Origin: Hydrogenophaga sp.
Lineage (GTDB): Bacteria; Pseudomonadota; Gammaproteobacteria; Burkholderiales; Burkholderiaceae_C
Assembly (NCBI RefSeq): GCF_030651625.1
Contig: NZ_JAUSCF010000022.1
Span: 62,001 to 126,000, forward strand
Reading direction: 5' to 3'
Length of the DNA: 64,000 nt
The notes beneath the pieces were generated by a model that searched no databases, was not told the origin of the DNA, and saw nothing but the letters and a program-made list of their open reading frames with translations. Made by a program: the position numbers and the translations under genes. Shown here piece by piece: positions 1-64,000 of this stretch; the first letter of the stretch is position 1, and each line of letters begins with the position of its first letter.

Positions 1-1718
1 GCGATCAGCTCCAGCGCTGGCAAGGCGGCTCGCTGCCAGAACTCGAGTTCAAGCCACTGCGCCTTCAGAACGGCTGGTATGTGCAGCGCTTCGCACCCAT
101 GCTGCGCGTGGCTGTGCCTTACGGTGAGCTCTCCAGTGCCCAGATTCGTGTACTGGCCAAGATCGCGCGCGACTTTGATCACAAGGAAGCAAACGACACC
201 TCGAACGCCAACGCGGGCCTGTCCGAGGTGCCCACGCTGCCCGACCGCTGCGCCCACTTCACCACGCGCCAGAACGTGCAATACAACTGGATTCCGCTGG
301 CCCGCTCGGCCGACGTGATGGACCTGCTGGCGAGCGTGAACATGCACGGCATCCAGACCAGCGGGAACTGCATCCGCAACATCACCACCGACGCACTGGC
401 AGGCATCGCGGTGGACGAAGTCGCCGACCCGCGCCCGTTTGCGGAAATTATGCGCCAGTGGAGCACACTGCACCCCGAGTTCGCCTTTCTCCCCCGCAAG
501 TTCAAAATTGCCATCACCGGCGCGCGCGAAGACCGGGCGGCCACCGCCTGGCACGACGTGGGCCTTCGCCTGCTGCGCAATGTTGACGGCGACCTGGGCT
601 TCCAGGTGCGCGTAGGTGGCGGCATGGGACGCACCCCTATCATTGGTGCGGTCGTTCGCGAGTTCCTGCCCTGGAACCAGATCCTGAACTACCTCGAAGC
701 CGTGGTGCGCGCCTACAACCGCTTCGGCCGCCGCGACAACATCTACAAGGCCCGCATCAAGATCCTGGTGAAGGCCGAAGGCCAGGCGTTTGTGGACCAG
801 GTGGAAGCCGAATACGCCGACATCCTGGAGAAAGATGGCGCGCCACACACCATCACCCAGGCCGAGCTTGACCGCGTGAACGCCTTCTTTGTGCCACCTG
901 CGCTGCAGTGCGATCGCAAGAGCGCCGACGCCAAGATCGCGCACATCCTGAAGGCGGCGGCAGAAGACGACATGGAGTTCAGCCGCTGGCTGACCCAGAA
1001 CGTCAAGCCGCACCAGAATCCCGATTTGCGTGCCGTGACGCTGTCTTTCAAACGACTGGGACAGGCCCCGGGCGACGCCACGGCCGAGCAACTGGATCGA
1101 GCCGCTGAACTGGTCGACAAGTTCTCCGCAGGTGAAGCCCGCGTCACCCACGAACAGAACCTGCTGTTGCCATGGGTTCGTTGCGACCAGTTGCCCGAAC
1201 TCTGGCGAGAAGCGCGCCGCCTCGGCCTGGCCAAGCCCAACATCGGCTTGCTGACCGACATGATCGCCTGCCCCGGTGGTGACTTCTGCGACCTCGCCAA
1301 CGCGCGCTCGCTGCCACTCGCGCAAGCCATCCTGGGCCGCTACACGGACCTCGACGAGCTGCACGACCTGGGCGAAATCGACCTGCACATCAGTGGCTGC
1401 ATCAACTCTTGCGGCCACCATCACAGCGGCCACATCGGCATCCTGGGCGTCGACAAGGACGGCCAGGAGTGGTACCAGATCACGCTGGGCGGCTCGGACG
1501 GCACGCGCCTGTCGGGCGAATCCGTGCCCGGCAAAGTGGTGGGGCCTTCGTTCGCAGCCAGTGAAGTGCCCGACGTGATCGAGGCCCTGCTCGACACCTA
1601 CCGCGCCACCCGCGCAGACGGCGAAACCTTCATTGGCACGCTTCGCCGAGCCGGCCCTGACGCATTCAAGAGCGCCGCCAACGCGGTGCGCACCCACACC
1701 GCACGCGCTGCCGCTTGA
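1..1718 (+). CDS. cysI: Siroheme/4Fe-4S nitrite/sulfite reductase, 5' end cut by window
   Basis: Hemoprotein that reduces sulfite to sulfide with six electrons in assimilatory sulfate reduction. The reading frame is open from base 3, so the true start lies upstream; the GTG at 81 is internal, and numbering here is from it. The four Cys ligands of the coupled 4Fe-4S/siroheme centre are visible: C397 and C403 in IACPGGDFCD, C440 and C444 in SGCINSCGHH. No CysJ-type flavoprotein gene is nearby, while a ferredoxin and a ferredoxin reductase lie downstream, so ferredoxin is the probable donor (inference). It is followed after 11 bp by the DUF934 gene. A nitrite reductase role cannot be excluded from sequence, but the cysHDN context favours sulfite. 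Confidence 0.93.
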   Translation, partial: DQLQRWQGGSLPELEFKPLRLQNGWYVQRFAPMLRVAVPYGELSSAQIRVLAKIARDFDHKEANDTSNANAGLSEVPTLPDRCAHFTTRQNVQYNWIPLARSADVMDLLASVNMHGIQTSGNCIRNITTDALAGIAVDEVADPRPFAEIMRQWSTLHPEFAFLPRKFKIAITGAREDRAATAWHDVGLRLLRNVDGDLGFQVRVGGGMGRTPIIGAVVREFLPWNQILNYLEAVVRAYNRFGRRDNIYKARIKILVKAEGQAFVDQVEAEYADILEKDGAPHTITQAELDRVNAFFVPPALQCDRKSADAKIAHILKAAAEDDMEFSRWLTQNVKPHQNPDLRAVTLSFKRLGQAPGDATAEQLDRAAELVDKFSAGEARVTHEQNLLLPWVRCDQLPELWREARRLGLAKPNIGLLTDMIACPGGDFCDLANARSLPLAQAILGRYTDLDELHDLGEIDLHISGCINSCGHHHSGHIGILGVDKDGQEWYQITLGGSDGTRLSGESVPGKVVGPSFAASEVPDVIEALLDTYRATRADGETFIGTLRRAGPDAFKSAANAVRTHTARAAA

Positions 1719-1729
1719 GGAGAAACCGA

Positions 1730-2134
1730 ATGACCCAAGCCCTTGAACTCTTCATCGCCAGCCGCTTTTCCGCCGCCGAAGCCGACGACCGCACGCTCAC
1801 CCTGGCCAACGACGCCGACCCACGAGAGGCCGATCTGAGCGGCATTGACGTGATCGAACTGCAGTTCCCCAAATTCAGCGACGGTCGCGCCTTCAGCCAG
1901 GCCTTCCTGCTGCGCCGGCGCCTCGGCTTCGCTGGTCAGATCCGGGCCATCGGCGATGTGTTGATCGATCAGTTGCTGCAGATGCAACGCAGCGGTTTTT
2001 CGCAGGCGGTGCTGCGCGAAGACCAGAACCTGGCCCACGGTCAGGCACTGCTGGCCCACTATCCCGCGTTCTACCAAGGCGATGCGGTGCAGACCGCACC
2101 CCACTTCGCCCCGGCATCGGGAGCACTTGCATGA
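1730..2134 (+). CDS. DUF934 family protein
   Basis: 134 aa. The ATG at 1730 is preceded by a good ribosome site (GAGGAGAAA); an in-frame TTG at 1715 lies inside the end of the reductase gene and is less likely. The C-terminal half carries the DUF934 core (GFAGQIRAIGDVLIDQLLQM, then the SGF and LRED segments). DUF934 proteins are almost always encoded beside siroheme sulfite reductase and cysH in proteobacteria, so an accessory role in sulfite reduction is likely, but the biochemical function is not known. It is slightly short for the family. Its stop overlaps the cysH start (ATGA), which implies translational coupling. Confidence 0.85.
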   Translation: MTQALELFIASRFSAAEADDRTLTLANDADPREADLSGIDVIELQFPKFSDGRAFSQAFLLRRRLGFAGQIRAIGDVLIDQLLQMQRSGFSQAVLREDQNLAHGQALLAHYPAFYQGDAVQTAPHFAPASGALA

Positions 2135-2880
2135 ACGCTCTGGACCTCTACAACAAGGCCTCGCCCGACTTCGCTGCCAAGGTGGAACGCAGCCTGGCGT
2201 TGCTGCGCGAAGTTGCCAGCAGCCACCCCGCGCTGACACAGGCTTCGAGCCTGGGCGCGGAAGACATGGTGGTGACCCATCTGATTCACCTCGCCGGGAT
2301 CAAGACGGACATTTTTGTCCTGGAAACCGGCAAGCTTCATCCTGAAACGCTGGCACTGGTTGGCAAGATTGAACGGCGCTATGCACGCAGCGTGGCCCTC
2401 TACCGGCCAAAGAACGAGGCCGTGGTCAAGTTCGTGCGGCACCACGGTGAAGAGGCCATGTACCAGAGCATCGACCTGCGCAAACAGTGCTGCGACATCC
2501 GCAAGCTGGAGCCGCTGACTCGCGCGCTCGCCGGGCATGATGGCTGGATCACCGGCCTGCGCCGCGAACAGTCCAATGCGCGCGCAGAGGTGGGCGAGAT
2601 TGTTCAGGAACCCGACCGCATCAAGATCAGCCCGCTGGTCGAGTGGACCTGGGGTGACGTGTGGCACTTCATTGGCGCGCACCAGCTCGATTACAACGCC
2701 CTGCACGACCAGTTCTTTCCCAGCATCGGTTGCGCACCCTGCACGCGCGCCATCAGTGTCGGCGAGGACTTCCGCGCGGGACGCTGGTGGTGGGAACGGG
2801 AAAGCGCCAAGGAATGTGGCCTGCATGCGCTGCCCGTCTCCGATCTCCCAGCATCGACTCTCGAACGGACCCCTTCATGA
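2131..2880 (+). CDS. cysH: Adenylyl-sulfate (APS) reductase, 4Fe-4S type
   Basis: 249 aa. Reduces adenosine 5'-phosphosulfate to sulfite and AMP using thioredoxin or glutathione. The iron-sulfur Cys pairs of the assimilatory APS reductases are present: CC at residues 120-121 and CAPC at 201-204. The C-terminal ECGLH segment holds the catalytic Cys229. These cluster cysteines are absent from enterobacterial PAPS reductases, so APS rather than PAPS is the expected substrate, which fits the absence of a cysC kinase gene here. It overlaps DUF934 by 4 bp and cysD by 4 bp, in one operon. Confidence 0.95.
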   Translation: MNALDLYNKASPDFAAKVERSLALLREVASSHPALTQASSLGAEDMVVTHLIHLAGIKTDIFVLETGKLHPETLALVGKIERRYARSVALYRPKNEAVVKFVRHHGEEAMYQSIDLRKQCCDIRKLEPLTRALAGHDGWITGLRREQSNARAEVGEIVQEPDRIKISPLVEWTWGDVWHFIGAHQLDYNALHDQFFPSIGCAPCTRAISVGEDFRAGRWWWERESAKECGLHALPVSDLPASTLERTPS

Positions 2881-3836
2881 ACGCCCGCACCGAACCCGCC
2901 GTCATCCAGTCTGCCTTGGTGCACGACAGCGAGCACCACCTGAGCAACGCCCACCTCGACGCGCTGGAAGAGGAAACCATCTTCATCCTGCGCGAAGTGG
3001 CCGCAGCCTTCGAACGCCCTGCCCTGCTTTTCTCTGGCGGCAAGGACTCCCTGGTGATGCTGCGTTGCGCCGAAAAGGCCTTTGGCTCGGGGCGCATTCC
3101 CTACCCGCTGCTGATGATCGACACCGGGCACAACTTCCCCGAAGTGACCGACTTCCGCGACCTTCGTGCGAAGGAACTGAGTGCCGAACTGATCGTGCGC
3201 AGCGTGGAAGACTCGATGGCGCGCGGCACCGTGCGCCTGTCGCACCCTGGCGAGAGCCGCAATGTGCACCAGTCGGTCACGCTGCTCGAAGCCATCGACG
3301 AGTTCCGCTTCGATGCCCTCATTGGTGGCGCTCGACGCGACGAAGAAAAAGCGCGTGCCAAGGAACGCATCTTCAGCCACCGCGACAGCTTTGGCCAGTG
3401 GCAGCCCAAGGCCCAGCGACCCGAACTCTGGACCCTGTTCAACACCCGCTTGCAGCCCGGCGAACACTTCCGCGTCTTCCCGATCAGCAACTGGACCGAG
3501 CTGGATGTGTGGCAATACATCGCCCGCGAGAACATCGCCCTCCCGTCCATCTACTACACGCACCCGCGCCAGGTGGTGGACCGTCGCGGCCTGCTGGTGC
3601 CGGTGACTGAATTGACGCCACCGCTCGACGGTGAAACCGTGCAGGTGCGCGACGTGCGCTTCCGCACTGTGGGAGACATCACGTGCACCTGCCCTGTGGA
3701 GAGCAATGCCGCCACAGCAGACGACATCGTGATCGAGACGCTGGCTGCCGAGGTGAGCGAGCGCGGCGCCACCCGCATGGACGACAAGACTTCCGATGCT
3801 TCGATGGAAAAGCGCAAGAAAGACGGGTACTTTTGA
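2877..3836 (+). CDS. cysD: Sulfate adenylyltransferase subunit 2
   Basis: 319 aa. ATP-pyrophosphatase-type subunit of ATP sulfurylase; forms APS from ATP and sulfate together with CysN. The PP-loop motif SGGKDS follows ALLF near residue 47, and the C-terminus ends in the family-typical basic stretch KRKKDGYF. The start is the ATG at 2877, which overlaps the cysH stop. The frame is open much further upstream, but that part is only a shadow of cysH. A 133 bp spacer containing a repeat-like palindromic element separates it from cysN, unusual for this pair. Confidence 0.95.
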   Translation: MNARTEPAVIQSALVHDSEHHLSNAHLDALEEETIFILREVAAAFERPALLFSGGKDSLVMLRCAEKAFGSGRIPYPLLMIDTGHNFPEVTDFRDLRAKELSAELIVRSVEDSMARGTVRLSHPGESRNVHQSVTLLEAIDEFRFDALIGGARRDEEKARAKERIFSHRDSFGQWQPKAQRPELWTLFNTRLQPGEHFRVFPISNWTELDVWQYIARENIALPSIYYTHPRQVVDRRGLLVPVTELTPPLDGETVQVRDVRFRTVGDITCTCPVESNAATADDIVIETLAAEVSERGATRMDDKTSDASMEKRKKDGYF

Positions 3837-3969
3837 CCACCCCCGCGTCGCGCCTGCGGCGCGCCACCCCCTCAAGGGGGCGGAACCTGCAGCCCGACAA
3901 AGCCGGTTCTGCGGTACCCCTGGATTGAGGCACCTCCTGCGGCCCATGCACGTTCTTGAAGAAATTGAT
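3837..3969. repeat. Palindrome-rich intergenic element between cysD and cysN
   Basis: The spacer holds two clear hairpins: GCGCC-TGC-GGCGC near 3850-3863 and CCCCC-TCAA-GGGGG at 3867-3880. A further stretch contains AAGCCGGTTCTGCGGTACCC. The layout, proline/arginine-codon-like GC-rich palindromes followed by a GGTTCTGCGGT tract, resembles dispersed intergenic elements I associate with Comamonadaceae genomes; that link is from memory and was not searched. A second copy is not evident in this window. It may act as a processing or attenuation element inside the cys operon. Confidence 0.45.
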
Positions 3970-5292
3970 ATGAACACCACCACCTCCGTTCGGGCTGAGC
4001 CTGTCGATGCCCTGCAACCTGACACCAACTCTGCCCTGCGTCTGATCACCTGCGGCAGCGTAGACGATGGAAAAAGTACCCTGATCGGCCGCCTGCTGGT
4101 CGACAGCAAGGCCGTTCTGCAAGACCATTTGGCAGGCGTGCAGCGCAAGGGCGAGACCGATCTCGCGCTGCTGACCGACGGACTGTCGGCCGAGCGCGAA
4201 CAGGGCATCACCATCGACGTGGCCTACCGCTACTTCAGCACTGAAACCCGCAAGTTCATCATTGGCGACGCGCCTGGCCACGAGCAGTACACCCGCAACA
4301 TGGTGACGGCTGCTTCCAGTGCCGACGCCGCAGTGGTACTGGTCGACGCTACCAAACTTGACTGGCAGGACGCAACGCTCAAGCTGCTTCCCCAAACCCG
4401 CCGCCACAGCCTGCTGCTCAAACTCCTGCGGGTACCTTCTGTTGTGTTCGCCATCAACAAGCTGGATGCGGTCGACGACGGCGCGCTGGCCTTTGCCCAT
4501 GTGAGCGTTGCCCTGCGAAACTTCGCTGCCGAAGCTGGCATGCCCGTCACTGCCATCGTGCCCATCTCGGCACTCAAGGGATGGAACGTGGTCGACGCCC
4601 CGGCTGAAATGGCCTGGTGCGGCTACCAGGGACCCACCCTGCTCGACATCCTCGAACATCTTCCTGTCACGGCTGCCGACACGGCATTGCCGTTTGCCTT
4701 TGCGGTGCAATGGGTCGAAAAGTTTTCGTCCTCTTCCGATACCAGCCAGGGGCGACGAGTCTTTTGGGGTCGCGTGGCAACCGGTGCTGTTACGCCCGGT
4801 CAAAGGGTTCGCGTCATGCCCAACGGCCAGTCGGCGATCGTCTCGCAAGTTCTTGACCATGTTCGCCAACATCATTCCGTGACGGCAGGACACAGCGCCG
4901 GCGTGGTGCTGGACCGCGAGGTCGATGTCTCGCGGGGTGACTGGCTGCTTGCGACAGATGACGGTACACCTGAGATCAGCTCGTCACGCGACTTGCAGGT
5001 CACAGTGGCCTGGCTTGACGACGAGCCATTGCTTCCAGGGCGTGTCTACTGGGCGCTGCACGGACATCGCTGGGTCAAAGCCAAAGTCAAACGCATCGTT
5101 CACCGGCTCGACATCCATACCCTGGCCGAAGAAGATGCGAGCTCACTGGAGCCAAACGACATTGGTCACGTTGAGCTGGCGCTTCAGGAACCCCTGGCCA
5201 CCATGCCCTTCGAGCGCTCTCGTGCGCTAGGCTCGCTGGTGCTGGTCGACACCGCCTCCCACAAGACCTCAGGGGCAGTGCTGGTGAACTGA
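3970..5292 (+). CDS. cysN: Sulfate adenylyltransferase subunit 1 (GTPase)
   Basis: 440 aa. EF-Tu-like GTPase subunit of ATP sulfurylase; GTP hydrolysis drives APS formation by CysD. G1 is GSVDDGKST (residues 30-38), G3 is DAPGHEQY, G4 is NKLD and G5 is SALKG, followed by beta-barrel domains. There is no fused CysC kinase domain. The start is taken as the ATG at 3970, with GAAGAA upstream; an ATG at 3946 is an alternative. Residues around 6-14 (SVRAEPVDA) are encoded by a copy of a short palindromic repeat also present between ilvC and ilvH, so the N-terminal extension before SALRLITCGS is probably a repeat insertion. Confidence 0.94.
   Translation: MNTTTSVRAEPVDALQPDTNSALRLITCGSVDDGKSTLIGRLLVDSKAVLQDHLAGVQRKGETDLALLTDGLSAEREQGITIDVAYRYFSTETRKFIIGDAPGHEQYTRNMVTAASSADAAVVLVDATKLDWQDATLKLLPQTRRHSLLLKLLRVPSVVFAINKLDAVDDGALAFAHVSVALRNFAAEAGMPVTAIVPISALKGWNVVDAPAEMAWCGYQGPTLLDILEHLPVTAADTALPFAFAVQWVEKFSSSSDTSQGRRVFWGRVATGAVTPGQRVRVMPNGQSAIVSQVLDHVRQHHSVTAGHSAGVVLDREVDVSRGDWLLATDDGTPEISSSRDLQVTVAWLDDEPLLPGRVYWALHGHRWVKAKVKRIVHRLDIHTLAEEDASSLEPNDIGHVELALQEPLATMPFERSRALGSLVLVDTASHKTSGAVLVN
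3986..4009 (+). repeat. REP-like 24-nt repeat unit inside the cysN coding region
   Basis: The unit reads CCGTTCG, then GGCTGAG, then CCTGTCGATG. The same 24-nt spacing of CCGTTC and CCTGTCGA(A/T)G occurs twice, in inverted orientation, at 15350-15373 and 15414-15437. It is translated in frame as part of the CysN N-terminus. Confidence 0.7.
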
Positions 5293-5328
5293 TCTGCCCT
5301 CCGGCCCTTTAACTTATGTCAATGCAAG

Positions 5329-5344
5329 GGGCATGGCCATGCCC
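5329..5344. repeat. Perfect 16-bp palindrome upstream of fdxA
   Basis: GGGCATGGCCATGCCC is its own reverse complement. It lies 37 bp after the cysN stop and 55 bp before the fdxA start. It could be a protein-binding site for fdxA control, or the hairpin ending the cys transcript, although there is no adjacent T-run. Confidence 0.4.
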
Positions 5345-5398
5345 TACTCTTTGGGGAAACCCTAAAATTCAGCGTTTTACCGAATCCGCGCAATCACC

Positions 5399-5728
5399 AT
5401 GACCCATGTTGTCACCGAATCCTGCATCCGCTGCAAATACACCGACTGCGTAGATGTCTGCCCCGTGGATTGCTTCCGTGAGGGCCCAAACTTCCTCACC
5501 ATCGATCCCGACGAGTGCATCGACTGCGCAGTTTGCATTCCGGAATGCCCTGTAAGCGCCATCTACGCGGAAGAAGATTTGCCAAAAGATCAACTGCACA
5601 TGACGGATCTGAACGCCGAACTCGCCAGGTTGCCAGGATGGAAGAGCATCACCAAGCGCAAAGAGCCCTTGCCCGACGCGGACGACTGGAAAGACAAAAC
5701 AGGCAAACTGCCTGAACTGCTGCGCTGA
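5399..5728 (+). CDS. fdxA: 7Fe (3Fe-4S/4Fe-4S) ferredoxin FdxA
   Basis: 109 aa soluble electron carrier. The Azotobacter FdI-type pattern is visible: C9, C17 and C50 for the 3Fe-4S cluster and C21, C40, C43 and C46 for the 4Fe-4S cluster, with extra C12 and C25. The C-terminal extension ending GKLPELLR is typical of the bacterial family. It is followed after 2 bp by the ferredoxin-NADP reductase gene, and the pair lies directly after the sulfate assimilation genes. It plausibly carries electrons from NADPH to the siroheme reductase at the left of the window (inference). Confidence 0.95.
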
Positions 5729-5730
5729 AC

Positions 5731-6831
5731 ATGGAGCCCCAACTGAACCAGGAAGTGGTGGACACGTTCATCGTTCACGACGGACCGATCGAAACCGACG
5801 CAGTGATCGTGGGTGCCGGTCCAGTGGGGCTGTTCCAGGTCTTCGAACTCGGCCTGCTGGAGATCAAGGCGCATGTGATTGACTCACTGGCATACCCCGG
5901 TGGTCAGCCAGTGGAGTTGTACCCGGACAAGCCGATCTACGACATCCCAGCGATTCCTGTATGCACGGGACAGGAACTCACCGACGCCCTGCTCAAACAG
6001 ATCGAACCTTTTGGCGCCACCTTTCACCTCGGGCAGGAGGTCAGCAAGGTCGAACGACAGGACGACGGGCGTTTTCATGTGGAAACGTCCAGAGGCACCC
6101 GTTTTCTCACCAAGACCATCTTCATTGCAGCTGGCGTGGGCGCATTCCAACCGCGCACGCTCAAAGTCGACGGCCTGGATCGGTTCGAAGGTACTCAACT
6201 GTTTTACCGCGTGAAGAATCCAGCCACCTTCGCAGGCAAGAACCTTGTCATCGTCGGGGGCGGCGACTCCGCCCTCGACTGGTCATTGAACTTTGCAAAC
6301 GAGGGGCCCAACAAGGCCGAGAGCGTGATCCTGATCCATCGTCGCGACGGCTTCAAGGCGGCACCCGCCAACGTGGCTCGCATGCGTGAACTTTGCGATC
6401 AGTATCAGATGCAGTTCATCGTTGGTCAGGTCACCGGCTACGAAGAAAAGAATGGACTGTTGACCGGTCTCAAGGTCACAGGTGCCGATGCGGTCACGCG
6501 TGTCGTGCCGCTGGACGTCTTGCTGGTGTTTTTTGGTCTGTCACCCAAGCTGGGACCGATTGCCGAATGGGGTCTCCAGATCGAGCGCAAGCAACTGGTG
6601 GTGGATACAGAAAAGTTCTCAACCAATGTACCGGGTATCTTCGCCGTGGGAGACATCAACACCTACCCCGGCAAAAAGAAGCTCATCCTCTCCGGATTCC
6701 ACGAATGCGCTCTGGCAGCCTTCGGCGCCATGCCCATCGTCTTCCCGGACAAAAAGGTGTTCCTACAGTACACCACCACCAGCCCCAAGCTGCACAAGGT
6801 GCTGGGTGTCGAGTCTCCGGTGTTTGACTGA
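5731..6831 (+). CDS. Ferredoxin--NADP(+) reductase, thioredoxin-reductase-like
   Basis: 366 aa flavoprotein. The FAD-binding motif [17 protein letters not shown] is at about residues 25-41 and the NADPH-binding motif [12 protein letters not shown] at about 173-184. The FAD-closing segment [17 protein letters not shown] is near residue 303. The CxxC disulfide of true thioredoxin reductases is absent from the NADPH domain, which marks the TrxR-like type 2 FNR family. The start, 2 bp after fdxA, means the two are cotranscribed; it probably reduces FdxA with NADPH. No terminator follows before the tRNA promoter. Confidence 0.92.
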
Positions 6832-6910
6832 TCAAGACATTTGCCTCCAACACCGCGCGACAAAAATTTGCCAAATTCCTCCTGCCTCAAAAATCAGGAA
6901 AAAACAGCGC

Positions 6911-6916
6911 TATAAT
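6911..6916 (+). promoter_or_regulatory. -10 box for tRNA-Asn
   Basis: Consensus TATAAT ends 10 bp before the mature 5' end of the tRNA. No good -35 hexamer is visible at 16-18 bp spacing. Confidence 0.55.
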
Positions 6917-6926
6917 TTGAGGCTGT

Positions 6927-7002
6927 TCCCTGATAGCTCAGTTGGTAGAGCGACGGACTGTTAATCCGCAGGTCCCTGGTTCGAGTCCAGGTCGGGGAGC
7001 CA
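6927..7002 (+). tRNA. tRNA-Asn (anticodon GTT)
   Basis: A 76-nt cloverleaf. The acceptor TCCCTGA pairs with TCGGGGA (one G-T), the anticodon GTT is at 6960-6962 in the CTGTTAA loop, the T arm is CCTGG-TTCGAGT-CCAGG, the discriminator is G and CCA is encoded. The first anticodon-stem pair is an A-C mismatch. It stands alone, with its own -10 box upstream and a strong terminator 15 bp downstream. Confidence 0.97.
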
Positions 7003-7017
7003 AGACAAGCAACACGC

Positions 7018-7044
7018 AAAAGCCTTCTTCGGAAGGCTTTTCTG
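7018..7044 (+). terminator. Rho-independent terminator after tRNA-Asn
   Basis: A perfect 10-bp stem (AAAAGCCTTC / GAAGGCTTTT) with a TTCG tetraloop, at 7018-7041, ending in TTTTCTG. Confidence 0.9.
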
Positions 7045-7064
7045 TTTTCAGCGTCCAACAATAT

Positions 7065-7421
7065 ATGCCGATGGACCGCCAACTCATCTCAGGGATCAGA
7101 GCCGCATTCTGGATCAGCTTGTTCGGCGTGGTCGTGCTCTCTTTGCTGCCCACTGAACAATTGCCGGATCAGGTGTCTCTGATCTGGGACAAGGCACAAC
7201 ATGCCGCTGGATTTGCCGGACTCACTGTGTTGGGTTTGATGGGATACCCGGACCGTCTCAAGCGGATTTGCTTCGGCCTCCTCGTGATCGGGGCATTGAT
7301 TGAACTGGCCCAGCATGCCACCGGATGGCGCCACGGAGACCTTCAGGATCTGTTCGCCGATCTGGTTGGTATTTTGGCTGGCGCAGCTCTCTGGATGCTC
7401 GTCAAGCACCTCAAGTCTTAG
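7065..7421 (+). CDS. VanZ-like family membrane protein
   Basis: 118 aa from the ATG at 7065 (a second ATG at 7071 is equally possible). The open frame runs back into the tRNA and must not be used. Hydrophobic segments are at about residues 12-28, 45-60, 67-84 and 97-113. The WDKAQHAAGFAGLTVLGL segment and the HGDLQDLFADLVGILAG segment with conserved acidic residues are typical of the VanZ fold. The cellular role of these small VanZ-like proteins is unknown; resistance should not be inferred from the name. Transcription probably starts just after the tRNA terminator. Confidence 0.8.
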   Translation: MPMDRQLISGIRAAFWISLFGVVVLSLLPTEQLPDQVSLIWDKAQHAAGFAGLTVLGLMGYPDRLKRICFGLLVIGALIELAQHATGWRHGDLQDLFADLVGILAGAALWMLVKHLKS

Positions 7422-7503
7422 GCATTGAGTTTGGCCGCATGGTCACTCCTGCAATTTCCCAACCGGCACCAAGGGCTCGCCAGGAAAGTTCACAATAGCC
7501 CGA

Positions 7504-8289
7504 ATGACCCAGACAACGCCCCCTGTCCGGCCACTGCCATGGCTAGAGCCGCACCAGGACTTTCCCTCTGTGGAGCTGGCTTGGGGAGAGAACGATCCCG
7601 CGCCGGGGTTGTTGGCTGCCGGCGGGGTGCTGGACGTGCCCACGCTGGTGGCGGCCTACAGCCAGGGAATCTTCCCCTGGTACAGCGCGGGGCAACCCAT
7701 CCTGTGGTGGAGCACACATCCCCGCATGGTGCTGCAAACGGAAAGCTTCCGACTTCACCGATCCTTGCGAAAATCCCTCGTCAAGTTGCTGCACGAACAG
7801 CGCTTGACGATACGGATCGATCATGATTTCGACCGGGTCATCCAGGCATGCGCGTACACACCCCGTGGAGGGCAGAGTGGTACCTGGATACTTCCGCCCA
7901 TGGTGCAGGCCTACATGCGTCTGCACCGCGCCGGGCTGGCTCATTGCGTGGAAACCTGGATCGATGGTGAACTGGCTGGAGGCCTGTATTGCGTCGGGCT
8001 GGGGGGCATGGTGTTCGGCGAATCCATGTTCAGCCACCAGACAAACGCTTCCAAGTACGCACTGGCAGCGTTGGTCGCGTTTTGTCGGGCATCAGGCATT
8101 GCCATGATCGATTGCCAGCAGGACACCCCGCACCTGGCCTCCCTTGGCGCGCGGCCCGTTGCACGAAGTGACTTTTGCTGCTTCCTGAAAACGGCCATTG
8201 CCCTGCCACCTCCAGTCTGGAATTTTCAGCCCGTATACTGGGAACGGCTCATTGAATCCAGGACGATTGAGGACGGTGCGCGCGAGTGA
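7504..8289 (+). CDS. aat: Leucyl/phenylalanyl-tRNA--protein transferase
   Basis: 261 aa. Transfers Leu or Phe from its tRNA to N-terminal Lys or Arg of proteins, making them ClpS/ClpAP substrates in the N-degron pathway. Family signatures are present: [37 protein letters not shown], and the catalytic region [16 protein letters not shown] followed by the SKYALAAL and DCQQDTPHL segments. Its stop overlaps the bpt GTG start by 4 bp, so the two transferases of the pathway are translationally coupled. Confidence 0.96.
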
Positions 8290-9047
8290 CACATCTCAAA
8301 GAACTTCCGCTTCAGGCGCTGCAGTTTTACGCGACGGCGCCCTACCCTTGCAGCTACCTGCCAGGCCGCCAGGCCCGATCCCAGGTGGCCACTCCAAGCC
8401 ACTTGATCCACAACGACGCCTACTCCGACCTTGTCGTGCATGGGTTCCGGCGGAGTGGCATGTTCACCTACAGGCCATATTGCGACGGATGCAGCGCCTG
8501 TGTGCCCTTGCGGGTTCCTGTGGCCAGCTTCACGCCCAACCGCACCCAACGACGGTGCATGGCGCGATTTGGACGATTGCAAACCAGGGTGCTCAAGCTG
8601 TGTTTTGTGCCTGAGCACTACCAGCTTTACCTGCGCTACCAGAACCATCGACATGCCGGCGGCGGCATGGATCACGACAGCATCGACCAGTTCACCCAGT
8701 TCCTGCTGCAAAGCCGGGTGAATTCACGCCTGGTCGAGTTCTACGATCCCGCCACCGAAACACAACCTGCACGGCTGGTCATGGTGTCCATCGTCGATGT
8801 GCTCAATGACGGCCTGTCGGCCGTCTACACCTTCTATGAACCAGCCGATCAAGCCAGCTATGGGACCTACAACGTCTTGTGGCAGATTGAACAGGCAAGA
8901 GCACTGGATCTTCCGCATGTGTATCTGGGCTACTGGATCGCAGACAGCGGGAAGATGAGCTACAAGTCGAGCTTTCGTCCCTACGAACTTCTGGTGGATG
9001 GCCGTTGGTGCGGCACACGGTCGTTGGCCACCACCTCTTCACCCTGA
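8286..9047 (+). CDS. bpt: Aspartate/glutamate leucyltransferase
   Basis: 253 aa from a GTG start overlapping the aat stop (GTGA). Transfers Leu from Leu-tRNA to N-terminal Asp or Glu, the Bpt branch of the bacterial N-degron pathway; older annotations call it arginyl-tRNA-protein transferase. Motifs include [34 protein letters not shown] with the conserved CxGCxxC, the [13 protein letters not shown] segment and the [18 protein letters not shown] stretch of the C-terminal acetyltransferase-like domain. Together with aat it feeds two residue classes into the same ClpS-dependent degradation. Confidence 0.94.
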
Positions 9048-9143
9048 ACGTTGGCGGCCAGCCTTCCGGTGACACCGCGCCTCGCAGACAGGTCATGGGC
9101 TTTTAATTTCATCTTGTAAAATCATGGCAACCTTTGTGAGACC

Positions 9144-9923
9144 ATGACAAAACGCTCTGATCAGCAGCCCACCACCCCCACCGTCCAGGTCATTGAACGC
9201 ATGTTCAATTTGCTGGAAGTTCTGGCATCCCGGGAAGATCCGGTTTCCTTGAAGGAAGTCAGCGAAAAGACGGGACTGCATCCGTCCACAGCGCATCGCA
9301 TCCTGAACGACTTGACCATTGGTCGATTCGTCGATCGGCCTGAAGCGGGTAGCTACCGCCTCGGCATGCGCCTTCTTGAGCTTGGCAATCTGGTCAAAGC
9401 CAGACTGAATGTTCGAGATGCCGCGTTGACTCCGATGCGAGAGCTGCACAAGCTGATTCAGCAACCTGTCAATCTCAGCGTTCGTCAGGGCGACGAAATC
9501 GTTTATGTGGAACGGGCCTACAGTGAAAGGTCCGGCATGCAAGTGGTTCGCGCCATCGGTGGCAGAGCGCCGTTGCACCTCACTTCCGTGGGCAAACTGT
9601 TTCTGGCTGCTGATGAGCCCCTGCGCGTGCGAGCCTACGCCACGCGCACGGGACTGGCTGGGAACACCCGCAACAGTCTCACCCAGCTGGCAAGCCTTGA
9701 GCGAGAACTCAATCAGTGCCGCCAGGCAGGTATTGCACGCGACAACGAAGAGCTGGAGATGGGTGTGCGCTGCATGGCCGCCGGCATTTATGACGACCAG
9801 TGCAAATTGGTGGCTGGTCTGTCAATTTCCGCGCCTGCTGACCGCATCGACGAGAACTGGGTTTCCAAATTGCGGGCAACGGCATCCGAAATTTCAGCTG
9901 CATTGGGTTGCCCCAAGGCCTGA
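9144..9923 (+). CDS. IclR family transcriptional regulator
   Basis: 259 aa. An N-terminal winged helix-turn-helix (about residues 14-75; SLKEVSEKTGLHPSTAHRIL is the HTH) is followed by the IclR effector-binding domain from about residue 85, including the GRAPLHLTSVGKLFLA and MGVRCMAAGIYDD segments. The C-terminus SISAPADRIDENW is typical. A TAAAAT -10-like box lies at 9117-9122, 22 bp before the ATG. The neighbours give no clear target: bpt upstream and convergent pbpG downstream. The ligand is unknown. Confidence 0.9.
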   Translation: MTKRSDQQPTTPTVQVIERMFNLLEVLASREDPVSLKEVSEKTGLHPSTAHRILNDLTIGRFVDRPEAGSYRLGMRLLELGNLVKARLNVRDAALTPMRELHKLIQQPVNLSVRQGDEIVYVERAYSERSGMQVVRAIGGRAPLHLTSVGKLFLAADEPLRVRAYATRTGLAGNTRNSLTQLASLERELNQCRQAGIARDNEELEMGVRCMAAGIYDDQCKLVAGLSISAPADRIDENWVSKLRATASEISAALGCPKA

Positions 9924-10044
9924 CAGGCCGTTGCATTGCGATGTCATGCGCGCGCTCAGCCACTGGCAGCAATTCAAAAAGACTGGTTGCACAACAGCTC
10001 GCACTGAGCTCCGCGCCAGGCATTGCTTTCGATGGCAGCGTCAA

Positions 10045-11193
10045 TCAGCCCTGAGGTCTGATGGCGGTTTGCGCGTGGGTCTGAGCCTCGACCCATCGAC
10101 GCACTCGCTCGGCGTCCTGGTTCCTGCTGAGTGTGCCTGCGGCGTCGAGAAACACCATGATCACCTCCCGGCCTGCCACTCGAGCCTGCATGACGAGGCA
10201 GCGCCCGGCTTCAGAGATATAACCCGTTTTCTGCAGACCGATGTTCCATGCCGGGTTGTGGATCAAGCGATTGGAGTTGATGTACTGCAGCGTTCGACGG
10301 CCGAAGTCGAGCTGATGACCTGGAGAAGTCGAGAGATCTCGGAGCATGGGCCGTTCGTAGGCGGCTGATACCAGGGTCGCCAAGTCGCGTGCGCTGGACT
10401 TGTTTTCGCTCGAAAGACCCGTAGGTTCCACAAAACGCGTGTCGTGCATGCCCAGTTCGCGGGCCTTTGCGTTCATGTCCTGCACGAATTTGTTCATGCC
10501 CCCGGGGTAGGTGCGCCCCAGCGCGTTGGCAGCGCGATTTTCGCTGGACATCAGCGAAATGTGCATCATTTCACCGCGGCTCAGTGTGGTACCGACGGCC
10601 AGTCGCGACCCGGTACCCTTGTAAGTATCCAGGTCAGCTCGCGTGATCGTGATGGGCGTATCCATGGAAAGGCCCGCTTCGGCTATGAGCAACCCGGTCA
10701 TGAGCTTCGTTAGCGAAGCGATAGGCAAAACGGCTTCATCGTTCTTGCTGAAGAGGACCTCGTTGGTCTCCTGATCAATCACCAGCGCCACGCTGGAGCT
10801 GAGTTCGAGAGGGTCGGAACCATGGCGCAAACCCATTCGCTCTCCGTTCGACAACCGGGCCTGAGTCGCTACCGGTATCACCCTGGCGGAATTTCCGTTG
10901 CCCGCATGCGCCACCTTGCTCGCGCCGGTGGTTCTCACAGGCGCATTTCGAATTTGAGCCACCACACGCTTTTGAGGCGCTTTGGCCTGCGCACGTTGAG
11001 CGCTTGCGGCCACGGGCTTCTTGGCGACTGGTCGCTTGACTTCCTTGGCTTTAGGGCCAGGCTTCGCAGCGACAGGGCGCTTGCTGGAACTGGCACTGGC
11101 CGTGGCGGAAACTGGCACCGCCAGCGCTAAAGAAATGATCAGCGTCGCAAAGCCCGTCAAAGATTTTCGAACACGTTTTGCACAAAGTTTCAT
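10045..11193 (-). CDS. pbpG: D-alanyl-D-alanine endopeptidase (PBP7-like, S11)
   Basis: 382 aa periplasmic low-molecular-weight penicillin-binding protein that cleaves D-Ala-meso-DAP cross-links. The start at 11193 has GGAGTGAAGAG upstream and begins the signal peptide MKLCAKRVRKSLTGFATLI; an ATG at 11262 is in frame but poor. After a Lys/Ala/Pro-rich linker (about residues 35-110) come the active-site motifs SLTK (SxxK), SEN (SxN) and KTG in QKTGYISEAG. It has no C-terminal amphipathic anchor, as expected for PbpG rather than DacA/C. It is convergent with iclR, with a 121 bp featureless gap. Confidence 0.92.
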   Translation of the reverse strand: MKLCAKRVRKSLTGFATLIISLALAVPVSATASASSSKRPVAAKPGPKAKEVKRPVAKKPVAASAQRAQAKAPQKRVVAQIRNAPVRTTGASKVAHAGNGNSARVIPVATQARLSNGERMGLRHGSDPLELSSSVALVIDQETNEVLFSKNDEAVLPIASLTKLMTGLLIAEAGLSMDTPITITRADLDTYKGTGSRLAVGTTLSRGEMMHISLMSSENRAANALGRTYPGGMNKFVQDMNAKARELGMHDTRFVEPTGLSSENKSSARDLATLVSAAYERPMLRDLSTSPGHQLDFGRRTLQYINSNRLIHNPAWNIGLQKTGYISEAGRCLVMQARVAGREVIMVFLDAAGTLSRNQDAERVRRWVEAQTHAQTAIRPQG

Positions 11194-11371
11194 CTCTTCA
11201 CTCCAAGCAGACAATCGGGCTGTCTGGAGTATAGGGCGATCAAAAAAAACTAGCAATATCAAAAACTTGTGAATTGAACCTCAGTGTTCGGTAGAACTGG
11301 TGTTAATTTCCGTAGCTGTTTGTAGCATTAGCCCAGAAGCATTCACAAGCCTTTGATTTATCAAGTCTTTT

Positions 11372-12913
11372 TCATCCTTGTGCAGCCACCCGGACGGCTT
11401 TGCTGTGCAACTTGTTCAAGGCGCTGAGATAGGCTTTGGCGGAAGCGACGACGATATCCGGGTCCGCACCGACGCCGTTGACCACGCGCCCTCCGTGCTG
11501 TAAGCGCACGGTGACCTCGCCCTGGCTTTCCGTTGAGCCGCTGGTGATGGCATTGACCGAGTACAACAACAGTTCGGCACCGCTCTTGACATGGGTTTCG
11601 ATTGCTTTGAGCGAGGCGTCCACTGGCCCGTTGCCTTCCGAAGCGCCCTGAAACTCCTTGCCGTCGATGGTGAAGACGACCTGCGCATGAGGACGTTCAC
11701 CGGTTTCACTCGACTGGGACAGGGAAACCAGCCCGTACTGTTCTTTCTCGGCGGTCACGCTTTCGTCACTGCAAAGCGCAAGGATATCTTCATCGAAAAT
11801 CTCGCTCTTGCGGTCCGCAAGCTCCTTGAACGCTGCAAAAGCCGTGTTGACCTCGCTTTCGGACGCCATCTCGATACCCAGATCCTGCAGGCGCTGCTTG
11901 AATGCATTGCGCCCGCTGAGCTTGCCCAGAACGATCTTGTTGGCACTCCAGCCCACGTCCTCCGCACGCATGATCTCGTAGGTGTCCCGCGCCTTGAGCA
12001 CGCCATCCTGATGAATGCCGCTGGCATGGGCAAACGCATTCGCGCCCACCACGGCCTTGTTGGGCTGAACCACAAAACCCGTGGTCTGGCTCACCATGCG
12101 GCTCGCTGGCACGATCTGTGTGGCATCCACACCCACATCCAGACCGAAGTAGTCGCGCCGCGTGCGCACCGCCATCACGATCTCTTCAAGCGAGCAATTG
12201 CCCGCCCGCTCCCCCAGACCATTGATGGTGCACTCCACCTGGCGTGCCCCGCCAATCTTCACGCCTGCAAGCGAATTGGCAACGGCCATGCCCAGATCGT
12301 TGTGACAGTGCACCGACCAGATGGCCTTGTCCGAGTTGGGTACGCGCTCACGAAGGGTGCGGATGAAGTCACCGTACAGCTCTGGGATGGCATAGCCCAC
12401 GGTATCGGGAATGTTCAGTGTCGTGGCACCTTCTTTGATCACCGCCTCGAGCACACGGCACAAAAAGTCCGGGTCGCTGCGGTAGCCATCTTCGGGACTG
12501 AACTCGATATCTCCACACAGATTTCGTGCAAAACGCACCGACTGTATCGCCTGCTCAAGCACCTGCTCCGGGGTCATGCGGAGCTTCTTTTCCATGTGCA
12601 GCGCACTGGTGGCGATGAAGGTGTGAATGCGCGCGCTGGCGGCCCCTTTCAACGCATCGGCCGCGCGTGAAATGTCGCGGTCGTTGGCGCGGGCCAACGA
12701 GCAGATCGTGGAGTCCTTGATCGTGTTGGCAATGGCCTGCACGCATTCAAAGTCACCGTTTGAACTGGCGGCGAAGCCCGCTTCGATCACGTCCACTTTC
12801 AAGCGCTCCAACTGTCGCGCAATGCGCAGTTTTTCATCCTTCGTCATGGAAGCGCCGGGCGATTGTTCACCGTCACGCAAGGTGGTGTCAAAAATGATCA
12901 GTTTGTCGGCCAT
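11372..12913 (-). CDS. leuA: 2-Isopropylmalate synthase
   Basis: 513 aa. Condenses acetyl-CoA with 2-oxoisovalerate, the first committed step of leucine synthesis. The N-terminal [12 protein letters not shown] metal/substrate motif (about residues 9-20), the [12 protein letters not shown] metal-binding His pair and the GIHQDG segment are present. The C-terminal LeuA regulatory domain (about 390-513), which gives leucine feedback inhibition, is complete. The ribosome site GGAGAAAACG precedes the ATG. It is the last gene of the ilvI-ilvH-ilvC-pssA-leuA cluster but has its own 409 bp leader containing a Leu-codon-rich small ORF and a hairpin. Confidence 0.97.
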
Positions 12914-13003
12914 CGTTTTCTCCGGTATTTGGAAGAGTGTTTGTAGGTGGTAGTGCCAAACGGGGCAGTTGTCAGCTTGAGACCAGAAAATCGGAACAGC
13001 GGT

Positions 13004-13138
13004 TCATGCACCAGGGTGAGCAGATCGATGGGCACGCACCGGCACATGCTTCTCCCCGTTCAACAGCAGCAGGCAGCCGGACATGGAATGGGAGGCGGCT
13101 GGAAAGCCTGGGTATGGACTGGCTGACTGGTAAAACAT
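13004..13138 (-). CDS. Candidate leuA leader peptide with four consecutive Leu codons
   Basis: A 44-codon ORF from an ATG at 13138, with weak GAGAG upstream, to a TGA 90 bp before the leuA start; an internal ATG at 13084 would give 26 residues. It contains SGCLLLLNGEKH, encoded CTG CTG CTG TTG. Runs of the codon for the pathway's product are the hallmark of attenuation leader peptides, so regulation of leuA by Leu-tRNA charging is plausible. No hairpin with a U-run follows the ORF; the only strong one lies before it. The role is therefore inferred, and translation is unproven. Confidence 0.4.
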   Translation of the reverse strand: MFYQSASPYPGFPAASHSMSGCLLLLNGEKHVPVRAHRSAHPGA

Positions 13139-13178
13139 GATTTGCTCTCAATGGTAAAACCCCCACAGCCCCAACGCA

Positions 13179-13211
13179 AAACGGCCCGCTGCGGGTGCAA
13201 ACGGGCCGTTT
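13179..13211 (-). terminator. Hairpin between pssA and leuA leader
   Basis: A perfect 10-bp stem (AAACGGCCCG / CGGGCCGTTT) with a 13-nt loop. On the minus strand the stem ends in TTTT followed by GCG, so it can terminate pssA transcription. A TTGACA -35-like hexamer lies just upstream on the same strand (13233-13238) with only a weak -10. The rest of the 12914-13322 spacer shows no further gene. Confidence 0.65.
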
Positions 13212-13322
13212 GGATTGGTAGTGCTTTCGCGCTGTCAACTCTGCCCGTGAAGGACATCCAGTAGTAGGGACAGGGTGCGAAAGGACATTCAGGAAATGTA
13301 GCACAAACGACGACTTGGCAAG

Positions 13323-14129
13323 TCAGTCATGCAAGCCGCGTTCGTCCGGTTCGTCAGTGGACGTACTGATCACGCTGGTTTGTTTGCCTTTTGCCTTGCG
13401 CCACACGTATACCGCATAGCCTGAAAGGCCGTACAGGACGAACAGACCGAACAACACCGTTGGCGGATGAATGTTGATCGCTGCGATGCCGAGCGCCACC
13501 AGCACAATGGCTGCAAACGGCACGCTGCGCTTCAGGCTCAGGTCCTTGAAACTGTAAAACGGCACGTTGGTCACCATGGTCAGCCCGGCATAGAGCGTCA
13601 GTGCGAACATGGCCCATGCGAGATCGGCACGCGGTACCGCCAGTTCGGTCATCAACCAGATGAATCCTGCGACCAACGCCGCAGCGGCAGGCGACGGAAG
13701 CCCTTGGAAGTACCGCTTGTCCACAACCCCGGTATTCACGTTGAATCTTGCCAGGCGAAGTGCTGCACAGGCGCAATAGACAAACGCCGCAATCCAGCCC
13801 CAACGGCCCAGGTCACGCAACGTCCATTCGTATGCAATCAGGGCGGGGGCTGCGCCAAAAGAGACCATGTCCGACAACGAGTCCATCTGCTCGCCAAATG
13901 CACTCTGGGTGTTTGTCATGCGCGCAACCCGCCCATCCATGCTGTCCAGAAACATGGCGGCAAAGATGCCCACGGTGGCGAGATCGAAGCGGCCGTTCAT
14001 GGCCATCACCACGGCATAGAAGCCTCCGAAGAGCGCTGCAAGCGTGATCATGTTGGGCAACATGTAGATGCCCTTGCGCCTTGGAACGTCCGAAGCGGGC
14101 GGGATCAAAGGTTCGGTTCCGTCGTGCAT
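13323..14129 (-). CDS. pssA: CDP-diacylglycerol--serine O-phosphatidyltransferase
   Basis: 268 aa membrane enzyme that makes phosphatidylserine, precursor of phosphatidylethanolamine. The CDP-alcohol phosphatidyltransferase signature is complete at about residues 63-85: DG-x2-AR-x8-G-x3-D-x3-D (DGRVAR, then FGEQMDSLSD). There are about seven to eight hydrophobic helices and a basic C-terminal tail. It lies between ilvC and leuA, an arrangement common in Burkholderiales. Two hairpins precede it, so part of its expression may not depend on the ilv promoter. Confidence 0.95.
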   Translation of the reverse strand: MHDGTEPLIPPASDVPRRKGIYMLPNMITLAALFGGFYAVVMAMNGRFDLATVGIFAAMFLDSMDGRVARMTNTQSAFGEQMDSLSDMVSFGAAPALIAYEWTLRDLGRWGWIAAFVYCACAALRLARFNVNTGVVDKRYFQGLPSPAAAALVAGFIWLMTELAVPRADLAWAMFALTLYAGLTMVTNVPFYSFKDLSLKRSVPFAAIVLVALGIAAINIHPPTVLFGLFVLYGLSGYAVYVWRKAKGKQTSVISTSTDEPDERGLHD

Positions 14130-14221
14130 GAATTTCTCTGTGGCGGTTCAGTGGCCCACAATGGGCGCCTGCCATGGGCCGCAAAACACCAAAGGTCCAG
14201 TGTAAGCCAGTGACCGGCCCC

Positions 14222-14248
14222 AAAAAACCGAAGGCCACCGAAGTGGCC
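14222..14248 (-). terminator. Hairpin with T-run between ilvC and pssA
   Basis: On the minus strand the stem GGCCAC / GTGGCC closes a TTCG loop (14233-14248) and is followed by TTCGG and six T (14222-14227). The T-run is offset by five bases, so it may be a partial terminator that lowers pssA/leuA transcription relative to ilvC. Confidence 0.55.
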
Positions 14249-14267
14249 CTGGGCTGACTCTCAATCT

Positions 14268-14288
14268 GGTGACCCAAGTGGGGTCACC
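14268..14288. repeat. Perfect 8-bp inverted repeat just after ilvC
   Basis: GGTGACCC-AAGTG-GGGTCACC lies 6 bp beyond the ilvC stop. It has no T-run. Together with the next hairpin it could protect the 3' end of the ilv mRNA. Confidence 0.5.
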
Positions 14289-14294
14289 GAGGCA

Positions 14295-15437
<1,143 letters not shown>

Positions 15438-15461
15438 ACAAATGGCCGAGCCCTGAAAAAA

Positions 15462-15953
15462 TCAAACGCGCAAAATGCGTTCCCCTCGGCCGATGCCGCT
15501 GGCACCAGAACGCACGGTTTCAAGAATGGCGCCCCGGTCGATCGCCTCCAGGAAGGCGTCGTTCTTGCTCTGGTCACCCGTGAGTTCGATGGTGTAGCTC
15601 TTTTCCGTGACGTCGATGATGCGGCCACGAAAGATGTCGGCCATGCGCTTCATTTCTTCGCGCTCCTTGCCAACGGCCCGCACCTTGACGAGCATGAGTT
15701 CGCGCTCGGTGTAGGCGCCTTCCGTCAGGTCCACGACCTTGACCACCTCAATCAAGCGGTTGAGGTGTTTGGTGATCTGTTCGATCACGTCATCCGACCC
15801 GGTGGTCTGGATGGTCATGCGCGACAAGGAGGCATCCTCGGTGGGCGCCACGGTCAGCGACTCGATGTTATATCCCCGGGCGGAGAACAAGCCCACCACG
15901 CGCGAAAGAGCACCTGGCTCGTTTTCGAGCAGCACGGCAATGATGTGTTTCAT
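15462..15953 (-). CDS. ilvH: Acetolactate synthase small (regulatory) subunit
   Basis: 163 aa. Regulatory subunit giving valine feedback control and full activity to the large subunit. The N-terminal ACT domain (MKHIIAVLLENEPGALSRVV, then GLFSARGYNIESLTV) spans about residues 1-75 and is followed by the ALS_ss C-terminal domain. Length and sequence match the IlvH/IlvN family; naming between isozymes is by convention. GAGGAA lies upstream of the ATG. It is 146 bp from ilvI, with a 7-bp stem hairpin in the gap. Confidence 0.95.
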   Translation of the reverse strand: MKHIIAVLLENEPGALSRVVGLFSARGYNIESLTVAPTEDASLSRMTIQTTGSDDVIEQITKHLNRLIEVVKVVDLTEGAYTERELMLVKVRAVGKEREEMKRMADIFRGRIIDVTEKSYTIELTGDQSKNDAFLEAIDRGAILETVRSGASGIGRGERILRV

Positions 15954-15982
15954 GAAAGGATTCCTCTTTTCTGAGCCCTCCC

Positions 15983-16002
15983 CTGCGCACGGTAATGCGC
16001 AG
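15983..16002. repeat. Inverted repeat between ilvI and ilvH
   Basis: CTGCGCA-CGGTAA-TGCGCAG, a perfect 7-bp stem in the 146 bp spacer. It has no T-run and may be an mRNA processing or stability element. Confidence 0.4.
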
Positions 16003-16099
16003 GCTTGGCTGCAAATAGATTCTTCAGGGATGGATGGGAGCGAAGCGGTGTGCAGGGGTGAGCGTGCGCAAAGCGCCGTTCACCCGATGTACCCACGCT

Positions 16100-17875
16100 T
16101 CAGAGATCTTCAGACCCCAGCAGCATTTCCGTGATGCCCTTGCCGGCCTTCACCATCGGGAACACGTTTTCGGTCGGGTCGGTGCGGAAATCCATGAAAA
16201 CCGTGCGGTCCTTGAGCTTGCGCGCCTCGCGCAAGGCAGGTTCGACGTCTTGTGGACGTTCGATCAGCATGCCCACGTGACCATAAGCTTCAGCCAGCTT
16301 CACGAAATTCGGCAGTGCATCCATGTAGCTGTGGCTATAACGACCCTCATAGTCGATTTCCTGCCACTGCCGCACCATGCCAAGGTAGCGGTTGTTGAGC
16401 GACACAATCTTGATGGGCGTGTTGTACTGGAGACAGGTGGAGAGTTCCTGAATGCACATCTGCACCGAACCTTCACCCGTGACGCAGTACACCTCGCTGT
16501 CAGGTTTGGCCATCTTGATGCCCATGGCATAGGGGATGCCCACGCCCATGGTGCCCAGCCCACCCGAATTGATCCAGCGCCGTGGCTGATCGAAACGGTA
16601 GTACTGTGCCGCCCACATCTGATGTTGACCCACGTCCGACGTGATGTAGGTGTCGGCGTCCTTGGTCATGTTCCACAGCGTTTCCACCACGTACTGAGGC
16701 TTGATCACGTCCTTGTTGCCCCGGTCGTATTTCAGGCAGTCGCGTGAACGCCAGGCCTCGATGGTCTCCCACCACAATGCCAGCGACTTTTCATCAGCGC
16801 GCAGGGTGCTCTCGCGCACCATGTTGATCAGTTCGACCAGCACATCCTTCACGTCTCCCACGATGGGCACATCGACCTTGACACGCTTGGAAATGCTCGA
16901 GGGATCGATGTCGATGTGGATGATCTTGCGTTCGTTCTGTGCAAAGTGCTTGGGGTTGCCGATCACGCGATCGTCAAACCGGGCGCCCACGGCCAGCAGC
17001 ACGTCACAGTTCTGCATGGCGTTGTTGGCTTCAATAGTGCCATGCATGCCCAGCATGCCCAGGAACTTGCGGTCGGATGCCGGGTAGGCGCCCAGCCCCA
17101 TCAGGGTGTTGGTGACCGGATAGCCCAGCAGATCCACCAGCGTGCGCAATTCCTGAACGGCATTGCCCAGCAGCACACCGCCACCGGTATAGATGTAGGG
17201 TCGCTTGGCCGACAACAAGAGCTGCAGGGCTTTGCGAATCTGACCGCCATGACCCTTGCGCACCGGGTTGTAGGAGCGCATTTCCACCGACTCGGGGTAG
17301 CCGGTGTAGGCGGTCTTGTTGAAGGACACGTCTTTGGGCACATCGACCACGACCGGGCCAGGTCGGCCGGTGCGAGCAATGTGGAAGGCCTTCTTCATGA
17401 TGACGGCCATGTCGCGCACGTCTTTCACCAGGAAATTGTGCTTGACGATGGGCCGCGTTATGCCGACGGTGTCGCATTCCTGGAAGGCGTCCAGGCCAAT
17501 GGCGGCGGTGGGGACCTGCCCGCTGATGATCACCATGGGAATGCTGTCCATGTACGCGGTGGCAATGCCGGTCACCGCGTTGGTCAGGCCAGGGCCTGAT
17601 GTGACCAGGGCCACACCCACTTCGCCTGTTGCACGGGCAAATCCATCTGCAGCGTGCACGGCGGCTTGTTCGTGCCGCACCAATACATGCTGGATGGTGT
17701 CCTGCTTGTAGAACGCGTCGTAGATGTGGAGCACCGCGCCACCGGGGTAGCCCCAGACGTAATTCACACCTTCGGCCTGTAGGGCCTTGACGAGAATTTC
17801 AGCGCCGCGGAGATCTTGGGGAGACGTGCCGGACACAGCGGCAGCGGAGGCCAGTTCGGCCTTGTTGATTTCCAT
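16100..17875 (-). CDS. ilvI: Acetolactate synthase large (catalytic) subunit
   Basis: 591 aa ThDP- and FAD-dependent enzyme that condenses pyruvate with pyruvate or 2-oxobutyrate. The N-terminal ThDP-activating Glu lies in VRHEQAAVHAADGFARATG. The ThDP/Mg-binding segment reads VTGEGSVQMCIQELSTCLQY, with the GEG variant in place of GDG. FAD-domain residues sit in the central third. First gene of the ilv operon, with a promoter-like sequence about 155 bp upstream. It is named ilvI or ilvB depending on the scheme. Confidence 0.95.
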   Translation of the reverse strand: MEINKAELASAAAVSGTSPQDLRGAEILVKALQAEGVNYVWGYPGGAVLHIYDAFYKQDTIQHVLVRHEQAAVHAADGFARATGEVGVALVTSGPGLTNAVTGIATAYMDSIPMVIISGQVPTAAIGLDAFQECDTVGITRPIVKHNFLVKDVRDMAVIMKKAFHIARTGRPGPVVVDVPKDVSFNKTAYTGYPESVEMRSYNPVRKGHGGQIRKALQLLLSAKRPYIYTGGGVLLGNAVQELRTLVDLLGYPVTNTLMGLGAYPASDRKFLGMLGMHGTIEANNAMQNCDVLLAVGARFDDRVIGNPKHFAQNERKIIHIDIDPSSISKRVKVDVPIVGDVKDVLVELINMVRESTLRADEKSLALWWETIEAWRSRDCLKYDRGNKDVIKPQYVVETLWNMTKDADTYITSDVGQHQMWAAQYYRFDQPRRWINSGGLGTMGVGIPYAMGIKMAKPDSEVYCVTGEGSVQMCIQELSTCLQYNTPIKIVSLNNRYLGMVRQWQEIDYEGRYSHSYMDALPNFVKLAEAYGHVGMLIERPQDVEPALREARKLKDRTVFMDFRTDPTENVFPMVKAGKGITEMLLGSEDL

Positions 17876-18030
17876 GATGAACCTTTCGAGAATTTCTCTA
17901 ACGAAAAACCTTGGGTGCCTCTAGACCGACTCTTGTGAAGCGGTGTCGAGACTTGAGGCCAATGGCCATGGGCAGACACATACTCTGCCGGACCTTGACC
18001 CGTTTGCCTTGTTTTGAATTGCAGCCTTCT

Positions 18031-18058
18031 ATTATCGCACTGCAACAAGCTCATTCAA
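18031..18058 (-). promoter_or_regulatory. Probable ilv operon promoter
   Basis: On the minus strand TTGAAT (18053-18058) and GATAAT (18031-18036) are separated by 16 bp. This predicts an mRNA start near 18024 and a leader of about 150 nt before ilvI. The rest of the 17876-18166 gap shows no supported gene. Confidence 0.5.
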
Positions 18059-18166
18059 GTCCCGCGATACGCCAGCACACAGAAAAAGGGACCAGCGAGG
18101 CCGCGATGCGACAATCGCAGCCTCCCAGACCCAGCCTCGAGACTTCGGCCCTGCATGGGCCCAGAC

Positions 18167-18748
18167 ATGACAGAAACGCCAGCCTCCCCCCTGCCCGCTC
18201 AGGTGCTGACAGCGCCTTCCCTGACCCGCCGCATGGCCTGCTGGCTGTATGAAGGCACACTTTTGTTCGGGGTGTTGTTTGGAACCGGGTTGTTCTTTTT
18301 CGGCCTCTTGTTTGCCGCTGGCCACCTCGTGCCCTCGCTCATTCCTGTGCGCGATGCATTCAACAACCGGTACTCACTGCAGGCTTATGTGTTTCTTCTG
18401 CTGGCGCTCTATTTCACATGGTTCTGGGTCAAAGGCCAGACCCTGGCCATGAAGACCTGGCACATCCGCGTGGTGGACCGATGGGGGCACGCCCTCACCC
18501 GGCCCAAGGCCTTGCTGCGCTACCTGTGGTCGTGGATATGGTTTCTGCCGCCCCTGGCTGCTGGTGGCTACTTTCATTTGTCAGGAGGCGAACTGACGGT
18601 GATCCTGATCGGCTGGATAGCGATCTGGGCATTGCTGGCGCGATTTCATCCGCAGCGCCAGTTTCTGCACGACGCACTGGCCGGCACGCGCCTGGTACAC
18701 CACAAGCCCGCCGAGCCAGCCAAAGGTCGCAAGTTCTGGCACCTCTGA
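18167..18748 (+). CDS. RDD family membrane protein
   Basis: 193 aa from the ATG at 18167 (MTETPASP); an upstream in-frame ATG at 18155 would add four residues. The RDD domain begins at about residue 21 (SLTRRMACWLYEGTLLFGVL) with Arg in helix 1. Further hydrophobic segments are at about 65-85 and 115-150, and the conserved TLAMKTWHIRVVDRWG motif lies between helices. RDD proteins are small membrane proteins, mostly of unknown role, some proposed as ion exchangers. It is divergent from ilvI, and dgkA follows after 19 bp. Confidence 0.85.
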   Translation: MTETPASPLPAQVLTAPSLTRRMACWLYEGTLLFGVLFGTGLFFFGLLFAAGHLVPSLIPVRDAFNNRYSLQAYVFLLLALYFTWFWVKGQTLAMKTWHIRVVDRWGHALTRPKALLRYLWSWIWFLPPLAAGGYFHLSGGELTVILIGWIAIWALLARFHPQRQFLHDALAGTRLVHHKPAEPAKGRKFWHL

Positions 18749-18767
18749 AATTCTTGACCACCAACTT

Positions 18768-19154
18768 ATGACGACGCACGAACCGGCAAACGCCCAGAAG
18801 CAGCGCACAGGGCTGCGCCGCATGTGGCATGCGCTGGGCTACTCCCTGGCCGGACTGCGTGCCGGCTGGGGCGAGACCGCGTTTCGCCAGGAGGCGCTGG
18901 CGTCCCTCGTGATGCTGCCTCTGGCATTCTGGCTCGGCCAGAGCTGGGTCGAAGTGGGGTTGCTGGCGGGCGCGGTGATTTTGGTGATGGTGGTGGAACT
19001 GCTCAACACGGGTATTGAAACCGCCATCGACCGCATCGGCCCAGAGTGGCATGACCTTTCAAAGCGCGCCAAGGACATGGGCAGCGCTGCCGTACTGTTG
19101 AGCCTCCTGCTGTGTGCAGGCGTCTGGGCGGCCGCTGTCTGGCATCGTTTCTGA
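18768..19154 (+). CDS. dgkA: Diacylglycerol kinase (undecaprenol kinase family)
   Basis: 128 aa integral membrane enzyme that phosphorylates diacylglycerol, recycling it from membrane-derived oligosaccharide synthesis. The three-helix DgkA fold is clear, with GWGETAFRQEALAS near residue 35 and the signature VVELLNTGIETAIDRIG followed by AKDMGSAAV with catalytic acidic residues. It sits 19 bp after the RDD gene and 15 bp before the LOG gene, so the three are likely cotranscribed. Confidence 0.93.
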   Translation: MTTHEPANAQKQRTGLRRMWHALGYSLAGLRAGWGETAFRQEALASLVMLPLAFWLGQSWVEVGLLAGAVILVMVVELLNTGIETAIDRIGPEWHDLSKRAKDMGSAAVLLSLLLCAGVWAAAVWHRF

Positions 19155-19169
19155 AGAAAGCACTGAGCT

Positions 19170-19754
19170 GTGGAAGCACCCTTTTCCCTCTGCGTCTATT
19201 GTGGTTCGCGAGCCGGTGCCCGCCCGGAGTTCACCGACGTGGCGCGCACCGTGGGCCAGTGGATTGGTCAGCGCGGCGGCCAGTTGGTGTACGGCGGTGG
19301 GCGCAACGGACTGATGGGCACCGTGGCGCAAGCGACTCTGGATGCGGGCGGCACAGTGGTGGGTGTGATTCCCAAAGCACTGGTGGAGAGGGAATGGGCC
19401 AATCAGGGCTGCACCGAACTGCATGTGGTGAATACCATGCACGAACGCAAGCGCCTGATGGCCGAACGCTGTGACGCCTTCCTGGCCCTGCCCGGTGGCA
19501 TCGGAACGTTTGAAGAATTTTTTGAGGCCTGGACCTGGCGACAGCTGGGCTATCACGACAAACCGGTGGGTTTGCTCAATACCAACGGCTACTACGACGG
19601 GTTGATGACCTTCCTGCGCAGCACCGTGCAACAGGAATTCATGGGCGGATGGCAGATGGACCTGATCCGGGTAGATTCTGAAGCCGATCGCCTATTGCCG
19701 GAACTGATTCAGGCCGCAGGGTCTTCCCCCGAGCCCCGCCTGGAAGAAATCTAG
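19170..19754 (+). CDS. LOG family (TIGR00730) protein
   Basis: 194 aa from a GTG start. Rossmann-like fold with the LOG signature LPGGIGTFEEFFE (PGGxGTxxE) at about residues 110-122 and the GGGRNGLMG nucleotide/phosphate loop near residue 45. Family members hydrolyse nucleoside monophosphates (cytokinin-activating phosphoribohydrolase in plants and some bacteria; AMP or pyrimidine nucleotide hydrolysis in others). The substrate here is not deducible. Confidence 0.88.
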   Translation: MEAPFSLCVYCGSRAGARPEFTDVARTVGQWIGQRGGQLVYGGGRNGLMGTVAQATLDAGGTVVGVIPKALVEREWANQGCTELHVVNTMHERKRLMAERCDAFLALPGGIGTFEEFFEAWTWRQLGYHDKPVGLLNTNGYYDGLMTFLRSTVQQEFMGGWQMDLIRVDSEADRLLPELIQAAGSSPEPRLEEI

Positions 19755-19789
19755 ACTGCAACCGGGCACGCCAGCAGGGTGCTTCTTTT

Positions 19790-20170
<381 letters not shown>

Positions 20171-20285
20171 TTAACACGCATCCCTCATCCGCACGTCAAG
20201 CCAGGACGTGTCCGAAGACTGGTTTCACCCAGGCCGGCGAACGGTCCGGTGTGCTGAAATCCACGCTCAACTCTCCTCTGGCACC

Positions 20286-21311
20286 ATGCACCCTACCCCG
20301 CTTCCCCACCACGTCCCGATCGCCGTTTCATACCGAGGAGGGCATCCAGAAAATATCCACCACGGTTCGGTCGCCGTGGTTGACCCCCATGGGCGCCTGC
20401 TCGCCAGCGCCGGAGATGTGACGTCACCTCTCTTCACGCGCTCTTGCCTCAAGCCTTTCCAGGCGCTGCCGCTGATTGCGCAGTGGGCAGAGCGATACGC
20501 ATTGGGGGAGGCCGACGTGGCGCTGCTCTGCGCAAGCCACAACGGCGAACCCATGCACGTGGAGCGTGTCGCGGCGCTGCTGTCCAGATTCGGCGCCGCC
20601 GAGAGCGATCTCGCCTGCGGTACCCATACCCCCTACTTTTTCGGCGCAACCGGCCAGCCGCCGGCGGCGGGCGCGCGCTACACGGCGGTTCATCACAATT
20701 GCTCCGGCAAACACAGTGGCATGTTGATGCTGGCCCACGCACTGGATGCACCCCTGGCAGGCTACCTGGGCGTGCATCATCCGGTCCAACAACAGATCGC
20801 GCAAAGCGTGAGCCATTTTTCAGGTATGCCTGCGCACAAGCTGATCAGGGGCACGGACGGCTGCAGTGCACCGAACTACGCCATTCCACTCGAAGCACTG
20901 GCGCGCGCGTTTGCCAGGCTGACCCTGACCGGGCAAGACCCCATATACGGCGACGCGCCTCAGCGCATCGCCAGAGCCATGAGCAGGCACCCCGAATGGG
21001 TCAGCGGACAAGGGCGCAACGATCTGACGCTGATGAAGGCGGGACGTGGCGACTGGGTGAGCAAGGTCGGCGCTGATGGCGTGCAGGTGCTGGCCAGCTT
21101 CAGTCGCGGTGTGGCCATTGCCGCGAAGTGCAGCGACGTCATGCTCACGCCATTGATGGTCGCCTTTGTCGCGGTACTGGAGCAGCTGGGTTGGCTGGAT
21201 GATGAGAGTCGAGAGGCACTGTCCTCACTGACGCCTCCACCGCTGAAAAACTCGGCGGGTGTGCAGGTGGGCGAAATGCGCCCAGCGGTCACGCTGCGTT
21301 TCGCAAGCTGA
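20286..21311 (+). CDS. Asparaginase (PF06089 family)
   Basis: 341 aa from the ATG at 20286 (MHPTPLPHHVP); the open frame extends 26 codons upstream to a GTG without family similarity. It belongs to the rhizobial-type, thermolabile asparaginase family, not the E. coli AnsA/B fold. Conserved segments are SGAGDV-like LLASAGDVTSPLFTRSCLKP, ASHNGEP, HNCSGKHSGML (catalytic-site Ser/Lys region) and GTDGCSAPNYAIPL. Predicted cytoplasmic hydrolysis of Asn to Asp and ammonia, which fits the neighbouring PII gene only loosely. Confidence 0.88.
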   Translation: MHPTPLPHHVPIAVSYRGGHPENIHHGSVAVVDPHGRLLASAGDVTSPLFTRSCLKPFQALPLIAQWAERYALGEADVALLCASHNGEPMHVERVAALLSRFGAAESDLACGTHTPYFFGATGQPPAAGARYTAVHHNCSGKHSGMLMLAHALDAPLAGYLGVHHPVQQQIAQSVSHFSGMPAHKLIRGTDGCSAPNYAIPLEALARAFARLTLTGQDPIYGDAPQRIARAMSRHPEWVSGQGRNDLTLMKAGRGDWVSKVGADGVQVLASFSRGVAIAAKCSDVMLTPLMVAFVAVLEQLGWLDDESREALSSLTPPPLKNSAGVQVGEMRPAVTLRFAS

Positions 21312-21372
21312 GGTGACGCAGGCCATCTGAGTCTGAGCGCAGCGAAGGTCTGTCACCCATCTCAGGCTGACT

Positions 21373-23070
21373 TCATGCCCGGTACTTGCTCGTGATGGGG
21401 TAGCGCCAGTCTTTGCCAAAACTCCGGTGCGTGACCCGGATACCGACCGGCGCCTGCCGGCGCTTGTATTCATTGATGCGGATCAGCCTGACCACCTTGT
21501 GCACGTCGGCTTCCTCGTAACCCCTGGCCACGATTTCGGCAGGGCTTCGGTCGTTCTCCATGTAGAGTTCGATGATGGCGTCGAGCACGGCATAGTCAGG
21601 CAGGCTGTCCTGATCCTTCTGGTCAGGCCGCAGCTCAGCACTGGGCGGACGCGTGATGATGCGTTCGGGGATCGGGTTGGCGCCGGTGCCATAGGGGTCG
21701 TGGGCGTTTCGCCAACGGGCCAGTTTGAACACCATGGTCTTGGCCACGTCCTTGATCACCGCAAAGCCACCCGCCATGTCGCCATACAGCGTGCAATAGC
21801 CCGTGGCCATTTCACTCTTGTTGCCCGTGGTCAGCACGATGCTGCCGAATTTGTTGGACAGCGCCATGAGCAGCGTGCCGCGGATGCGTGCCTGCAGGTT
21901 TTCCTCGGTCGTGTCCTCGGGCAAGCCGGCGAATTCGCTGGCGAGACTGGCCTTGAAGGCTTCGAACTGCGGCGCAATCGAGATCTCGTCGTAGCGCACG
22001 CTCAGACGCGCGGCCATGTCGCGCGCATCCAACCAGGAAATGTCGGCGGTGTACGGCGAAGGCATCATCACCGTGCGCACCCGATCCTTGCCTAGCGCAT
22101 CCACGGCAATGGCCAACACCAGCGCCGAGTCGATGCCACCCGACAAGCCCAGCAACGCACCCGGAAAGCCGTTCTTCCCGAGGTAGTCCCGCACCCCCAG
22201 CACCAGCGCATGCCAAAGATCCGCCTCCTGGCTATGGTCCCGGTCGGTGGAAGACGCGATGTCCCAGCCGAAGGGCTGTCGGGTGAATCTGCAGTCGAAT
22301 AAAGCTTCTTCAAAGCTCGCGGCGCGCCCTGCCAGCGAGCCGTCTGCCGACAACACAAAGCTTCGCCCTTCAAACACGATTTCGTCCTGCCCACCCACCA
22401 GGTGGGCGTAGACCAGCGGCAACCCGGTGGCCAACACGCGCTGGCGCATGGTGGCCTCTCGCTCGCCGCCTTTGCCAGTGTGAAAAGGCGATGCGTTGAT
22501 CACCGCCAGAATTTCGGCACCCGCGCGCAGGGCATCGGCGGCGGGCTCTTCAAACCAGGCGTCCTCGCAAATGAGCAGGCCGACCCGCACGGCATCGCCC
22601 TCTTCCGTCGCCACATCGAACACACAGGTTTCAACGCCTGGCGCAAAGTAGCGGCGTTCATCGAACACCTGGTAGTTCGGCAGCATGCGTTTCGCATATG
22701 TGGCTTTCACCTGCCCTTCAAGCAACACACTGGCTGCGTTGTGGAGCTGGGCCACCGAGCTGCTGCGGTCCCGGACTCCAATACCAACATCGTCGGCGAT
22801 CCGGGTCGGGTGCCCCACCACCAGATGCAAACCGTGAAGACCTGCGGTCGCGCTGACTATGGCTTTCAGGGCATCATCACAGGCGTCGATGAACGCGGGC
22901 CGCAAGAACAGGTCCTCTGCGGCGTACCCGCAAGTGGCCAGTTCAGGGGTGAGCAACAGGCGCACTCCCTTGGCGTGGGCCTCATGTGCCGCCTCGATGA
23001 TTTTTTGGGCATTGCCCGCCATGTCGCCCACCACGTAGTTGAGCTGGGCCACACAAATTGAGAGTGTCAT
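21373..23070 (-). CDS. nadE: Glutamine-dependent NAD+ synthetase
   Basis: 565 aa two-domain enzyme. The N-terminal nitrilase-type glutaminase (residues 1-260) has the triad Glu43 (LTPELATCGY), Lys127 (YAKRML) and Cys168 (LLICEDAWFE). The C-terminal ATP-pyrophosphatase domain has the P-loop SGGIDS at 310-315 and the later TTGNKSEMATGY segment. It amidates deamido-NAD using ammonia channelled from glutamine. Convergent with the asparaginase gene. Confidence 0.96.
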   Translation of the reverse strand: MTLSICVAQLNYVVGDMAGNAQKIIEAAHEAHAKGVRLLLTPELATCGYAAEDLFLRPAFIDACDDALKAIVSATAGLHGLHLVVGHPTRIADDVGIGVRDRSSSVAQLHNAASVLLEGQVKATYAKRMLPNYQVFDERRYFAPGVETCVFDVATEEGDAVRVGLLICEDAWFEEPAADALRAGAEILAVINASPFHTGKGGEREATMRQRVLATGLPLVYAHLVGGQDEIVFEGRSFVLSADGSLAGRAASFEEALFDCRFTRQPFGWDIASSTDRDHSQEADLWHALVLGVRDYLGKNGFPGALLGLSGGIDSALVLAIAVDALGKDRVRTVMMPSPYTADISWLDARDMAARLSVRYDEISIAPQFEAFKASLASEFAGLPEDTTEENLQARIRGTLLMALSNKFGSIVLTTGNKSEMATGYCTLYGDMAGGFAVIKDVAKTMVFKLARWRNAHDPYGTGANPIPERIITRPPSAELRPDQKDQDSLPDYAVLDAIIELYMENDRSPAEIVARGYEEADVHKVVRLIRINEYKRRQAPVGIRVTHRSFGKDWRYPITSKYRA

Positions 23071-23175
23071 GCAGTCAAGAAATGAAACAGCATCGGCCGC
23101 TGAAACAGGAAGAATGGCGGGGCGATTTCAGCTGGCGCCAAGGCATGGCATTCCGGGGTTTCCAGGAGCCTGCAA

Positions 23176-24468
23176 TTGACGCGTTCGAATTATGTCACCC
23201 GGGTCTTTTCCTCGCCGATGGAGGTGCCGTCGGGAAGCTGGAATGAGCTGCTGAAACACGAAGCGGACCCCAGCCCCTTCATGAAGCACGAGTACCTGGC
23301 GGCGCTGCACCTCAGTGGTAGCGCAGGGCCAGACGCCGGGTGGCAAGCCCAGTTCATGACGCTTTGGCAGGGTGAACGCCTCTGCGCTGCCTGCGCCATG
23401 TATTTGAAGAACCACTCATATGGCGAGTACGTGTTCGACTGGGCCTGGGCCAACGCCTACGACCAGCACGGCCTGGCCTACTACCCCAAGGCCTTGGTGG
23501 CAGTGCCCTTCACCCCGGTGCCCGGGGCACGCTTGCTGGCCGTCGATGCCCATGCCCGGTCGGCTTTGGTGCAGGCTCTGGTGGAGCACGCCAGCCGGGA
23601 AAACCTATCTTCGCTTCACCTGCTTTTCCTGCAAGCCGAAGACGCCAGCGTTTGCAAGGCCAATGGCTTGATGCTGCGCCACACCGTGCAGTTTCATTGG
23701 CAGAACGCTGGAACTGGCTTGGAAAGCCTATCGACTGACGAATCGGATGCGCACGACGTCAAGGCGGCGCCCCATGCAGAGCATGCTTTCATCGCAGGAT
23801 CTTGTCGGTATGCCAGTTTCGGGCATTTCCTAGACAGCCTGCAACAGGAGAAGCGCAAGAAGATCCGCCAGGAACGCAGAAAGGTTGCTGAAGCGGGTGT
23901 GAGCTTTCGCTGGAGCCTGGGTCGCGACATTGAAAAGGCTGACTGGCATTTTTTCTACCGCTGCTACGAACGCACCTACCTGGAACATGGCAACGCGCCC
24001 TACTTGAATCGCGATTTTTTCGATCGCATGTCGCAGACCATGTCGGAAAACTGGTTGCTGTTTGTGGCTGAACAGGCGGGGCAACCAATCGCCTGCAGCC
24101 TCATCGCCATCGATCCGGTCCTGGGCGTGGCCTATGGTCGTTACTGGGGCGCACTGGCCCGGGTGGATTGCCTGCATTTTGAAGCCTGCTATTACCAGCC
24201 AATCGCCTGGTGCATCGAGCACGGCTACATCCGGTTTGAGGGTGGCGCACAAGGCGAACACAAAATGGCCAGAGCGCTGCTGCCCGTCAAAACCACCAGC
24301 GCCCATTGGCTGGCACACCCCTCCTTCGCCGATGCGGTGGAGCGGTTTCTGGCGCGTGAAGGGGAAGGTGTGGATCAGTATGTGCGCCACCTGGAGGCAC
24401 GCAGCCCGGTCAAGCGCGCGTCCCTGGCGCCCAGGCAAATGCCAGGTAGCGGGTCGCAAAATGGTTGA
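23176..24468 (+). CDS. FemAB-like GNAT family protein (PF04339)
   Basis: 430 aa. The start is a TTG at 23176 with a perfect CAGGAG 7 bp upstream; it restores the family's N-terminus (TRVFSSPMEVPSGSWNELL), whereas the first ATG (23218) would cut it. Family motifs include HSYGEYVFDWAWANAYDQHG, LAYYPKALVAVPFTPVPGAR and, in the C-terminal acyltransferase-fold half, FEGGAQGEHKMARALLPV. PF04339 proteins resemble FemAB-type aminoacyl or acyl transferases, but substrates are unknown. It lies 57 bp before a bactofilin gene cluster, so an envelope or peptidoglycan link is possible. Confidence 0.8.
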   Translation: MTRSNYVTRVFSSPMEVPSGSWNELLKHEADPSPFMKHEYLAALHLSGSAGPDAGWQAQFMTLWQGERLCAACAMYLKNHSYGEYVFDWAWANAYDQHGLAYYPKALVAVPFTPVPGARLLAVDAHARSALVQALVEHASRENLSSLHLLFLQAEDASVCKANGLMLRHTVQFHWQNAGTGLESLSTDESDAHDVKAAPHAEHAFIAGSCRYASFGHFLDSLQQEKRKKIRQERRKVAEAGVSFRWSLGRDIEKADWHFFYRCYERTYLEHGNAPYLNRDFFDRMSQTMSENWLLFVAEQAGQPIACSLIAIDPVLGVAYGRYWGALARVDCLHFEACYYQPIAWCIEHGYIRFEGGAQGEHKMARALLPVKTTSAHWLAHPSFADAVERFLAREGEGVDQYVRHLEARSPVKRASLAPRQMPGSGSQNG

Positions 24469-24525
24469 GCGTCTGGTTTCAACTGAGCGGCAACGAGCCT
24501 CGCTGGCTCGCTACACTAGCGCCAG

Positions 24526-24843
24526 ATGAACGAATCGGATGCCTTCTTCACCCAAACCATCGTGGGTGCACCATTTTCCGTGGTGCTCGGTCGGCGCCTC
24601 GGCCCAAAAGAAATGGCTGCGGCGGGCCTCGAAGTCAATCTGAAAACAGGCACGTACGGGCTCAGCGAAACCTGGCAAGACTGGCTCGTGCTGGACCACA
24701 CCACAGACAAACCCGGCCGGACCCGGCGGTTGCCTGGCAAGGGCCGTCTCTGGATGGAGCGGCATGCTCTGTGGCTGGCCTGGTTTGGCTTGCTTTCCCT
24801 GCTGGCTTCCGGTGCTTTCTGGGCATTGCAGTCATGGCTCTGA
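24526..24843 (+). CDS. Hypothetical tail-anchored membrane protein in bactofilin cluster
   Basis: 105 aa. A soluble N-terminal region (about 1-80, basic toward its end: GRTRRLPGKGRLWMERH) is followed by one hydrophobic helix at about 81-103 that ends at the C-terminus. I do not recognise a domain. No ribosome site precedes the ATG; a TACACT -10-like box lies only 8 bp upstream, so a leaderless transcript is possible. The last 10 bp overlap the next bactofilin gene, implying coupled translation and a shared job, perhaps a membrane anchor for the filament. Confidence 0.7.
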   Translation: MNESDAFFTQTIVGAPFSVVLGRRLGPKEMAAAGLEVNLKTGTYGLSETWQDWLVLDHTTDKPGRTRRLPGKGRLWMERHALWLAWFGLLSLLASGAFWALQSWL

Positions 24844-25274
24844 AGACACCCCAAGACACCCTCACCCTCGATCCGGTGGCCATGAATGTGGTCAACCGGG
24901 TGGCCGCTGGCAGCCAACTGGGTGGAGAGCTTCGCTTCGATGGCGGTCTGCTGGTGCAAGGCGATTTGTCCGGGCTCCTGCACGTCAATGGCAATCTCAT
25001 CGTCTGGACCGGCGGGGTCGTCAGGGGCCGCATCCGTGTCACCGGCGATCTGTACCTCTTTGGTCGCCTGGGCTCGCCAGACGCAGGCCCCAACGCCACC
25101 ACGCTGGAATGCCAAGGCATGGCCTACGTGGCGAACTCGGGCATCTCCACGGGCACATTGATGGCCCGCCGCCTGCAGCTTTACGAGGGTGCCGACTTGC
25201 AAGGACCGTTCAAGACGCTCAAACTGGGTGACAAACTGCCCGTGCTGCACGACGTTCACACAGGCAAGAGCTGA
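24834..25274 (+). CDS. Bactofilin (first of three)
   Basis: 146 aa from the ATG at 24834. Polymer-forming cytoskeletal protein with the repetitive beta-helical bactofilin (DUF583) core at about residues 22-128: regularly spaced Gly/hydrophobic turns such as FDGGLLVQGDLSGLLHVNG. It lacks the hydrophobic N-terminal membrane tag of canonical bactofilins. It overlaps the membrane-protein gene before it by 10 bp, and its TGA overlaps the next bactofilin ATG (TGATG). Confidence 0.85.
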   Translation: MALKTPQDTLTLDPVAMNVVNRVAAGSQLGGELRFDGGLLVQGDLSGLLHVNGNLIVWTGGVVRGRIRVTGDLYLFGRLGSPDAGPNATTLECQGMAYVANSGISTGTLMARRLQLYEGADLQGPFKTLKLGDKLPVLHDVHTGKS

Positions 25275-25900
25275 TGAAATCCCAACGCTACCTGCACCCC
25301 GACCGCCACCTTGAACAGGACCAGGAAGACCCCGACATGAACGACCAGTTTACGCAGAACAACCCGTCCGACCAGAACGATCGACACACTGGCGATGAGG
25401 GCTACCAGCCAGACCAACAGGACCCTCAGGACCAACCGGCCACCCAGATGGAAGTGGATGTGGGCAATGCCATGCCACCTTCGCAACCCTCGAATCTGCC
25501 GCTGCTCCAGCCGGAGCCACAAACCCTGCCCATGCTGGATGCACAGGAAGCAGGCGCAGCTCGCAGCATGGTGGCAGAAGGCATGCGGTTTGTCGGCAAT
25601 GCAGAGCTCCGCGGGCCGTGCAGCATTGGCGGGCACATTGAAGGCAACATCAAGCAAGCGCCGAATGTGCAGGTGGCTGTGGTGGTGACCGAGTCTGGGC
25701 GTGTCAAGGGCGACATCACCGCGCACAAGATTTCAGTCATGGGTCACACGGACGGCATTCTCGATTCGGGCCAGGGTGAGGTGTCGCTGCACGACACGGC
25801 CAGTGTGCATGGGCTGGTGCGCTATGGCCGCATCCAGGTCAATGGCGCTGACCTCAACGCCACGCTGGAGCGGGCCACACCTTCGGCACCGCAGAACTGA
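25274..25900 (+). CDS. Bactofilin with long Gln/Pro/Asp-rich N-terminal extension
   Basis: 208 aa. The first 90 or so residues are polar, low-complexity and probably disordered (QPDQQDPQDQPATQ). The bactofilin core follows at about 98-200, starting VAEGMRFVGNAELRGPC and including HIEGNIKQAPNVQVAVVVTE. The sequence is clearly different from the bactofilins on either side. The start codon overlaps the preceding stop; an ATG at 25337 (MNDQFTQ) is an alternative start. Its acidic tail contrasts with the basic juxtamembrane regions of the two interleaved membrane proteins, so contact is possible (inference). Confidence 0.85.
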   Translation: MKSQRYLHPDRHLEQDQEDPDMNDQFTQNNPSDQNDRHTGDEGYQPDQQDPQDQPATQMEVDVGNAMPPSQPSNLPLLQPEPQTLPMLDAQEAGAARSMVAEGMRFVGNAELRGPCSIGGHIEGNIKQAPNVQVAVVVTESGRVKGDITAHKISVMGHTDGILDSGQGEVSLHDTASVHGLVRYGRIQVNGADLNATLERATPSAPQN

Positions 25901-25918
25901 CTGGTCTGATCAGATTCC

Positions 25919-26482
25919 ATGCCGTGGACAAGCGCCGTCCAGACCGTCGAGATGACGGAAAACGCACCCCTGCCAGATTCCGAGCGGATCCGTCGCGAAG
26001 CCTTGCAACGAAGCTGGCAGCGCGACAAGAAAGTGAGCGCCCGGCGGTTGAAGATTCGATGGGCAGTCTGGGCGCTTTGCCGGTACGGGTTGCCGCTGCT
26101 TTTTGTCCTGGGAACGGCCATCGCGGTGTCAATCTGGGGACTTCCGCAGCTTCGAACCGCGCTCACAACGTTGACCGGCCCGATGGCTTCTCCGACAGTG
26201 AATGTGGGGCCAACCAGCGGCCTTCCGGCGCCATCACCGGCATCGATCGGTCTATCCATCGACCTGCCGCCTGCTGGCAAGCAAGAGCGCAGCGAGATGA
26301 CGCCAGCGCAGCCGGGTCAAAGTGATGATGATCAAGGCCCCATCCAACTGCGCCCCGAAAGCAGCTTCCCCTCTTCAAACCATGGTGACCATGGCCAAAC
26401 CGGCCCTGACGACATCGACACAACGACCACCCTCAACCCCGTACGCACGCCCGACAACGGGTCGCACAGCAAGGAGCCTTGA
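25919..26482 (+). CDS. Hypothetical single-pass membrane protein in bactofilin cluster
   Basis: 187 aa from the ATG at 25919 (an ATG at 25952, MTENAP, is an alternative). A charged, helical N-terminus (SERIRREALQRSWQRDKKVS) is followed by one membrane helix at about 49-73 and then a Pro/Ser/Thr/Asp-rich, probably disordered C-terminal tail of about 110 residues. By the positive-inside rule the basic N-terminus is cytoplasmic and the tail periplasmic. No domain is recognised. It is placed between two bactofilin genes with 18 bp and 3 bp gaps, which suggests a filament anchor or a link to the cell wall. Confidence 0.7.
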   Translation: MPWTSAVQTVEMTENAPLPDSERIRREALQRSWQRDKKVSARRLKIRWAVWALCRYGLPLLFVLGTAIAVSIWGLPQLRTALTTLTGPMASPTVNVGPTSGLPAPSPASIGLSIDLPPAGKQERSEMTPAQPGQSDDDQGPIQLRPESSFPSSNHGDHGQTGPDDIDTTTTLNPVRTPDNGSHSKEP

Positions 26483-26485
26483 TCC

Positions 26486-26890
26486 ATGAGTCAGAACCCC
26501 ACCGCCACCCGACTGGTTCCCGTCGACCGCCTCACGGCCATCACCAGCCTGATCGCCGAAGGCGCCGTGTTCGAAGGCAACTTCCACACCTCAAGCGACC
26601 AGGGCATCAAGGTCGATGGCCGGCTTCTGGGCAACATCACTTTTGAATCCGGAGGTACCCTTCATGTCGGCGCCACCGGCGTGATTGAAAACACCCGCCT
26701 GGAGGCCGACTACGTGTTCATCGAGGGCAAGGTGGTCGGTACCGTGATTGCACGCAAATCACTGGAGATCACGGGTTCGGCCACGCTGATCGGAGACGCA
26801 AGCTACGACGATCTGATCGACATGCATCCGCGTGCGCGGGTGCGCGGCAAGATCGAATACCGCGGTGATATCGACGCAGAGCAACGCTGA
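26486..26890 (+). CDS. Bactofilin (third, most canonical)
   Basis: 134 aa. The bactofilin core covers about residues 22-125: SLIAEGAVFEGNFHTSSDQG, KVDGRLLGNITFESGG, then the ADYVFIEGKVVGTV repeat and the typical PRARVRGKIEYRGD ending. It resembles single-gene bactofilins (CcmA/BacA-like) more than its two neighbours do. The start lies 3 bp after the preceding stop, with AGGAG inside the end of that gene. Last gene before a strong terminator. Confidence 0.9.
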   Translation: MSQNPTATRLVPVDRLTAITSLIAEGAVFEGNFHTSSDQGIKVDGRLLGNITFESGGTLHVGATGVIENTRLEADYVFIEGKVVGTVIARKSLEITGSATLIGDASYDDLIDMHPRARVRGKIEYRGDIDAEQR

Positions 26891-26909
26891 CGCTCGTCCG
26901 CTGAACTGT

Positions 26910-26950
26910 AAAAAGGGCCTGCCAGGATTACACCCGGCAGGCCCTTTTTT
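26910..26950. terminator. Bidirectional terminator between bactofilin cluster and ppa
   Basis: A perfect 14-bp stem, AAAAAGGGCCTGCC (26910-26923) with GGCAGGCCCTTTTT (26936-26949), and a 12-nt loop. T-runs are present on both strands, so it can end both convergent units. Confidence 0.92.
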
Positions 26951-26970
26951 GTATGCGACCACAGAAACGG

Positions 26971-27507
26971 TCAGTTCGCCTGCTTGTTGTAGTTGGCCAC
27001 GCCGTCAAGAATTTCTTTGTGTGCAGCCTCCGGGCCTTCCCAACCAAGAATTTTCACCCACTTGCCCGGCTCCAGGTCCTTGTAGTGCTCAAAGAAATGC
27101 TGAATGGTGTTCAGACGCATCGGGTTGAGGTCTGATGGTTTCTGCCATTGGGAATAGATGGACAGAATCCTGTCGGTGGGCACCGCCAGCACCTTGCCGT
27201 CTTCGCCGGCTTCGTCCTGCATCTTGAGGATACCAATTGCGCGGCAGGTCACCACCACACCAGGGATCAATGGCACCGGCGTGATCACCAGCACGTCGAC
27301 CGGGTCGCCATCACCCGACAGTGTCTTGGGCACATACCCGTAGTTGGTGGGGTAGTGCATGGCAGTGCTCATGAAACGGTCCACAAAGATGGCGCCAGTC
27401 TCTTTGTCCACTTCGTACTTGATCGGATCGGCGTTCATCGGAATCTCAATGATCACGTTGAACGATTCAGGAACATTCTTGCCGGGGGTGACGTTGTCGA
27501 GGGACAT
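26971..27507 (-). CDS. ppa: Soluble inorganic pyrophosphatase (family I)
   Basis: 178 aa from the ATG at 27507 ([10 protein letters not shown]); the open frame extends upstream without homology. Hydrolyses PPi to phosphate with Mg2+. The active-site signature DGDPVDVLV (D-[SGDN]-D-[PE]-[LIVMF]-D) is near residue 66, and the [15 protein letters not shown] and [11 protein letters not shown] segments are typical. It is divergent from the membrane H+-pyrophosphatase gene across a 310 bp gap, so the two competing PPi hydrolases are neighbours. Confidence 0.96.
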
Positions 27508-27817
27508 GTTGATTGCTGAAGGTTGAAAGGAAAGGGTAAACAGCCTGGGAGCGGGGAATGCGTCGTGAGTGCGCTGAAAGTAAGCCCTAGGATTTACCCT
27601 GATTTTACTGATTCCACGCTTACTCTGCGCTCTGGATCGATTCTCACCAGGCGCCATGGCCTTCCCACGAAGCGCAATTCCCGCTAAATTGCTCCCGTTG
27701 GCCAATCGCCCTTCTCTGCCGCATCGCTGCGCACCGAGACGGCAACGAGGAAGCAACGCAGCGGGGGCAGCCCCGGAGGCGTTGCCCCCTCCAAGTCGAA
27801 AACAGCAGGAGAAATTA
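27508..27817. other. Divergent ppa/hppA intergenic region
   Basis: 310 bp without a supported gene. It should hold promoters for both directions, but none matches consensus well. Just upstream of the hppA ribosome site is a perfect 7-bp stem, GGGGGCA (27763-27769) with TGCCCCC (27783-27789), within a GC-rich tract. It has no U-run and could affect hppA translation. Confidence 0.5.
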
Positions 27818-29878
27818 ATGGTTGGTCAAACTGCGCTGATATTTGCGTTGGTGTGCGGACTTGTGGCCGTGATCTACGGCTTCTGGTCTCGAAGTTGGAT
27901 TCTTTCCCAAGACCCGGGCAACGCCCGGATGCAAGAGATTGCTGGAGCCATCCAGACCGGAGCAGCCGCCTACCTCGCGCGGCAGTACAAAACCATTGCC
28001 ATCGTCGGCGTGGTTCTGACGGTGCTGATCGGTGTTTTTCTGGACGGGCTCAGCGCGGTGGGCTTTGTGCTGGGAGCGGTTCTCTCGGGCGCCTGCGGCT
28101 TCATCGGAATGAACATCTCCGTGCGTGCCAACGTGCGGACCGCACAGGCTGCCACCAAGGGCATTGGGCCGGCGCTGGATGTGGCATTTAGGGGGGGCGC
28201 GATCACCGGCATGCTGGTGGTGGGCCTGGGTTTGCTGGGTGTGGCGGGCTTCTTCTGGTTCCTCGTGGGCAACGGGAACCTCACGCCGGTCCAAGACCTT
28301 GCCAAGCTTCTCAATCCACTGATCGGCTTCGCCTTTGGCTCTTCGCTCATCTCCATCTTTGCACGTCTGGGCGGCGGTATCTTCACCAAAGGCGCCGATG
28401 TGGGAGCGGATCTGGTGGGCAAGGTGGAGGCGGGAATCCCTGAAGACGATCCGCGCAACCCCGCGGTCATTGCCGACAACGTCGGCGACAACGTGGGCGA
28501 CTGTGCCGGCATGGCTGCCGACCTCTTCGAAACCTACGCGGTCACGCTGATTGCCACCATGGTGCTGGGCGCGCTGATGGTGGCGGCCGCCCCGATGCAG
28601 GCGGTGCTGTACCCAATGGTACTGGGTGGCGTGTCCATTCTGGCGTCCATCGTTGGCTGCTTTTTTGTGAAGGCCAGCCCGGGCATGAAGAACGTGATGC
28701 CTGCGCTGTACAAGGGCCTGGCCATCGCAGGTGGCCTCTCGCTGATTGCCTTCTGGTTCGCCACCGCATGGATCATGCCGGACAACGCCATCACAGCCAC
28801 CGGCAGCCAGCTTCGGCTCTGGGGCGCCTGCGCCGTTGGCCTGGCTCTTACCGCCGCACTTGTCTGGATCACCGAGTTCTACACCGGCACGCAGTATTCA
28901 CCGGTCAAGCACATTGCCCAGGCCTCCACCACGGGACACGGCACCAACATCATTGCGGGTCTCGGCGTGTCCATGCGATCCACCGCGTGGCCGGTTCTGT
29001 TCGTGTGCGTGGGCATTTTGGCCTCGTACCAGTTGGCCGGGCTCTATGGCATCGCCGTGGCCGCCACGTCCATGCTCAGCATGGCGGGCATTGTGGTCGC
29101 GCTCGACGCCTACGGCCCCATCACCGACAACGCTGGCGGCATTGCAGAAATGGCCGAGTTGCCCAGCAGCGTGCGCGACGTGACGGATCCGCTGGATGCC
29201 GTGGGCAACACCACCAAGGCCGTGACCAAGGGCTACGCCATTGGATCGGCCGGCCTGGCCGCCCTGGTGCTGTTTGCCGACTACACGCACAAACTGGAGT
29301 CCTACGGTCATCAGATCACCTTCGACCTGAGCGACCCGATGGTCATCGTTGGGCTTTTCATTGGCGGCATGATCCCCTATTTGTTTGGCGCCATGGCGAT
29401 GGAAGCGGTGGGCCGGGCGGCGGGTGCCGTGGTGGTGGAAGTGCGGCGCCAGTTCCGGGAGATCCCCGGGATCATGGAAGGCACAGCCAAACCGGAATAC
29501 GGTCGGGCGGTGGACATGCTGACCACGGCAGCCATCAAGGAAATGGTGATTCCCAGCCTTCTGCCGGTGGTGGCGCCCATTCTGGTGGGCGTCTTCCTGG
29601 GGCCGAAAGCCCTGGGCGGTCTGCTCATGGGTACCATCGTGACCGGCCTTTTTGTGGCCATTTCCATGTGCACCGGTGGCGGTGCCTGGGACAACGCCAA
29701 GAAGTACATTGAGGACGGCAATCATGGCGGCAAGGGCAGTGAGGCCCACAAAGCCGCCGTGACCGGTGATACCGTGGGTGACCCCTACAAGGACACCGCT
29801 GGGCCCGCAGTGAATCCCTTGATCAAGATCATCAACATCGTGGCCTTGCTGATCGTGCCTTTGCTTCCACTTGCCTGA
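27818..29878 (+). CDS. hppA: Membrane-bound proton-translocating pyrophosphatase (K+-independent type)
   Basis: 686 aa from the ATG at 27818, preceded by CAGGAG. About 16 hydrophobic helices. PPi hydrolysis is coupled to proton export. The substrate-site motifs [19 protein letters not shown] (from about residue 220) and [14 protein letters not shown] near the C-terminus are intact. Residue 467 is Lys in [10 protein letters not shown]; in K+-dependent enzymes this position is Ala, so this one should be K+-independent (established rule for the family). A terminator follows the stop. Confidence 0.95.
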
Positions 29879-29895
29879 TGCCAGGCAGCTGTTCT

Positions 29896-30597
29896 TCAGC
29901 CCGCTTCGGCGGGCTTTTTTTCGACTCCAATCGCCCGGGTGTCTGAAGAATGGGCGTGAGTCAATGCGCGAACCACCTCGCCAGCGGCCGCGGACAGGTT
30001 CTCAAGATGCTGTATCTCGCCATTTTCGATGGCCTCCAGCACCAGTTCATTGATGCCTCCCACAGCGGCCAGCGCCATGGTGCGCGTCAATGCCGGTGGT
30101 GGCGTTGACGCTGACGTGGCCGATGCGGACAGGTCACCCACGGCTGGGTGAACTGCGGCAGGTGCGTTGACCGTGGCCAGCATGAAGTCCGCCATGTGGC
30201 GCATGACCTCGCGCCGCATCTGCATGCCGGCTGGTCCCAATTGGTGAATTTCCACGAACAGCGTTCGTACCAGCACCGGCCCCTTGGCCAAGTGCGAAAA
30301 GTAGGCGCTCAACGCATGCTCCACCTGTGCCTGCCAAGGTTTGTCTGTCACAAATGACGAACGCAGCGCCCGCAATGCGGAGAGACTGGCAGAGCGGTAC
30401 AACTCAAGAAAGCAAGCGTCCTTGCTCGCGAAGTTTTCATAGAACGTCCGCTTGGACACACCGGCCTCGCGCACGATGTCGGCGATGGTGGCCTCGGCGT
30501 AACCTTTGTCTGCAGCCACATCGGCCATGGCGCGCAAGAGCCTGCCACGGTGTTCTGACTTCGCTTCGAGTTGCTCAGGGGATTCGGGTTGCTTCAT
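29896..30597 (-). CDS. TetR/AcrR family regulator
   Basis: 233 aa. An N-terminal TetR HTH at about residues 15-62 (ATIADIVREAGVSKRTFYEN) is followed by a helical ligand-binding domain. An Ala/Ser/Pro-rich insert lies near 150-165. The last codons (KPAEAG and stop) are formed by the stem of the hppA terminator, an unusual overlap. It is divergent from a PF10118 hydrolase gene that it probably controls; a palindromic GGTACC pair lies in the shared 188 bp promoter region. Confidence 0.9.
   Translation of the reverse strand: MKQPESPEQLEAKSEHRGRLLRAMADVAADKGYAEATIADIVREAGVSKRTFYENFASKDACFLELYRSASLSALRALRSSFVTDKPWQAQVEHALSAYFSHLAKGPVLVRTLFVEIHQLGPAGMQMRREVMRHMADFMLATVNAPAAVHPAVGDLSASATSASTPPPALTRTMALAAVGGINELVLEAIENGEIQHLENLSAAAGEVVRALTHAHSSDTRAIGVEKKPAEAG
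29898..29921 (+). terminator. Rho-independent terminator of hppA, overlapping tetR 3' end
   Basis: AGCCCGC-TTCG-GCGGGCT (29898-29915) followed by a T-run. On the opposite strand the same bases encode the TetR C-terminal residues and stop. Confidence 0.9.
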
Positions 30598-30688
30598 CTA
30601 ACGCGGATCTTAGGGGTGCGCAGCCACCGCGCGAAGCACCGTTACCTCTATTTGCTGTTTCGAAGTGGTCACCACGGAGGGTGACGGC

Positions 30689-30745
30689 TTGACATCCAGT
30701 GTGATATCCGCCAAAGTAGGCCCATCAATGGTACCAAGCGGTACC
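30689..30745 (+). promoter_or_regulatory. Candidate promoter and TetR operator for the PF10118 gene
   Basis: TTGACA at 30689-30694 is a perfect -35, but the -10 at 17 bp spacing (CAAAGT) is weak. Downstream, GGTACC-AAGC-GGTACC (30730-30745) is a 16-bp palindrome made of two direct 10-bp-spaced copies. It is well placed for repression by the divergent TetR protein, which is an inference. Confidence 0.45.
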
Positions 30746-30785
30746 AAATCGCCATTTCCAGGGCTCTGCAGGCCCCTTGAATCCA

Positions 30786-31610
30786 ATGACCGAACTCGTC
30801 GTACGCCGCCTCCTGATCGACCTGAGCCAGCCGGTCGACCGCCACTGGTGCAATGGGGACCCTTTCCTGACGGCGTGGTTCAACGCCTTGTCCATGAGCT
30901 TTCCTGTGGGTGAACAGTTTTTCATAGACGCGGTGCGCAACGGGTTCAAGGCACTGCCCGAGGCAGAGCAAGCGGCATTCATGACCGAAATAAAGGGCTT
31001 CATTGGACAGGAAGCCACGCACCGACGCATTCACGCCCTGTTCAATGCACAGATCGAAAAGCACGGCCTCGTCAATGAATGGGAGCCACGGGCGCGCGAG
31101 CGCCTGCGACTGCTGGATGGGACCGATCCCAGACACGGGCTCGCCATCACGGCAGCGAACGAACATTTCACCGCCCTGTTTGCGGAGTGGCTGCTTTCCC
31201 ATCCCACCTTGCTGGATGACTGCGAACCGCGTCTGAGAGCCCTCTGGCATTGGCACAGCGCAGAGGAGGCCGAACACAAATGCACTGCTTTTGATCTTTA
31301 CCAGCACCTCGGCGGAAGCGAAGCCTGGCGCACCCGCTGGATGCGCAGGGTCACGCTCATTTTCCTGACCGATACATTGCGCCAGACCGCGAACAATCTG
31401 AAACGGGACGGCACGCTCTGGCAGTGGCGCACCTGGCGCAGTGCGGGGAGAAACCTGCTGGGCCGGCATGGACTGTTGCGGTGCACCTTCAGACCTTGGC
31501 GTGCGTACTTCAAACCCGACTTCCACCCAAACCAGCAATCCAGTGATCTCTCGAGCAACTGGCTGAATGAGAACGCACAGCTCTATGTGAAGGTAGAAGG
31601 CGCCGCCTGA
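30786..31610 (+). CDS. Predicted metal-dependent hydrolase (PF10118)
   Basis: 274 aa from the ATG at 30786; a TTG 9 bp upstream is an alternative. PF10118 members are helical proteins with conserved His and Glu metal ligands resembling a ferritin-like di-iron site. Here FIGQEATHRRIH (about residues 74-85), AANEHFTALF and LWHWHSAEEAEHKCTAFDLY carry them. The usual fatty-acid/lipid-related membrane-associated function is not established. Divergent from a TetR regulator, which suggests inducible expression, possibly by a hydrophobic compound. Confidence 0.8.
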   Translation: MTELVVRRLLIDLSQPVDRHWCNGDPFLTAWFNALSMSFPVGEQFFIDAVRNGFKALPEAEQAAFMTEIKGFIGQEATHRRIHALFNAQIEKHGLVNEWEPRARERLRLLDGTDPRHGLAITAANEHFTALFAEWLLSHPTLLDDCEPRLRALWHWHSAEEAEHKCTAFDLYQHLGGSEAWRTRWMRRVTLIFLTDTLRQTANNLKRDGTLWQWRTWRSAGRNLLGRHGLLRCTFRPWRAYFKPDFHPNQQSSDLSSNWLNENAQLYVKVEGAA

Positions 31611-31726
31611 CGAGTCGCATGAACCCAAGCGGCTCACCCGCTTGAGCGTACTGCCATTGCCAATAGACCCCATGCCCACTGGGCTCGCTGCACCCCCCAC
31701 AAGCGCGCGTCCACCATAATCGTCCC

Positions 31727-32866
31727 ATGTCGGAACGAGTCATTCCTCTTGTTGATCAGCGCCTGGCGGCGATCCCCGTGCCACTTCCATGGACGCATGA
31801 GCCACCCACTGGCCTGCTGAGTGACGCCTTGGGGCGGCCGCTGCGAGACCTGCGAATCAGCGTCACCGACCGGTGCAATTTCCGGTGCAGCTACTGCATG
31901 CCCAAGGATGTCTTTGACAAGGACTACCCCTACCTACCGCATAACGCCCTGTTGAGCTTCGAAGAAATCACCCGGGTCGCCCGGCAATTCGTGGCTCATG
32001 GTGTGCAGAAGATCCGTCTGACCGGCGGAGAGCCATTGCTGCGCAAGAACATCGAAATCCTGATTGAGCAACTGGCCCAGTTGCGCACAGTCGATGGCCT
32101 TCCGCTGGACATCACCCTGACCACAAACGGATCGCTGTTGGAGCGCAAGGCAGCGTCCCTCAAGGCCGCGGGCTTGCAACGCGTGACCGTCAGCCTCGAC
32201 GGCCTGGACGACACGATCTTTCGGGCCATGAACGATGTGGACTTTCCGGTGGACGACGTGCTTCGCGGCATTGAAGCGGCCCGCAGTGCCGGACTGGGAC
32301 CCATCAAGGTCAACATGGTGGTCAAGCGCGGGACCAACGATCACGAGATCCTGCCCATGGCACACCACTTCAAAAAATCGGGCGTGGTGCTGCGCTTCAT
32401 CGAATACATGGACGTGGGTGCCACCAACGGCTGGTGCATGGACGAAGTGATGCCCAGTGCCGAAGTCATCGAGCGGATCCAGTCAGAGCTTCCGCTTGTC
32501 CAGCTCGACCCTGCAGCGCCGGGTGAGACCGCCGAGCGCTGGGGCTATGCCGATGCCAACGGCAAACACGACACAGAGGCCGGTGAAATCGGTGTCATCA
32601 GCAGCGTGACACAAGCGTTTTGCAGCGACTGCAACCGTGCGCGCTTGTCGACCGAAGGCAAGCTGTATCTGTGCCTGTTCGGTACACAGGGTCACGATCT
32701 GAAACCTCTGATCCGGAGCACCGCGACGGACGAACAACTCGCTGCTGCCATCGCCGCTATCTGGCGCCCGAGGCGCGATCGCTATTCGGAGCTGCGGGCG
32801 AGTCTGCCGCCAGACGCGAATGGTGGCTCTGCCCGACGCATCGAGATGAGCTACATCGGTGGATGA
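31727..32866 (+). CDS. moaA: GTP 3',8-cyclase (molybdenum cofactor step 1)
   Basis: 379 aa radical-SAM enzyme that turns GTP into 3',8-cH2GTP. The N-terminal SAM cluster is C50-x3-C54-x2-C57 ([11 protein letters not shown]). The C-terminal GTP-site cluster is [14 protein letters not shown] followed by Cys in YLCLF. The functionally important GG dipeptide ends the protein (SYIGG). About 40 extra N-terminal residues precede the family core. Followed by mobA and moeA; moaC, moaD and moaE are not in the window. Confidence 0.96.
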
Positions 32867-32969
32867 ACGAAACGCGCTGCGCAGCCGCTCCGTTCGACCT
32901 CCGGTCGAGTCTGCTCCTCCCGATGGCAGCCGACCTCCGTGGCCTAACCTTTGAACCACCCTCATTGAA

Positions 32970-33593
32970 ATGATCCACTCCAAGCAAATCACCGGCATTG
33001 TCCTCGCTGGCGGCCGAGGCTCACGCATGGGCGGCGCAGACAAAGGATTGCAGAACTTCAACGGCACGCCCTTGGCCCTGCACACGCTGTTGCGCCTGCA
33101 AATGCAGGAAGGGGACCTGGTGGGCGATCAAATGATCAACGCCAACCGCAACCTCGCGGCCTATGAAGCGTTTGGGGTACAGGTGTGGCCCGACACACTC
33201 GACGGCTATGCCGGCCCTTTGGCCGGATTCATGACTGGCCTGGAACGCTGTGAAACACCCTACCTGCTGACTGTCCCTTGCGACACACCGCTCTACCCAC
33301 TGGACCTGGCCGCGCGCCTGGCGCAGGCTTTTGAAAAAGACGAAACCGAAATCGCGATGGCAGCCGCCAGGGAAGAAGACGGGCAGCTTCGTGCACAACC
33401 GGTCTTCTGCCTGTTGAAGGTGGGGTTGCTGGAAAGCCTTGCGGCATTCACCCAGGGCGGCGGCCGAAAGATTGATCGCTGGACTGCCGGTCACCGCACC
33501 GTGATGGTCCCTTTTGATCTGCCCTCTGACGACACGAAGGCGTTCTTCAATGCCAATACGCTGGCTGAGTTGCACGCGCTTGAGAACCCCTGA
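32970..33593 (+). CDS. mobA: Molybdenum cofactor guanylyltransferase
   Basis: 207 aa. Transfers GMP to Mo-molybdopterin, giving the bis-MGD cofactor used by DMSO-reductase-family enzymes. The nucleotide-binding [16 protein letters not shown] (residues 12-27) and the [18 protein letters not shown] and PCDTPLYP metal/substrate segments are present. It is separated from moaA by 103 bp with no clear terminator, and followed after 38 bp by moeA. Confidence 0.94.
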
Positions 33594-33631
33594 CATGCCG
33601 ATCGACTTTCGTGTTCCACCGCATCCTGCCC

Positions 33632-34909
33632 ATGAAAACGATCGATCAAATCGCGGCTGAGCTTCAAGGCTACGATCCTCAGGCGCTCAGTGCCTACCGA
33701 GTCAACGAATTTCTCGCCAGACTGGTTGAGCCGGTGCCACAATCCGAATCGGTGAGCGTCATGGACGCGCTCGGTCGGGTGTTGGCGGAGGACGTGGTCT
33801 CGCCGATCAGTGTCCCGCCTCATGACAACTCGGCAATGGACGGCTTCGCCTTCGACAGCCGCCAAATGCCGCCTGGAAAAGCGCTGACCCTTCGCGTCGT
33901 GGGCACCGCCTTCGCAGGCAAGGCATGGCAAGGAACGGTGGGTTCGGGCGAGTGCCTGAAGATCATGACTGGCGCGATCATGCCGCCCGCGCTGGACACT
34001 GTGGTTCCGCTGGAGTTTGTGCAGCACAAGGACGATGCCATCGCACTCCCTCCAGACGTGGTGCAGCCTGGTGACAACAGGCGCCTGCTGGGCGAAGACC
34101 TCATGGCAGGGCAGCCCGCGCTCAGCAAAGGGCAACGCCTCGGGCCCGCTGCACTCGGCCTGATCGCCAGCCTTGGAATACCAGCCGTGAACGTGTGTCG
34201 GCGGGTTCGGGTCGCCTATTTCTCCACCGGTGACGAAATCCTTAGCCTGGGCGATGAATCTCGCGAGGGGGCCGTATTCGACAGCAATCGCTACACCGTG
34301 TTTGGACTGCTCTCCCGCATGGGTGTCGAAGTCATCGACATGGGTGTGATCGGTGACGACCCGGTGTTGCTGGAGGCGGCCTTTCGCGACGCCGCCTCCA
34401 AAGCCGATGCGATCATCACCAGTGGTGGCGTCAGCATGGGCGAAGCCGACCACACCAAGGCGATGATGAAGAAGGTCGGTGATGTGGCGTTCTGGCGCAT
34501 CGCCATGCGCCCTGGCAGGCCCATGGCGGTTGGCCGAATTGAACAAGGCGAAAAATCGGCGGTGCTGTTCGGGTTGCCAGGCAACCCGGTTGCGGTGATG
34601 GTCACATTCCTGGCCTTTGTTCGTCCCGCGTTGCACCGCCTCATGGGTTGCAGTGGAAGCGAATCGGTGCTGCTCAAGGCCCACTGCGCAGAACCACTGC
34701 GCAAGAAACCTGGCCGCACAGAATACCAGCGCGGCATCGTGTTTCGCTCAGCCGATGGGAACCTGCAGGTCCGGACCACAGGGAACCAGGGTTCGGGTGT
34801 GCTCAGTTCCATGGTTCAGGCCAATGGCCTGATCGTGTTGCACCATGAGCAGGGGAACGTGGCCGTGGGCGACCTCGTGGACGTCATGATGTTCGAAGGC
34901 GCTCTGTAG
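33632..34909 (+). CDS. moeA: Molybdopterin molybdenumtransferase
   Basis: 425 aa from the ATG at 33632; a GTG seven codons upstream is less likely. Inserts molybdate into adenylylated molybdopterin. Typical segments are PPHDNSAMDGFAF, KIMTGAIMPPALDTVV, the MoCF domain motif ITSGGVSMGEADHTK and LFGLPGNPVAV. The C-terminal MoeA domain IV is complete. Last gene of a moaA-mobA-moeA group; convergent with the RND pump gene, with only a 24 bp gap. Confidence 0.95.
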   Translation: MKTIDQIAAELQGYDPQALSAYRVNEFLARLVEPVPQSESVSVMDALGRVLAEDVVSPISVPPHDNSAMDGFAFDSRQMPPGKALTLRVVGTAFAGKAWQGTVGSGECLKIMTGAIMPPALDTVVPLEFVQHKDDAIALPPDVVQPGDNRRLLGEDLMAGQPALSKGQRLGPAALGLIASLGIPAVNVCRRVRVAYFSTGDEILSLGDESREGAVFDSNRYTVFGLLSRMGVEVIDMGVIGDDPVLLEAAFRDAASKADAIITSGGVSMGEADHTKAMMKKVGDVAFWRIAMRPGRPMAVGRIEQGEKSAVLFGLPGNPVAVMVTFLAFVRPALHRLMGCSGSESVLLKAHCAEPLRKKPGRTEYQRGIVFRSADGNLQVRTTGNQGSGVLSSMVQANGLIVLHHEQGNVAVGDLVDVMMFEGAL

Positions 34910-34933
34910 AACCGCTGCAGGCCTTGTCGCAGA

Positions 34934-37900
34934 CTACTTGGCAGCGGCCGGTGTCAATGTGCCACCCTCAGCCGGCGTCGCACCGCCGGGAATGGCCTCA
35001 GAATGTTTTTTGGTGCGCGCCAGCAACGTATACATGGTTGGCACGACGAAGATGGTGAGCAAGGTGCCCAGGCTCATGCCCCCCACGATGACCCAACCAA
35101 TCTGCTGACGGCTTTCTGCACCCGCACCACTGGCCAACGCCAGCGGAATGGCTCCCAGCACCATGGCACCGGTCGTCATCAGAATCGGACGCAAGCGAAG
35201 CGCCGCCGATCGCTTCACGGCCTGCAACTTGTCCATGCCCTGCTCCTGCATCTGGTTGGCGAACTCCACGATCAGAATGCCGTGCTTGGTGATCAGTCCG
35301 ACCAGGGTGATCAACCCGATCTGACTGAACACATTGAGCGTGCCACCAGTGAGCTTGAGCGCCAGCAGGGCACCCAGCATCGACAAAGGCACGCTCAGCA
35401 TGATGATGAGTGGATCCACAAAACTCTCGAACTGGGCCGCCAGCACCAGATAGATGAACAACAATGAAAGCACAAACACGATTGCCAGCGAGCCCGATGA
35501 ATTCCGGAACTCCCGGCTCTGGCCATTGAGTTCGGTCGTGTAGCCCGCAGGCAAGATATCACCTGCGACCTGATCCAGAAAACTGAGCGCTTCACCCAGC
35601 GAGTAGTCTGGCGAAATATTGGCCGTGATGGAGGCACTGCGGCGTTGGGCGAAGTGATTGAGCTCCCGGGGCACTACCACTTCCCTGGTGGTCACCAATG
35701 CCGCGAGCGGGATCATGGCGTCGCCACGGCCACGCACAAACAGGCGGTCGATGTCTTCGGGTGTGCTTCGATTGGCCGACACGGTCTGTACGACCACGTC
35801 GTACTGCTCGCCATCGCGCTTGAAACGCGTGACAGTGCGTCCGCCGAGCATGGTTTCCACCGTGCGGGCAATCACATCCACCCCAACGCCCATATCTGCT
35901 GCCCGCTCCCGATCCACATCCATCCGGATCTCAGGCTTGTTCAATCGAAGGTCGGTATCGACCTGAACGAAGCCAGGGTTCTGCGCCAGCCGGTCCTGAA
36001 ACTGGCGCACCACCTGGGAGAGGTTTTCGTAGGTGTCGCTGGTCACGATCACATAGTTGACGGGCCGCTCCCGAAAGCCCTGCCCCAGGGATGGGGGTGT
36101 GATCGGAAACGAACTGACTCCAGGAAGCGCAGCAATCTTCGGTGCGAGATCGCGTGCAATCTCCATCGTGGTGCGGTCTCGGTCCTCCCAGTCCTTGCCG
36201 CGCAGGATCACGCTGCCCTGGGCCACCGATGGGTTCCCCACGATGGTGAACACGCGCTCGAACTCGGGGTATTGGCTGGCAATGCCTTCAATGGCCTCAG
36301 CGTACTTTCGGGTGTAGGCCAACGTGGCTCCGTCCGGCCCGTTGATGGTGGCCAGGACAACGCCCCGATCTTCCATGGGCGCGAGTTCCTGACGCATGGA
36401 CCCCAACAACCACCAACTGCCCGCTGCACTGGCCAGCATCACACCCACCACGATCCAGCGAACCTGCAACGAAGCTCCCAGCACTCGCCCGTAGCCCTTA
36501 GTCAGGTGGTTGAGCTGCCGCTCCATGAACGCATCGAACCGCCCGGGACGAGGGTTGTGCTTGAGCAGCTTGGAACACATCATGGGCGAAAGGGTGAGCG
36601 CCACGAATCCCGAAACCACAACGGCACCCGCCAGCGCCAGTGCAAATTCGGCAAAAAGTCGTCCGGTGCGCCCTGGCGTGAACGCCAGAGGTGCGTACAC
36701 CGCTGCCAGCGTGAGCGTCATGGCCACCACGGCAAAGCCGATTTCCTTGGCCCCCTTGATGGCCGCTTCGAAGGGTTTCATGCCCTCTTCAATGTGCCTG
36801 TAGATGTTCTCCAGCACCACGATCGAATCGTCCACCACCAGTCCAATGGCCAGCACCAACGCCAGCAGTGTGAGGGTGTTGATCGAAAACCCGAACAGCG
36901 CCATGAGCGCAAACGAGCCGATCAGGCTGACGGGTATGGTGACCAGCGGAATGATGGAAGCACGCAGGGTGCGCAGGAAGACGAAAATCACCAGTGCCAC
37001 CAGCACCACCGCCTCGGCAATGGTGATGTAGACGGCCTTGATCGATCGGTCGATGAAGATGGAGTTGTCGTTGGCGATCTCCACCCGCACGCCATCGGGC
37101 AGGTCTGCCTCGATCCGCGGCAGCATTTCCCGCACGCCCGCAGAGAGTTCGAGCGGATTGGCGGTGGCCTGCCGAATGACGCCCAGCGATATGGCATCTC
37201 GCCCGTTGTAACGCACCGACGTGCGTTCGTCCTGGGGTGCCTGAAGCACCCTTGCCACGTCACCAATGCGGATCGCCTGACCATTCACGTTGCGAATCAT
37301 CACATCGGTGAACTGCTCCGGCGTCTGCAGGTCGGTGGCGGCCGTGACATTGAATTCGCGCAGCGCACTTTCGATGCGGCCGGCCGGCACCTCCAGGTTG
37401 GAGCGGCGCAAGGCATCTTCCACGTCTTGAACGGTCAGGTTGTAGGCGGCCATGCGGTCAGGGTCAAGCCAGATCCGCATGGAATACCGGCGCTCGCCAA
37501 AGATGCGCACATCCGCCGCACCCGGTGCTGTCTGCAACCTCGGTTTGACATAGCGGTTGGCCAGATCGCTGAGCTCCAGCGGTGAAACGACGTCGGAGTT
37601 CAGTGCGAGCCAAACCACGGGCTGCGCATCGGCCTCCACTTTGGCGATCACCGGTTCATCTGCATCCTGCGGCAAGCGCTGGCGAACACGACTGACCTTG
37701 TCGCGCACATCGGCGGCAGCGGAATCGGGGTCGCGTTCCAGCTTGAAGCGCACCGTGATCTGGCTTTGCTCCTGCCGGCTGATCGAGGTGATGATGTCAA
37801 CCCCCTCAATGCCCGCGAGGGAGTCCTCCAGCACCTTCGTCACCTGGGATTCAATCACCTCGCTGGATGCTCCCCCCAGCCGGGTGCTCACCGTCACGGT

Positions 37901-38035
37901 GGGTTCGTCGATCTGGGGGTACTCCCGCACCGTGAGGCGATCGAAGGACACCATGCCGACGAGCAAGACCAGCAGCGAGAGCACAGTGGCAAACACCGGA
38001 CGGCGAATCGATATTTCAGGCAGTTGCATGTGCAC
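34934..38035 (-). CDS. RND efflux transporter permease
   Basis: 1033 aa inner-membrane proton/drug antiporter. Twelve membrane helices with two large periplasmic loops. The helix-4 motif GLVVDDSIVVLENIYRHIEE carries the paired Asp residues of proton coupling. The N-terminus PEISIRRPVFATVLSLLVLL and the helix-1/loop sequence YPQIDEPTVTVST place it in the MexF/AcrB-like HAE1 group without showing the substrate. ATG codons at 38035 and 38029 are both possible. It follows its adaptor gene by 27 bp; no outer-membrane channel or regulator gene is adjacent. Confidence 0.93.
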   Translation of the reverse strand: MHMQLPEISIRRPVFATVLSLLVLLVGMVSFDRLTVREYPQIDEPTVTVSTRLGGASSEVIESQVTKVLEDSLAGIEGVDIITSISRQEQSQITVRFKLERDPDSAAADVRDKVSRVRQRLPQDADEPVIAKVEADAQPVVWLALNSDVVSPLELSDLANRYVKPRLQTAPGAADVRIFGERRYSMRIWLDPDRMAAYNLTVQDVEDALRRSNLEVPAGRIESALREFNVTAATDLQTPEQFTDVMIRNVNGQAIRIGDVARVLQAPQDERTSVRYNGRDAISLGVIRQATANPLELSAGVREMLPRIEADLPDGVRVEIANDNSIFIDRSIKAVYITIAEAVVLVALVIFVFLRTLRASIIPLVTIPVSLIGSFALMALFGFSINTLTLLALVLAIGLVVDDSIVVLENIYRHIEEGMKPFEAAIKGAKEIGFAVVAMTLTLAAVYAPLAFTPGRTGRLFAEFALALAGAVVVSGFVALTLSPMMCSKLLKHNPRPGRFDAFMERQLNHLTKGYGRVLGASLQVRWIVVGVMLASAAGSWWLLGSMRQELAPMEDRGVVLATINGPDGATLAYTRKYAEAIEGIASQYPEFERVFTIVGNPSVAQGSVILRGKDWEDRDRTTMEIARDLAPKIAALPGVSSFPITPPSLGQGFRERPVNYVIVTSDTYENLSQVVRQFQDRLAQNPGFVQVDTDLRLNKPEIRMDVDRERAADMGVGVDVIARTVETMLGGRTVTRFKRDGEQYDVVVQTVSANRSTPEDIDRLFVRGRGDAMIPLAALVTTREVVVPRELNHFAQRRSASITANISPDYSLGEALSFLDQVAGDILPAGYTTELNGQSREFRNSSGSLAIVFVLSLLFIYLVLAAQFESFVDPLIIMLSVPLSMLGALLALKLTGGTLNVFSQIGLITLVGLITKHGILIVEFANQMQEQGMDKLQAVKRSAALRLRPILMTTGAMVLGAIPLALASGAGAESRQQIGWVIVGGMSLGTLLTIFVVPTMYTLLARTKKHSEAIPGGATPAEGGTLTPAAAK

Positions 38036-38062
38036 TACTCCGCAATCGGTGGGTCGGATGCG

Positions 38063-39253
38063 TCAGTTGCCGGAGGCTGCGGTCGCCGCAGGCGCTGCGC
38101 CAGCGGCTGCACGGGTCATGTCGACCACGCGCACGGCGGTGCCGTCGCGCTGAAGGCGCTGCTGGCCAGCCACTACCACGGTATCAGCGGCGGACACGCC
38201 TCTGAGGATTTGCACCTCGGTGCCACGACGGACCCCTATCTCGACTTCGGTCCGGCGTGACACCAGCTTCTTCGCATCGCCCTCGCCCTCTTCCTCGATC
38301 CGAAACACATACTGTTTCCCCGCCTGCGGCACGATGGCCTCTTCGGGCACCACCAGCGCCGCTTCGTCAACCGAGAACACGGTCAGAACGCGGGCGAACA
38401 TGCCGGGGCGCAGCGCGCCATTGCGAGAAGCTGGCATCTGGGCACGCACCGAAATGGAACGCCCATTCGCATCCACGAGAGGATCCACCGCCAGCACCCT
38501 GGCTTCAAACATTTCACCCGGCAAGGCGTCCAGCTGCACCTGGACCGGCTGTCCGGTGGCAAGCCTGCTCTGGTAACGCTCAGGCAGATTGAAGTCCACC
38601 GTGAGCGCCGAGGTGTCCTCCAGGTTGACCAGCGCATCGCCGTCTTTCACGTATGCCCCAAGGTTGGTCCCGCTCAAACCCACTGTTCCGTTGAAGGGAG
38701 CTGAGATGCGCATGCGCTTGAGGCGCGCGTCAGCCAGCGCCACCTGGGCCTGGGCCACCTGCAAATTGGCCTCACTTTCCTCGACCACGCGCTGTGCAAC
38801 GAAGCCCTCCGCGACCAGTTCCTTGTTGCGGTTCAGATTGGCCCTGGCGATCGACAACTGTGCCTGCGCCTGGCTGAGTTCCGCACGCTGCAAGGTGTCG
38901 TCCAGTTGCACCAGCAGCTGTCCCTGGCGGACTGTGGCGCCATCAGCAAAGTCAATTCGTGCCACGCGGCCGCTGACTTCAGGCCTGAGCACCACACTTT
39001 GCCGGGACCGCAGCGTACCCACCGCTTGCGCGTCGTCCTGCAGTTTCACGGTCGCCACGCGAGAAACCTCTACGCCGGGCACAGCAGACGCCCCACCGCG
39101 CGCAGCAGGCGAATTTGCACCACCACCAGCACCTGTCGGTGCCTGCACGGTTGCCGCGTCCGATGCATCCTTGTTCTGCACCCACCAGGCTCCCACAGAG
39201 GCCAGCGCTATGCCCGCCACAGCCACCAGCAAGAACGATGTATTTTTGGCCAT
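38063..39253 (-). CDS. RND efflux periplasmic adaptor (membrane fusion protein)
   Basis: 396 aa. The N-terminal hydrophobic segment (about 7-24) without a lipobox Cys suggests an inner-membrane anchor. A Gly/Ala linker precedes the lipoyl-like halves (VVLRPEVSGRVARIDFADGA and MRISAPFNGTVGLSG) flanking an alpha-hairpin rich in Ala/Gln (about 115-185), then beta-barrel and membrane-proximal domains. It couples the downstream permease to an outer-membrane channel encoded elsewhere. First gene of the two-gene operon. Confidence 0.92.
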   Translation of the reverse strand: MAKNTSFLLVAVAGIALASVGAWWVQNKDASDAATVQAPTGAGGGANSPAARGGASAVPGVEVSRVATVKLQDDAQAVGTLRSRQSVVLRPEVSGRVARIDFADGATVRQGQLLVQLDDTLQRAELSQAQAQLSIARANLNRNKELVAEGFVAQRVVEESEANLQVAQAQVALADARLKRMRISAPFNGTVGLSGTNLGAYVKDGDALVNLEDTSALTVDFNLPERYQSRLATGQPVQVQLDALPGEMFEARVLAVDPLVDANGRSISVRAQMPASRNGALRPGMFARVLTVFSVDEAALVVPEEAIVPQAGKQYVFRIEEEGEGDAKKLVSRRTEVEIGVRRGTEVQILRGVSAADTVVVAGQQRLQRDGTAVRVVDMTRAAAGAAPAATAASGN

Positions 39254-39433
39254 GGGATCGATGACTCAGGACAATTGAAGTTTGAGGAGCCGCAGAGCGA
39301 CCTTCAGGGCTAAGGGTCGAAATGTAGCAAGGATGAGGGAATACCATCGGACAAGTTCCTTCCAACCCCGCATTCCCACAGGTTGTGCCGATTCCCTTCC
39401 CCAATGCTCACCAGCGGCAGCAAGCATCTCCAA

Positions 39434-39886
39434 TTACATGGGCACACCGCGATTGGCCAACGCGTCCGCCCGTTCGTTGCCGGGATCGCCCGCATGGCCC
39501 CTGACCCAATGCCATTCAATCTGATGCACACCGCCATGCACCAGCGCATCCAGTCGCTGCCACAAGTCGGCGTTTTTCACTGGCTGTCTGGCGGCGGTCT
39601 TCCAACCTTTGGCCTTCCAGCCGTGAATCCACTCTGTGATGCCCTTGCGCACGTATTCACTGTCCAGAAACAGGGCCACCTTGCATGGGCGTTTCAGTGC
39701 CGTCAGTGCCTCGATCACCGCCATCAGCTCCATGCGGTTGTTCGTGGTACCCCTTTCGCCGCCCCACATCTCTTTTTCGAAGTCTCCAGACTTGAGATAG
39801 ACGCCCCAACCGCCCGGTCCGGGATTGCCTTTGCAGGCGCCATCGGTGTAGATCACCACTTGATTCAAAACAGGAACTCCAGGCAT
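39434..39886 (-). CDS. rnhA: Ribonuclease HI
   Basis: 150 aa. Degrades RNA in RNA-DNA hybrids. The catalytic DEDD residues are visible: Asp in [16 protein letters not shown], Glu in [13 protein letters not shown], Asp in [12 protein letters not shown] and Asp in the [11 protein letters not shown]-terminal motif, with the His of WVRGHAG. The gene order gloB / methyltransferase / rnhA matches that around E. coli rnhA. Confidence 0.96.
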
Positions 39887-39940
39887 CGATGTAATGGCCG
39901 GTCAATCTACCGGACTTTGAAAAGGACCAGTTCGTTGTGG

Positions 39941-40777
39941 TCAATGGCGGTTGACGGCTGGAACCGGTGCCGAGGAAGGTGCCCGACGTGGCTTCCAGGC
40001 AGGCCCAAGCAGGCGCATGCCGCGCACGCGTTTGACCGCCACCACGAAATAGACAGCGCCAAACACGGGCCACCATTTCGCCCCTGCCCGATCCAGCCAG
40101 GCGTTGCGCTGCAACCATTTTTCGGTACGGACCGCAGGCCGGTAGCACCCATAGCGATCCGACTCTACTTCAAAACTCAGCAGGCGAAGCCAGTCCCGCA
40201 GTCGCCAGGGGCCGATGAAATCGCCCACTTCCGGGAGATAGAGCTTGGAGGCGCCCAATGCCGACATGCCCATGCGCCCGGCCATGTGAGCACGCCCCTG
40301 CCGCAGCCCCCAGAGACTGGCCGGATTCAGTCCAGAAATCACCACCCGGCCCTCAGGCACCAAAACCCGCTCCACCTCGCGCAGCACGTGATGGGGGTCG
40401 GCGCTCAGCTCCAGGGTGTGTGGCAGCACCACCAGGTCCAGACTGCCTGGCGGGAATGGCAGCGCAGCGGAGTCTGTCACCAGAGCCACCTTCGGTGTGG
40501 ACGCATCGACAGAGGCCGCGGTCGCGGGAGGTACAGCGCCTCCAGCCCGCTGCAACAAAGGCCCTTCAGGCTCCACCGCCTCTTCAGGCAGCGCTAGCCA
40601 CCGGTGTGGCATGCGGTTTGCCTTAAGCGCCCACAATTCTGGCAGCCCCAGTTGCAAAGCGTTGTAGCCGAACAGGTCGGCCACTGCCAAGTCGAACTGA
40701 GCTCGCTCCCATTCGAGCAGGTACTGGCCTGGAGGGGTCTGAAACCACTCTTGCAGGCCTATAATTTGCGAAGACAT
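39941..40777 (-). CDS. Class I SAM-dependent methyltransferase (YafS-like)
   Basis: 278 aa. The SAM-binding core is divergent: the family's motif I is replaced by LVTDSAALPFPPGSLDLVVLPHTLELSADP (motif II/III region) followed by VERVLVPEGRVVISGLNP. This matches the methyltransferase found between gloB and rnhA in many proteobacteria (YafS in E. coli), whose substrate is unknown. The C-terminus is basic and Pro-rich. Divergent from gloB, with about 104 bp between starts. Confidence 0.82.
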   Translation of the reverse strand: MSSQIIGLQEWFQTPPGQYLLEWERAQFDLAVADLFGYNALQLGLPELWALKANRMPHRWLALPEEAVEPEGPLLQRAGGAVPPATAASVDASTPKVALVTDSAALPFPPGSLDLVVLPHTLELSADPHHVLREVERVLVPEGRVVISGLNPASLWGLRQGRAHMAGRMGMSALGASKLYLPEVGDFIGPWRLRDWLRLLSFEVESDRYGCYRPAVRTEKWLQRNAWLDRAGAKWWPVFGAVYFVVAVKRVRGMRLLGPAWKPRRAPSSAPVPAVNRH

Positions 40778-40881
40778 GGCTTGTGGTGTGCAGGCAATGG
40801 ATGATCCCGCCTCCTTCGCTTGAATCGCTCGGCTGCGGGCTTGATGTGCCGAACTCTACACGTCCTCAGCCACCCAGCCGA

Positions 40882-41652
40882 ATGGAACTCATCCCACTTC
40901 CCGCCTTTTCAGACAACTACATCTGGATTCTTCACGATCACGAACGGGCGTTGGTGGTGGATCCAGGTGAATCCGCAGGTGTCCTCGCATGGCTGGAGGA
41001 GCACGGCATTGTCCTCGACACCATCCTGATCACCCATCACCACGCCGACCACACCGGCGGCGTTGACGCCATTCGAAGTGCCACGGGCGCGAGGGTATTC
41101 GGCCCATTGAGGGAACAGATGCCCGAACCACTCCAGCGTCTGGGCGCCGGGCACAGTGTCGAGGTGCTGGGTCTGAAATTCGACGTGATCGAAGTCCCCG
41201 GGCACACGGCAGGGCACATTGCCTACTATTGTGATGACATCGACGGCGAGCCCCTGATTTTTTGTGGCGACACCCTGTTTTCCGGCGGCTGTGGTCGCCT
41301 GTTCGAAGGTACGCCAGCGCAGATGCTGAACTCGCTGACGTGCCTTGCTCAGTTGCCGGATGCCACTCGCGTCTGCTGCACCCACGAATACACCGTGTCA
41401 AACCTTCGCTTTGCAATGGCCGTTGAACCGAGCAATGCCGATCTCGCGAAGCACCTGTCTCACTGCGAATTTTTGCGTGCCCAGAACTTAGTCACCTTGC
41501 CAAGCTCTATCGGACTGGAAAAACGGATCAATCCTTTTCTGCGCACCACGCAAGATGAGGTTGTCGAGGCGGCACGTGCGCAAGCAGGTTCCGCCAGCAA
41601 CGATCCGGTGGCCGTGTTTACAGCGCTACGCGAATGGAAGAACCGATTTTGA
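40882..41652 (+). CDS. gloB: Hydroxyacylglutathione hydrolase (glyoxalase II)
   Basis: 256 aa from the ATG at 40882 (MELIPLPAF). Hydrolyses S-D-lactoylglutathione to lactate and glutathione, the second step of methylglyoxal detoxification. The binuclear metal site is THHHADH at residues 51-57, with further ligands in PGHTAGH, FCGDTLFSGGCGRLFEG and CCTHEY. The C-terminal substrate-binding helical domain is complete. Its TGA shares one base with the ATG of the following lipoprotein gene. Confidence 0.95.
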   Translation: MELIPLPAFSDNYIWILHDHERALVVDPGESAGVLAWLEEHGIVLDTILITHHHADHTGGVDAIRSATGARVFGPLREQMPEPLQRLGAGHSVEVLGLKFDVIEVPGHTAGHIAYYCDDIDGEPLIFCGDTLFSGGCGRLFEGTPAQMLNSLTCLAQLPDATRVCCTHEYTVSNLRFAMAVEPSNADLAKHLSHCEFLRAQNLVTLPSSIGLEKRINPFLRTTQDEVVEAARAQAGSASNDPVAVFTALREWKNRF

Positions 41653-43289
41653 TGCCCTCTTTTCCTCTCCACCCCAAAGCCGGCTCCCCACCCCTTTTGA
41701 CCCCTTCATCGCCAATTGCACCTCGCTCCCTGAGAACATGGCCGATGGTCATGGTTGTGCTCATGTCAGCCTGGCTGGCTGGCTGCAGCACCGTCCCCTC
41801 GTCGCCCTCCAACACCGGGGAAGCATCGAGCGGCGCACCCGTTTCAACTGGCACCCCAGCGCAGCCATTGGCGCCCGTTGTGTATGGCGCCCCACTCAGC
41901 GAAATCAACGTGGCTGCAGGCGAGACGCCCCCTGTGCTGGCGTTGGCTGCACCAGCCGACATCTGGGACCGCATCCGCCGAGGCTTCGCCTTGAATGATT
42001 TGCAGAACCCCCTCGTGAACGACCGCGAGCAGTGGTACGCCAGTCGGCCGGATTACATCTTCCGCATGACCGACCGTTCGCGGAAGTATCTGTTCCACAT
42101 AGTTGAAGAGATCGAGCGGCGTGACCTGCCCATGGAACTGGCGTTGCTGCCTTTCATTGAAAGCGCATTCAACCCCCGGGCAGTGTCCAGCGCGCGCGCG
42201 GCGGGCATGTGGCAGTTCATGCCTGCTACCGGGCAATCGTTCGACCTCAAGCAAAACGCTTTCCGTGACGACCGCCGCGATGTTCTTGCATCCACCAGAG
42301 CCGCGCTCGACTATCTGGAACAGCTGCACCGGCGCTTTGGCGACTGGCATCTTGCGCTGGCTGCCTACAACTGGGGTCAGGGCAATGTCAACCGCGCCAT
42401 CACGCGCAATCAGAAAGAAGGCTTGCCGACCAGCTACACCAGCCTCTCGATGCCCTACGAAACCCGCGAGTACGTACCCAAACTGCAAGCGGTCAAGAAC
42501 ATCGTGGCAAACCCGAAGAATTTCGGCGTTGATCTCCCACCCATAGGCAACCACCCGTTCTTCGACACGGTCACCATCGACCGCGACATGGATGTCGATG
42601 TCATTGCGAATCTGGCCGAGGTGGCCATCGATGACTTCAGGGCGCTCAATCCGTCGCTGAACCGGCCGGTGGTGATGGCGGCGGGAACACCCAACATTCT
42701 CCTGCCCTGGGACAACGCGGCGATCTTCGAGAGTCGCTTGAAGACGCACACGGGCCCGCTTGCTACCTGGACTGCCTGGATCGTGCCCACGACCATGTCC
42801 CCGGCCCAAGCGGCGACTCGCGTGGGCATGAGCGAAGCCGAGCTGCGGCGGGTCAACGCCATACCGCCGCGCATGATGGTGCGCGCGGGTTCCAGCCTGC
42901 TGGTACCCCGCACCCAACAACGCAACGGAGACGTGCCGATCCACGTTGCAGACAATGGCCACCTCACACTGCAGCCGGAGGTGGTGGCACGGCGCACCGT
43001 GGTTCGCGCACGCAAAGGTGAAAACCTCACGCAACTGGCTCGCCGACACGGCTTGAACCCTGTGAGCGTGGCGGGCTGGAACAAGCTTGGGGTCAATGCC
43101 AGACTGACTACGGGTCAGCGAATCACACTGATGATGCCTCCGCGTGCGCCTGCCGCCGCGAATACCCCTGCTTCCACCAAAAGGGCATCGGCCCAGACAA
43201 CGCCCAAAAAGCCAGTTCGCGCCAGCCAGGCGCCCGCGACCACATCGGGGAGCAGACCCGCGTCCAGCAGCAAACGCCCGCCGGGCTGA
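41652..43289 (+). CDS. mltD: Membrane-bound lytic murein transglycosylase (MltD-like lipoprotein)
   Basis: 545 aa from the ATG at 41652, which overlaps the gloB stop; an ATG at 41634 is also in frame. The lipobox LAGC follows a hydrophobic stretch, so the mature protein is an outer-membrane lipoprotein. The SLT domain (about residues 135-260) has catalytic Glu in ALLPFIESAFNP and the ARAAGMWQFMPATGQ and AAYNWGQGNVNRA motifs. One clear LysM repeat is near 455-500 (VRARKGENLTQLARRHGLNP), and a degenerate one precedes it. The tail is Ala/Pro/Ser/Thr/Lys-rich. Cleaves peptidoglycan glycan strands to 1,6-anhydro products. Confidence 0.92.
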   Translation: MPSFPLHPKAGSPPLLTPSSPIAPRSLRTWPMVMVVLMSAWLAGCSTVPSSPSNTGEASSGAPVSTGTPAQPLAPVVYGAPLSEINVAAGETPPVLALAAPADIWDRIRRGFALNDLQNPLVNDREQWYASRPDYIFRMTDRSRKYLFHIVEEIERRDLPMELALLPFIESAFNPRAVSSARAAGMWQFMPATGQSFDLKQNAFRDDRRDVLASTRAALDYLEQLHRRFGDWHLALAAYNWGQGNVNRAITRNQKEGLPTSYTSLSMPYETREYVPKLQAVKNIVANPKNFGVDLPPIGNHPFFDTVTIDRDMDVDVIANLAEVAIDDFRALNPSLNRPVVMAAGTPNILLPWDNAAIFESRLKTHTGPLATWTAWIVPTTMSPAQAATRVGMSEAELRRVNAIPPRMMVRAGSSLLVPRTQQRNGDVPIHVADNGHLTLQPEVVARRTVVRARKGENLTQLARRHGLNPVSVAGWNKLGVNARLTTGQRITLMMPPRAPAAANTPASTKRASAQTTPKKPVRASQAPATTSGSRPASSSKRPPG

Positions 43290-43359
43290 TGTTGCTCATG
43301 TTTCGCGCCAGATCGATCGCGAAGATCGTGGCGCATCCTCCGTCCTCATGGACCAGGGT

Positions 43360-44394
43360 TCAAGCCTTGAATCGCGCTTTGGCCTTGCGGGCGAAGTCGT
43401 TGGTGAAGGTGCGTGTCAGATCGACGCGCTGCACCGCACCGGTGCTGTCAAAAGTGGCCAGCAAATTGGCTGCGGTTCCCGGACCCGTCGCAGGCATCAC
43501 GCCATCTGGCGACCAGGCTTCACGAGCCCGGCTGAAGGCCGCCAGGTAAAGCGCCCGATCACCCAGGAAGTAGTGTTCGGGGACGGTCTTGATGATGTCT
43601 GAGGGTCCAGCTGTCTGCAGCCATTTCAAACCATGCACCATCGCATCCGTCAGCGCCTGACAGGTTTTGGCATTTCCAGCAACAAACTCCGATGTCGCAC
43701 TCAGGCACCCCGCGGGCATGAGGCCGCCAAACACCTCGGTGCAACCTCGCAGCGTGCGCGTGTCGGCGATCACACGAAGCGCACCACTCTGCTCCAGCTG
43801 GGTGATCGTCGGGTCGTTGTAGCAAATGGCATCAATGCCGCCGGAATGGAAAGCCGTGAGCGCTTCGGTGGAAGTCGCCAGCCTGATGAACTGCACCTCG
43901 TTCCTCGCGCCCAGACCAGCACGCGCGACCATCAGTCGAGCAATGCGTTCGGAAGCCGAGCCCTCAGCCATCACGCCGATACGGCGCCCTCGCAGATCGC
44001 GCAACTCACGGTAATGAGCCATGGCCTTGAGCGACACACCCATCACCATTTGCGGTGCTCGCCCTTGCAGCACAAATGCGGTTTGGGAGTGTCCCTTGAT
44101 CTGCTGGCTGATGAGCGTGCTGTAAGGACCTGACATCACTTGTGCAAGGCCAGACTTGACGGCATTCAGCGCCTCGCCGGGCTCGGGCAACTCGCGCACC
44201 GCAACGTCAAGTCCTTCTTCTGCAAAGTACCCTCTGCGCTCGGCAATGGTCAGAGGCAGGTAGCAAAAGGACGACTTCTGGTCGACAGCAATAACCACCT
44301 TCACTGGCGCTCCGGTGGTCTGCGTCCAGGCCACTGGCATGCCGGTGCCCAGCAGCGTCATGCCTGCACCCAGCAAGCCCCGTCGATTCCACAT
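43360..44394 (-). CDS. ABC transporter substrate-binding protein (NMT1/NitT-TauT type), orphan
   Basis: 344 aa exported protein. The N-terminus MWNRRGLLGAGMTLLG has a twin Arg before a hydrophobic region, so a Tat-type signal is possible. The fold segments GYFAEEGLDVAVRELP, GLAQVMSG, LRGRRIGVMAEGSASERIA and the FHSGGIDAICYNDPT stretch match the NMT1/THI5-like binding proteins that capture nitrate, sulfonates, pyrimidine precursors or similar small molecules. No permease or ATPase gene is adjacent. The ligand is unknown. Confidence 0.85.
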   Translation of the reverse strand: MWNRRGLLGAGMTLLGTGMPVAWTQTTGAPVKVVIAVDQKSSFCYLPLTIAERRGYFAEEGLDVAVRELPEPGEALNAVKSGLAQVMSGPYSTLISQQIKGHSQTAFVLQGRAPQMVMGVSLKAMAHYRELRDLRGRRIGVMAEGSASERIARLMVARAGLGARNEVQFIRLATSTEALTAFHSGGIDAICYNDPTITQLEQSGALRVIADTRTLRGCTEVFGGLMPAGCLSATSEFVAGNAKTCQALTDAMVHGLKWLQTAGPSDIIKTVPEHYFLGDRALYLAAFSRAREAWSPDGVMPATGPGTAANLLATFDSTGAVQRVDLTRTFTNDFARKAKARFKA

Positions 44395-44559
44395 GCCAAC
44401 ATCCCTTCACATACTTCTTGGTCTGGGTTTCAGCTTAGTGGCGCGGGCAGCTCAGCGCATCGGGACCAATCCCAAGCGGGTTTTCACCGACCCTGATCGC
44501 AGAAAAGGGGCATCAACAGAACGTGACCGGGCACATCCGGGTGCAGAGCTTTGCAGATG

Positions 44560-45165
44560 TCAACGCCTGTCGACCAGCGCGTGGGCAATCGTGCCCAGAT
44601 CGACATACTCGAGTTCGCTGCCCACCGGCACCCCGCGCGCCAGTCGCGTCACCTTCACGCCTCGCGCCTTGAGTGCTTGCGAAATCACGTGCGACGTGGT
44701 TTCGCCTTCGGCGGTGAAATTGGTGGCAAGAATGACTTCTCGCACCTCCCGCACGCCGTCAACCAGTGCGTCGATCCGATCCAGCAGCTTCTGCATGCCG
44801 ATTTCTTTGGGTCCTACCCCATCTAGCGGACTGAGCTTGCCCATGAGAACAAAATACATGCCCTTGTAGGCCCCTGTTCGCTCCAGAGCCGCCTGATCAG
44901 CCGGATTTTCCAGTACACACAACAGACTACGGTCGCGTCTGGCATCGCGACAGGTCGGACAGACTTCTTCTTCTGTGAAGGTGTGGCAAAGAAGACAGTG
45001 CCCCACATGCTGGCAAGCGTGCTGCAAGGCCGTCGCCAACTGGAGCGCGCCCTGGCGATCGTGTTGCAGCAAGTGAAAAGCCATGCGCTGGGCCGACTTC
45101 ACCCCGACGCCGGGCAATTTGCGCAAGGCCTGCACCAGCAGTTCAAGCGAATGTGCCTCAGCCAC
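44560..45165 (-). CDS. recR: Recombination mediator RecR
   Basis: 201 aa ring-forming DNA-binding protein of the RecFOR pathway. The HhH region [16 protein letters not shown] is at about 19-34. The C4 zinc finger lies in [16 protein letters not shown]. The Toprim domain follows, with [17 protein letters not shown] and [15 protein letters not shown]-like [15 protein letters not shown]. Last gene of the dnaX-ybaB-recR operon, 42 bp after ybaB. Confidence 0.96.
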
Positions 45166-45207
45166 GATGATCGTCCAAGCGGCGCAGGCAGCTCACTGGG
45201 CCGGAGC

Positions 45208-45540
45208 TCAAAAGGGAAACTTCATCCCGCCTGGCAGGCCCGGCATGCCAGCAGTGAGCTTGCCCATCTTTTCTTGTGAAGTTTCTTCGGCCTTGCGCAC
45301 GGCTGCGTTGAACGCTGCGGCCACCAGGTCTTCCAGCATGTCCTTGTCGTCGGCCAGCAGGCTGGGGTCGATGGTCACGCGCTTGACGTCGTGCTTGCAG
45401 GTCATGAGCACTTTGACCAGACCAGCGCCGGACTCACCTGTGACCTCGATGAATGCCAGTTCATCCTGGGCCTTCTTCAGGTTGTCTTGCATGGCCTGTG
45501 CCTGCTTCATGAGTCCGGCGAGTTGTCCTTTGTTGAACAT
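45208..45540 (-). CDS. ybaB: YbaB/EbfC nucleoid-associated protein
   Basis: 110 aa, a small DNA-binding dimer conserved between dnaX and recR. Family segments: [40 protein letters not shown] and the [14 protein letters not shown] helix, with the Gly/Pro/Met-rich C-terminus [11 protein letters not shown]. It binds DNA with little sequence preference and may influence nucleoid structure or expression. Confidence 0.95.
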
Positions 45541-45600
45541 GTGGTTTTCCTGAGTCTTGAGTGTAAAAAATGAAAGGGCTTGGGGTGCGGCGCAATGTGG

Positions 45601-47586
45601 CTAGACCGAAATCGCCTTCAACGTACCAGGTACGATTCTGCCGCCAAAGTCTCGCATCATGCTCTGTACGAAGGGGTCGTCCCTGATCACCTGTTCTGCT
45701 TCCTGTTGCCGGCGCTGCAGATCTTCCGCCACACGCAAGGCTGGCGAGTCGTGGACACGACCGATTTCGACCACCAGCCGCACATCGTGGCCCTGCGCCT
45801 TCAGGGCGGCCGCGAGGCGATCCCGGTTGTTGCCCTGGTTGAGCGACTCCCGCTCCACACGCAGCACCCACTGTTCGACATCGCGCGCCACCAATTGCGA
45901 CTGCAGGCCCAATTCGCGTACCAGAGCAGAAATCAGCTCCGCTCGCGCCAGTGCCATCACCGTATCGAACCAAAAGTCGCCTTCGACCGTGCGTTGAACG
46001 CCATTGGTGGGTCGCTCTGCTCCTTGGGTATGGCGTTGTTCCAGGCGCTCGGACAAACCCGGGTCGCGAACAGGCACCGAGACGACCGGCCGGGTGGCCT
46101 GAACTGTGCCTTCAGAGGGTGCAATCTCGTCCCATGGCGGATGGTCGTCGTCCTCCACGGCATCCGCGCGGTTGTCGTCCCGATGTTGATCGCTGGACTT
46201 TTGGCTGCTCGGCGTTGAAGCAGGCGATTCAGAAGCGCCAGGCACAGGCGCTGCATGCTGCGCGTGATCGCCCGGAGCGTGTTTCTGGGCAGCGACCGAT
46301 GCGGTTGATGGGGCTGGTGCAGCAATCGCGCCCGAAGCAGGCTGCGAGGGCGCCGTAACGGCGGGTTCGGGGGCAGCAGGCCGAGAGCTGACAGGTTCAA
46401 CCCTGCGTGCAGGGACACCCGCGTCAATTTTCAGTGTTTTTTTTTCCGCCAGATTCGGTTGCGCCGCCGAAACATTTGATGCGGGCTTGAACGCCAGGAG
46501 GCGCAGCAACACCATGGTGAGCGCTGCGTATTCATCTGGCGCCAGACCCAGCTCGGCCCTTCCATGCAGGCAAAGGCTGTACAACAACTGGGTCTCGTCC
46601 GCTGGCAGCGCTTGTGCCAGGCGCAGCATCTCCCCAGCATCAGGGTCATCGAAGTCTTGCTCTGCGCCTTTGCCTGGCACCGCCTGCATCACCGCCATGC
46701 GTTGCAGCACGCCCGTCATCTCTTCCAGTGCCGACGCTGCGTTCAGACCATTGAGGCGCATGGTGTCGACCGTGTCCACCACCGTCGCCCCGTCTGCCCT
46801 GGCCAGCGCGTCGATCAGCCGCAACACATAGGAACGATCAACCGCACCCAGCATCTGGCGCACAGTGGCTTCCTGAAGGCGCCCGCCGCCGAAGGCAATG
46901 GCCTGGTCGGTCAGCGAGAGCGCGTCGCGCATGGAACCCCGCGCGGCACGCGACAACAAGCGCAGTGAAGGCGTGTCGGCGTCGACCGCCTCAGACTGCA
47001 GCACCTGCTGCAGATGCTCCAGCACCGTCTCGGGCGCCATGGGCCGGAGGTTGAATTGCAGGCAGCGCGAAAGCACCGTCACCGGCACCTTCTGCGGGTC
47101 TGTGGTTGCCAGCACGAACTTCAGATACTCAGGCGGTTCCTCCAGCGTCTTCAACATGGCATTGAACGCCGTGTTGGTCAGCATGTGAACCTCGTCAATC
47201 ATGAAGACCTTGAATCGCCCTTGCACCGGCTTGTACACCGCCTGCTCCAGCAGCGCCTGAACCTCATCCACACCCCGATTGGAGGCGGCGTCGAGTTCGG
47301 TGTAATCAACGAAGCGGCCGCTGTCGATGTCGGTGCACGCCTGGCACACGCCGCAGGGCTCTGCCGTGATGCCGCCCTGCCCGTCTGTGCCCAGACAGTT
47401 GAGCGACTTGGCCAATATGCGCGACACCGTTGTCTTGCCGACCCCCCGGGTACCCGTGAAAAGGTAGGCGTGGTGCAGCCGCTGGGTCGTCAAGGCGTTG
47501 CTCAGGGCTTGCACCACGTGAGACTGCCCGACCATTTCGGAGAAATTTCGCGGGCGGTACTTGCGGGCAAGGACGACGTAAGACAT
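45601..47586 (-). CDS. dnaX: DNA polymerase III subunit gamma/tau
   Basis: 661 aa from the ATG at 47586 (MSYVVLARKYRPRNF); the upstream in-frame extension lacks homology. Clamp-loader ATPase: Walker A GTRGVGKT (about 43-50), a zinc-binding Cys set around CLGTDGQGG and CGVCQAC, the DEVHML Walker B and the SRC sensor region LSRCLQFNL. The collar domain ends near 370. An Ala/Pro-rich linker (about 385-520) and the tau C-terminal region that contacts the alpha subunit follow. At codons 381-384 an A9 run sits exactly after the collar; slippage either way reaches a stop within five codons, which would yield a gamma-type product. Confidence 0.96.
   Translation of the reverse strand: MSYVVLARKYRPRNFSEMVGQSHVVQALSNALTTQRLHHAYLFTGTRGVGKTTVSRILAKSLNCLGTDGQGGITAEPCGVCQACTDIDSGRFVDYTELDAASNRGVDEVQALLEQAVYKPVQGRFKVFMIDEVHMLTNTAFNAMLKTLEEPPEYLKFVLATTDPQKVPVTVLSRCLQFNLRPMAPETVLEHLQQVLQSEAVDADTPSLRLLSRAARGSMRDALSLTDQAIAFGGGRLQEATVRQMLGAVDRSYVLRLIDALARADGATVVDTVDTMRLNGLNAASALEEMTGVLQRMAVMQAVPGKGAEQDFDDPDAGEMLRLAQALPADETQLLYSLCLHGRAELGLAPDEYAALTMVLLRLLAFKPASNVSAAQPNLAEKKTLKIDAGVPARRVEPVSSRPAAPEPAVTAPSQPASGAIAAPAPSTASVAAQKHAPGDHAQHAAPVPGASESPASTPSSQKSSDQHRDDNRADAVEDDDHPPWDEIAPSEGTVQATRPVVSVPVRDPGLSERLEQRHTQGAERPTNGVQRTVEGDFWFDTVMALARAELISALVRELGLQSQLVARDVEQWVLRVERESLNQGNNRDRLAAALKAQGHDVRLVVEIGRVHDSPALRVAEDLQRRQQEAEQVIRDDPFVQSMMRDFGGRIVPGTLKAISV
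46437..46445 (-). other. A9 slippage/frameshift site in dnaX
   Basis: The coding strand reads GCG GAA AAA AAA ACA CTG. One added A, or a -1 shift, gives AAC ACT GAA AAT TGA and a product of 387 residues. One lost A gives CAC TGA and 384 residues. A weak CCCTG-CACG-CAGGG hairpin is 22 nt downstream. A9 is the run length known to cause transcriptional slippage in Thermus dnaX; its use here is inferred. Confidence 0.6.
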
Positions 47587-47660
47587 GCGAACGATTCTAA
47601 GCGGCGCCCCTCGCATGCATTTCGGAGCACAGGTCAACAACGGGGGTGATCACCATCGCC

Positions 47661-47666
47661 TACAAT
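47661..47666 (+). promoter_or_regulatory. -10 box for 4.5S RNA
   Basis: TACAAT ends 7 bp before the predicted RNA 5' end. No convincing -35 hexamer. A palindrome GGTGATCACC lies just upstream at 47645-47654. Confidence 0.45.
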
Positions 47667-47673
47667 GGCAAAT

Positions 47674-47767
47674 GACGGGCCTTCCCGCATGGTGAAGCGG
47701 CCAACCGGGTCAGGTGGGGAACCAAGCAGCCCTAACTGTGTAGCCAGTGCCGGGGTCAAGGCTCGTC
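47674..47767 (+). ncRNA. ffs: Signal recognition particle RNA (4.5S RNA)
   Basis: About 94 nt. The ends pair: GACGGGCCTT (47674-47683) with AAGGCTCGTC (47758-47767), one G-U. The conserved domain IV is clear: CAGGTGG, tetraloop GGAA at 47718-47721, CC and the AGCAGCC asymmetric-loop side that binds Ffh. The RNA is followed by a pyrimidine-rich CCCCCCTTTCTCTC tract. Divergent from dnaX. Exact ends are uncertain by a few bases. Confidence 0.92.
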
Positions 47768-47793
47768 ACCCCCCTTTCTCTCTTTGGCGACTC

Positions 47794-48783
47794 TCAGGCG
47801 CCCCGCACCAGTTGCATCACCTTGCCTGCGTCCAGTGTGCCGGCCGTCTCGCGAATTTGCGGGAGCCACTGTGTTTGCAGCTGTTTGGCAGGGCCCAGCA
47901 GGCTCTGGAAGGTTTCCTGCAGCAAGGCAGTGCTCATGACCCGGCCGCCAGCGTAGTACCGTTTGGCCACTTGCCCGAGCGCGTAGGTGGTGGCGAACGA
48001 AAAGGCCACACCTGTGGCCGCCCGCCCGATGCCCCCGATCATTCGACCGGCCACCGCGCCGATCAGGCCGCCCAGCAGCTTGCGCCCGAATTGCTCAAGG
48101 TATTGAGAGGTCATCCCCACGCCGACGGCAGCGATGAACTCGCGGATGTGCCCTTGGTCAAGCTCCACCCCGTGGGCCTTGCCGATGTTGTAGACCATGC
48201 GCACCTGCAATGGAATGATGGCCATGGACGCCCATGACTGGGGCAACAATTCAAGTGCACCATTGAGTTTGGCTGCGCTCAGGATCGCGCGATCCAGTTC
48301 TGCATCAAGCTCAGCATTCGCGGATGGTTGTGCCGTCGCCCCTGGCGAAGGAGGCGTGTCCACCCCGGTAGTCGGCTGGATGAGCACTGGCAGCGAGACA
48401 TCGGCAGCTGCAACCAGGGCCTGCTCTTCACGCTCGAATTCGGCTACAGCCGCCACGTCCAAGCCCAGCATGTCCTTCAGACTGGACAGAAAGGCCGATT
48501 CAGCAATGCTTCGCCGGCCATCGGCATCGCACACACAGACAGCCATTTCATAGGCCAGTTGGCTCTGGCCACCATTGCCCAGGCCCTTCACTGCCTCTGA
48601 CAGCGAAACTCGTTCAAGCAACACATCTTGGTAAAGACGCGCAAGACCCGCGCCGCCGGCTTCGTGCCCAAGGGATTCCGCCAGTGACCTGATGGCCTCG
48701 CGCTCCGAGTCGGCCTTCTCGCCGTCTGCAAAGGCGGCCATCAGGGCGATGGTGAGCAGGGCTTGTTGTTCGCTGTTTTTCAT
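47794..48783 (-). CDS. TerB-like/DUF697 fusion protein
   Basis: 329 aa from the ATG at 48783. The N-terminal all-helical TerB/DjlA-N-like domain (about 1-125) has the metal-type acidic motif [17 protein letters not shown] and a second [19 protein letters not shown]. An Ala/Pro/Thr linker is near 150-165. The C-terminal DUF697 (YcjF-like) domain contains [32 protein letters not shown] and [19 protein letters not shown], with hydrophobic Gly-rich segments that may insert in the membrane. No tellurite genes are nearby. The function is unknown. Confidence 0.8.
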
Positions 48784-48894
48784 GGGTGGCTTGCGCAGTT
48801 TGAATGGACAGAACTGCAATGTAGTTCAGTGGGGTGGAAACGGTGGCGAGCCCCTCCTACAGACGGCACTTCGCCTTGCGTCGATAATCCCCTC

Positions 48895-49440
48895 ATGCGA
48901 TTTCTGATTGACTTTTTCCCCATCGGGCTGTTTGTCGCTGCCTACAAGCTGCACGACATTTACACCGCCACCGCCGTGCTCATGCTGGCCACGCTGGTGC
49001 AGACCGGCATCATCTATGCCATCGACCGCAAGCTTCAGACGCTGCACAAGGTGACGCTGGTGCTGGTGATTGTCTTTGGTGCACTCACGCTGTTCCTGCA
49101 GGACGAGCGTTTCATCAAGTGGAAGCCCACGGTGCTTTATGCCAGCATGGCCATCGTGCTGGGTGCTGCCTTGTGGATCTGGAAGAAGAATTTCCTTCAG
49201 CTTCTCCTGGGCAGCCAGCTCACGTTGCCCGATGGCGTGTGGGCGCGCTTGACGGTGATATGGATCGGCTACTTTCTGTTCATGGCCGCCATCAATGCCT
49301 ATGTGGCAGCCTATTTTTCGACCGAATTCTGGGTGAATTTCAAGCTGTGGGGATACGCCTTCCCCCTCGTTTTCATCGTGGGTCAGGGGCTCTACATATC
49401 GCGCTACCTCAAAGATGAGGACGGAGTCGAGAAATCATGA
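48895..49440 (+). CDS. yciB: Inner membrane-spanning protein YciB (septation protein A)
   Basis: 181 aa from the ATG at 48895 ([19 protein letters not shown]); the longer open frame upstream lacks homology. Five to six membrane helices, with the family motifs [34 protein letters not shown] and [20 protein letters not shown]. Involved in cell envelope integrity and division in enterobacteria and Shigella. Overlaps bolA by 4 bp, a linkage conserved in Burkholderiales. Confidence 0.93.
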
Positions 49441-49727
49441 TCCCAACACCATTGCCTGCCGACAGCGTACCCACTGCGGAAGCGATTCACACGACCCTGC
49501 AGTCGGCCTTGTCGCCCGTGTTGCTTGAGGTACTCGACGAAAGCGCTGCCCACGCAGGTCATGCTGGAGCCAATGGCCTGGGCCGCGGCACCCATTTCAG
49601 GGTCCGGATCGGCGGCCCTGCGTTTGCTGGCAAGAGTCGCGTCGCGCAACATCGCCTTGTGTATGATGCGCTGCGCAAATTCACCGCGGCCGGTCTTCAC
49701 GCATTGGCCATTGAAATCAAATCCTGA
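49437..49727 (+). CDS. BolA family protein
   Basis: 96 aa. Class II KH-like fold: the [28 protein letters not shown] segment contains the invariant GxSRVxxHRxVY helix-loop, followed by ALAIEIKS. BolA proteins partner monothiol glutaredoxins in [2Fe-2S] handling and can bind DNA. The gap to the parvulin gene is 138 bp. Confidence 0.92.
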
Positions 49728-49865
49728 CGAAGCCACTTGCCTTCGGGGCCAACCCAGGGTGATGGCCTTCGGCTTCGATACCTTCTGACACCTTGAGCCC
49801 GGGCCAAGGAGCAACTTTGCCGAACCCACGTGCTCAAATTCCATTTTTTCGAACCGAGGAATTCC

Positions 49866-50645
49866 ATGAAAATCTCAATGTCGGCCCTGACAGTGGCTGT
49901 GATCATCGCGGCGTCACCCTGGGCCGCCGCACAAAACGTGGCCATCGTGAACGGCAAGGCCGTGCCCACCGCGCGGGTCGATGCCCTGGCGCAGCAGATT
50001 GAGGCCTCCGGACGTCCAATCAACGACGAAGTGCGTGCGCAGATCAAGGAAGAAGTGATCCTGCGAGAAATCTTCATGCAGGAAGCTCAGAAGCGGGGCA
50101 TTGCCGCTACCGAGGAATACAAGACCCAGATGGAGCTGGCGCGCCAGACCATCATGATCAGGGCCCTGTTTGCCGACTACCAGGCCAAGAACCCGGTGTC
50201 TGTGGCCGACATGCAGGCCGAATACAACAAATTCAAGGCGGCCAACAGCGGCAAGGAATACCGAGCCCGTCACATCCTGGTCGAGAAGGAAGACGAGGCC
50301 AAGGCCATCGTCAAATCCATCAAGGGCGGTGCCAAGTTTGAGGACATCGCAAAAAAGCAGTCCAAGGATCCTGGATCCGGTGCCAACGGTGGAGACCTGG
50401 ACTGGGCAGCGGCCGCCAGCTACGTGACAGAGTTTTCCGAGGCCATGGTCAAACTCGACAAGGGTCAGATGACCGAAGTGCCAGTCAAGAGCCAGTTTGG
50501 CTGGCACGTCATCCGGGTGGACGACATCCGAGAAGCCCAGTTGCCAGCTTTTGAAGAGGTCAAGCCGCAGATCGAGCAACAGATGACCCAGCAGAAGATG
50601 GCCGAATTCCAGCAGTCGCTGCGAGACAAAGCCAAGGTGGAATAA
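49866..50645 (+). CDS. Periplasmic parvulin-type peptidyl-prolyl isomerase
   Basis: 259 aa from the ATG at 49866, with GAGGAA upstream. A signal peptide covers about residues 1-22 (cleavage after AAA). A SurA-N-like helical chaperone region spans about 25-120. The parvulin domain is at about 130-225: YRARHILVEKEDEAKAIV, KQSKDPGSGANGGDLDW and SQFGWHVIRVDD. A Gln-rich C-terminal helix follows. Assists folding of exported proteins. A strong terminator is 55 bp downstream. Confidence 0.93.
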   Translation: MKISMSALTVAVIIAASPWAAAQNVAIVNGKAVPTARVDALAQQIEASGRPINDEVRAQIKEEVILREIFMQEAQKRGIAATEEYKTQMELARQTIMIRALFADYQAKNPVSVADMQAEYNKFKAANSGKEYRARHILVEKEDEAKAIVKSIKGGAKFEDIAKKQSKDPGSGANGGDLDWAAAASYVTEFSEAMVKLDKGQMTEVPVKSQFGWHVIRVDDIREAQLPAFEEVKPQIEQQMTQQKMAEFQQSLRDKAKVE

Positions 50646-50699
50646 GGAACTCTGCTTTCGGCGCAGTTGCCCCATTGGAGCGCGCCGCATCAGCAACCC

Positions 50700-50723
50700 A
50701 GGCGGCTTCGGCCGCCTTTTTTT
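50700..50723 (+). terminator. Rho-independent terminator after the parvulin gene
   Basis: GGCGGC-TTCG-GCCGCC (50701-50716) followed by seven T. Confidence 0.92.
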
Positions 50724-50858
50724 CGCCTCTGCATCTCCAAATGCAATATGCCGAAATGACACCCGCGACCAGGCCTCCATTGGCCTCCCCATCGACACCG
50801 TCGTCTGGTTCAATGCCCCAACATCGATTCATCCCTTTTTGCCCACGGGAGATTCCTT

Positions 50859-52259
50859 TTGCCCGCGAACCAACCTGCTACGCCGTCTCCGAATGGCCGA
50901 GAACGCCTGGACTGGCCCCGCGCCCAGTCCTTCCTGGCGCGTGAGCGCGCGATGTATGCAGCGCGCAATCCGCGTTCGGCAGCGCTGGCGGCACAGGCCG
51001 ACGCGCACCTGCTGTTCGGTGTGCCCCTGCACTGGATGCGCGACTGGGGCACCCCTTTCCCTCTGCAAGTGGCGCACGCCAGCGGCGCCCACGTGGTCGA
51101 CGAAGATGGTCACACACTGGTGGATTTCTGCCTGGGTGACACGGGCGCCATGTTCGGCCACTCACCGTTGCCTGTGCAGCTGGCCTTGCAACAGCAGGCC
51201 ACGCGGGGGTTCACCACCATGCTGTCGACCGAAGACGCCTCCGTGGTGGCGAAAGCGCTGAGCGAACGCTTCCGCCTGCCCTACTGGCAATTTGCGCTGA
51301 GCGCGACCGATGCCAACCGCTACATCGTGCGCTGGATACGCGCTGCGACCGGGCGCAAGAAACTGCTGGTGTTCAACGGTTGTTACCACGGCACCATCGA
51401 AGACGTGTTCGTCGATCTGGTGGATGGACAAGCCGTCCAGCGCGACAGTCTGCTGGGCCAGGTGCACAACCTGCTGGAACACACGGTGGTGATCGAATTC
51501 AACGACCTGCCGGCGCTGGAGGCTGCCTTGCAAGCTGGTGATGTGGCCTGTGTGCTGGCAGAGCCGGCCATGACCAACATCGGCATGGTGCTGCCCTCAC
51601 CCGGCTATTGGCTGGCGGCTCAGGCGCTGATACGGCAGCAAGGTGCTCTGCTGGTGATGGACGAAACCCACACCATCAGCACCGGTGCAGGCGGCTACTG
51701 CCAGGTGCATGGCCTTGAGCCCGACGCCCTGGTGCTGGGCAAGCCGGTGGGCGGCGGCGTGCCCTGCGCCGTCTACGGCATGAGCGCCGAACTGGCCCGC
51801 CGTGCAGTGCACGCCAAGGCAGACGCACCGCCCGGGCACAGCGGCATCGGCACCACGCTCACCGGCAACATGCTGTCCATGGCGGCGATGCGGGCGACCC
51901 TCACCGAGGTGATGACGCCCGCCGCCTACGCCCACATGCTGCCCCTGGCCCACCAACTGGCCGAGGGCATTCGGCACATCCTGGCCGAGCGTCAACTCCC
52001 CTGGTGCGTGACGGAACTGGGTGCCCGGGTGGAATTCCAGTTCTGCTCCGCACCCCCGCACAACGGCAGCGAAGCCGGTGCCAGGCTGGACGCGGAGCTG
52101 GAACACCTGATCCACCTGGGGCTGCTCAACCGGGGCGTGCTGATCACGCCGTTCCACAACATGATGCTGGTGTGTCCGCAGACCACAGTTGCCGACGTGG
52201 ATCGGCTGCTGGCAGCGCTGGCGTCGGTGCTCGACGATGTCGTGCTGCAGACGACCTGA
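50859..52259 (+). CDS. Class III PLP-dependent aminotransferase, glutamate-1-semialdehyde aminomutase-like
   Basis: 466 aa from a TTG at 50859 with GGGAG 7 bp upstream; the next ATG (50952) would remove the conserved AQSFLARERAMYAARNPRS region. The PLP fold is complete: GDTGAMFGH, the aromatic-contact NGCYHGTIEDV, the Asp of LLVMDETHT and the Schiff-base Lys295 in LGKPVGGGVP, then GTTLTGNMLSMAAM. Length and the GKPxGGG motif resemble HemL, but the extra N-terminus and the Glu-free pocket suggest a different amino substrate. Not the housekeeping hemL, as far as I can judge. Neighbours give no pathway. Confidence 0.82.
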   Translation: MPANQPATPSPNGRERLDWPRAQSFLARERAMYAARNPRSAALAAQADAHLLFGVPLHWMRDWGTPFPLQVAHASGAHVVDEDGHTLVDFCLGDTGAMFGHSPLPVQLALQQQATRGFTTMLSTEDASVVAKALSERFRLPYWQFALSATDANRYIVRWIRAATGRKKLLVFNGCYHGTIEDVFVDLVDGQAVQRDSLLGQVHNLLEHTVVIEFNDLPALEAALQAGDVACVLAEPAMTNIGMVLPSPGYWLAAQALIRQQGALLVMDETHTISTGAGGYCQVHGLEPDALVLGKPVGGGVPCAVYGMSAELARRAVHAKADAPPGHSGIGTTLTGNMLSMAAMRATLTEVMTPAAYAHMLPLAHQLAEGIRHILAERQLPWCVTELGARVEFQFCSAPPHNGSEAGARLDAELEHLIHLGLLNRGVLITPFHNMMLVCPQTTVADVDRLLAALASVLDDVVLQTT

Positions 52260-52269
52260 GCCTATTCGC

Positions 52270-53034
52270 TCAACGCACCAGGTAAACGGCCAGCCCAATC
52301 AGGCCGATCATCACTGGCTGATGCAGCAGATAGTAGCTCAGGCTCCATCGACCCAGCATGGCCAGACCGCGCGACACCCCACCAGCGGGCGCTGCCCCCG
52401 ATCCCAGCCAGCCAGGGCGGTGGCGCAGCACCCACTGCCCTGCAGCCACACCCCACCAGAGCACGCCCAGCCAGGGCAGCAGGGGCACATAGTCTTCGGT
52501 AATCGGCTTGCGGCTGATGAAGCCCAGCCAGTTCAAGCCGCGCGAGTTCAACACCTCCAGCACCGGCCATTGCGCAATGACGGTGGCTGCCAGCCACGGC
52601 AAGCAGACGGCCAAGGCGCCCAGCGGCCAAAGCCAGCGACCCCAGCCCACCGTGAGACGCGCCAGCACCAGCATCACCGCGATGCCGTGCAACACACCAA
52701 AATAGATGAAGCTTTTGGGGAACATGAGCAGCGAGCCGGCGGTGACCAGCAGCGCGGCAGCCGCCACCTGAGTCCAGCGCCGCCAGAAGCGCGGCCAGCC
52801 CTGCCCCTGGCTGCTGGCCACTGCCTGAGAGAGCCCTGCCGTGAACAGAAACAGGCTCACGATCAGTGTGCGCTGCCAGGTCCAGAACGGGTCACGGTAG
52901 AAGTTCTCGTGGATCAGTCCGAAATGGTTGAGGTCGAAACTGAAATGAAACACCGTCATCCACAGCATGGCCACGGCGCGCAGCTGGTCGATGCGGTCGA
53001 GCCGGTGCTGGGGGTGAGCCACAGGCATGATCAT
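52270..53034 (-). CDS. DUF1624 membrane protein (heparan-alpha-glucosaminide acetyltransferase-like)
   Basis: 254 aa from the ATG at 53034 (53028 is an alternative). The N-terminal RLDRIDQLRAVAMLWMTVFHFSFDL matches the DUF1624/HGSNAT-catalytic start, with the His/Asp of helix 1-2. About seven hydrophobic helices; WSLSYYLLHQPVMIGLIG near the C-terminus is typical. Family members are proposed transmembrane acyltransferases. Convergent with the aminotransferase gene (10 bp gap) and close to the exported hypothetical upstream. Confidence 0.82.
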   Translation of the reverse strand: MIMPVAHPQHRLDRIDQLRAVAMLWMTVFHFSFDLNHFGLIHENFYRDPFWTWQRTLIVSLFLFTAGLSQAVASSQGQGWPRFWRRWTQVAAAALLVTAGSLLMFPKSFIYFGVLHGIAVMLVLARLTVGWGRWLWPLGALAVCLPWLAATVIAQWPVLEVLNSRGLNWLGFISRKPITEDYVPLLPWLGVLWWGVAAGQWVLRHRPGWLGSGAAPAGGVSRGLAMLGRWSLSYYLLHQPVMIGLIGLAVYLVR

Positions 53035-53047
53035 GCGGGCGCGTTCA

Positions 53048-54610
53048 CTATCTGCCGAAAAGGCGCTGAAACACCGAAGGCCCACTGCCTGGCAGACACA
53101 GCAACCCCCAGTCCGGCCGCTCTGCGAGCCTCGTATGTGCTGCAGCGTGTTCGTGGCTGGCGGCCTTCCGGATCCAGTGGGCAGAGGCCAGGTCGACCTC
53201 TGCGTGGCGGGCCGGGTCGATCACCACCCGGGGCAGCAACACCACCGCATCGTGGGCAGATGCCATGTTGCCACCTTGCGCACCCAGCAGGTGCCAGCCC
53301 AGCGCCTGGGCATCGTTGCGCGCCACGCTGGCAAAACCGTCCGTGTGGGCAGACCCCATGCAATGGGCGGCGCTGGCAAGCCCGAGCGAGGCACCCAGTT
53401 TGCAATGCGCAAGCAGGCTTGCGAAATCCCCTTGCGTCAAACCCAGACCCCCAAGCACGTGCGCCTCCACGATTTGCTTCATGGCCCAGTCGCTGCCGAT
53501 GACCATGGCCGAAAAGGCAGTCTCGTAAGCCTCCTTGTTCCGCCCCTGCTGACGCAGCGCCCAGGATTTGCGCTCAAGAGCCGCTTTGTGATGCGGATGA
53601 AGCGCGAGAATGCGGTCGGCCAATGCCACCATGACCGGCCAGTTGTTCACTCGATTTTCAGCATCGAGCCAGCCAGTCAGATTGGCCAGCGTGGGCGCCA
53701 TCTTCACCCTCGCTTCCCAGTAGGGCCGCCAGGTCAGTGGGTTGGGGTCTCTTCCCGTGGGTCGAATGTGTTCGTCCAGCGCCTGCTCCAGCGAGCGGCG
53801 GTGTGGCTGCGGTAGTGCCAGCTTGTCCGCCAGGGCCCTGAGCCGGGCGAACCGCTGATCGCGAATCTCCCGCTCCTGAGGCCCGCCTGCGTGACTGGCC
53901 GCGCGCAGGTACAGCCACTCATCATGAGGAGCGTATTCGATCAGTGCCAGGTAGCGGTCCCAGGCCGATTGGCGCTGGGCGCCGTCAAGCAGGAAGCGGG
54001 CCGGCAGGTCGACCTCGCGAGCCGCCATGCCGTAGAAGCCGCCTTGCGCCATCAACGCGTCCACCAGCGGCAGCGCTTGTTGCACCCGGTTGCGGGGTCG
54101 GTGGTAGTAGCCCCCCGCGCGCTCAGGCGCGTACCGGTCCCGGTGCACTTCATAGGCCGCGTGCACCCAGGCTGCTGCCAGCATGAGCTGGGCCGCCTGC
54201 GACGCGGGGTTGCGCGCGTGCCAGGTCTGCAGCGGGTGCAGCATGGACAAGCCCCGGCCTTCGAGCACATCCAGGCTGCGGACCATCGCCCGCATCTGCT
54301 CGGTCCGGTCCTGCATGGCGGCGATGCCGTCCCAGTGCGCCTGCACGCCATTGAAGTCGCCACGCACCAGTTGTGAAGCCATGCGGTAGGCCCCCAGGTA
54401 GTGCCGCTCGATCAGTGGGGTGGGAAGGCGCGACAGGTCCACCGGGGGTGGTGAAGGCAAGGTCACACCAAAGGTTTCCAGCTCCCAATCGCGGTCACCC
54501 TTTTCACAGGTGGCCTGCTGTGCGTTTAAGACGGGGTGGACAGACAGCAGGGCCAGACACAGCGATGCCGCACCCCATGCGCGGCCAAAAACGAACGGGC
54601 TCAAATGCAA
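53048..54610 (-). CDS. Exported hypothetical protein, possibly DUF4034-type
   Basis: 520 aa. The N-terminus MHLSPFVFGRAWGAASLCLA is a signal peptide ending near ALNAQQ. The rest is helical and rich in Ala/Leu/Arg/Trp, with pairs of helices like tetratricopeptide or Sel1 repeats: HPHHKAALERKSWALRQQGR near residue 350, then CKLGASLGLASAAHCMGSAH and DAQALGWHLLGAQGG. The first half recalls DUF4034 proteins, but I cannot confirm that. No catalytic motif is seen. Probably cotranscribed with the DUF1624 gene. Confidence 0.65.
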   Translation of the reverse strand: MHLSPFVFGRAWGAASLCLALLSVHPVLNAQQATCEKGDRDWELETFGVTLPSPPPVDLSRLPTPLIERHYLGAYRMASQLVRGDFNGVQAHWDGIAAMQDRTEQMRAMVRSLDVLEGRGLSMLHPLQTWHARNPASQAAQLMLAAAWVHAAYEVHRDRYAPERAGGYYHRPRNRVQQALPLVDALMAQGGFYGMAAREVDLPARFLLDGAQRQSAWDRYLALIEYAPHDEWLYLRAASHAGGPQEREIRDQRFARLRALADKLALPQPHRRSLEQALDEHIRPTGRDPNPLTWRPYWEARVKMAPTLANLTGWLDAENRVNNWPVMVALADRILALHPHHKAALERKSWALRQQGRNKEAYETAFSAMVIGSDWAMKQIVEAHVLGGLGLTQGDFASLLAHCKLGASLGLASAAHCMGSAHTDGFASVARNDAQALGWHLLGAQGGNMASAHDAVVLLPRVVIDPARHAEVDLASAHWIRKAASHEHAAAHTRLAERPDWGLLCLPGSGPSVFQRLFGR

Positions 54611-54647
54611 TCCTCCGAGACTGGTTTCTTGGGTTTCTTGGATGTAT

Positions 54648-55403
54648 TCAGGCAGACGGTGAGGCCCGCAAGCTCAGCAGTTGCTCAGCCAGTTCCTCCG
54701 GCTGGCTCACCATGGGATCGTGTCCGGTGGCCATCTCCAGCACCTGCCAGCCCGGATCGCTGCGCACCCGCTGGCGGGCAGGTGCAATGGTGGCCAGTGC
54801 CGGTTGGTTGCAGTCGATGAAGGTACGTGGAATCTGTGCCACCAGTGCTCCATCGAAGTCCAGCGGTTGCTGGTAAAGCCTGAACGGCTGCGGCGTCTGG
54901 CGGCGGTTGACCCAATCGCGGTCGGCACCGGCCAGACCAAAGAGGGCCGCGTCGGGCGGGGGGAAACTCAGACCGTCGCTGGCCTTCGACGCCTCGATGC
55001 GTGCCTGGCGGGTCTCATCCGAATGGTGACTGCTCCAGCTGTCGCCAGGGTACGGCACGGCCGCATCCAGGTAAACCAAGCGGGTCAGCAGGCCGGGCCG
55101 TAGCCGTTGCATGCGGTCCGCCACGCCAGTGATCACCATGCCGGCGTAGCTGTGCCCGACCAGCAGCACCCGCTCCAGTTCCTCTGCCTCGATGAGACCG
55201 ATCACGTCCTGAATGTGTGTGTGCAGATCGACCGCAGGGCTCAGCAGGTGCGCCCGTTCGCCCACGCCTGTCAGCGTCACGGCATGTGCCTGCACACCGC
55301 CGGAGCGCAGCAGCGGCAATACCCGGCGCCAGCACCAGGCCCCATGCCAGGCACCGTGGACCAGCACCACGGCGATGGTGGGTGGTGAAGAAGCTGCATT
55401 CAT
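54648..55403 (-). CDS. Alpha/beta hydrolase (plant methylesterase/HNL-like)
   Basis: 251 aa from the ATG at 55403 (MNAASSPPT). The oxyanion region VLVHGAWHGAWCWRRVLPLL is followed by the nucleophile elbow GHSYAG with Ser85. The C-terminal GHDPMVSQPEELAEQLLSL carries the catalytic His. TLTGVGERAHLLSPAVDLHT is characteristic of the salicylate methylesterase/hydroxynitrile lyase subgroup found in bacteria. The substrate is unknown. Divergent from rlhA, with 58 bp between starts. Confidence 0.85.
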   Translation of the reverse strand: MNAASSPPTIAVVLVHGAWHGAWCWRRVLPLLRSGGVQAHAVTLTGVGERAHLLSPAVDLHTHIQDVIGLIEAEELERVLLVGHSYAGMVITGVADRMQRLRPGLLTRLVYLDAAVPYPGDSWSSHHSDETRQARIEASKASDGLSFPPPDAALFGLAGADRDWVNRRQTPQPFRLYQQPLDFDGALVAQIPRTFIDCNQPALATIAPARQRVRSDPGWQVLEMATGHDPMVSQPEELAEQLLSLRASPSA

Positions 55404-55461
55404 GTTGATTCTCCAGGACAATATCGGGCTGCATTCGCACCCGATTCTGCACCGACCCGCC

Positions 55462-57432
55462 ATGCTGCCTCATCACATCGAACTGCTCTCGCCTGCCCGC
55501 GACGCCGACATCGGCATCGAGGCGGTGAATCATGGGGCCGACGCGGTCTATATCGGCGGTCCGTCTTTCGGCGCCCGCACCAGCGCCGACAACCGGGTGC
55601 AGGACATCGCCCGTCTGGCGCGGCACGCCCACCGCTTTGGCAGCCGCATCTACGTCACCCTGAACACCATCCTGCGCGACGACGAGCTGGAACCAGCGCG
55701 CAAGCTGGCCTGGCAACTGTTTGATGCGGGTGCAGACGCGCTCATCGTCCAGGACATGGGCTTGCTGGAGCTGGACCTGCCGCCCATCCAGTTGCATGCC
55801 AGCACACAGACCGATATCCGCACCCCCGAGAAAGCCCGCTTCCTGCAAGATGCCGGCCTTTCGAAGCTGGTGCTGGCACGAGAACTCACGCTGCAGCAGA
55901 TCAAGGCCATCCACCAGGCCCTCGATGCCGAACGCTGCATCGTGGAGTTTTTCATCCATGGCGCGCTGTGCGTGGCCTACAGCGGCCAGTGTTTCATCAG
56001 CCATGCACACACCGGGCGCAGCGCGAACCGCGGCGACTGTTCCCAGGCCTGTCGGCTGCCTTACGAGGTCAAGGACAGCCAGGGCCGCATCGTCGCTCAC
56101 GACAAGCACGTGCTCTCGATGAAGGACAACAACCAGAGCGACAACCTGCGCTCGCTGATCGACGCCGGCGCCCGCAGTTTCAAGATCGAAGGCCGCTACA
56201 AAGACATGGCCTACGTCAAGAACATCACGGCCCACTACCGCCTGCTGCTGGACGAAATTCTGGAAGAGCGACCGGAACTGGCTCGCGCCTCCAGCGGCCA
56301 TTGCACTTTCTTCTTCCAGCCCGATCCCCACCAGAATTTCAACCGCGAATTCACCGACTACTTTGTGCAAGGGCGCAAAGAAGACATTGGCGCCTTTGAC
56401 ACGCCCAAGAACCCGGGCCGTCCCATCGGCTGGGTCACACAGGTGGGGGCGCACTCGGTGGATCTGCAACTCGACGACGCCGCCACGGTGGTGCACAACG
56501 GCGATGGCCTGTGCTATCTGGATCTGCAGAAAGAACTGGTGGGCCTGCAGATCAACCGCGCAGACGCCATTGATGCCGCCAGGGGCCAGTGGCGCGTGTT
56601 CCCGAAAGATCCGATCGCCAGCTTCAAGGACTTGCGCAAGAACACCCAGGTCAACCGCAATCGCGACATGGACTGGGTGCGCAGCCTGGAGAAAAAATCT
56701 TCTGAACGGCGCATTGGCACATGGATCAAGCTCACGGAAGAGGCTGACGCGCTGACCCTGAACCTGACGGATGAAGACGGTCACAGCGGCAGCGCCACCC
56801 TGCCCGGCACACCCGCAGAAGCCAAGGACCCGGCGCAGGCCGAGGCCAGGCTGCGCGAAGCGCTGGGGCGCCTGGGCGAAACCATCTTCGCACCCATCGA
56901 CATCCACCTCGACATGTGGGGCCCACGGTTCGTGCCGGCTTCGCAGCTCAACGCACTGCGACGCGAGGCCATCGACGCGCTGGAGGCCGCACGTGCCGAA
57001 GCCTGGCAGCGCCTGCCCCGAGCCCTGCCGGTCGAACCGCCGGTGCCGTACCCTGAAGACACGCTGAGCTACCTGGCCAATGTCTACAACCAAAAGGCGC
57101 GCGACTTCTATTCAAAACACGGTGTCAAGGTCATCGCAGCGGCCTACGAGAGCCATGAAGAAGAAGGTGAAGTCAGCCTGATGATCACCAAACACTGCGT
57201 GCGCTTTTCACTGAGTCTGTGTCCCAAGCAAGCCAAGGGCGTGACAGGGGTTCAGGGCACGGTGCGCGCCGAGCCGATGCAGCTGATCAATGGAAAGGAA
57301 AAACTGACTCTGCGCTTTGACTGCAAGCCCTGCGAAATGCACGTGGTGGGCAAAATCAAGCGCAGCGTGGTGAACGCGGTGCCCACCAGCCCGGTCAAGT
57401 TTTACCGGACCCGGCCCGTTGCACCGCACTGA
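55462..57432 (+). CDS. rlhA: U32 family peptidase, 23S rRNA C2501 hydroxylation factor RlhA
   Basis: 656 aa from the ATG at 55462 (MLPHHIELLSPARD), close to the E. coli RlhA length. The U32 signature is clear: VEFFIHGALCVAYSGQCFIS, with the Cys residues continued in NRGDCSQACRLPYEV. The C-terminal DUF3656-type domain has further Cys in LSLCPKQAKG and FDCKPCEMHVVGKI. RlhA is required for 5-hydroxycytidine formation at 23S position 2501; assignment is by family and length. The frame is open upstream to 55213, overlapping the divergent hydrolase gene, without homology. Confidence 0.88.
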   Translation: MLPHHIELLSPARDADIGIEAVNHGADAVYIGGPSFGARTSADNRVQDIARLARHAHRFGSRIYVTLNTILRDDELEPARKLAWQLFDAGADALIVQDMGLLELDLPPIQLHASTQTDIRTPEKARFLQDAGLSKLVLARELTLQQIKAIHQALDAERCIVEFFIHGALCVAYSGQCFISHAHTGRSANRGDCSQACRLPYEVKDSQGRIVAHDKHVLSMKDNNQSDNLRSLIDAGARSFKIEGRYKDMAYVKNITAHYRLLLDEILEERPELARASSGHCTFFFQPDPHQNFNREFTDYFVQGRKEDIGAFDTPKNPGRPIGWVTQVGAHSVDLQLDDAATVVHNGDGLCYLDLQKELVGLQINRADAIDAARGQWRVFPKDPIASFKDLRKNTQVNRNRDMDWVRSLEKKSSERRIGTWIKLTEEADALTLNLTDEDGHSGSATLPGTPAEAKDPAQAEARLREALGRLGETIFAPIDIHLDMWGPRFVPASQLNALRREAIDALEAARAEAWQRLPRALPVEPPVPYPEDTLSYLANVYNQKARDFYSKHGVKVIAAAYESHEEEGEVSLMITKHCVRFSLSLCPKQAKGVTGVQGTVRAEPMQLINGKEKLTLRFDCKPCEMHVVGKIKRSVVNAVPTSPVKFYRTRPVAPH

Positions 57433-57483
57433 CCAGCCCGTGCCTCGGTTCCGGCGGTCCGCAATGGGCGAAAAACCGCCTGC

Positions 57484-58023
57484 TCAGATGTAGGCGTTGA
57501 CCGGCTTGACGTGCCGCATGTGCAGGCTCAGTCCCAGGGCCGCCATGTGGTTGCTGTTGCGACTCAAGATCTTCTCTGACAGTGGCAAAAACTCGGTTTC
57601 TTCATAGTGGGCGTGCGCCTGGTACTCGGTGACCAGTCGCTGCAGATCGCTCACATCCAGCTCCGACGACTGCCCCTTGACCACTTGTTTGAGGCCTTTT
57701 TCGAGGCTTTTCCAGAGCTTTTCGACCGACCGGTGTTCGTCGGTCAGGCGCTTGGCCATGGCCTTGACCTTCAACTGCTCCTCTCCCGGCTCCGCACTGG
57801 CCAGTACGGCGGGAAACAGCTCGCGCTCTTCTTCCAGGTGGTGCTCAAAAATGGCCTCGCGAAAGAACTCCAGCGATTGCTCGGCGATCTGCCGCGCCCG
57901 GGCAGCAGGCTCCAGCAGGGCGGGAAGTTCATCGAGTGCCTTGAGGCGCTGGATGATGCCCACATGGCAGTTGTTGAAGTTGTTCAGAGGATGTTGGGTG
58001 TCAACGGGTGACTGGGCAGACAT
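57484..58023 (-). CDS. Hemerythrin-like domain protein
   Basis: 179 aa. A four-helix bundle with the di-iron ligand pattern: His20, His61/His62 with Glu65, His97, His137 or His139, and Glu141/142 in HAHYEETEFLPL. Hemerythrin-like proteins bind O2 or NO or act in iron and redox sensing. There are no Cys-rich or regulatory domains. Convergent with rlhA; 114 bp from the DUF808 gene, with no terminator seen. Confidence 0.88.
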   Translation of the reverse strand: MSAQSPVDTQHPLNNFNNCHVGIIQRLKALDELPALLEPAARARQIAEQSLEFFREAIFEHHLEEERELFPAVLASAEPGEEQLKVKAMAKRLTDEHRSVEKLWKSLEKGLKQVVKGQSSELDVSDLQRLVTEYQAHAHYEETEFLPLSEKILSRNSNHMAALGLSLHMRHVKPVNAYI

Positions 58024-58137
58024 GATTCGCTCCTGAAAGGCACATTTTTCGCGGGCACTGGATGCGGATGCTCAGCACACCCATGAAGAACCGTCGCTCC
58101 AGTCTAGGCCCTGCGGCCCGCAACACCTTGACTCAGG

Positions 58138-59100
58138 TCAATGGCTGGCGCCACGCATGCGCTGGAAACCAGTAACGAACATCACCACCACAGCACCGGC
58201 CACAATGCCTGCCGCGCCACCGGCCACGCTGTTGAGCAAGGCCCCCATCCAGCCCATGTCCGCAACCCAGAGTTCGACCACGTGGCCCAAGGCAGGCACG
58301 CCGTGAAGCAGGATGCCACCCCCCACAAGGAACATGGCAGCCGTACCCAGCACCGAAAGCGTCTTCATCAGCCAGGGCGCCATGGCCAGAATACCCCGCC
58401 CCATTGCCTGCTGCCAGCCAGCCTTGCGCTGCACAAGGTACAGCCCTGCATCGTCCAGTTTGACGATACCGGCCACAAGGCCGTAGACCCCTACAGTCAT
58501 GATCAGGGAAATGCCCACCAGCACCGAGATGCGCTGTGCGAAGCTGGCGGCGGCCACCGTGCCGAGGGTGATGACAATGATCTCAGCAGAGAGAATGAAA
58601 TCGGTGCGCACTGCGCCCTTGATTTTCTCCTTCTCAAAAGCCGCCATGTCCACCTGCTCATCGGCCAATGCGCGTGCCAGTTTTGTGTGGCGCGCGACCT
58701 CCTCTTCCTTTGAGTGCATGAAGGCGTGCAGCAGCTTCTCTGCCCCCTCAAAACACAGGAACAGACCACCCAGCATGAGCAGTGGCGTGATCAACCAGGG
58801 CACAAAAGCGCTGATGGCCAACGCAGCCGGCACCAGAATGGCCTTGTTCACCATGGAGCCCTTGGCGACCGCCCAGACCACCGGCAGCTCCCGGTTGGCC
58901 GTCACGCCAGTGACTTGCTGGGCATTGAGTGCCAAGTCGTCCCCCAGCACACCGGCCGTCTTCTTCGCGGCCATTTTCGTCATCAGCGCCACATCGTCGG
59001 CAGCGGTCATGCCCTGGCGGGCAGCCACCTTGGTCATCACGGCCACATCGTCGAGCAGCGTGGCGATGTCGTCAATCAGGGCAAGCAGGCTGGTGGCCAT
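58138..59100 (-). CDS. DUF808 family membrane protein (YedI-like)
   Basis: 320 aa. The N-terminal amphipathic region SLLALIDDIATLLDDVAVMTKVAA and the DDVALMTKMAAKKTAGVLGDDLALNA repeat are the DUF808 hallmark. Six to seven membrane helices follow, with LLMLGGLFLCFEGAEKLLH and the conserved cytoplasmic loop EKEKIKGAVRTDFILSAEI. No function is known for the family; it may be a transporter or a membrane stress protein. Confidence 0.9.
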   Translation of the reverse strand: MATSLLALIDDIATLLDDVAVMTKVAARQGMTAADDVALMTKMAAKKTAGVLGDDLALNAQQVTGVTANRELPVVWAVAKGSMVNKAILVPAALAISAFVPWLITPLLMLGGLFLCFEGAEKLLHAFMHSKEEEVARHTKLARALADEQVDMAAFEKEKIKGAVRTDFILSAEIIVITLGTVAAASFAQRISVLVGISLIMTVGVYGLVAGIVKLDDAGLYLVQRKAGWQQAMGRGILAMAPWLMKTLSVLGTAAMFLVGGGILLHGVPALGHVVELWVADMGWMGALLNSVAGGAAGIVAGAVVVMFVTGFQRMRGASH

Positions 59101-59171
59101 GGGCGTGAACCGCGATGCGGTTTCAAAGGAGCGGCTGCGATGCTAGCAGATCGCACCCGCCTCCAATGAGG

Positions 59172-62100
59172 CTATCGCACCCACTTGCGCGCGTTGCGCC
59201 AGATCCGCATCCAGGGGCTGAAGGCCGCCGGATCACCGCTGGTCCAGCTCATCTGGATGTTGCGGAACACCCGTTCAGGATGCGGCATCATGGCGGTGAA
59301 GCGGCCGTCGGCGGTGGTCACGGCAGTCAAGCCAGCGGGGCTGCCGTTCGGATTGAACGGGTAGCGCTCGGTAGGCGCTCCGCTGTTATCCACGAAACGC
59401 ATCGCTGCCATGGCTTTGGCCTCATTGCCACGGTAGGCAAAATTGGCGAACCCCTCGCCGTGCGCCACCGCAATGGGCAGCCGGCTTCCCGCCATGCCCT
59501 GCAGAAACACGCTGGGCGAGTCGAGCACTTCCACCATCGACAAACGGGCTTCGAACCGTTCGCTCTGGTTGGTGGTGAACCGCGGCCATGCTTCTGCACC
59601 GGGGATGATGTCTGCCAGCTCGGCAAACATCTGGCAACCGTTGCAAACGCCCAGACCGAAGGTGTCTGGCCGCTCAAAAAAACCCTTGAACTGGTCGGCC
59701 AGCGCCGGGTTGAAGGTGATGCTGCGGGCCCAGCCAATGCCGGCTCCGAGCGTGTCGCCATAGCTGAAGCCGCCACATGCGACCACGCCCTTGAAATCCG
59801 CCAGTTGCGCGCGACCGCTTTGCAGGTCGGTCATGTGCACATCGAAGGCCTCAAATCCGGCCTGCGAGAACGCGTAGGCCATCTCGACATGCGAGTTCAC
59901 GCCCTGCTCGCGCAGAATGGCCACTCGGGGCCGCGACAGGTTCAGGAACGGGGCCGCCACGTCCTCGGCCGGATCAAACGTGAGCGCAACGTGCAGCCCT
60001 GGATCGTCCGGCTGACCAGCCGCAGCATGCTCCGAGTCGGCGCACGCAGGGTTGTCGCGTTGCTGGTTGATGCGCCAGCTCACGCTGTCCCAGACCTGAT
60101 GCAGGTCTTGCAGGCTGGCACTGAATACCGCCTTGGTGTCGCGCCAGACCTGCAACTGTCCCTTGCCGGCATCCATGATCGAGGACAGCGGACGGGTCTT
60201 GCCGATGAAATGACTGTGCTTGGAAAGTCCGTGCTCGCGCAGCACCTGCATGACCTCGTTGCGATGCGCTGTTTCGACCTGCAGCACCACCCCCAGCTCT
60301 TCGCTGAACAAGGCCTTGAGGGTGAGTTCTTCGCGACGGGCGCTGACCTGCCCTGCCCAGTTTTTCGCGTCGCCATGGTCGGCCCGGCTGTCACTGATGC
60401 CGTCGCCTTCGGTCACCAGCATGTCAACGTTGAGTGACACGCCCACATGGCCCGCGAAGGCCATCTCTGCCACCGTGCTGATCAGACCACCATCGCTGCG
60501 ATCGTGGTAGGCCAGCACCCACCCCTTCGAACGCAGCGCATTGACGGCATTCACCAGATTCACCAGGTCCTGCGGGTCGTCAAGGTCCGGCACGGTATCG
60601 CCGAACTGGCCGAGCACCTGCCCGAGGATGCTGCCACCCATGCGGTTCTGGCCTTTGCCCAGATCGATAAGGACCAGTGTGGTGTCTTCGAGGTCGCTGT
60701 TCAACACCGGTGTGAGCGTGCCCCGCACGTCGGCCAGGGTGGCGAAGCCGCTGACGATCAGGCTCACAGGCGAAGTCACCTTGTGCGACGCGCCGTCGTG
60801 CTGCCACTGGGTGCGCATGGAAAGGCTGTCTTTGCCCACCGGAATGGAGACGCCGAGGGCCGGACAAAGCTCGATGCCCACGGCACGCACGGTGGCATAC
60901 AGATCGGCATCTTCGCCGGGCTCGCCGCAGGCGGCCATCCAGTTGGCCGACAGCTTCACGCGTGACAACTCGATGGGTGCCGCCAGCAGGTTGGTGATGG
61001 CCTCGGCCACCGCCATGCGGCCCGATGCCGGTGCATTCAGCGCCGCCAGTGGTGTGCGCTCACCCATGCTCATGGCTTCACCTGCAAAGCCCGAGAAATC
61101 GGCCAATGTCACGGCGCAATCGGCCACGGGAACCTGCCATGGCCCCACCATCTGGTCGCGGTGAGAAAGCCCGCCCACGGTCCGGTCGCCGATGGTGATC
61201 AGAAACCGCTTCGACGCCACCGTGGGATGGCTGAGCACGTCGATGACCGCCTGCTGAAGATCTATCCCTGTCAGGTCCATGGGAATCGCCTCACGAGCCA
61301 CCGACTTCACATCGCGGTGCATCTTGGGTGGCTTGCCCAGCAACACATCCATGGGCATGTCGACTGCAGCTCCCACGCTCCCCACTTGGTGTGGTTCGCT
61401 GCCCCCCAAACGCGCAGCGTCTTCGTTGCCCACGAACAGGTGCCGCTCTTCGGTGGCCACGCCCACCACAGAGAAGGGGCAGCGTTCACGTTCGCAAAAT
61501 GCTTGAAACTGCGCCAGCGACTCCGGCGCAATGGCCAGCACATAGCGCTCCTGGCTTTCGTTGCACCAGATCTCCTTGGGCGCAAGACCCGACTCCTCGA
61601 GCGGCACGGCCCGCAGGTCGAAACGCGCGCCGCGCCCGGCATCGTTGGTCAGTTCAGGGAACGCATTCGACAGACCACCGGCACCCACGTCGTGGATGAA
61701 CAGAATCGGGTTGTCCGCACCCTGGGCCGAACAATGGTTGATCACCTCTTGAGCGCGTCGCTCGATCTCGGGATTCCCCCGCTGAACGGAATCGAAGTCC
61801 AGCGAGGCTGCATTGGTGCCGCTGGCCATCGAACTGGCAGCACCGCCACCCATACCGATCTTCATGCCCGGGCCACCGAGCTGGATCAACAGGCTGCCAG
61901 CAGGAAAGTCGATCTTCTTCGTCAACTGGGCATCGATCACGCCCAGGCCCCCAGCGATCATGATGGGCTTGTGGTAGCCCCGACTCACGCCGTCCACCGT
62001 CTGCTCGTATTCGCGGAAGTAGCCCAGGAGGTTAGGCCTGCCGAACTCGTTGTTGAAAGCCGCGCCGCCCAGAGGGCCCTCGGTCATGATCTGCAGGGGG

Positions 62101-63221
62101 CTGGCGATGTGCTCCGGTTTTCCTCCGGGCTGGTCGCTTGCGCCACCCCAGAGTTTGGACACGGTGAAACCTGTCAGACCCGCCTTGGGCCTGGAGCCAC
62201 GCCCGGTGGCGCCTTCGTCCCGTATCTCGCCGCCCGCGCCTGTGGCTGCCCCGGGAAAGGGTGAAATGGCGGTGGGGTGGTTGTGCGTCTCCACCTTCAT
62301 CAGCACATGGTGAACGGCCGCCTCGGCGGTGTAGGCAGGCGCTTCATTGGTGCCCGCACGGGCCACAAAACGCTCGACCGCACTGCCCTCCATGATGGAG
62401 GCGTTGTCTGAATACGCCACGATGGTGTACTGCGGATTCGTCTGGTGCGTGTGGCGGATCACGCCGAACAGGCTCTTGTCCTGGGCCACGCCGTCCACGG
62501 TGAATTCGGCGTTGAAAATCTTGTGCCTGCAGTGTTCGCTGTTCGCCTGGGCGAACATCATCAGCTCAACGTCGGTGGGGTTGCGCTTCAGCCCGTGAAA
62601 GGCATTCACCAGGTAATCGATCTCGTCATCTGCCAGCGCCAGCCCCCATGCAAGGTTCGCGGCTTCCAAAGCAGCCCTGCCACCAGCGAGCACGTCCACA
62701 TGTTCCATGGGCGCAGGATGCAGTTCCGTGAACAGGGCTTCCGCCTGTTTTCGTTCGGTGGTGACCGCCTCGGTCATGCGGTCGTGCAGCAGGTCGGCCA
62801 CGGCGAGGAGTTGCTCCTCGGTGAGTCGCCCTTTGCCCAGTAGGCCCGTCTTGAGGTGTATGCGGTACTCCACCAGGCGCTCCACCCGCTTCACCGCCAG
62901 CCCACAGTTGTGCGCGATGTCGGTCGCCTTGGAGGCCCAGGGTGAGACGGTGCCGAGTCGGGGCATCACCAGGACGACCGCAGCACCCGCTTTTTCGGCC
63001 AACACGTGTGCCTCTGCACATGGATCGCCATAAGTCAGCAATTCCCCCAGGCGCTCCAGCGTTGAATCGCTTGGCGGATCGGAAAACGAGGCCAGGTGCA
63101 CAAAACGTGCTGTAAGGCCGGTGATCTTGTCTGAAATACCCTGCAATCGGGGCAGGAGTTGCTGGACTTTGAAGGCGCTGATGGCATTGCCGCCATCGAA
63201 GAAACACAGGGGCAAGGTCAC
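59172..63221 (-). CDS. purL: Phosphoribosylformylglycinamidine synthase, single-chain
   Basis: 1349 aa, the long one-chain form of gammaproteobacteria and Burkholderiales. Makes FGAM from FGAR, ATP and glutamine in purine synthesis. The N-terminal linker domain is followed by two AIRS-type halves ([37 protein letters not shown]). The C-terminal class I glutaminase has [16 protein letters not shown], nucleophile Cys in GVCNGCQMF and the His/Glu of PHPERVF. The start is a GTG at 63221 ([15 protein letters not shown]), which fits the family N-terminus, though the ribosome site is poor. Confidence 0.96.
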
Positions 63222-63296
63222 GATGGGGGCCTATGGACTGAGTGATCCCGTCGGGGAAAGAAACGGTGAATTTTATCTCTGTGCATTGAGCGCGCC

Positions 63297-64000
63297 TCAA
63301 GCCTCGGCGGTGGCTGCTGCCTGCACCGCCTGCCAGACCTTCAGGGCATCAACCGTCTGTAGCACGTCGTGAACGCGCACGATGCGAGCACCTCGCTCGA
63401 CCGCCATCAGCGCCGCCGCGACACTGGCTGACACGCGATCCGCAGGGCGTTCGCGGCCCGTCACCGCGCCCAGAGATGACTTGCGCGACCATGCCCCCAA
63501 CAAGGGAAAGCCCAGCTTCAACAACCTTTGCTGCTGCGCCAGCAGGCTGAAGTTCTGGTCCACCGTTTTTCCAAAACCGACCCCAGGATCCAGAACAATC
63601 CGCTGCCGGACCACGCCGAGAGTCAACAAGGCATCCGCACGATCGCGCAGGAAATGGGCCACTGGGCCCACCACACCACCGGTCATGGGTGCCACCTGCA
63701 TGGTCTGCGGGTCGCGATGCATATGCATCAGGCACACACCACAGCGTGCATGGTCCGCCACAGCCTGGAGTGCACCTGGCTGGCGAAGCGCCCACACGTC
63801 GTTGATCACGTCGGCGCCTGCATCTAGCACCGCGCGCATCACTTCGGGTTTGTAGGTGTCGACCGAAATCGGAACGCCCAGCCGCACAGCCGCCTTCACC
63901 ACAGGTAGCACACGATGCAGTTCATCCTCCAGCGAAACCGCGGGTGAGCCGGGCCGGGTGGATTCGCCGCCAATGTCCAGCATGTGCGACCCCTCGTCCA
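63297..64000 (-). CDS. folP: Dihydropteroate synthase, 5' end cut by window
   Basis: The C-terminal 234 or so residues of the TIM-barrel enzyme that joins p-aminobenzoate to dihydropterin pyrophosphate in folate synthesis, the sulfonamide target. The frame stays open through the right edge, so the ATG at 63983 is internal. Visible motifs: MLDIGGESTRPGS (pterin/phosphate loop), ISVDTYKPEV, INDVWAL, the LDPGVGFGKT loop and the terminal IVRVHDVLQTVDAL with the substrate-contact Arg-x-His. 75 bp upstream of purL in the same direction. Confidence 0.95.
   Translation of the reverse strand, partial: DEGSHMLDIGGESTRPGSPAVSLEDELHRVLPVVKAAVRLGVPISVDTYKPEVMRAVLDAGADVINDVWALRQPGALQAVADHARCGVCLMHMHRDPQTMQVAPMTGGVVGPVAHFLRDRADALLTLGVVRQRIVLDPGVGFGKTVDQNFSLLAQQQRLLKLGFPLLGAWSRKSSLGAVTGRERPADRVSASVAAALMAVERGARIVRVHDVLQTVDALKVWQAVQAAATAEA

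Follow-up and report, generated by a model that had tools for sequence, protein, structure and literature searches.

How are bactofilins that show no membrane tag of their own held at the membrane? The typical bactofilin carries either an N-terminal membrane-targeting sequence (MTS, MFSKKKK-like) or an N-terminal transmembrane helix, and how tag-less bactofilins reach the membrane and choose their partners is, to our knowledge, known for few cases. The question is raised by a locus of Hydrogenophaga sp. located in the stretch of DNA analysed here (64,000 nucleotides, referred to as the window), in which a sequence-only reading had described three different bactofilins and two single-pass membrane proteins in one tight unit and had proposed that they form a hetero-bactofilin scaffold with dedicated membrane anchors. 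The five genes are a real and conserved module, and the fact that relatives mostly retain or lack the membrane genes jointly with their bactofilins points, as far as comparison of sequences can tell, to an undescribed scaffold at the cell membrane.

Organization of the locus

The module is encoded on the + strand and comprises, in this order, TA105 (24526-24843; 105 aa, tail-anchored, the candidate anchor docking bac1), bac1 (24834-25274; 146 aa), bac2 (25274-25900; 208 aa, with a long N-terminal tail), TM187 (25919-26482; 187 aa, bitopic, with a basic N-terminal helix that runs into one membrane helix) and bac3 (26486-26890; 134 aa). The open reading frames (ORFs) of TA105 and bac1 overlap by 10 bp and those of bac1 and bac2 by 1 bp, and gaps of 18 and 3 bp separate bac2 from TM187 and TM187 from bac3, respectively, exactly as given earlier. 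The five proteins probably come from the same transcript. All three bactofilins contain the PF04519 domain above its curated cut-off of 27.9 bits (bac1 39.7, bac2 58.4 and bac3 62.9 bits), which together with the ORFs confirms the composition of the unit. TA105 and TM187 belong to no Pfam or NCBIfam family at E-values up to 1. The module genes had also been said to include no peptidase, and a Pfam scan of the five genes and their FemAB-like neighbor indeed contained no M23 domain.

A terminator-like hairpin (26910-26949, no strand assigned; fold -28.4 kcal/mol) lies between bac3 and the convergent ppa gene. It consists of 14 + 2 pairs and a T run, and was recognized by folding and a shuffle test (z -5.3, 0 of 200 shuffles as good), having been overlooked by an earlier consensus scan. 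A consensus promoter scan at the locus found no promoter. The upstream flank is formed by the FemAB-like gene (23176-24468, + strand; PF04339, 437.6 bits), which lies outside the module.

Conservation within Hydrogenophaga

The 67 genomes of the genus provided a sample of 56 loci, 40 of them with a TA105 match and 16 located through the FemAB gene; left out were four genomes with a TA105 match (G006, G026, G043 and G052), six without a FemAB match and the genome of the window itself. The complete order TA105-bac1-bac2-TM187-bac3 occurs at 33 of these loci, 11 contain TA105-bac1 only, and 10 contain none of the genes, FemAB running straight to ppa; the remaining two (L063 and L135) are cut by a contig end. 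Of the 54 uncut loci, 44 have TA105 together with bac1 and 10 have neither; 33 have bac2, TM187 and bac3, and the other 21 have none of these three, counts that track shared ancestry and represent few independent events. The membrane genes thus travel with their bactofilins within the genus, as proposed, TA105 with bac1 and TM187 with bac2 and bac3. Whole-genome searches did not find TM187 in the two-gene genomes (10 of 11 covered, G350 not among them), nor TA105 or TM187 in the empty ones (8 of 10 covered, G348 and G352 not among them). The module can be divided into the sub-units TA105-bac1 and bac2-TM187-bac3, of which the latter is either wholly present or wholly absent. A tree built from the flanking genes (52 rows with at least three of the four genes) requires 6 changes among the three locus states, the empty state occurring in three places and the two-gene state in three, a count that weak branches make approximate. 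Most of the named contigs with a TA105 relative belong to Hydrogenophaga, and the module is present at two loci of H. pseudoflava (L083 and L085).

Relatives outside the genus

The bac1 lineage is present in 19 of 349 family genomes and 9 of 126 genera, with profile matches that are all-or-nothing (E 2e-52 to 2e-74), and in 2 of 300 genomes drawn from the order, both of them of the genus (at E 1e-12). Fourteen of the 19 genomes belong to other genera, and in 12 of these (L105-L110, L113-L117 and L160) the five genes stand in order, so that this order is found across 9 genera including Hydrogenophaga. Together with the 33 of 56 genus loci, these genomes uphold the expected conservation of the gene order in relatives. 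The flanking genes nadE, FemAB, ppa and hppA were not found in the stretches taken, some of them short, around 11 of the 12 outside five-gene loci, which indicates that the module also occupies other sites; the exception, L109, contains ppa and hppA. The FemAB gene was rejected as a module member because it is present without the module at 10 loci (located via FemAB itself), and its membership is also disfavored by the fact that it was not found next to any of the 12 loci with all five genes in other genera. Against the genus profiles, TA105 scores 17-30 bits and TM187 17-66 bits in the most distant genera, and the naming of both proteins there rests on position, motif and topology together.

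The expectation that the membrane genes are never missing where the bactofilins stay did not hold. G261 keeps the three bactofilins and TA105, with TM187 not seen, and G649 (L159) has bac1 alone within the 12 kb taken. The proposal of a hetero-bactofilin scaffold with dedicated anchors is thereby partly supported: the conserved module and the co-retention speak for it, and G261 and G649 against it. The lone bac1 of G649 carries VVGDALHVPFG in its own N-terminal tail, and the N-terminal pattern described below, when widened to fit this stretch, has 2 matches in 1,059,788 background residues.

The three bactofilins

MTS-like N-termini were searched for with a simple author-made pattern and were found in 0 of 35 bac1, 0 of 29 bac2 and 0 of 30 bac3 sequences, in agreement with the earlier statement that these bactofilins have no N-terminal tag. 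The highest 19-residue hydropathy in their first 60 residues is 1.41, 0.97 and 1.19 for bac1, bac2 and bac3, respectively, and the N-terminal feature of typical bactofilins is not seen. The source genome contains two further bactofilins elsewhere, and its canonical copy begins with the tag-like MFNKKKQ. This gene stands immediately behind a DUF6776 gene (L119, 4625-5774), and one gene further, on the opposite strand, is an M23 peptidase gene; an M23 gene of this genome is thus near a separate MTS-bearing bactofilin and not in the module. Five genomes of the genus (G347, G048, G351, G057 and G032) have 8 to 11 bactofilin matches each, compared with at most 6 in the others.

The N-terminus of bac2 is basic (MK...) in 9 of the 12 sequences listed, and such an N-terminus could bind the membrane unaided. 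The otherwise variable bac2 tail also contains a conserved stretch, (V/I)x(V/L/M)GxAMP...PxL, which a regular expression finds in 25 of 29 loci and which looks like a second short binding motif. The same stretch is visible by eye in sequences from outside the genus.

On a tree of 64 bactofilins, parts of which are unsure because of long branches, bac1 and bac2 each form a branch of their own (support 100/93 and 97/92, respectively), and bac3 forms a single, weak branch (67/14) near long-branched canonical copies. Sequences of bac1 from different genera hold together on one supported branch, and so do those of bac2, so that the trio is old; the two lineages are separate and deep and did not arise as recent tandem copies.

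The membrane proteins TA105 and TM187

A single hydrophobic helix lies at the C-terminus of TA105 (hydropathy window 83-101) and is modelled at residues 72-104 as a block with pLDDT 84-95, whereas residues 5-21 have a pLDDT below 50; the models of both TA105 and TM187 are of low confidence outside the helices. The TA105 N-terminus carries the conserved motif FFTQTIVGAPFSVVLG, and the first 22 residues contain all 5 positions that are invariant in a 21-row cross-genus alignment. These residues are also the least ordered part of the model, and being conserved yet unstructured they would suit a docking peptide. An LmdC-like beta-hairpin at this N-terminus was considered and rejected, since the model shows none. 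TA105 matches occur in 45 of 100 genomes including its own, all within the genus and all 45 without internal stops, with 23-92% identity to the copy of the window in the rows aligned. A weak match in G134 (E 1.2e-4) was judged false because no other module gene lies around it.

TM187 is modelled as one helix (residues 21-86; hydropathy window 57-75) followed by a low-confidence tail, and has matches in 33 of 100 genomes including its own, 4 of the 33 with one or two internal stops; a weak match in G296 (E 9.9e-4, two internal stops) was likewise judged false, with no other module gene around. The protein keeps the basic helix entering the membrane, and the length of its tail ranges from none to more than 100 residues. 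Four of the 30 TM187 genes from genus and near-genus loci (L084, L086, L089 and L096) stop directly behind the membrane helix, and in L160 a stop follows soon after the helix. Of the single helix and long disordered tail initially described, the helix therefore stands, but the tail is not conserved and is, to judge from these sequences, variable and dispensable. The C-terminal PENWLHSKE of TM187 was rejected as a protein motif in the main reading, because the corresponding DNA, AAACCCGAAAACTGGTTGCACAGCAAGGAG, persists past the TM187 stop in L092 and ends in the likely bac3 Shine-Dalgarno sequence, and because the tail is absent in the four loci named above. The DNA at the end of TM187 (26446-26488 of the window) is conserved as the bac3 ribosome-binding region, and bac3 is probably translated from the AAGGAG inside it.

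According to the positive-inside rule, the more basic side of a membrane helix is the cytoplasmic one. Of the proteins scored, 34 of 34 TA105 and 27 of 28 TM187 are more basic on the N-terminal side of the hydrophobic window, by which both proteins are predicted to have their N-terminus inside.

Proposed readings: a membrane-held scaffold or a set of clients

Since no tag is seen on bac1, bac2 or bac3, the simplest reading is that TA105 and TM187 are the anchors. The model that we favor, and hold to be probable although by no means assured, is a self-contained hetero-bactofilin scaffold that is held at the membrane by TA105, which docks bac1, and by TM187. In this model TA105 would be an inner-membrane protein with a cytoplasmic N-terminus, whose first ~22 residues would dock bac1 filaments, in the way that residues 1-13 of PbpC dock BacA and Csd5 docks CcmA. 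Bac2 and bac3 would co-assemble with bac1, and TM187 would anchor the bac2/bac3 part of the scaffold through its basic N-terminal helix, the dedicated anchors thus replacing the N-terminal tag of the bactofilins. Candidate cellular jobs are shape, polar or envelope patterning and DNA positioning.

The same genes would also allow the reverse dependence, to which we give a rather low probability, in which the bactofilins reach the membrane otherwise, by self-affinity or through the basic bac2 tail, and TA105 and TM187 are localized clients or regulators, e.g., modulators of envelope synthesis. G261, which keeps all three bactofilins without TM187, and the basic bac2 N-termini (9 of 12 listed) agree with such an arrangement, as does the precedent that known partners such as PbpC are clients, PbpC being dispensable for BacA placement at native levels (PMC12448750). 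However, neither TA105 nor TM187 has a known domain, the usual tag is absent from all three bactofilins, and none of the 54 uncut genus loci has TA105 but not bac1. The interest of the module lies in the fact that the anchored scaffold is testable at once: it is a compact and genetically separable set of two candidate anchors and three filament proteins, with species that carry all five genes, two of them or none, and the candidate docking peptide is open to direct test.

Plasmid relatives and a candidate shared N-terminal motif

Genes similar to bac1 are present on 7 of 72,556 plasmid records, with Comamonadaceae as the host family: two records of Hydrogenophaga PBL-H3 and one each of Hydrogenophaga BPS33, Polaromonas JS666, Polaromonas P1-6, Comamonas aquatica and Comamonas testosteroni. 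Both PBL-H3 records and JS666 are typed as conjugative, and the other records are not. A second site on PBL-H3 and JS666 holds a bac2-like gene paired with a bac3-like one, and the plasmid bactofilins group with bac1, bac2 and bac3, respectively, on the 64-sequence tree, for which the program issued a long-branch warning that concerns them. The gene before the plasmid bac1-like gene encodes a larger protein that is otherwise unlike TA105 but shows the same spaced N-terminal pattern in 6 of 6 examined, beginning with stretches such as ITRLVVGEPITIALG or INSAVVGESVVLEMG; in BPS33 the pattern requires an earlier start than annotated, and the P1-6 gene is split. Judged by eye, the membrane stretch of the plasmid proteins lies further along, and the PBL-H3 protein has no Pfam family.

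The statistics for this shared motif are mixed. TA105 used as a query had no match in the plasmid collection, and a hidden Markov model (HMM) of its N-terminus did not single out the plasmid proteins (best -1.8 bits vs. 5.0 for the background). A position-specific scoring matrix (PSSM) of the same N-terminus places 3 of the 6 plasmid proteins above all 3345 background N-termini, their scores being reached by 5 to 39 of 5472 whole background ORFs, and the scores of the other three are reached by 88, 88 and 178 of the 3345 background N-termini. Profile alignment with hhalign (5 plasmid rows) lands exactly on the N-terminal pattern, with an E-value of 0.0033 and a probability of 9.8%. A relaxed regular expression, written after seeing the proteins, fits 6 of 6 of them as read by eye and has 0 matches in 1,059,788 background residues, in which its short core has 3. 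As a tentative proposal that we would not yet rely on, the pattern may be a portable docking peptide, ~h(T/N)xx(I/V)(V/I)Gxxxxhx(L/M)G, with specificity for the bac1 lineage, carried by TA105 for the chromosomal three-bactofilin scaffold of Comamonadaceae and by a larger membrane protein for the plasmids' own platform, in some cases near partition or transfer genes; the lone bac1 of G649 would then bear a similar stretch on itself. If this is true, a cytoskeletal scaffold exists on plasmids too, some of them typed as conjugative.

The plasmid cassettes with the bac1-like gene are those of L157 (3741-8367) and L161-L166. Of the 6 stretches, 3 have a PRTRC ParB-family gene near this bactofilin gene and 2 a TraB-annotated gene; neither was seen in the other 3. 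The Comamonas testosteroni plasmid (L163) has sul1 and IS6100 near its bac1-like cassette. ParB and TraB neighbors agree with a DNA-positioning scaffold similar to BacNOP of Myxococcus, in which the membrane-held filaments would tether the machinery for partition of a chromosome or plasmid, or for transfer. We regard this as unlikely for the module, although it shares with bacNOP, whose products co-assemble and place ParABS (PMC5703909), three distinct bactofilins in one unit, and although PBL-H3 and JS666 bring the bac2-like/bac3-like pair onto plasmids as well: TA105 and TM187 have no ParB domain, half of the plasmid stretches show no ParB or TraB gene, and plasmid and chromosomal roles may differ. 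An ordinary redundant cluster of bactofilin duplicates and hitchhiking small genes without joint function is very improbable, since the lack of all five genes at 10 of 56 genus loci (found through FemAB) and the rarity of the bac1 lineage in the family (19 of 349 genomes searched) are outweighed by the deep separation of bac1 and bac2, by a gene order kept in 9 genera and by TA105 frames open in 45 of 45 genomes at 23-92% identity (rows aligned).

Comparison with known bactofilin systems

The module is a real variant of the bactofilin operon, apparently undescribed in the literature searched: a search by title and abstract opening, outside of which fell most subscription papers and preprints, found no description of the module. 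In Myxococcus xanthus, BacNOP co-assemble and place ParABS (PMC5703909). The BacNOP-PadC system resembles the module in that a putative operon combines three different bactofilins with two more genes, one of them for an adaptor. However, this adaptor, PadC, is ParB-like, whereas the module has two single-pass membrane proteins without a Pfam family, and co-assembly was observed for BacNOP (PMC5703909), whereas a heteropolymer of the bactofilins of the module is a proposal.

In Helicobacter pylori, the cytoplasmic region of Csd5 docks the bactofilin CcmA (PMC9507126). The CcmA-Csd5/Csd7 system has one bactofilin where the module has three, and Csd5 contains an SH3 domain and brings MurF (PMC9507126), whereas TA105 and TM187 are without a Pfam family and have no SH3 domain. 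Recruitment of the Csd5 type, by a cytoplasmic N-terminus, would fit the predicted topology of TA105 and TM187 and the co-conservation.

The BacA-LmdC system is similar to the module in that the bactofilin gene overlaps the gene of a bitopic membrane protein (PMC10945521). The cytoplasmic part of LmdC docks the bactofilin (PMC10945521), and by analogy the same role is proposed for TA105. LmdC is however an M23 peptidase with a predicted beta-hairpin (PMC10945521), whereas the module has no peptidase and the TA105 N-terminus no modelled hairpin.

The BacA-PbpC system of Caulobacter crescentus matches the proposal for TA105 in that a bitopic protein, PbpC, uses a short conserved peptide at its N-terminus (residues 1-13) to dock the polymerized bactofilin BacA, and overproduction of the membrane anchor restores the placement of BacA lacking its MTS (PMC12448750). 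The difference lies in the proteins that carry and receive this peptide, as PbpC is a cell wall synthase and BacA has an MTS of its own (PMC12448750), whereas TA105 consists of little beyond the candidate peptide and an anchor.
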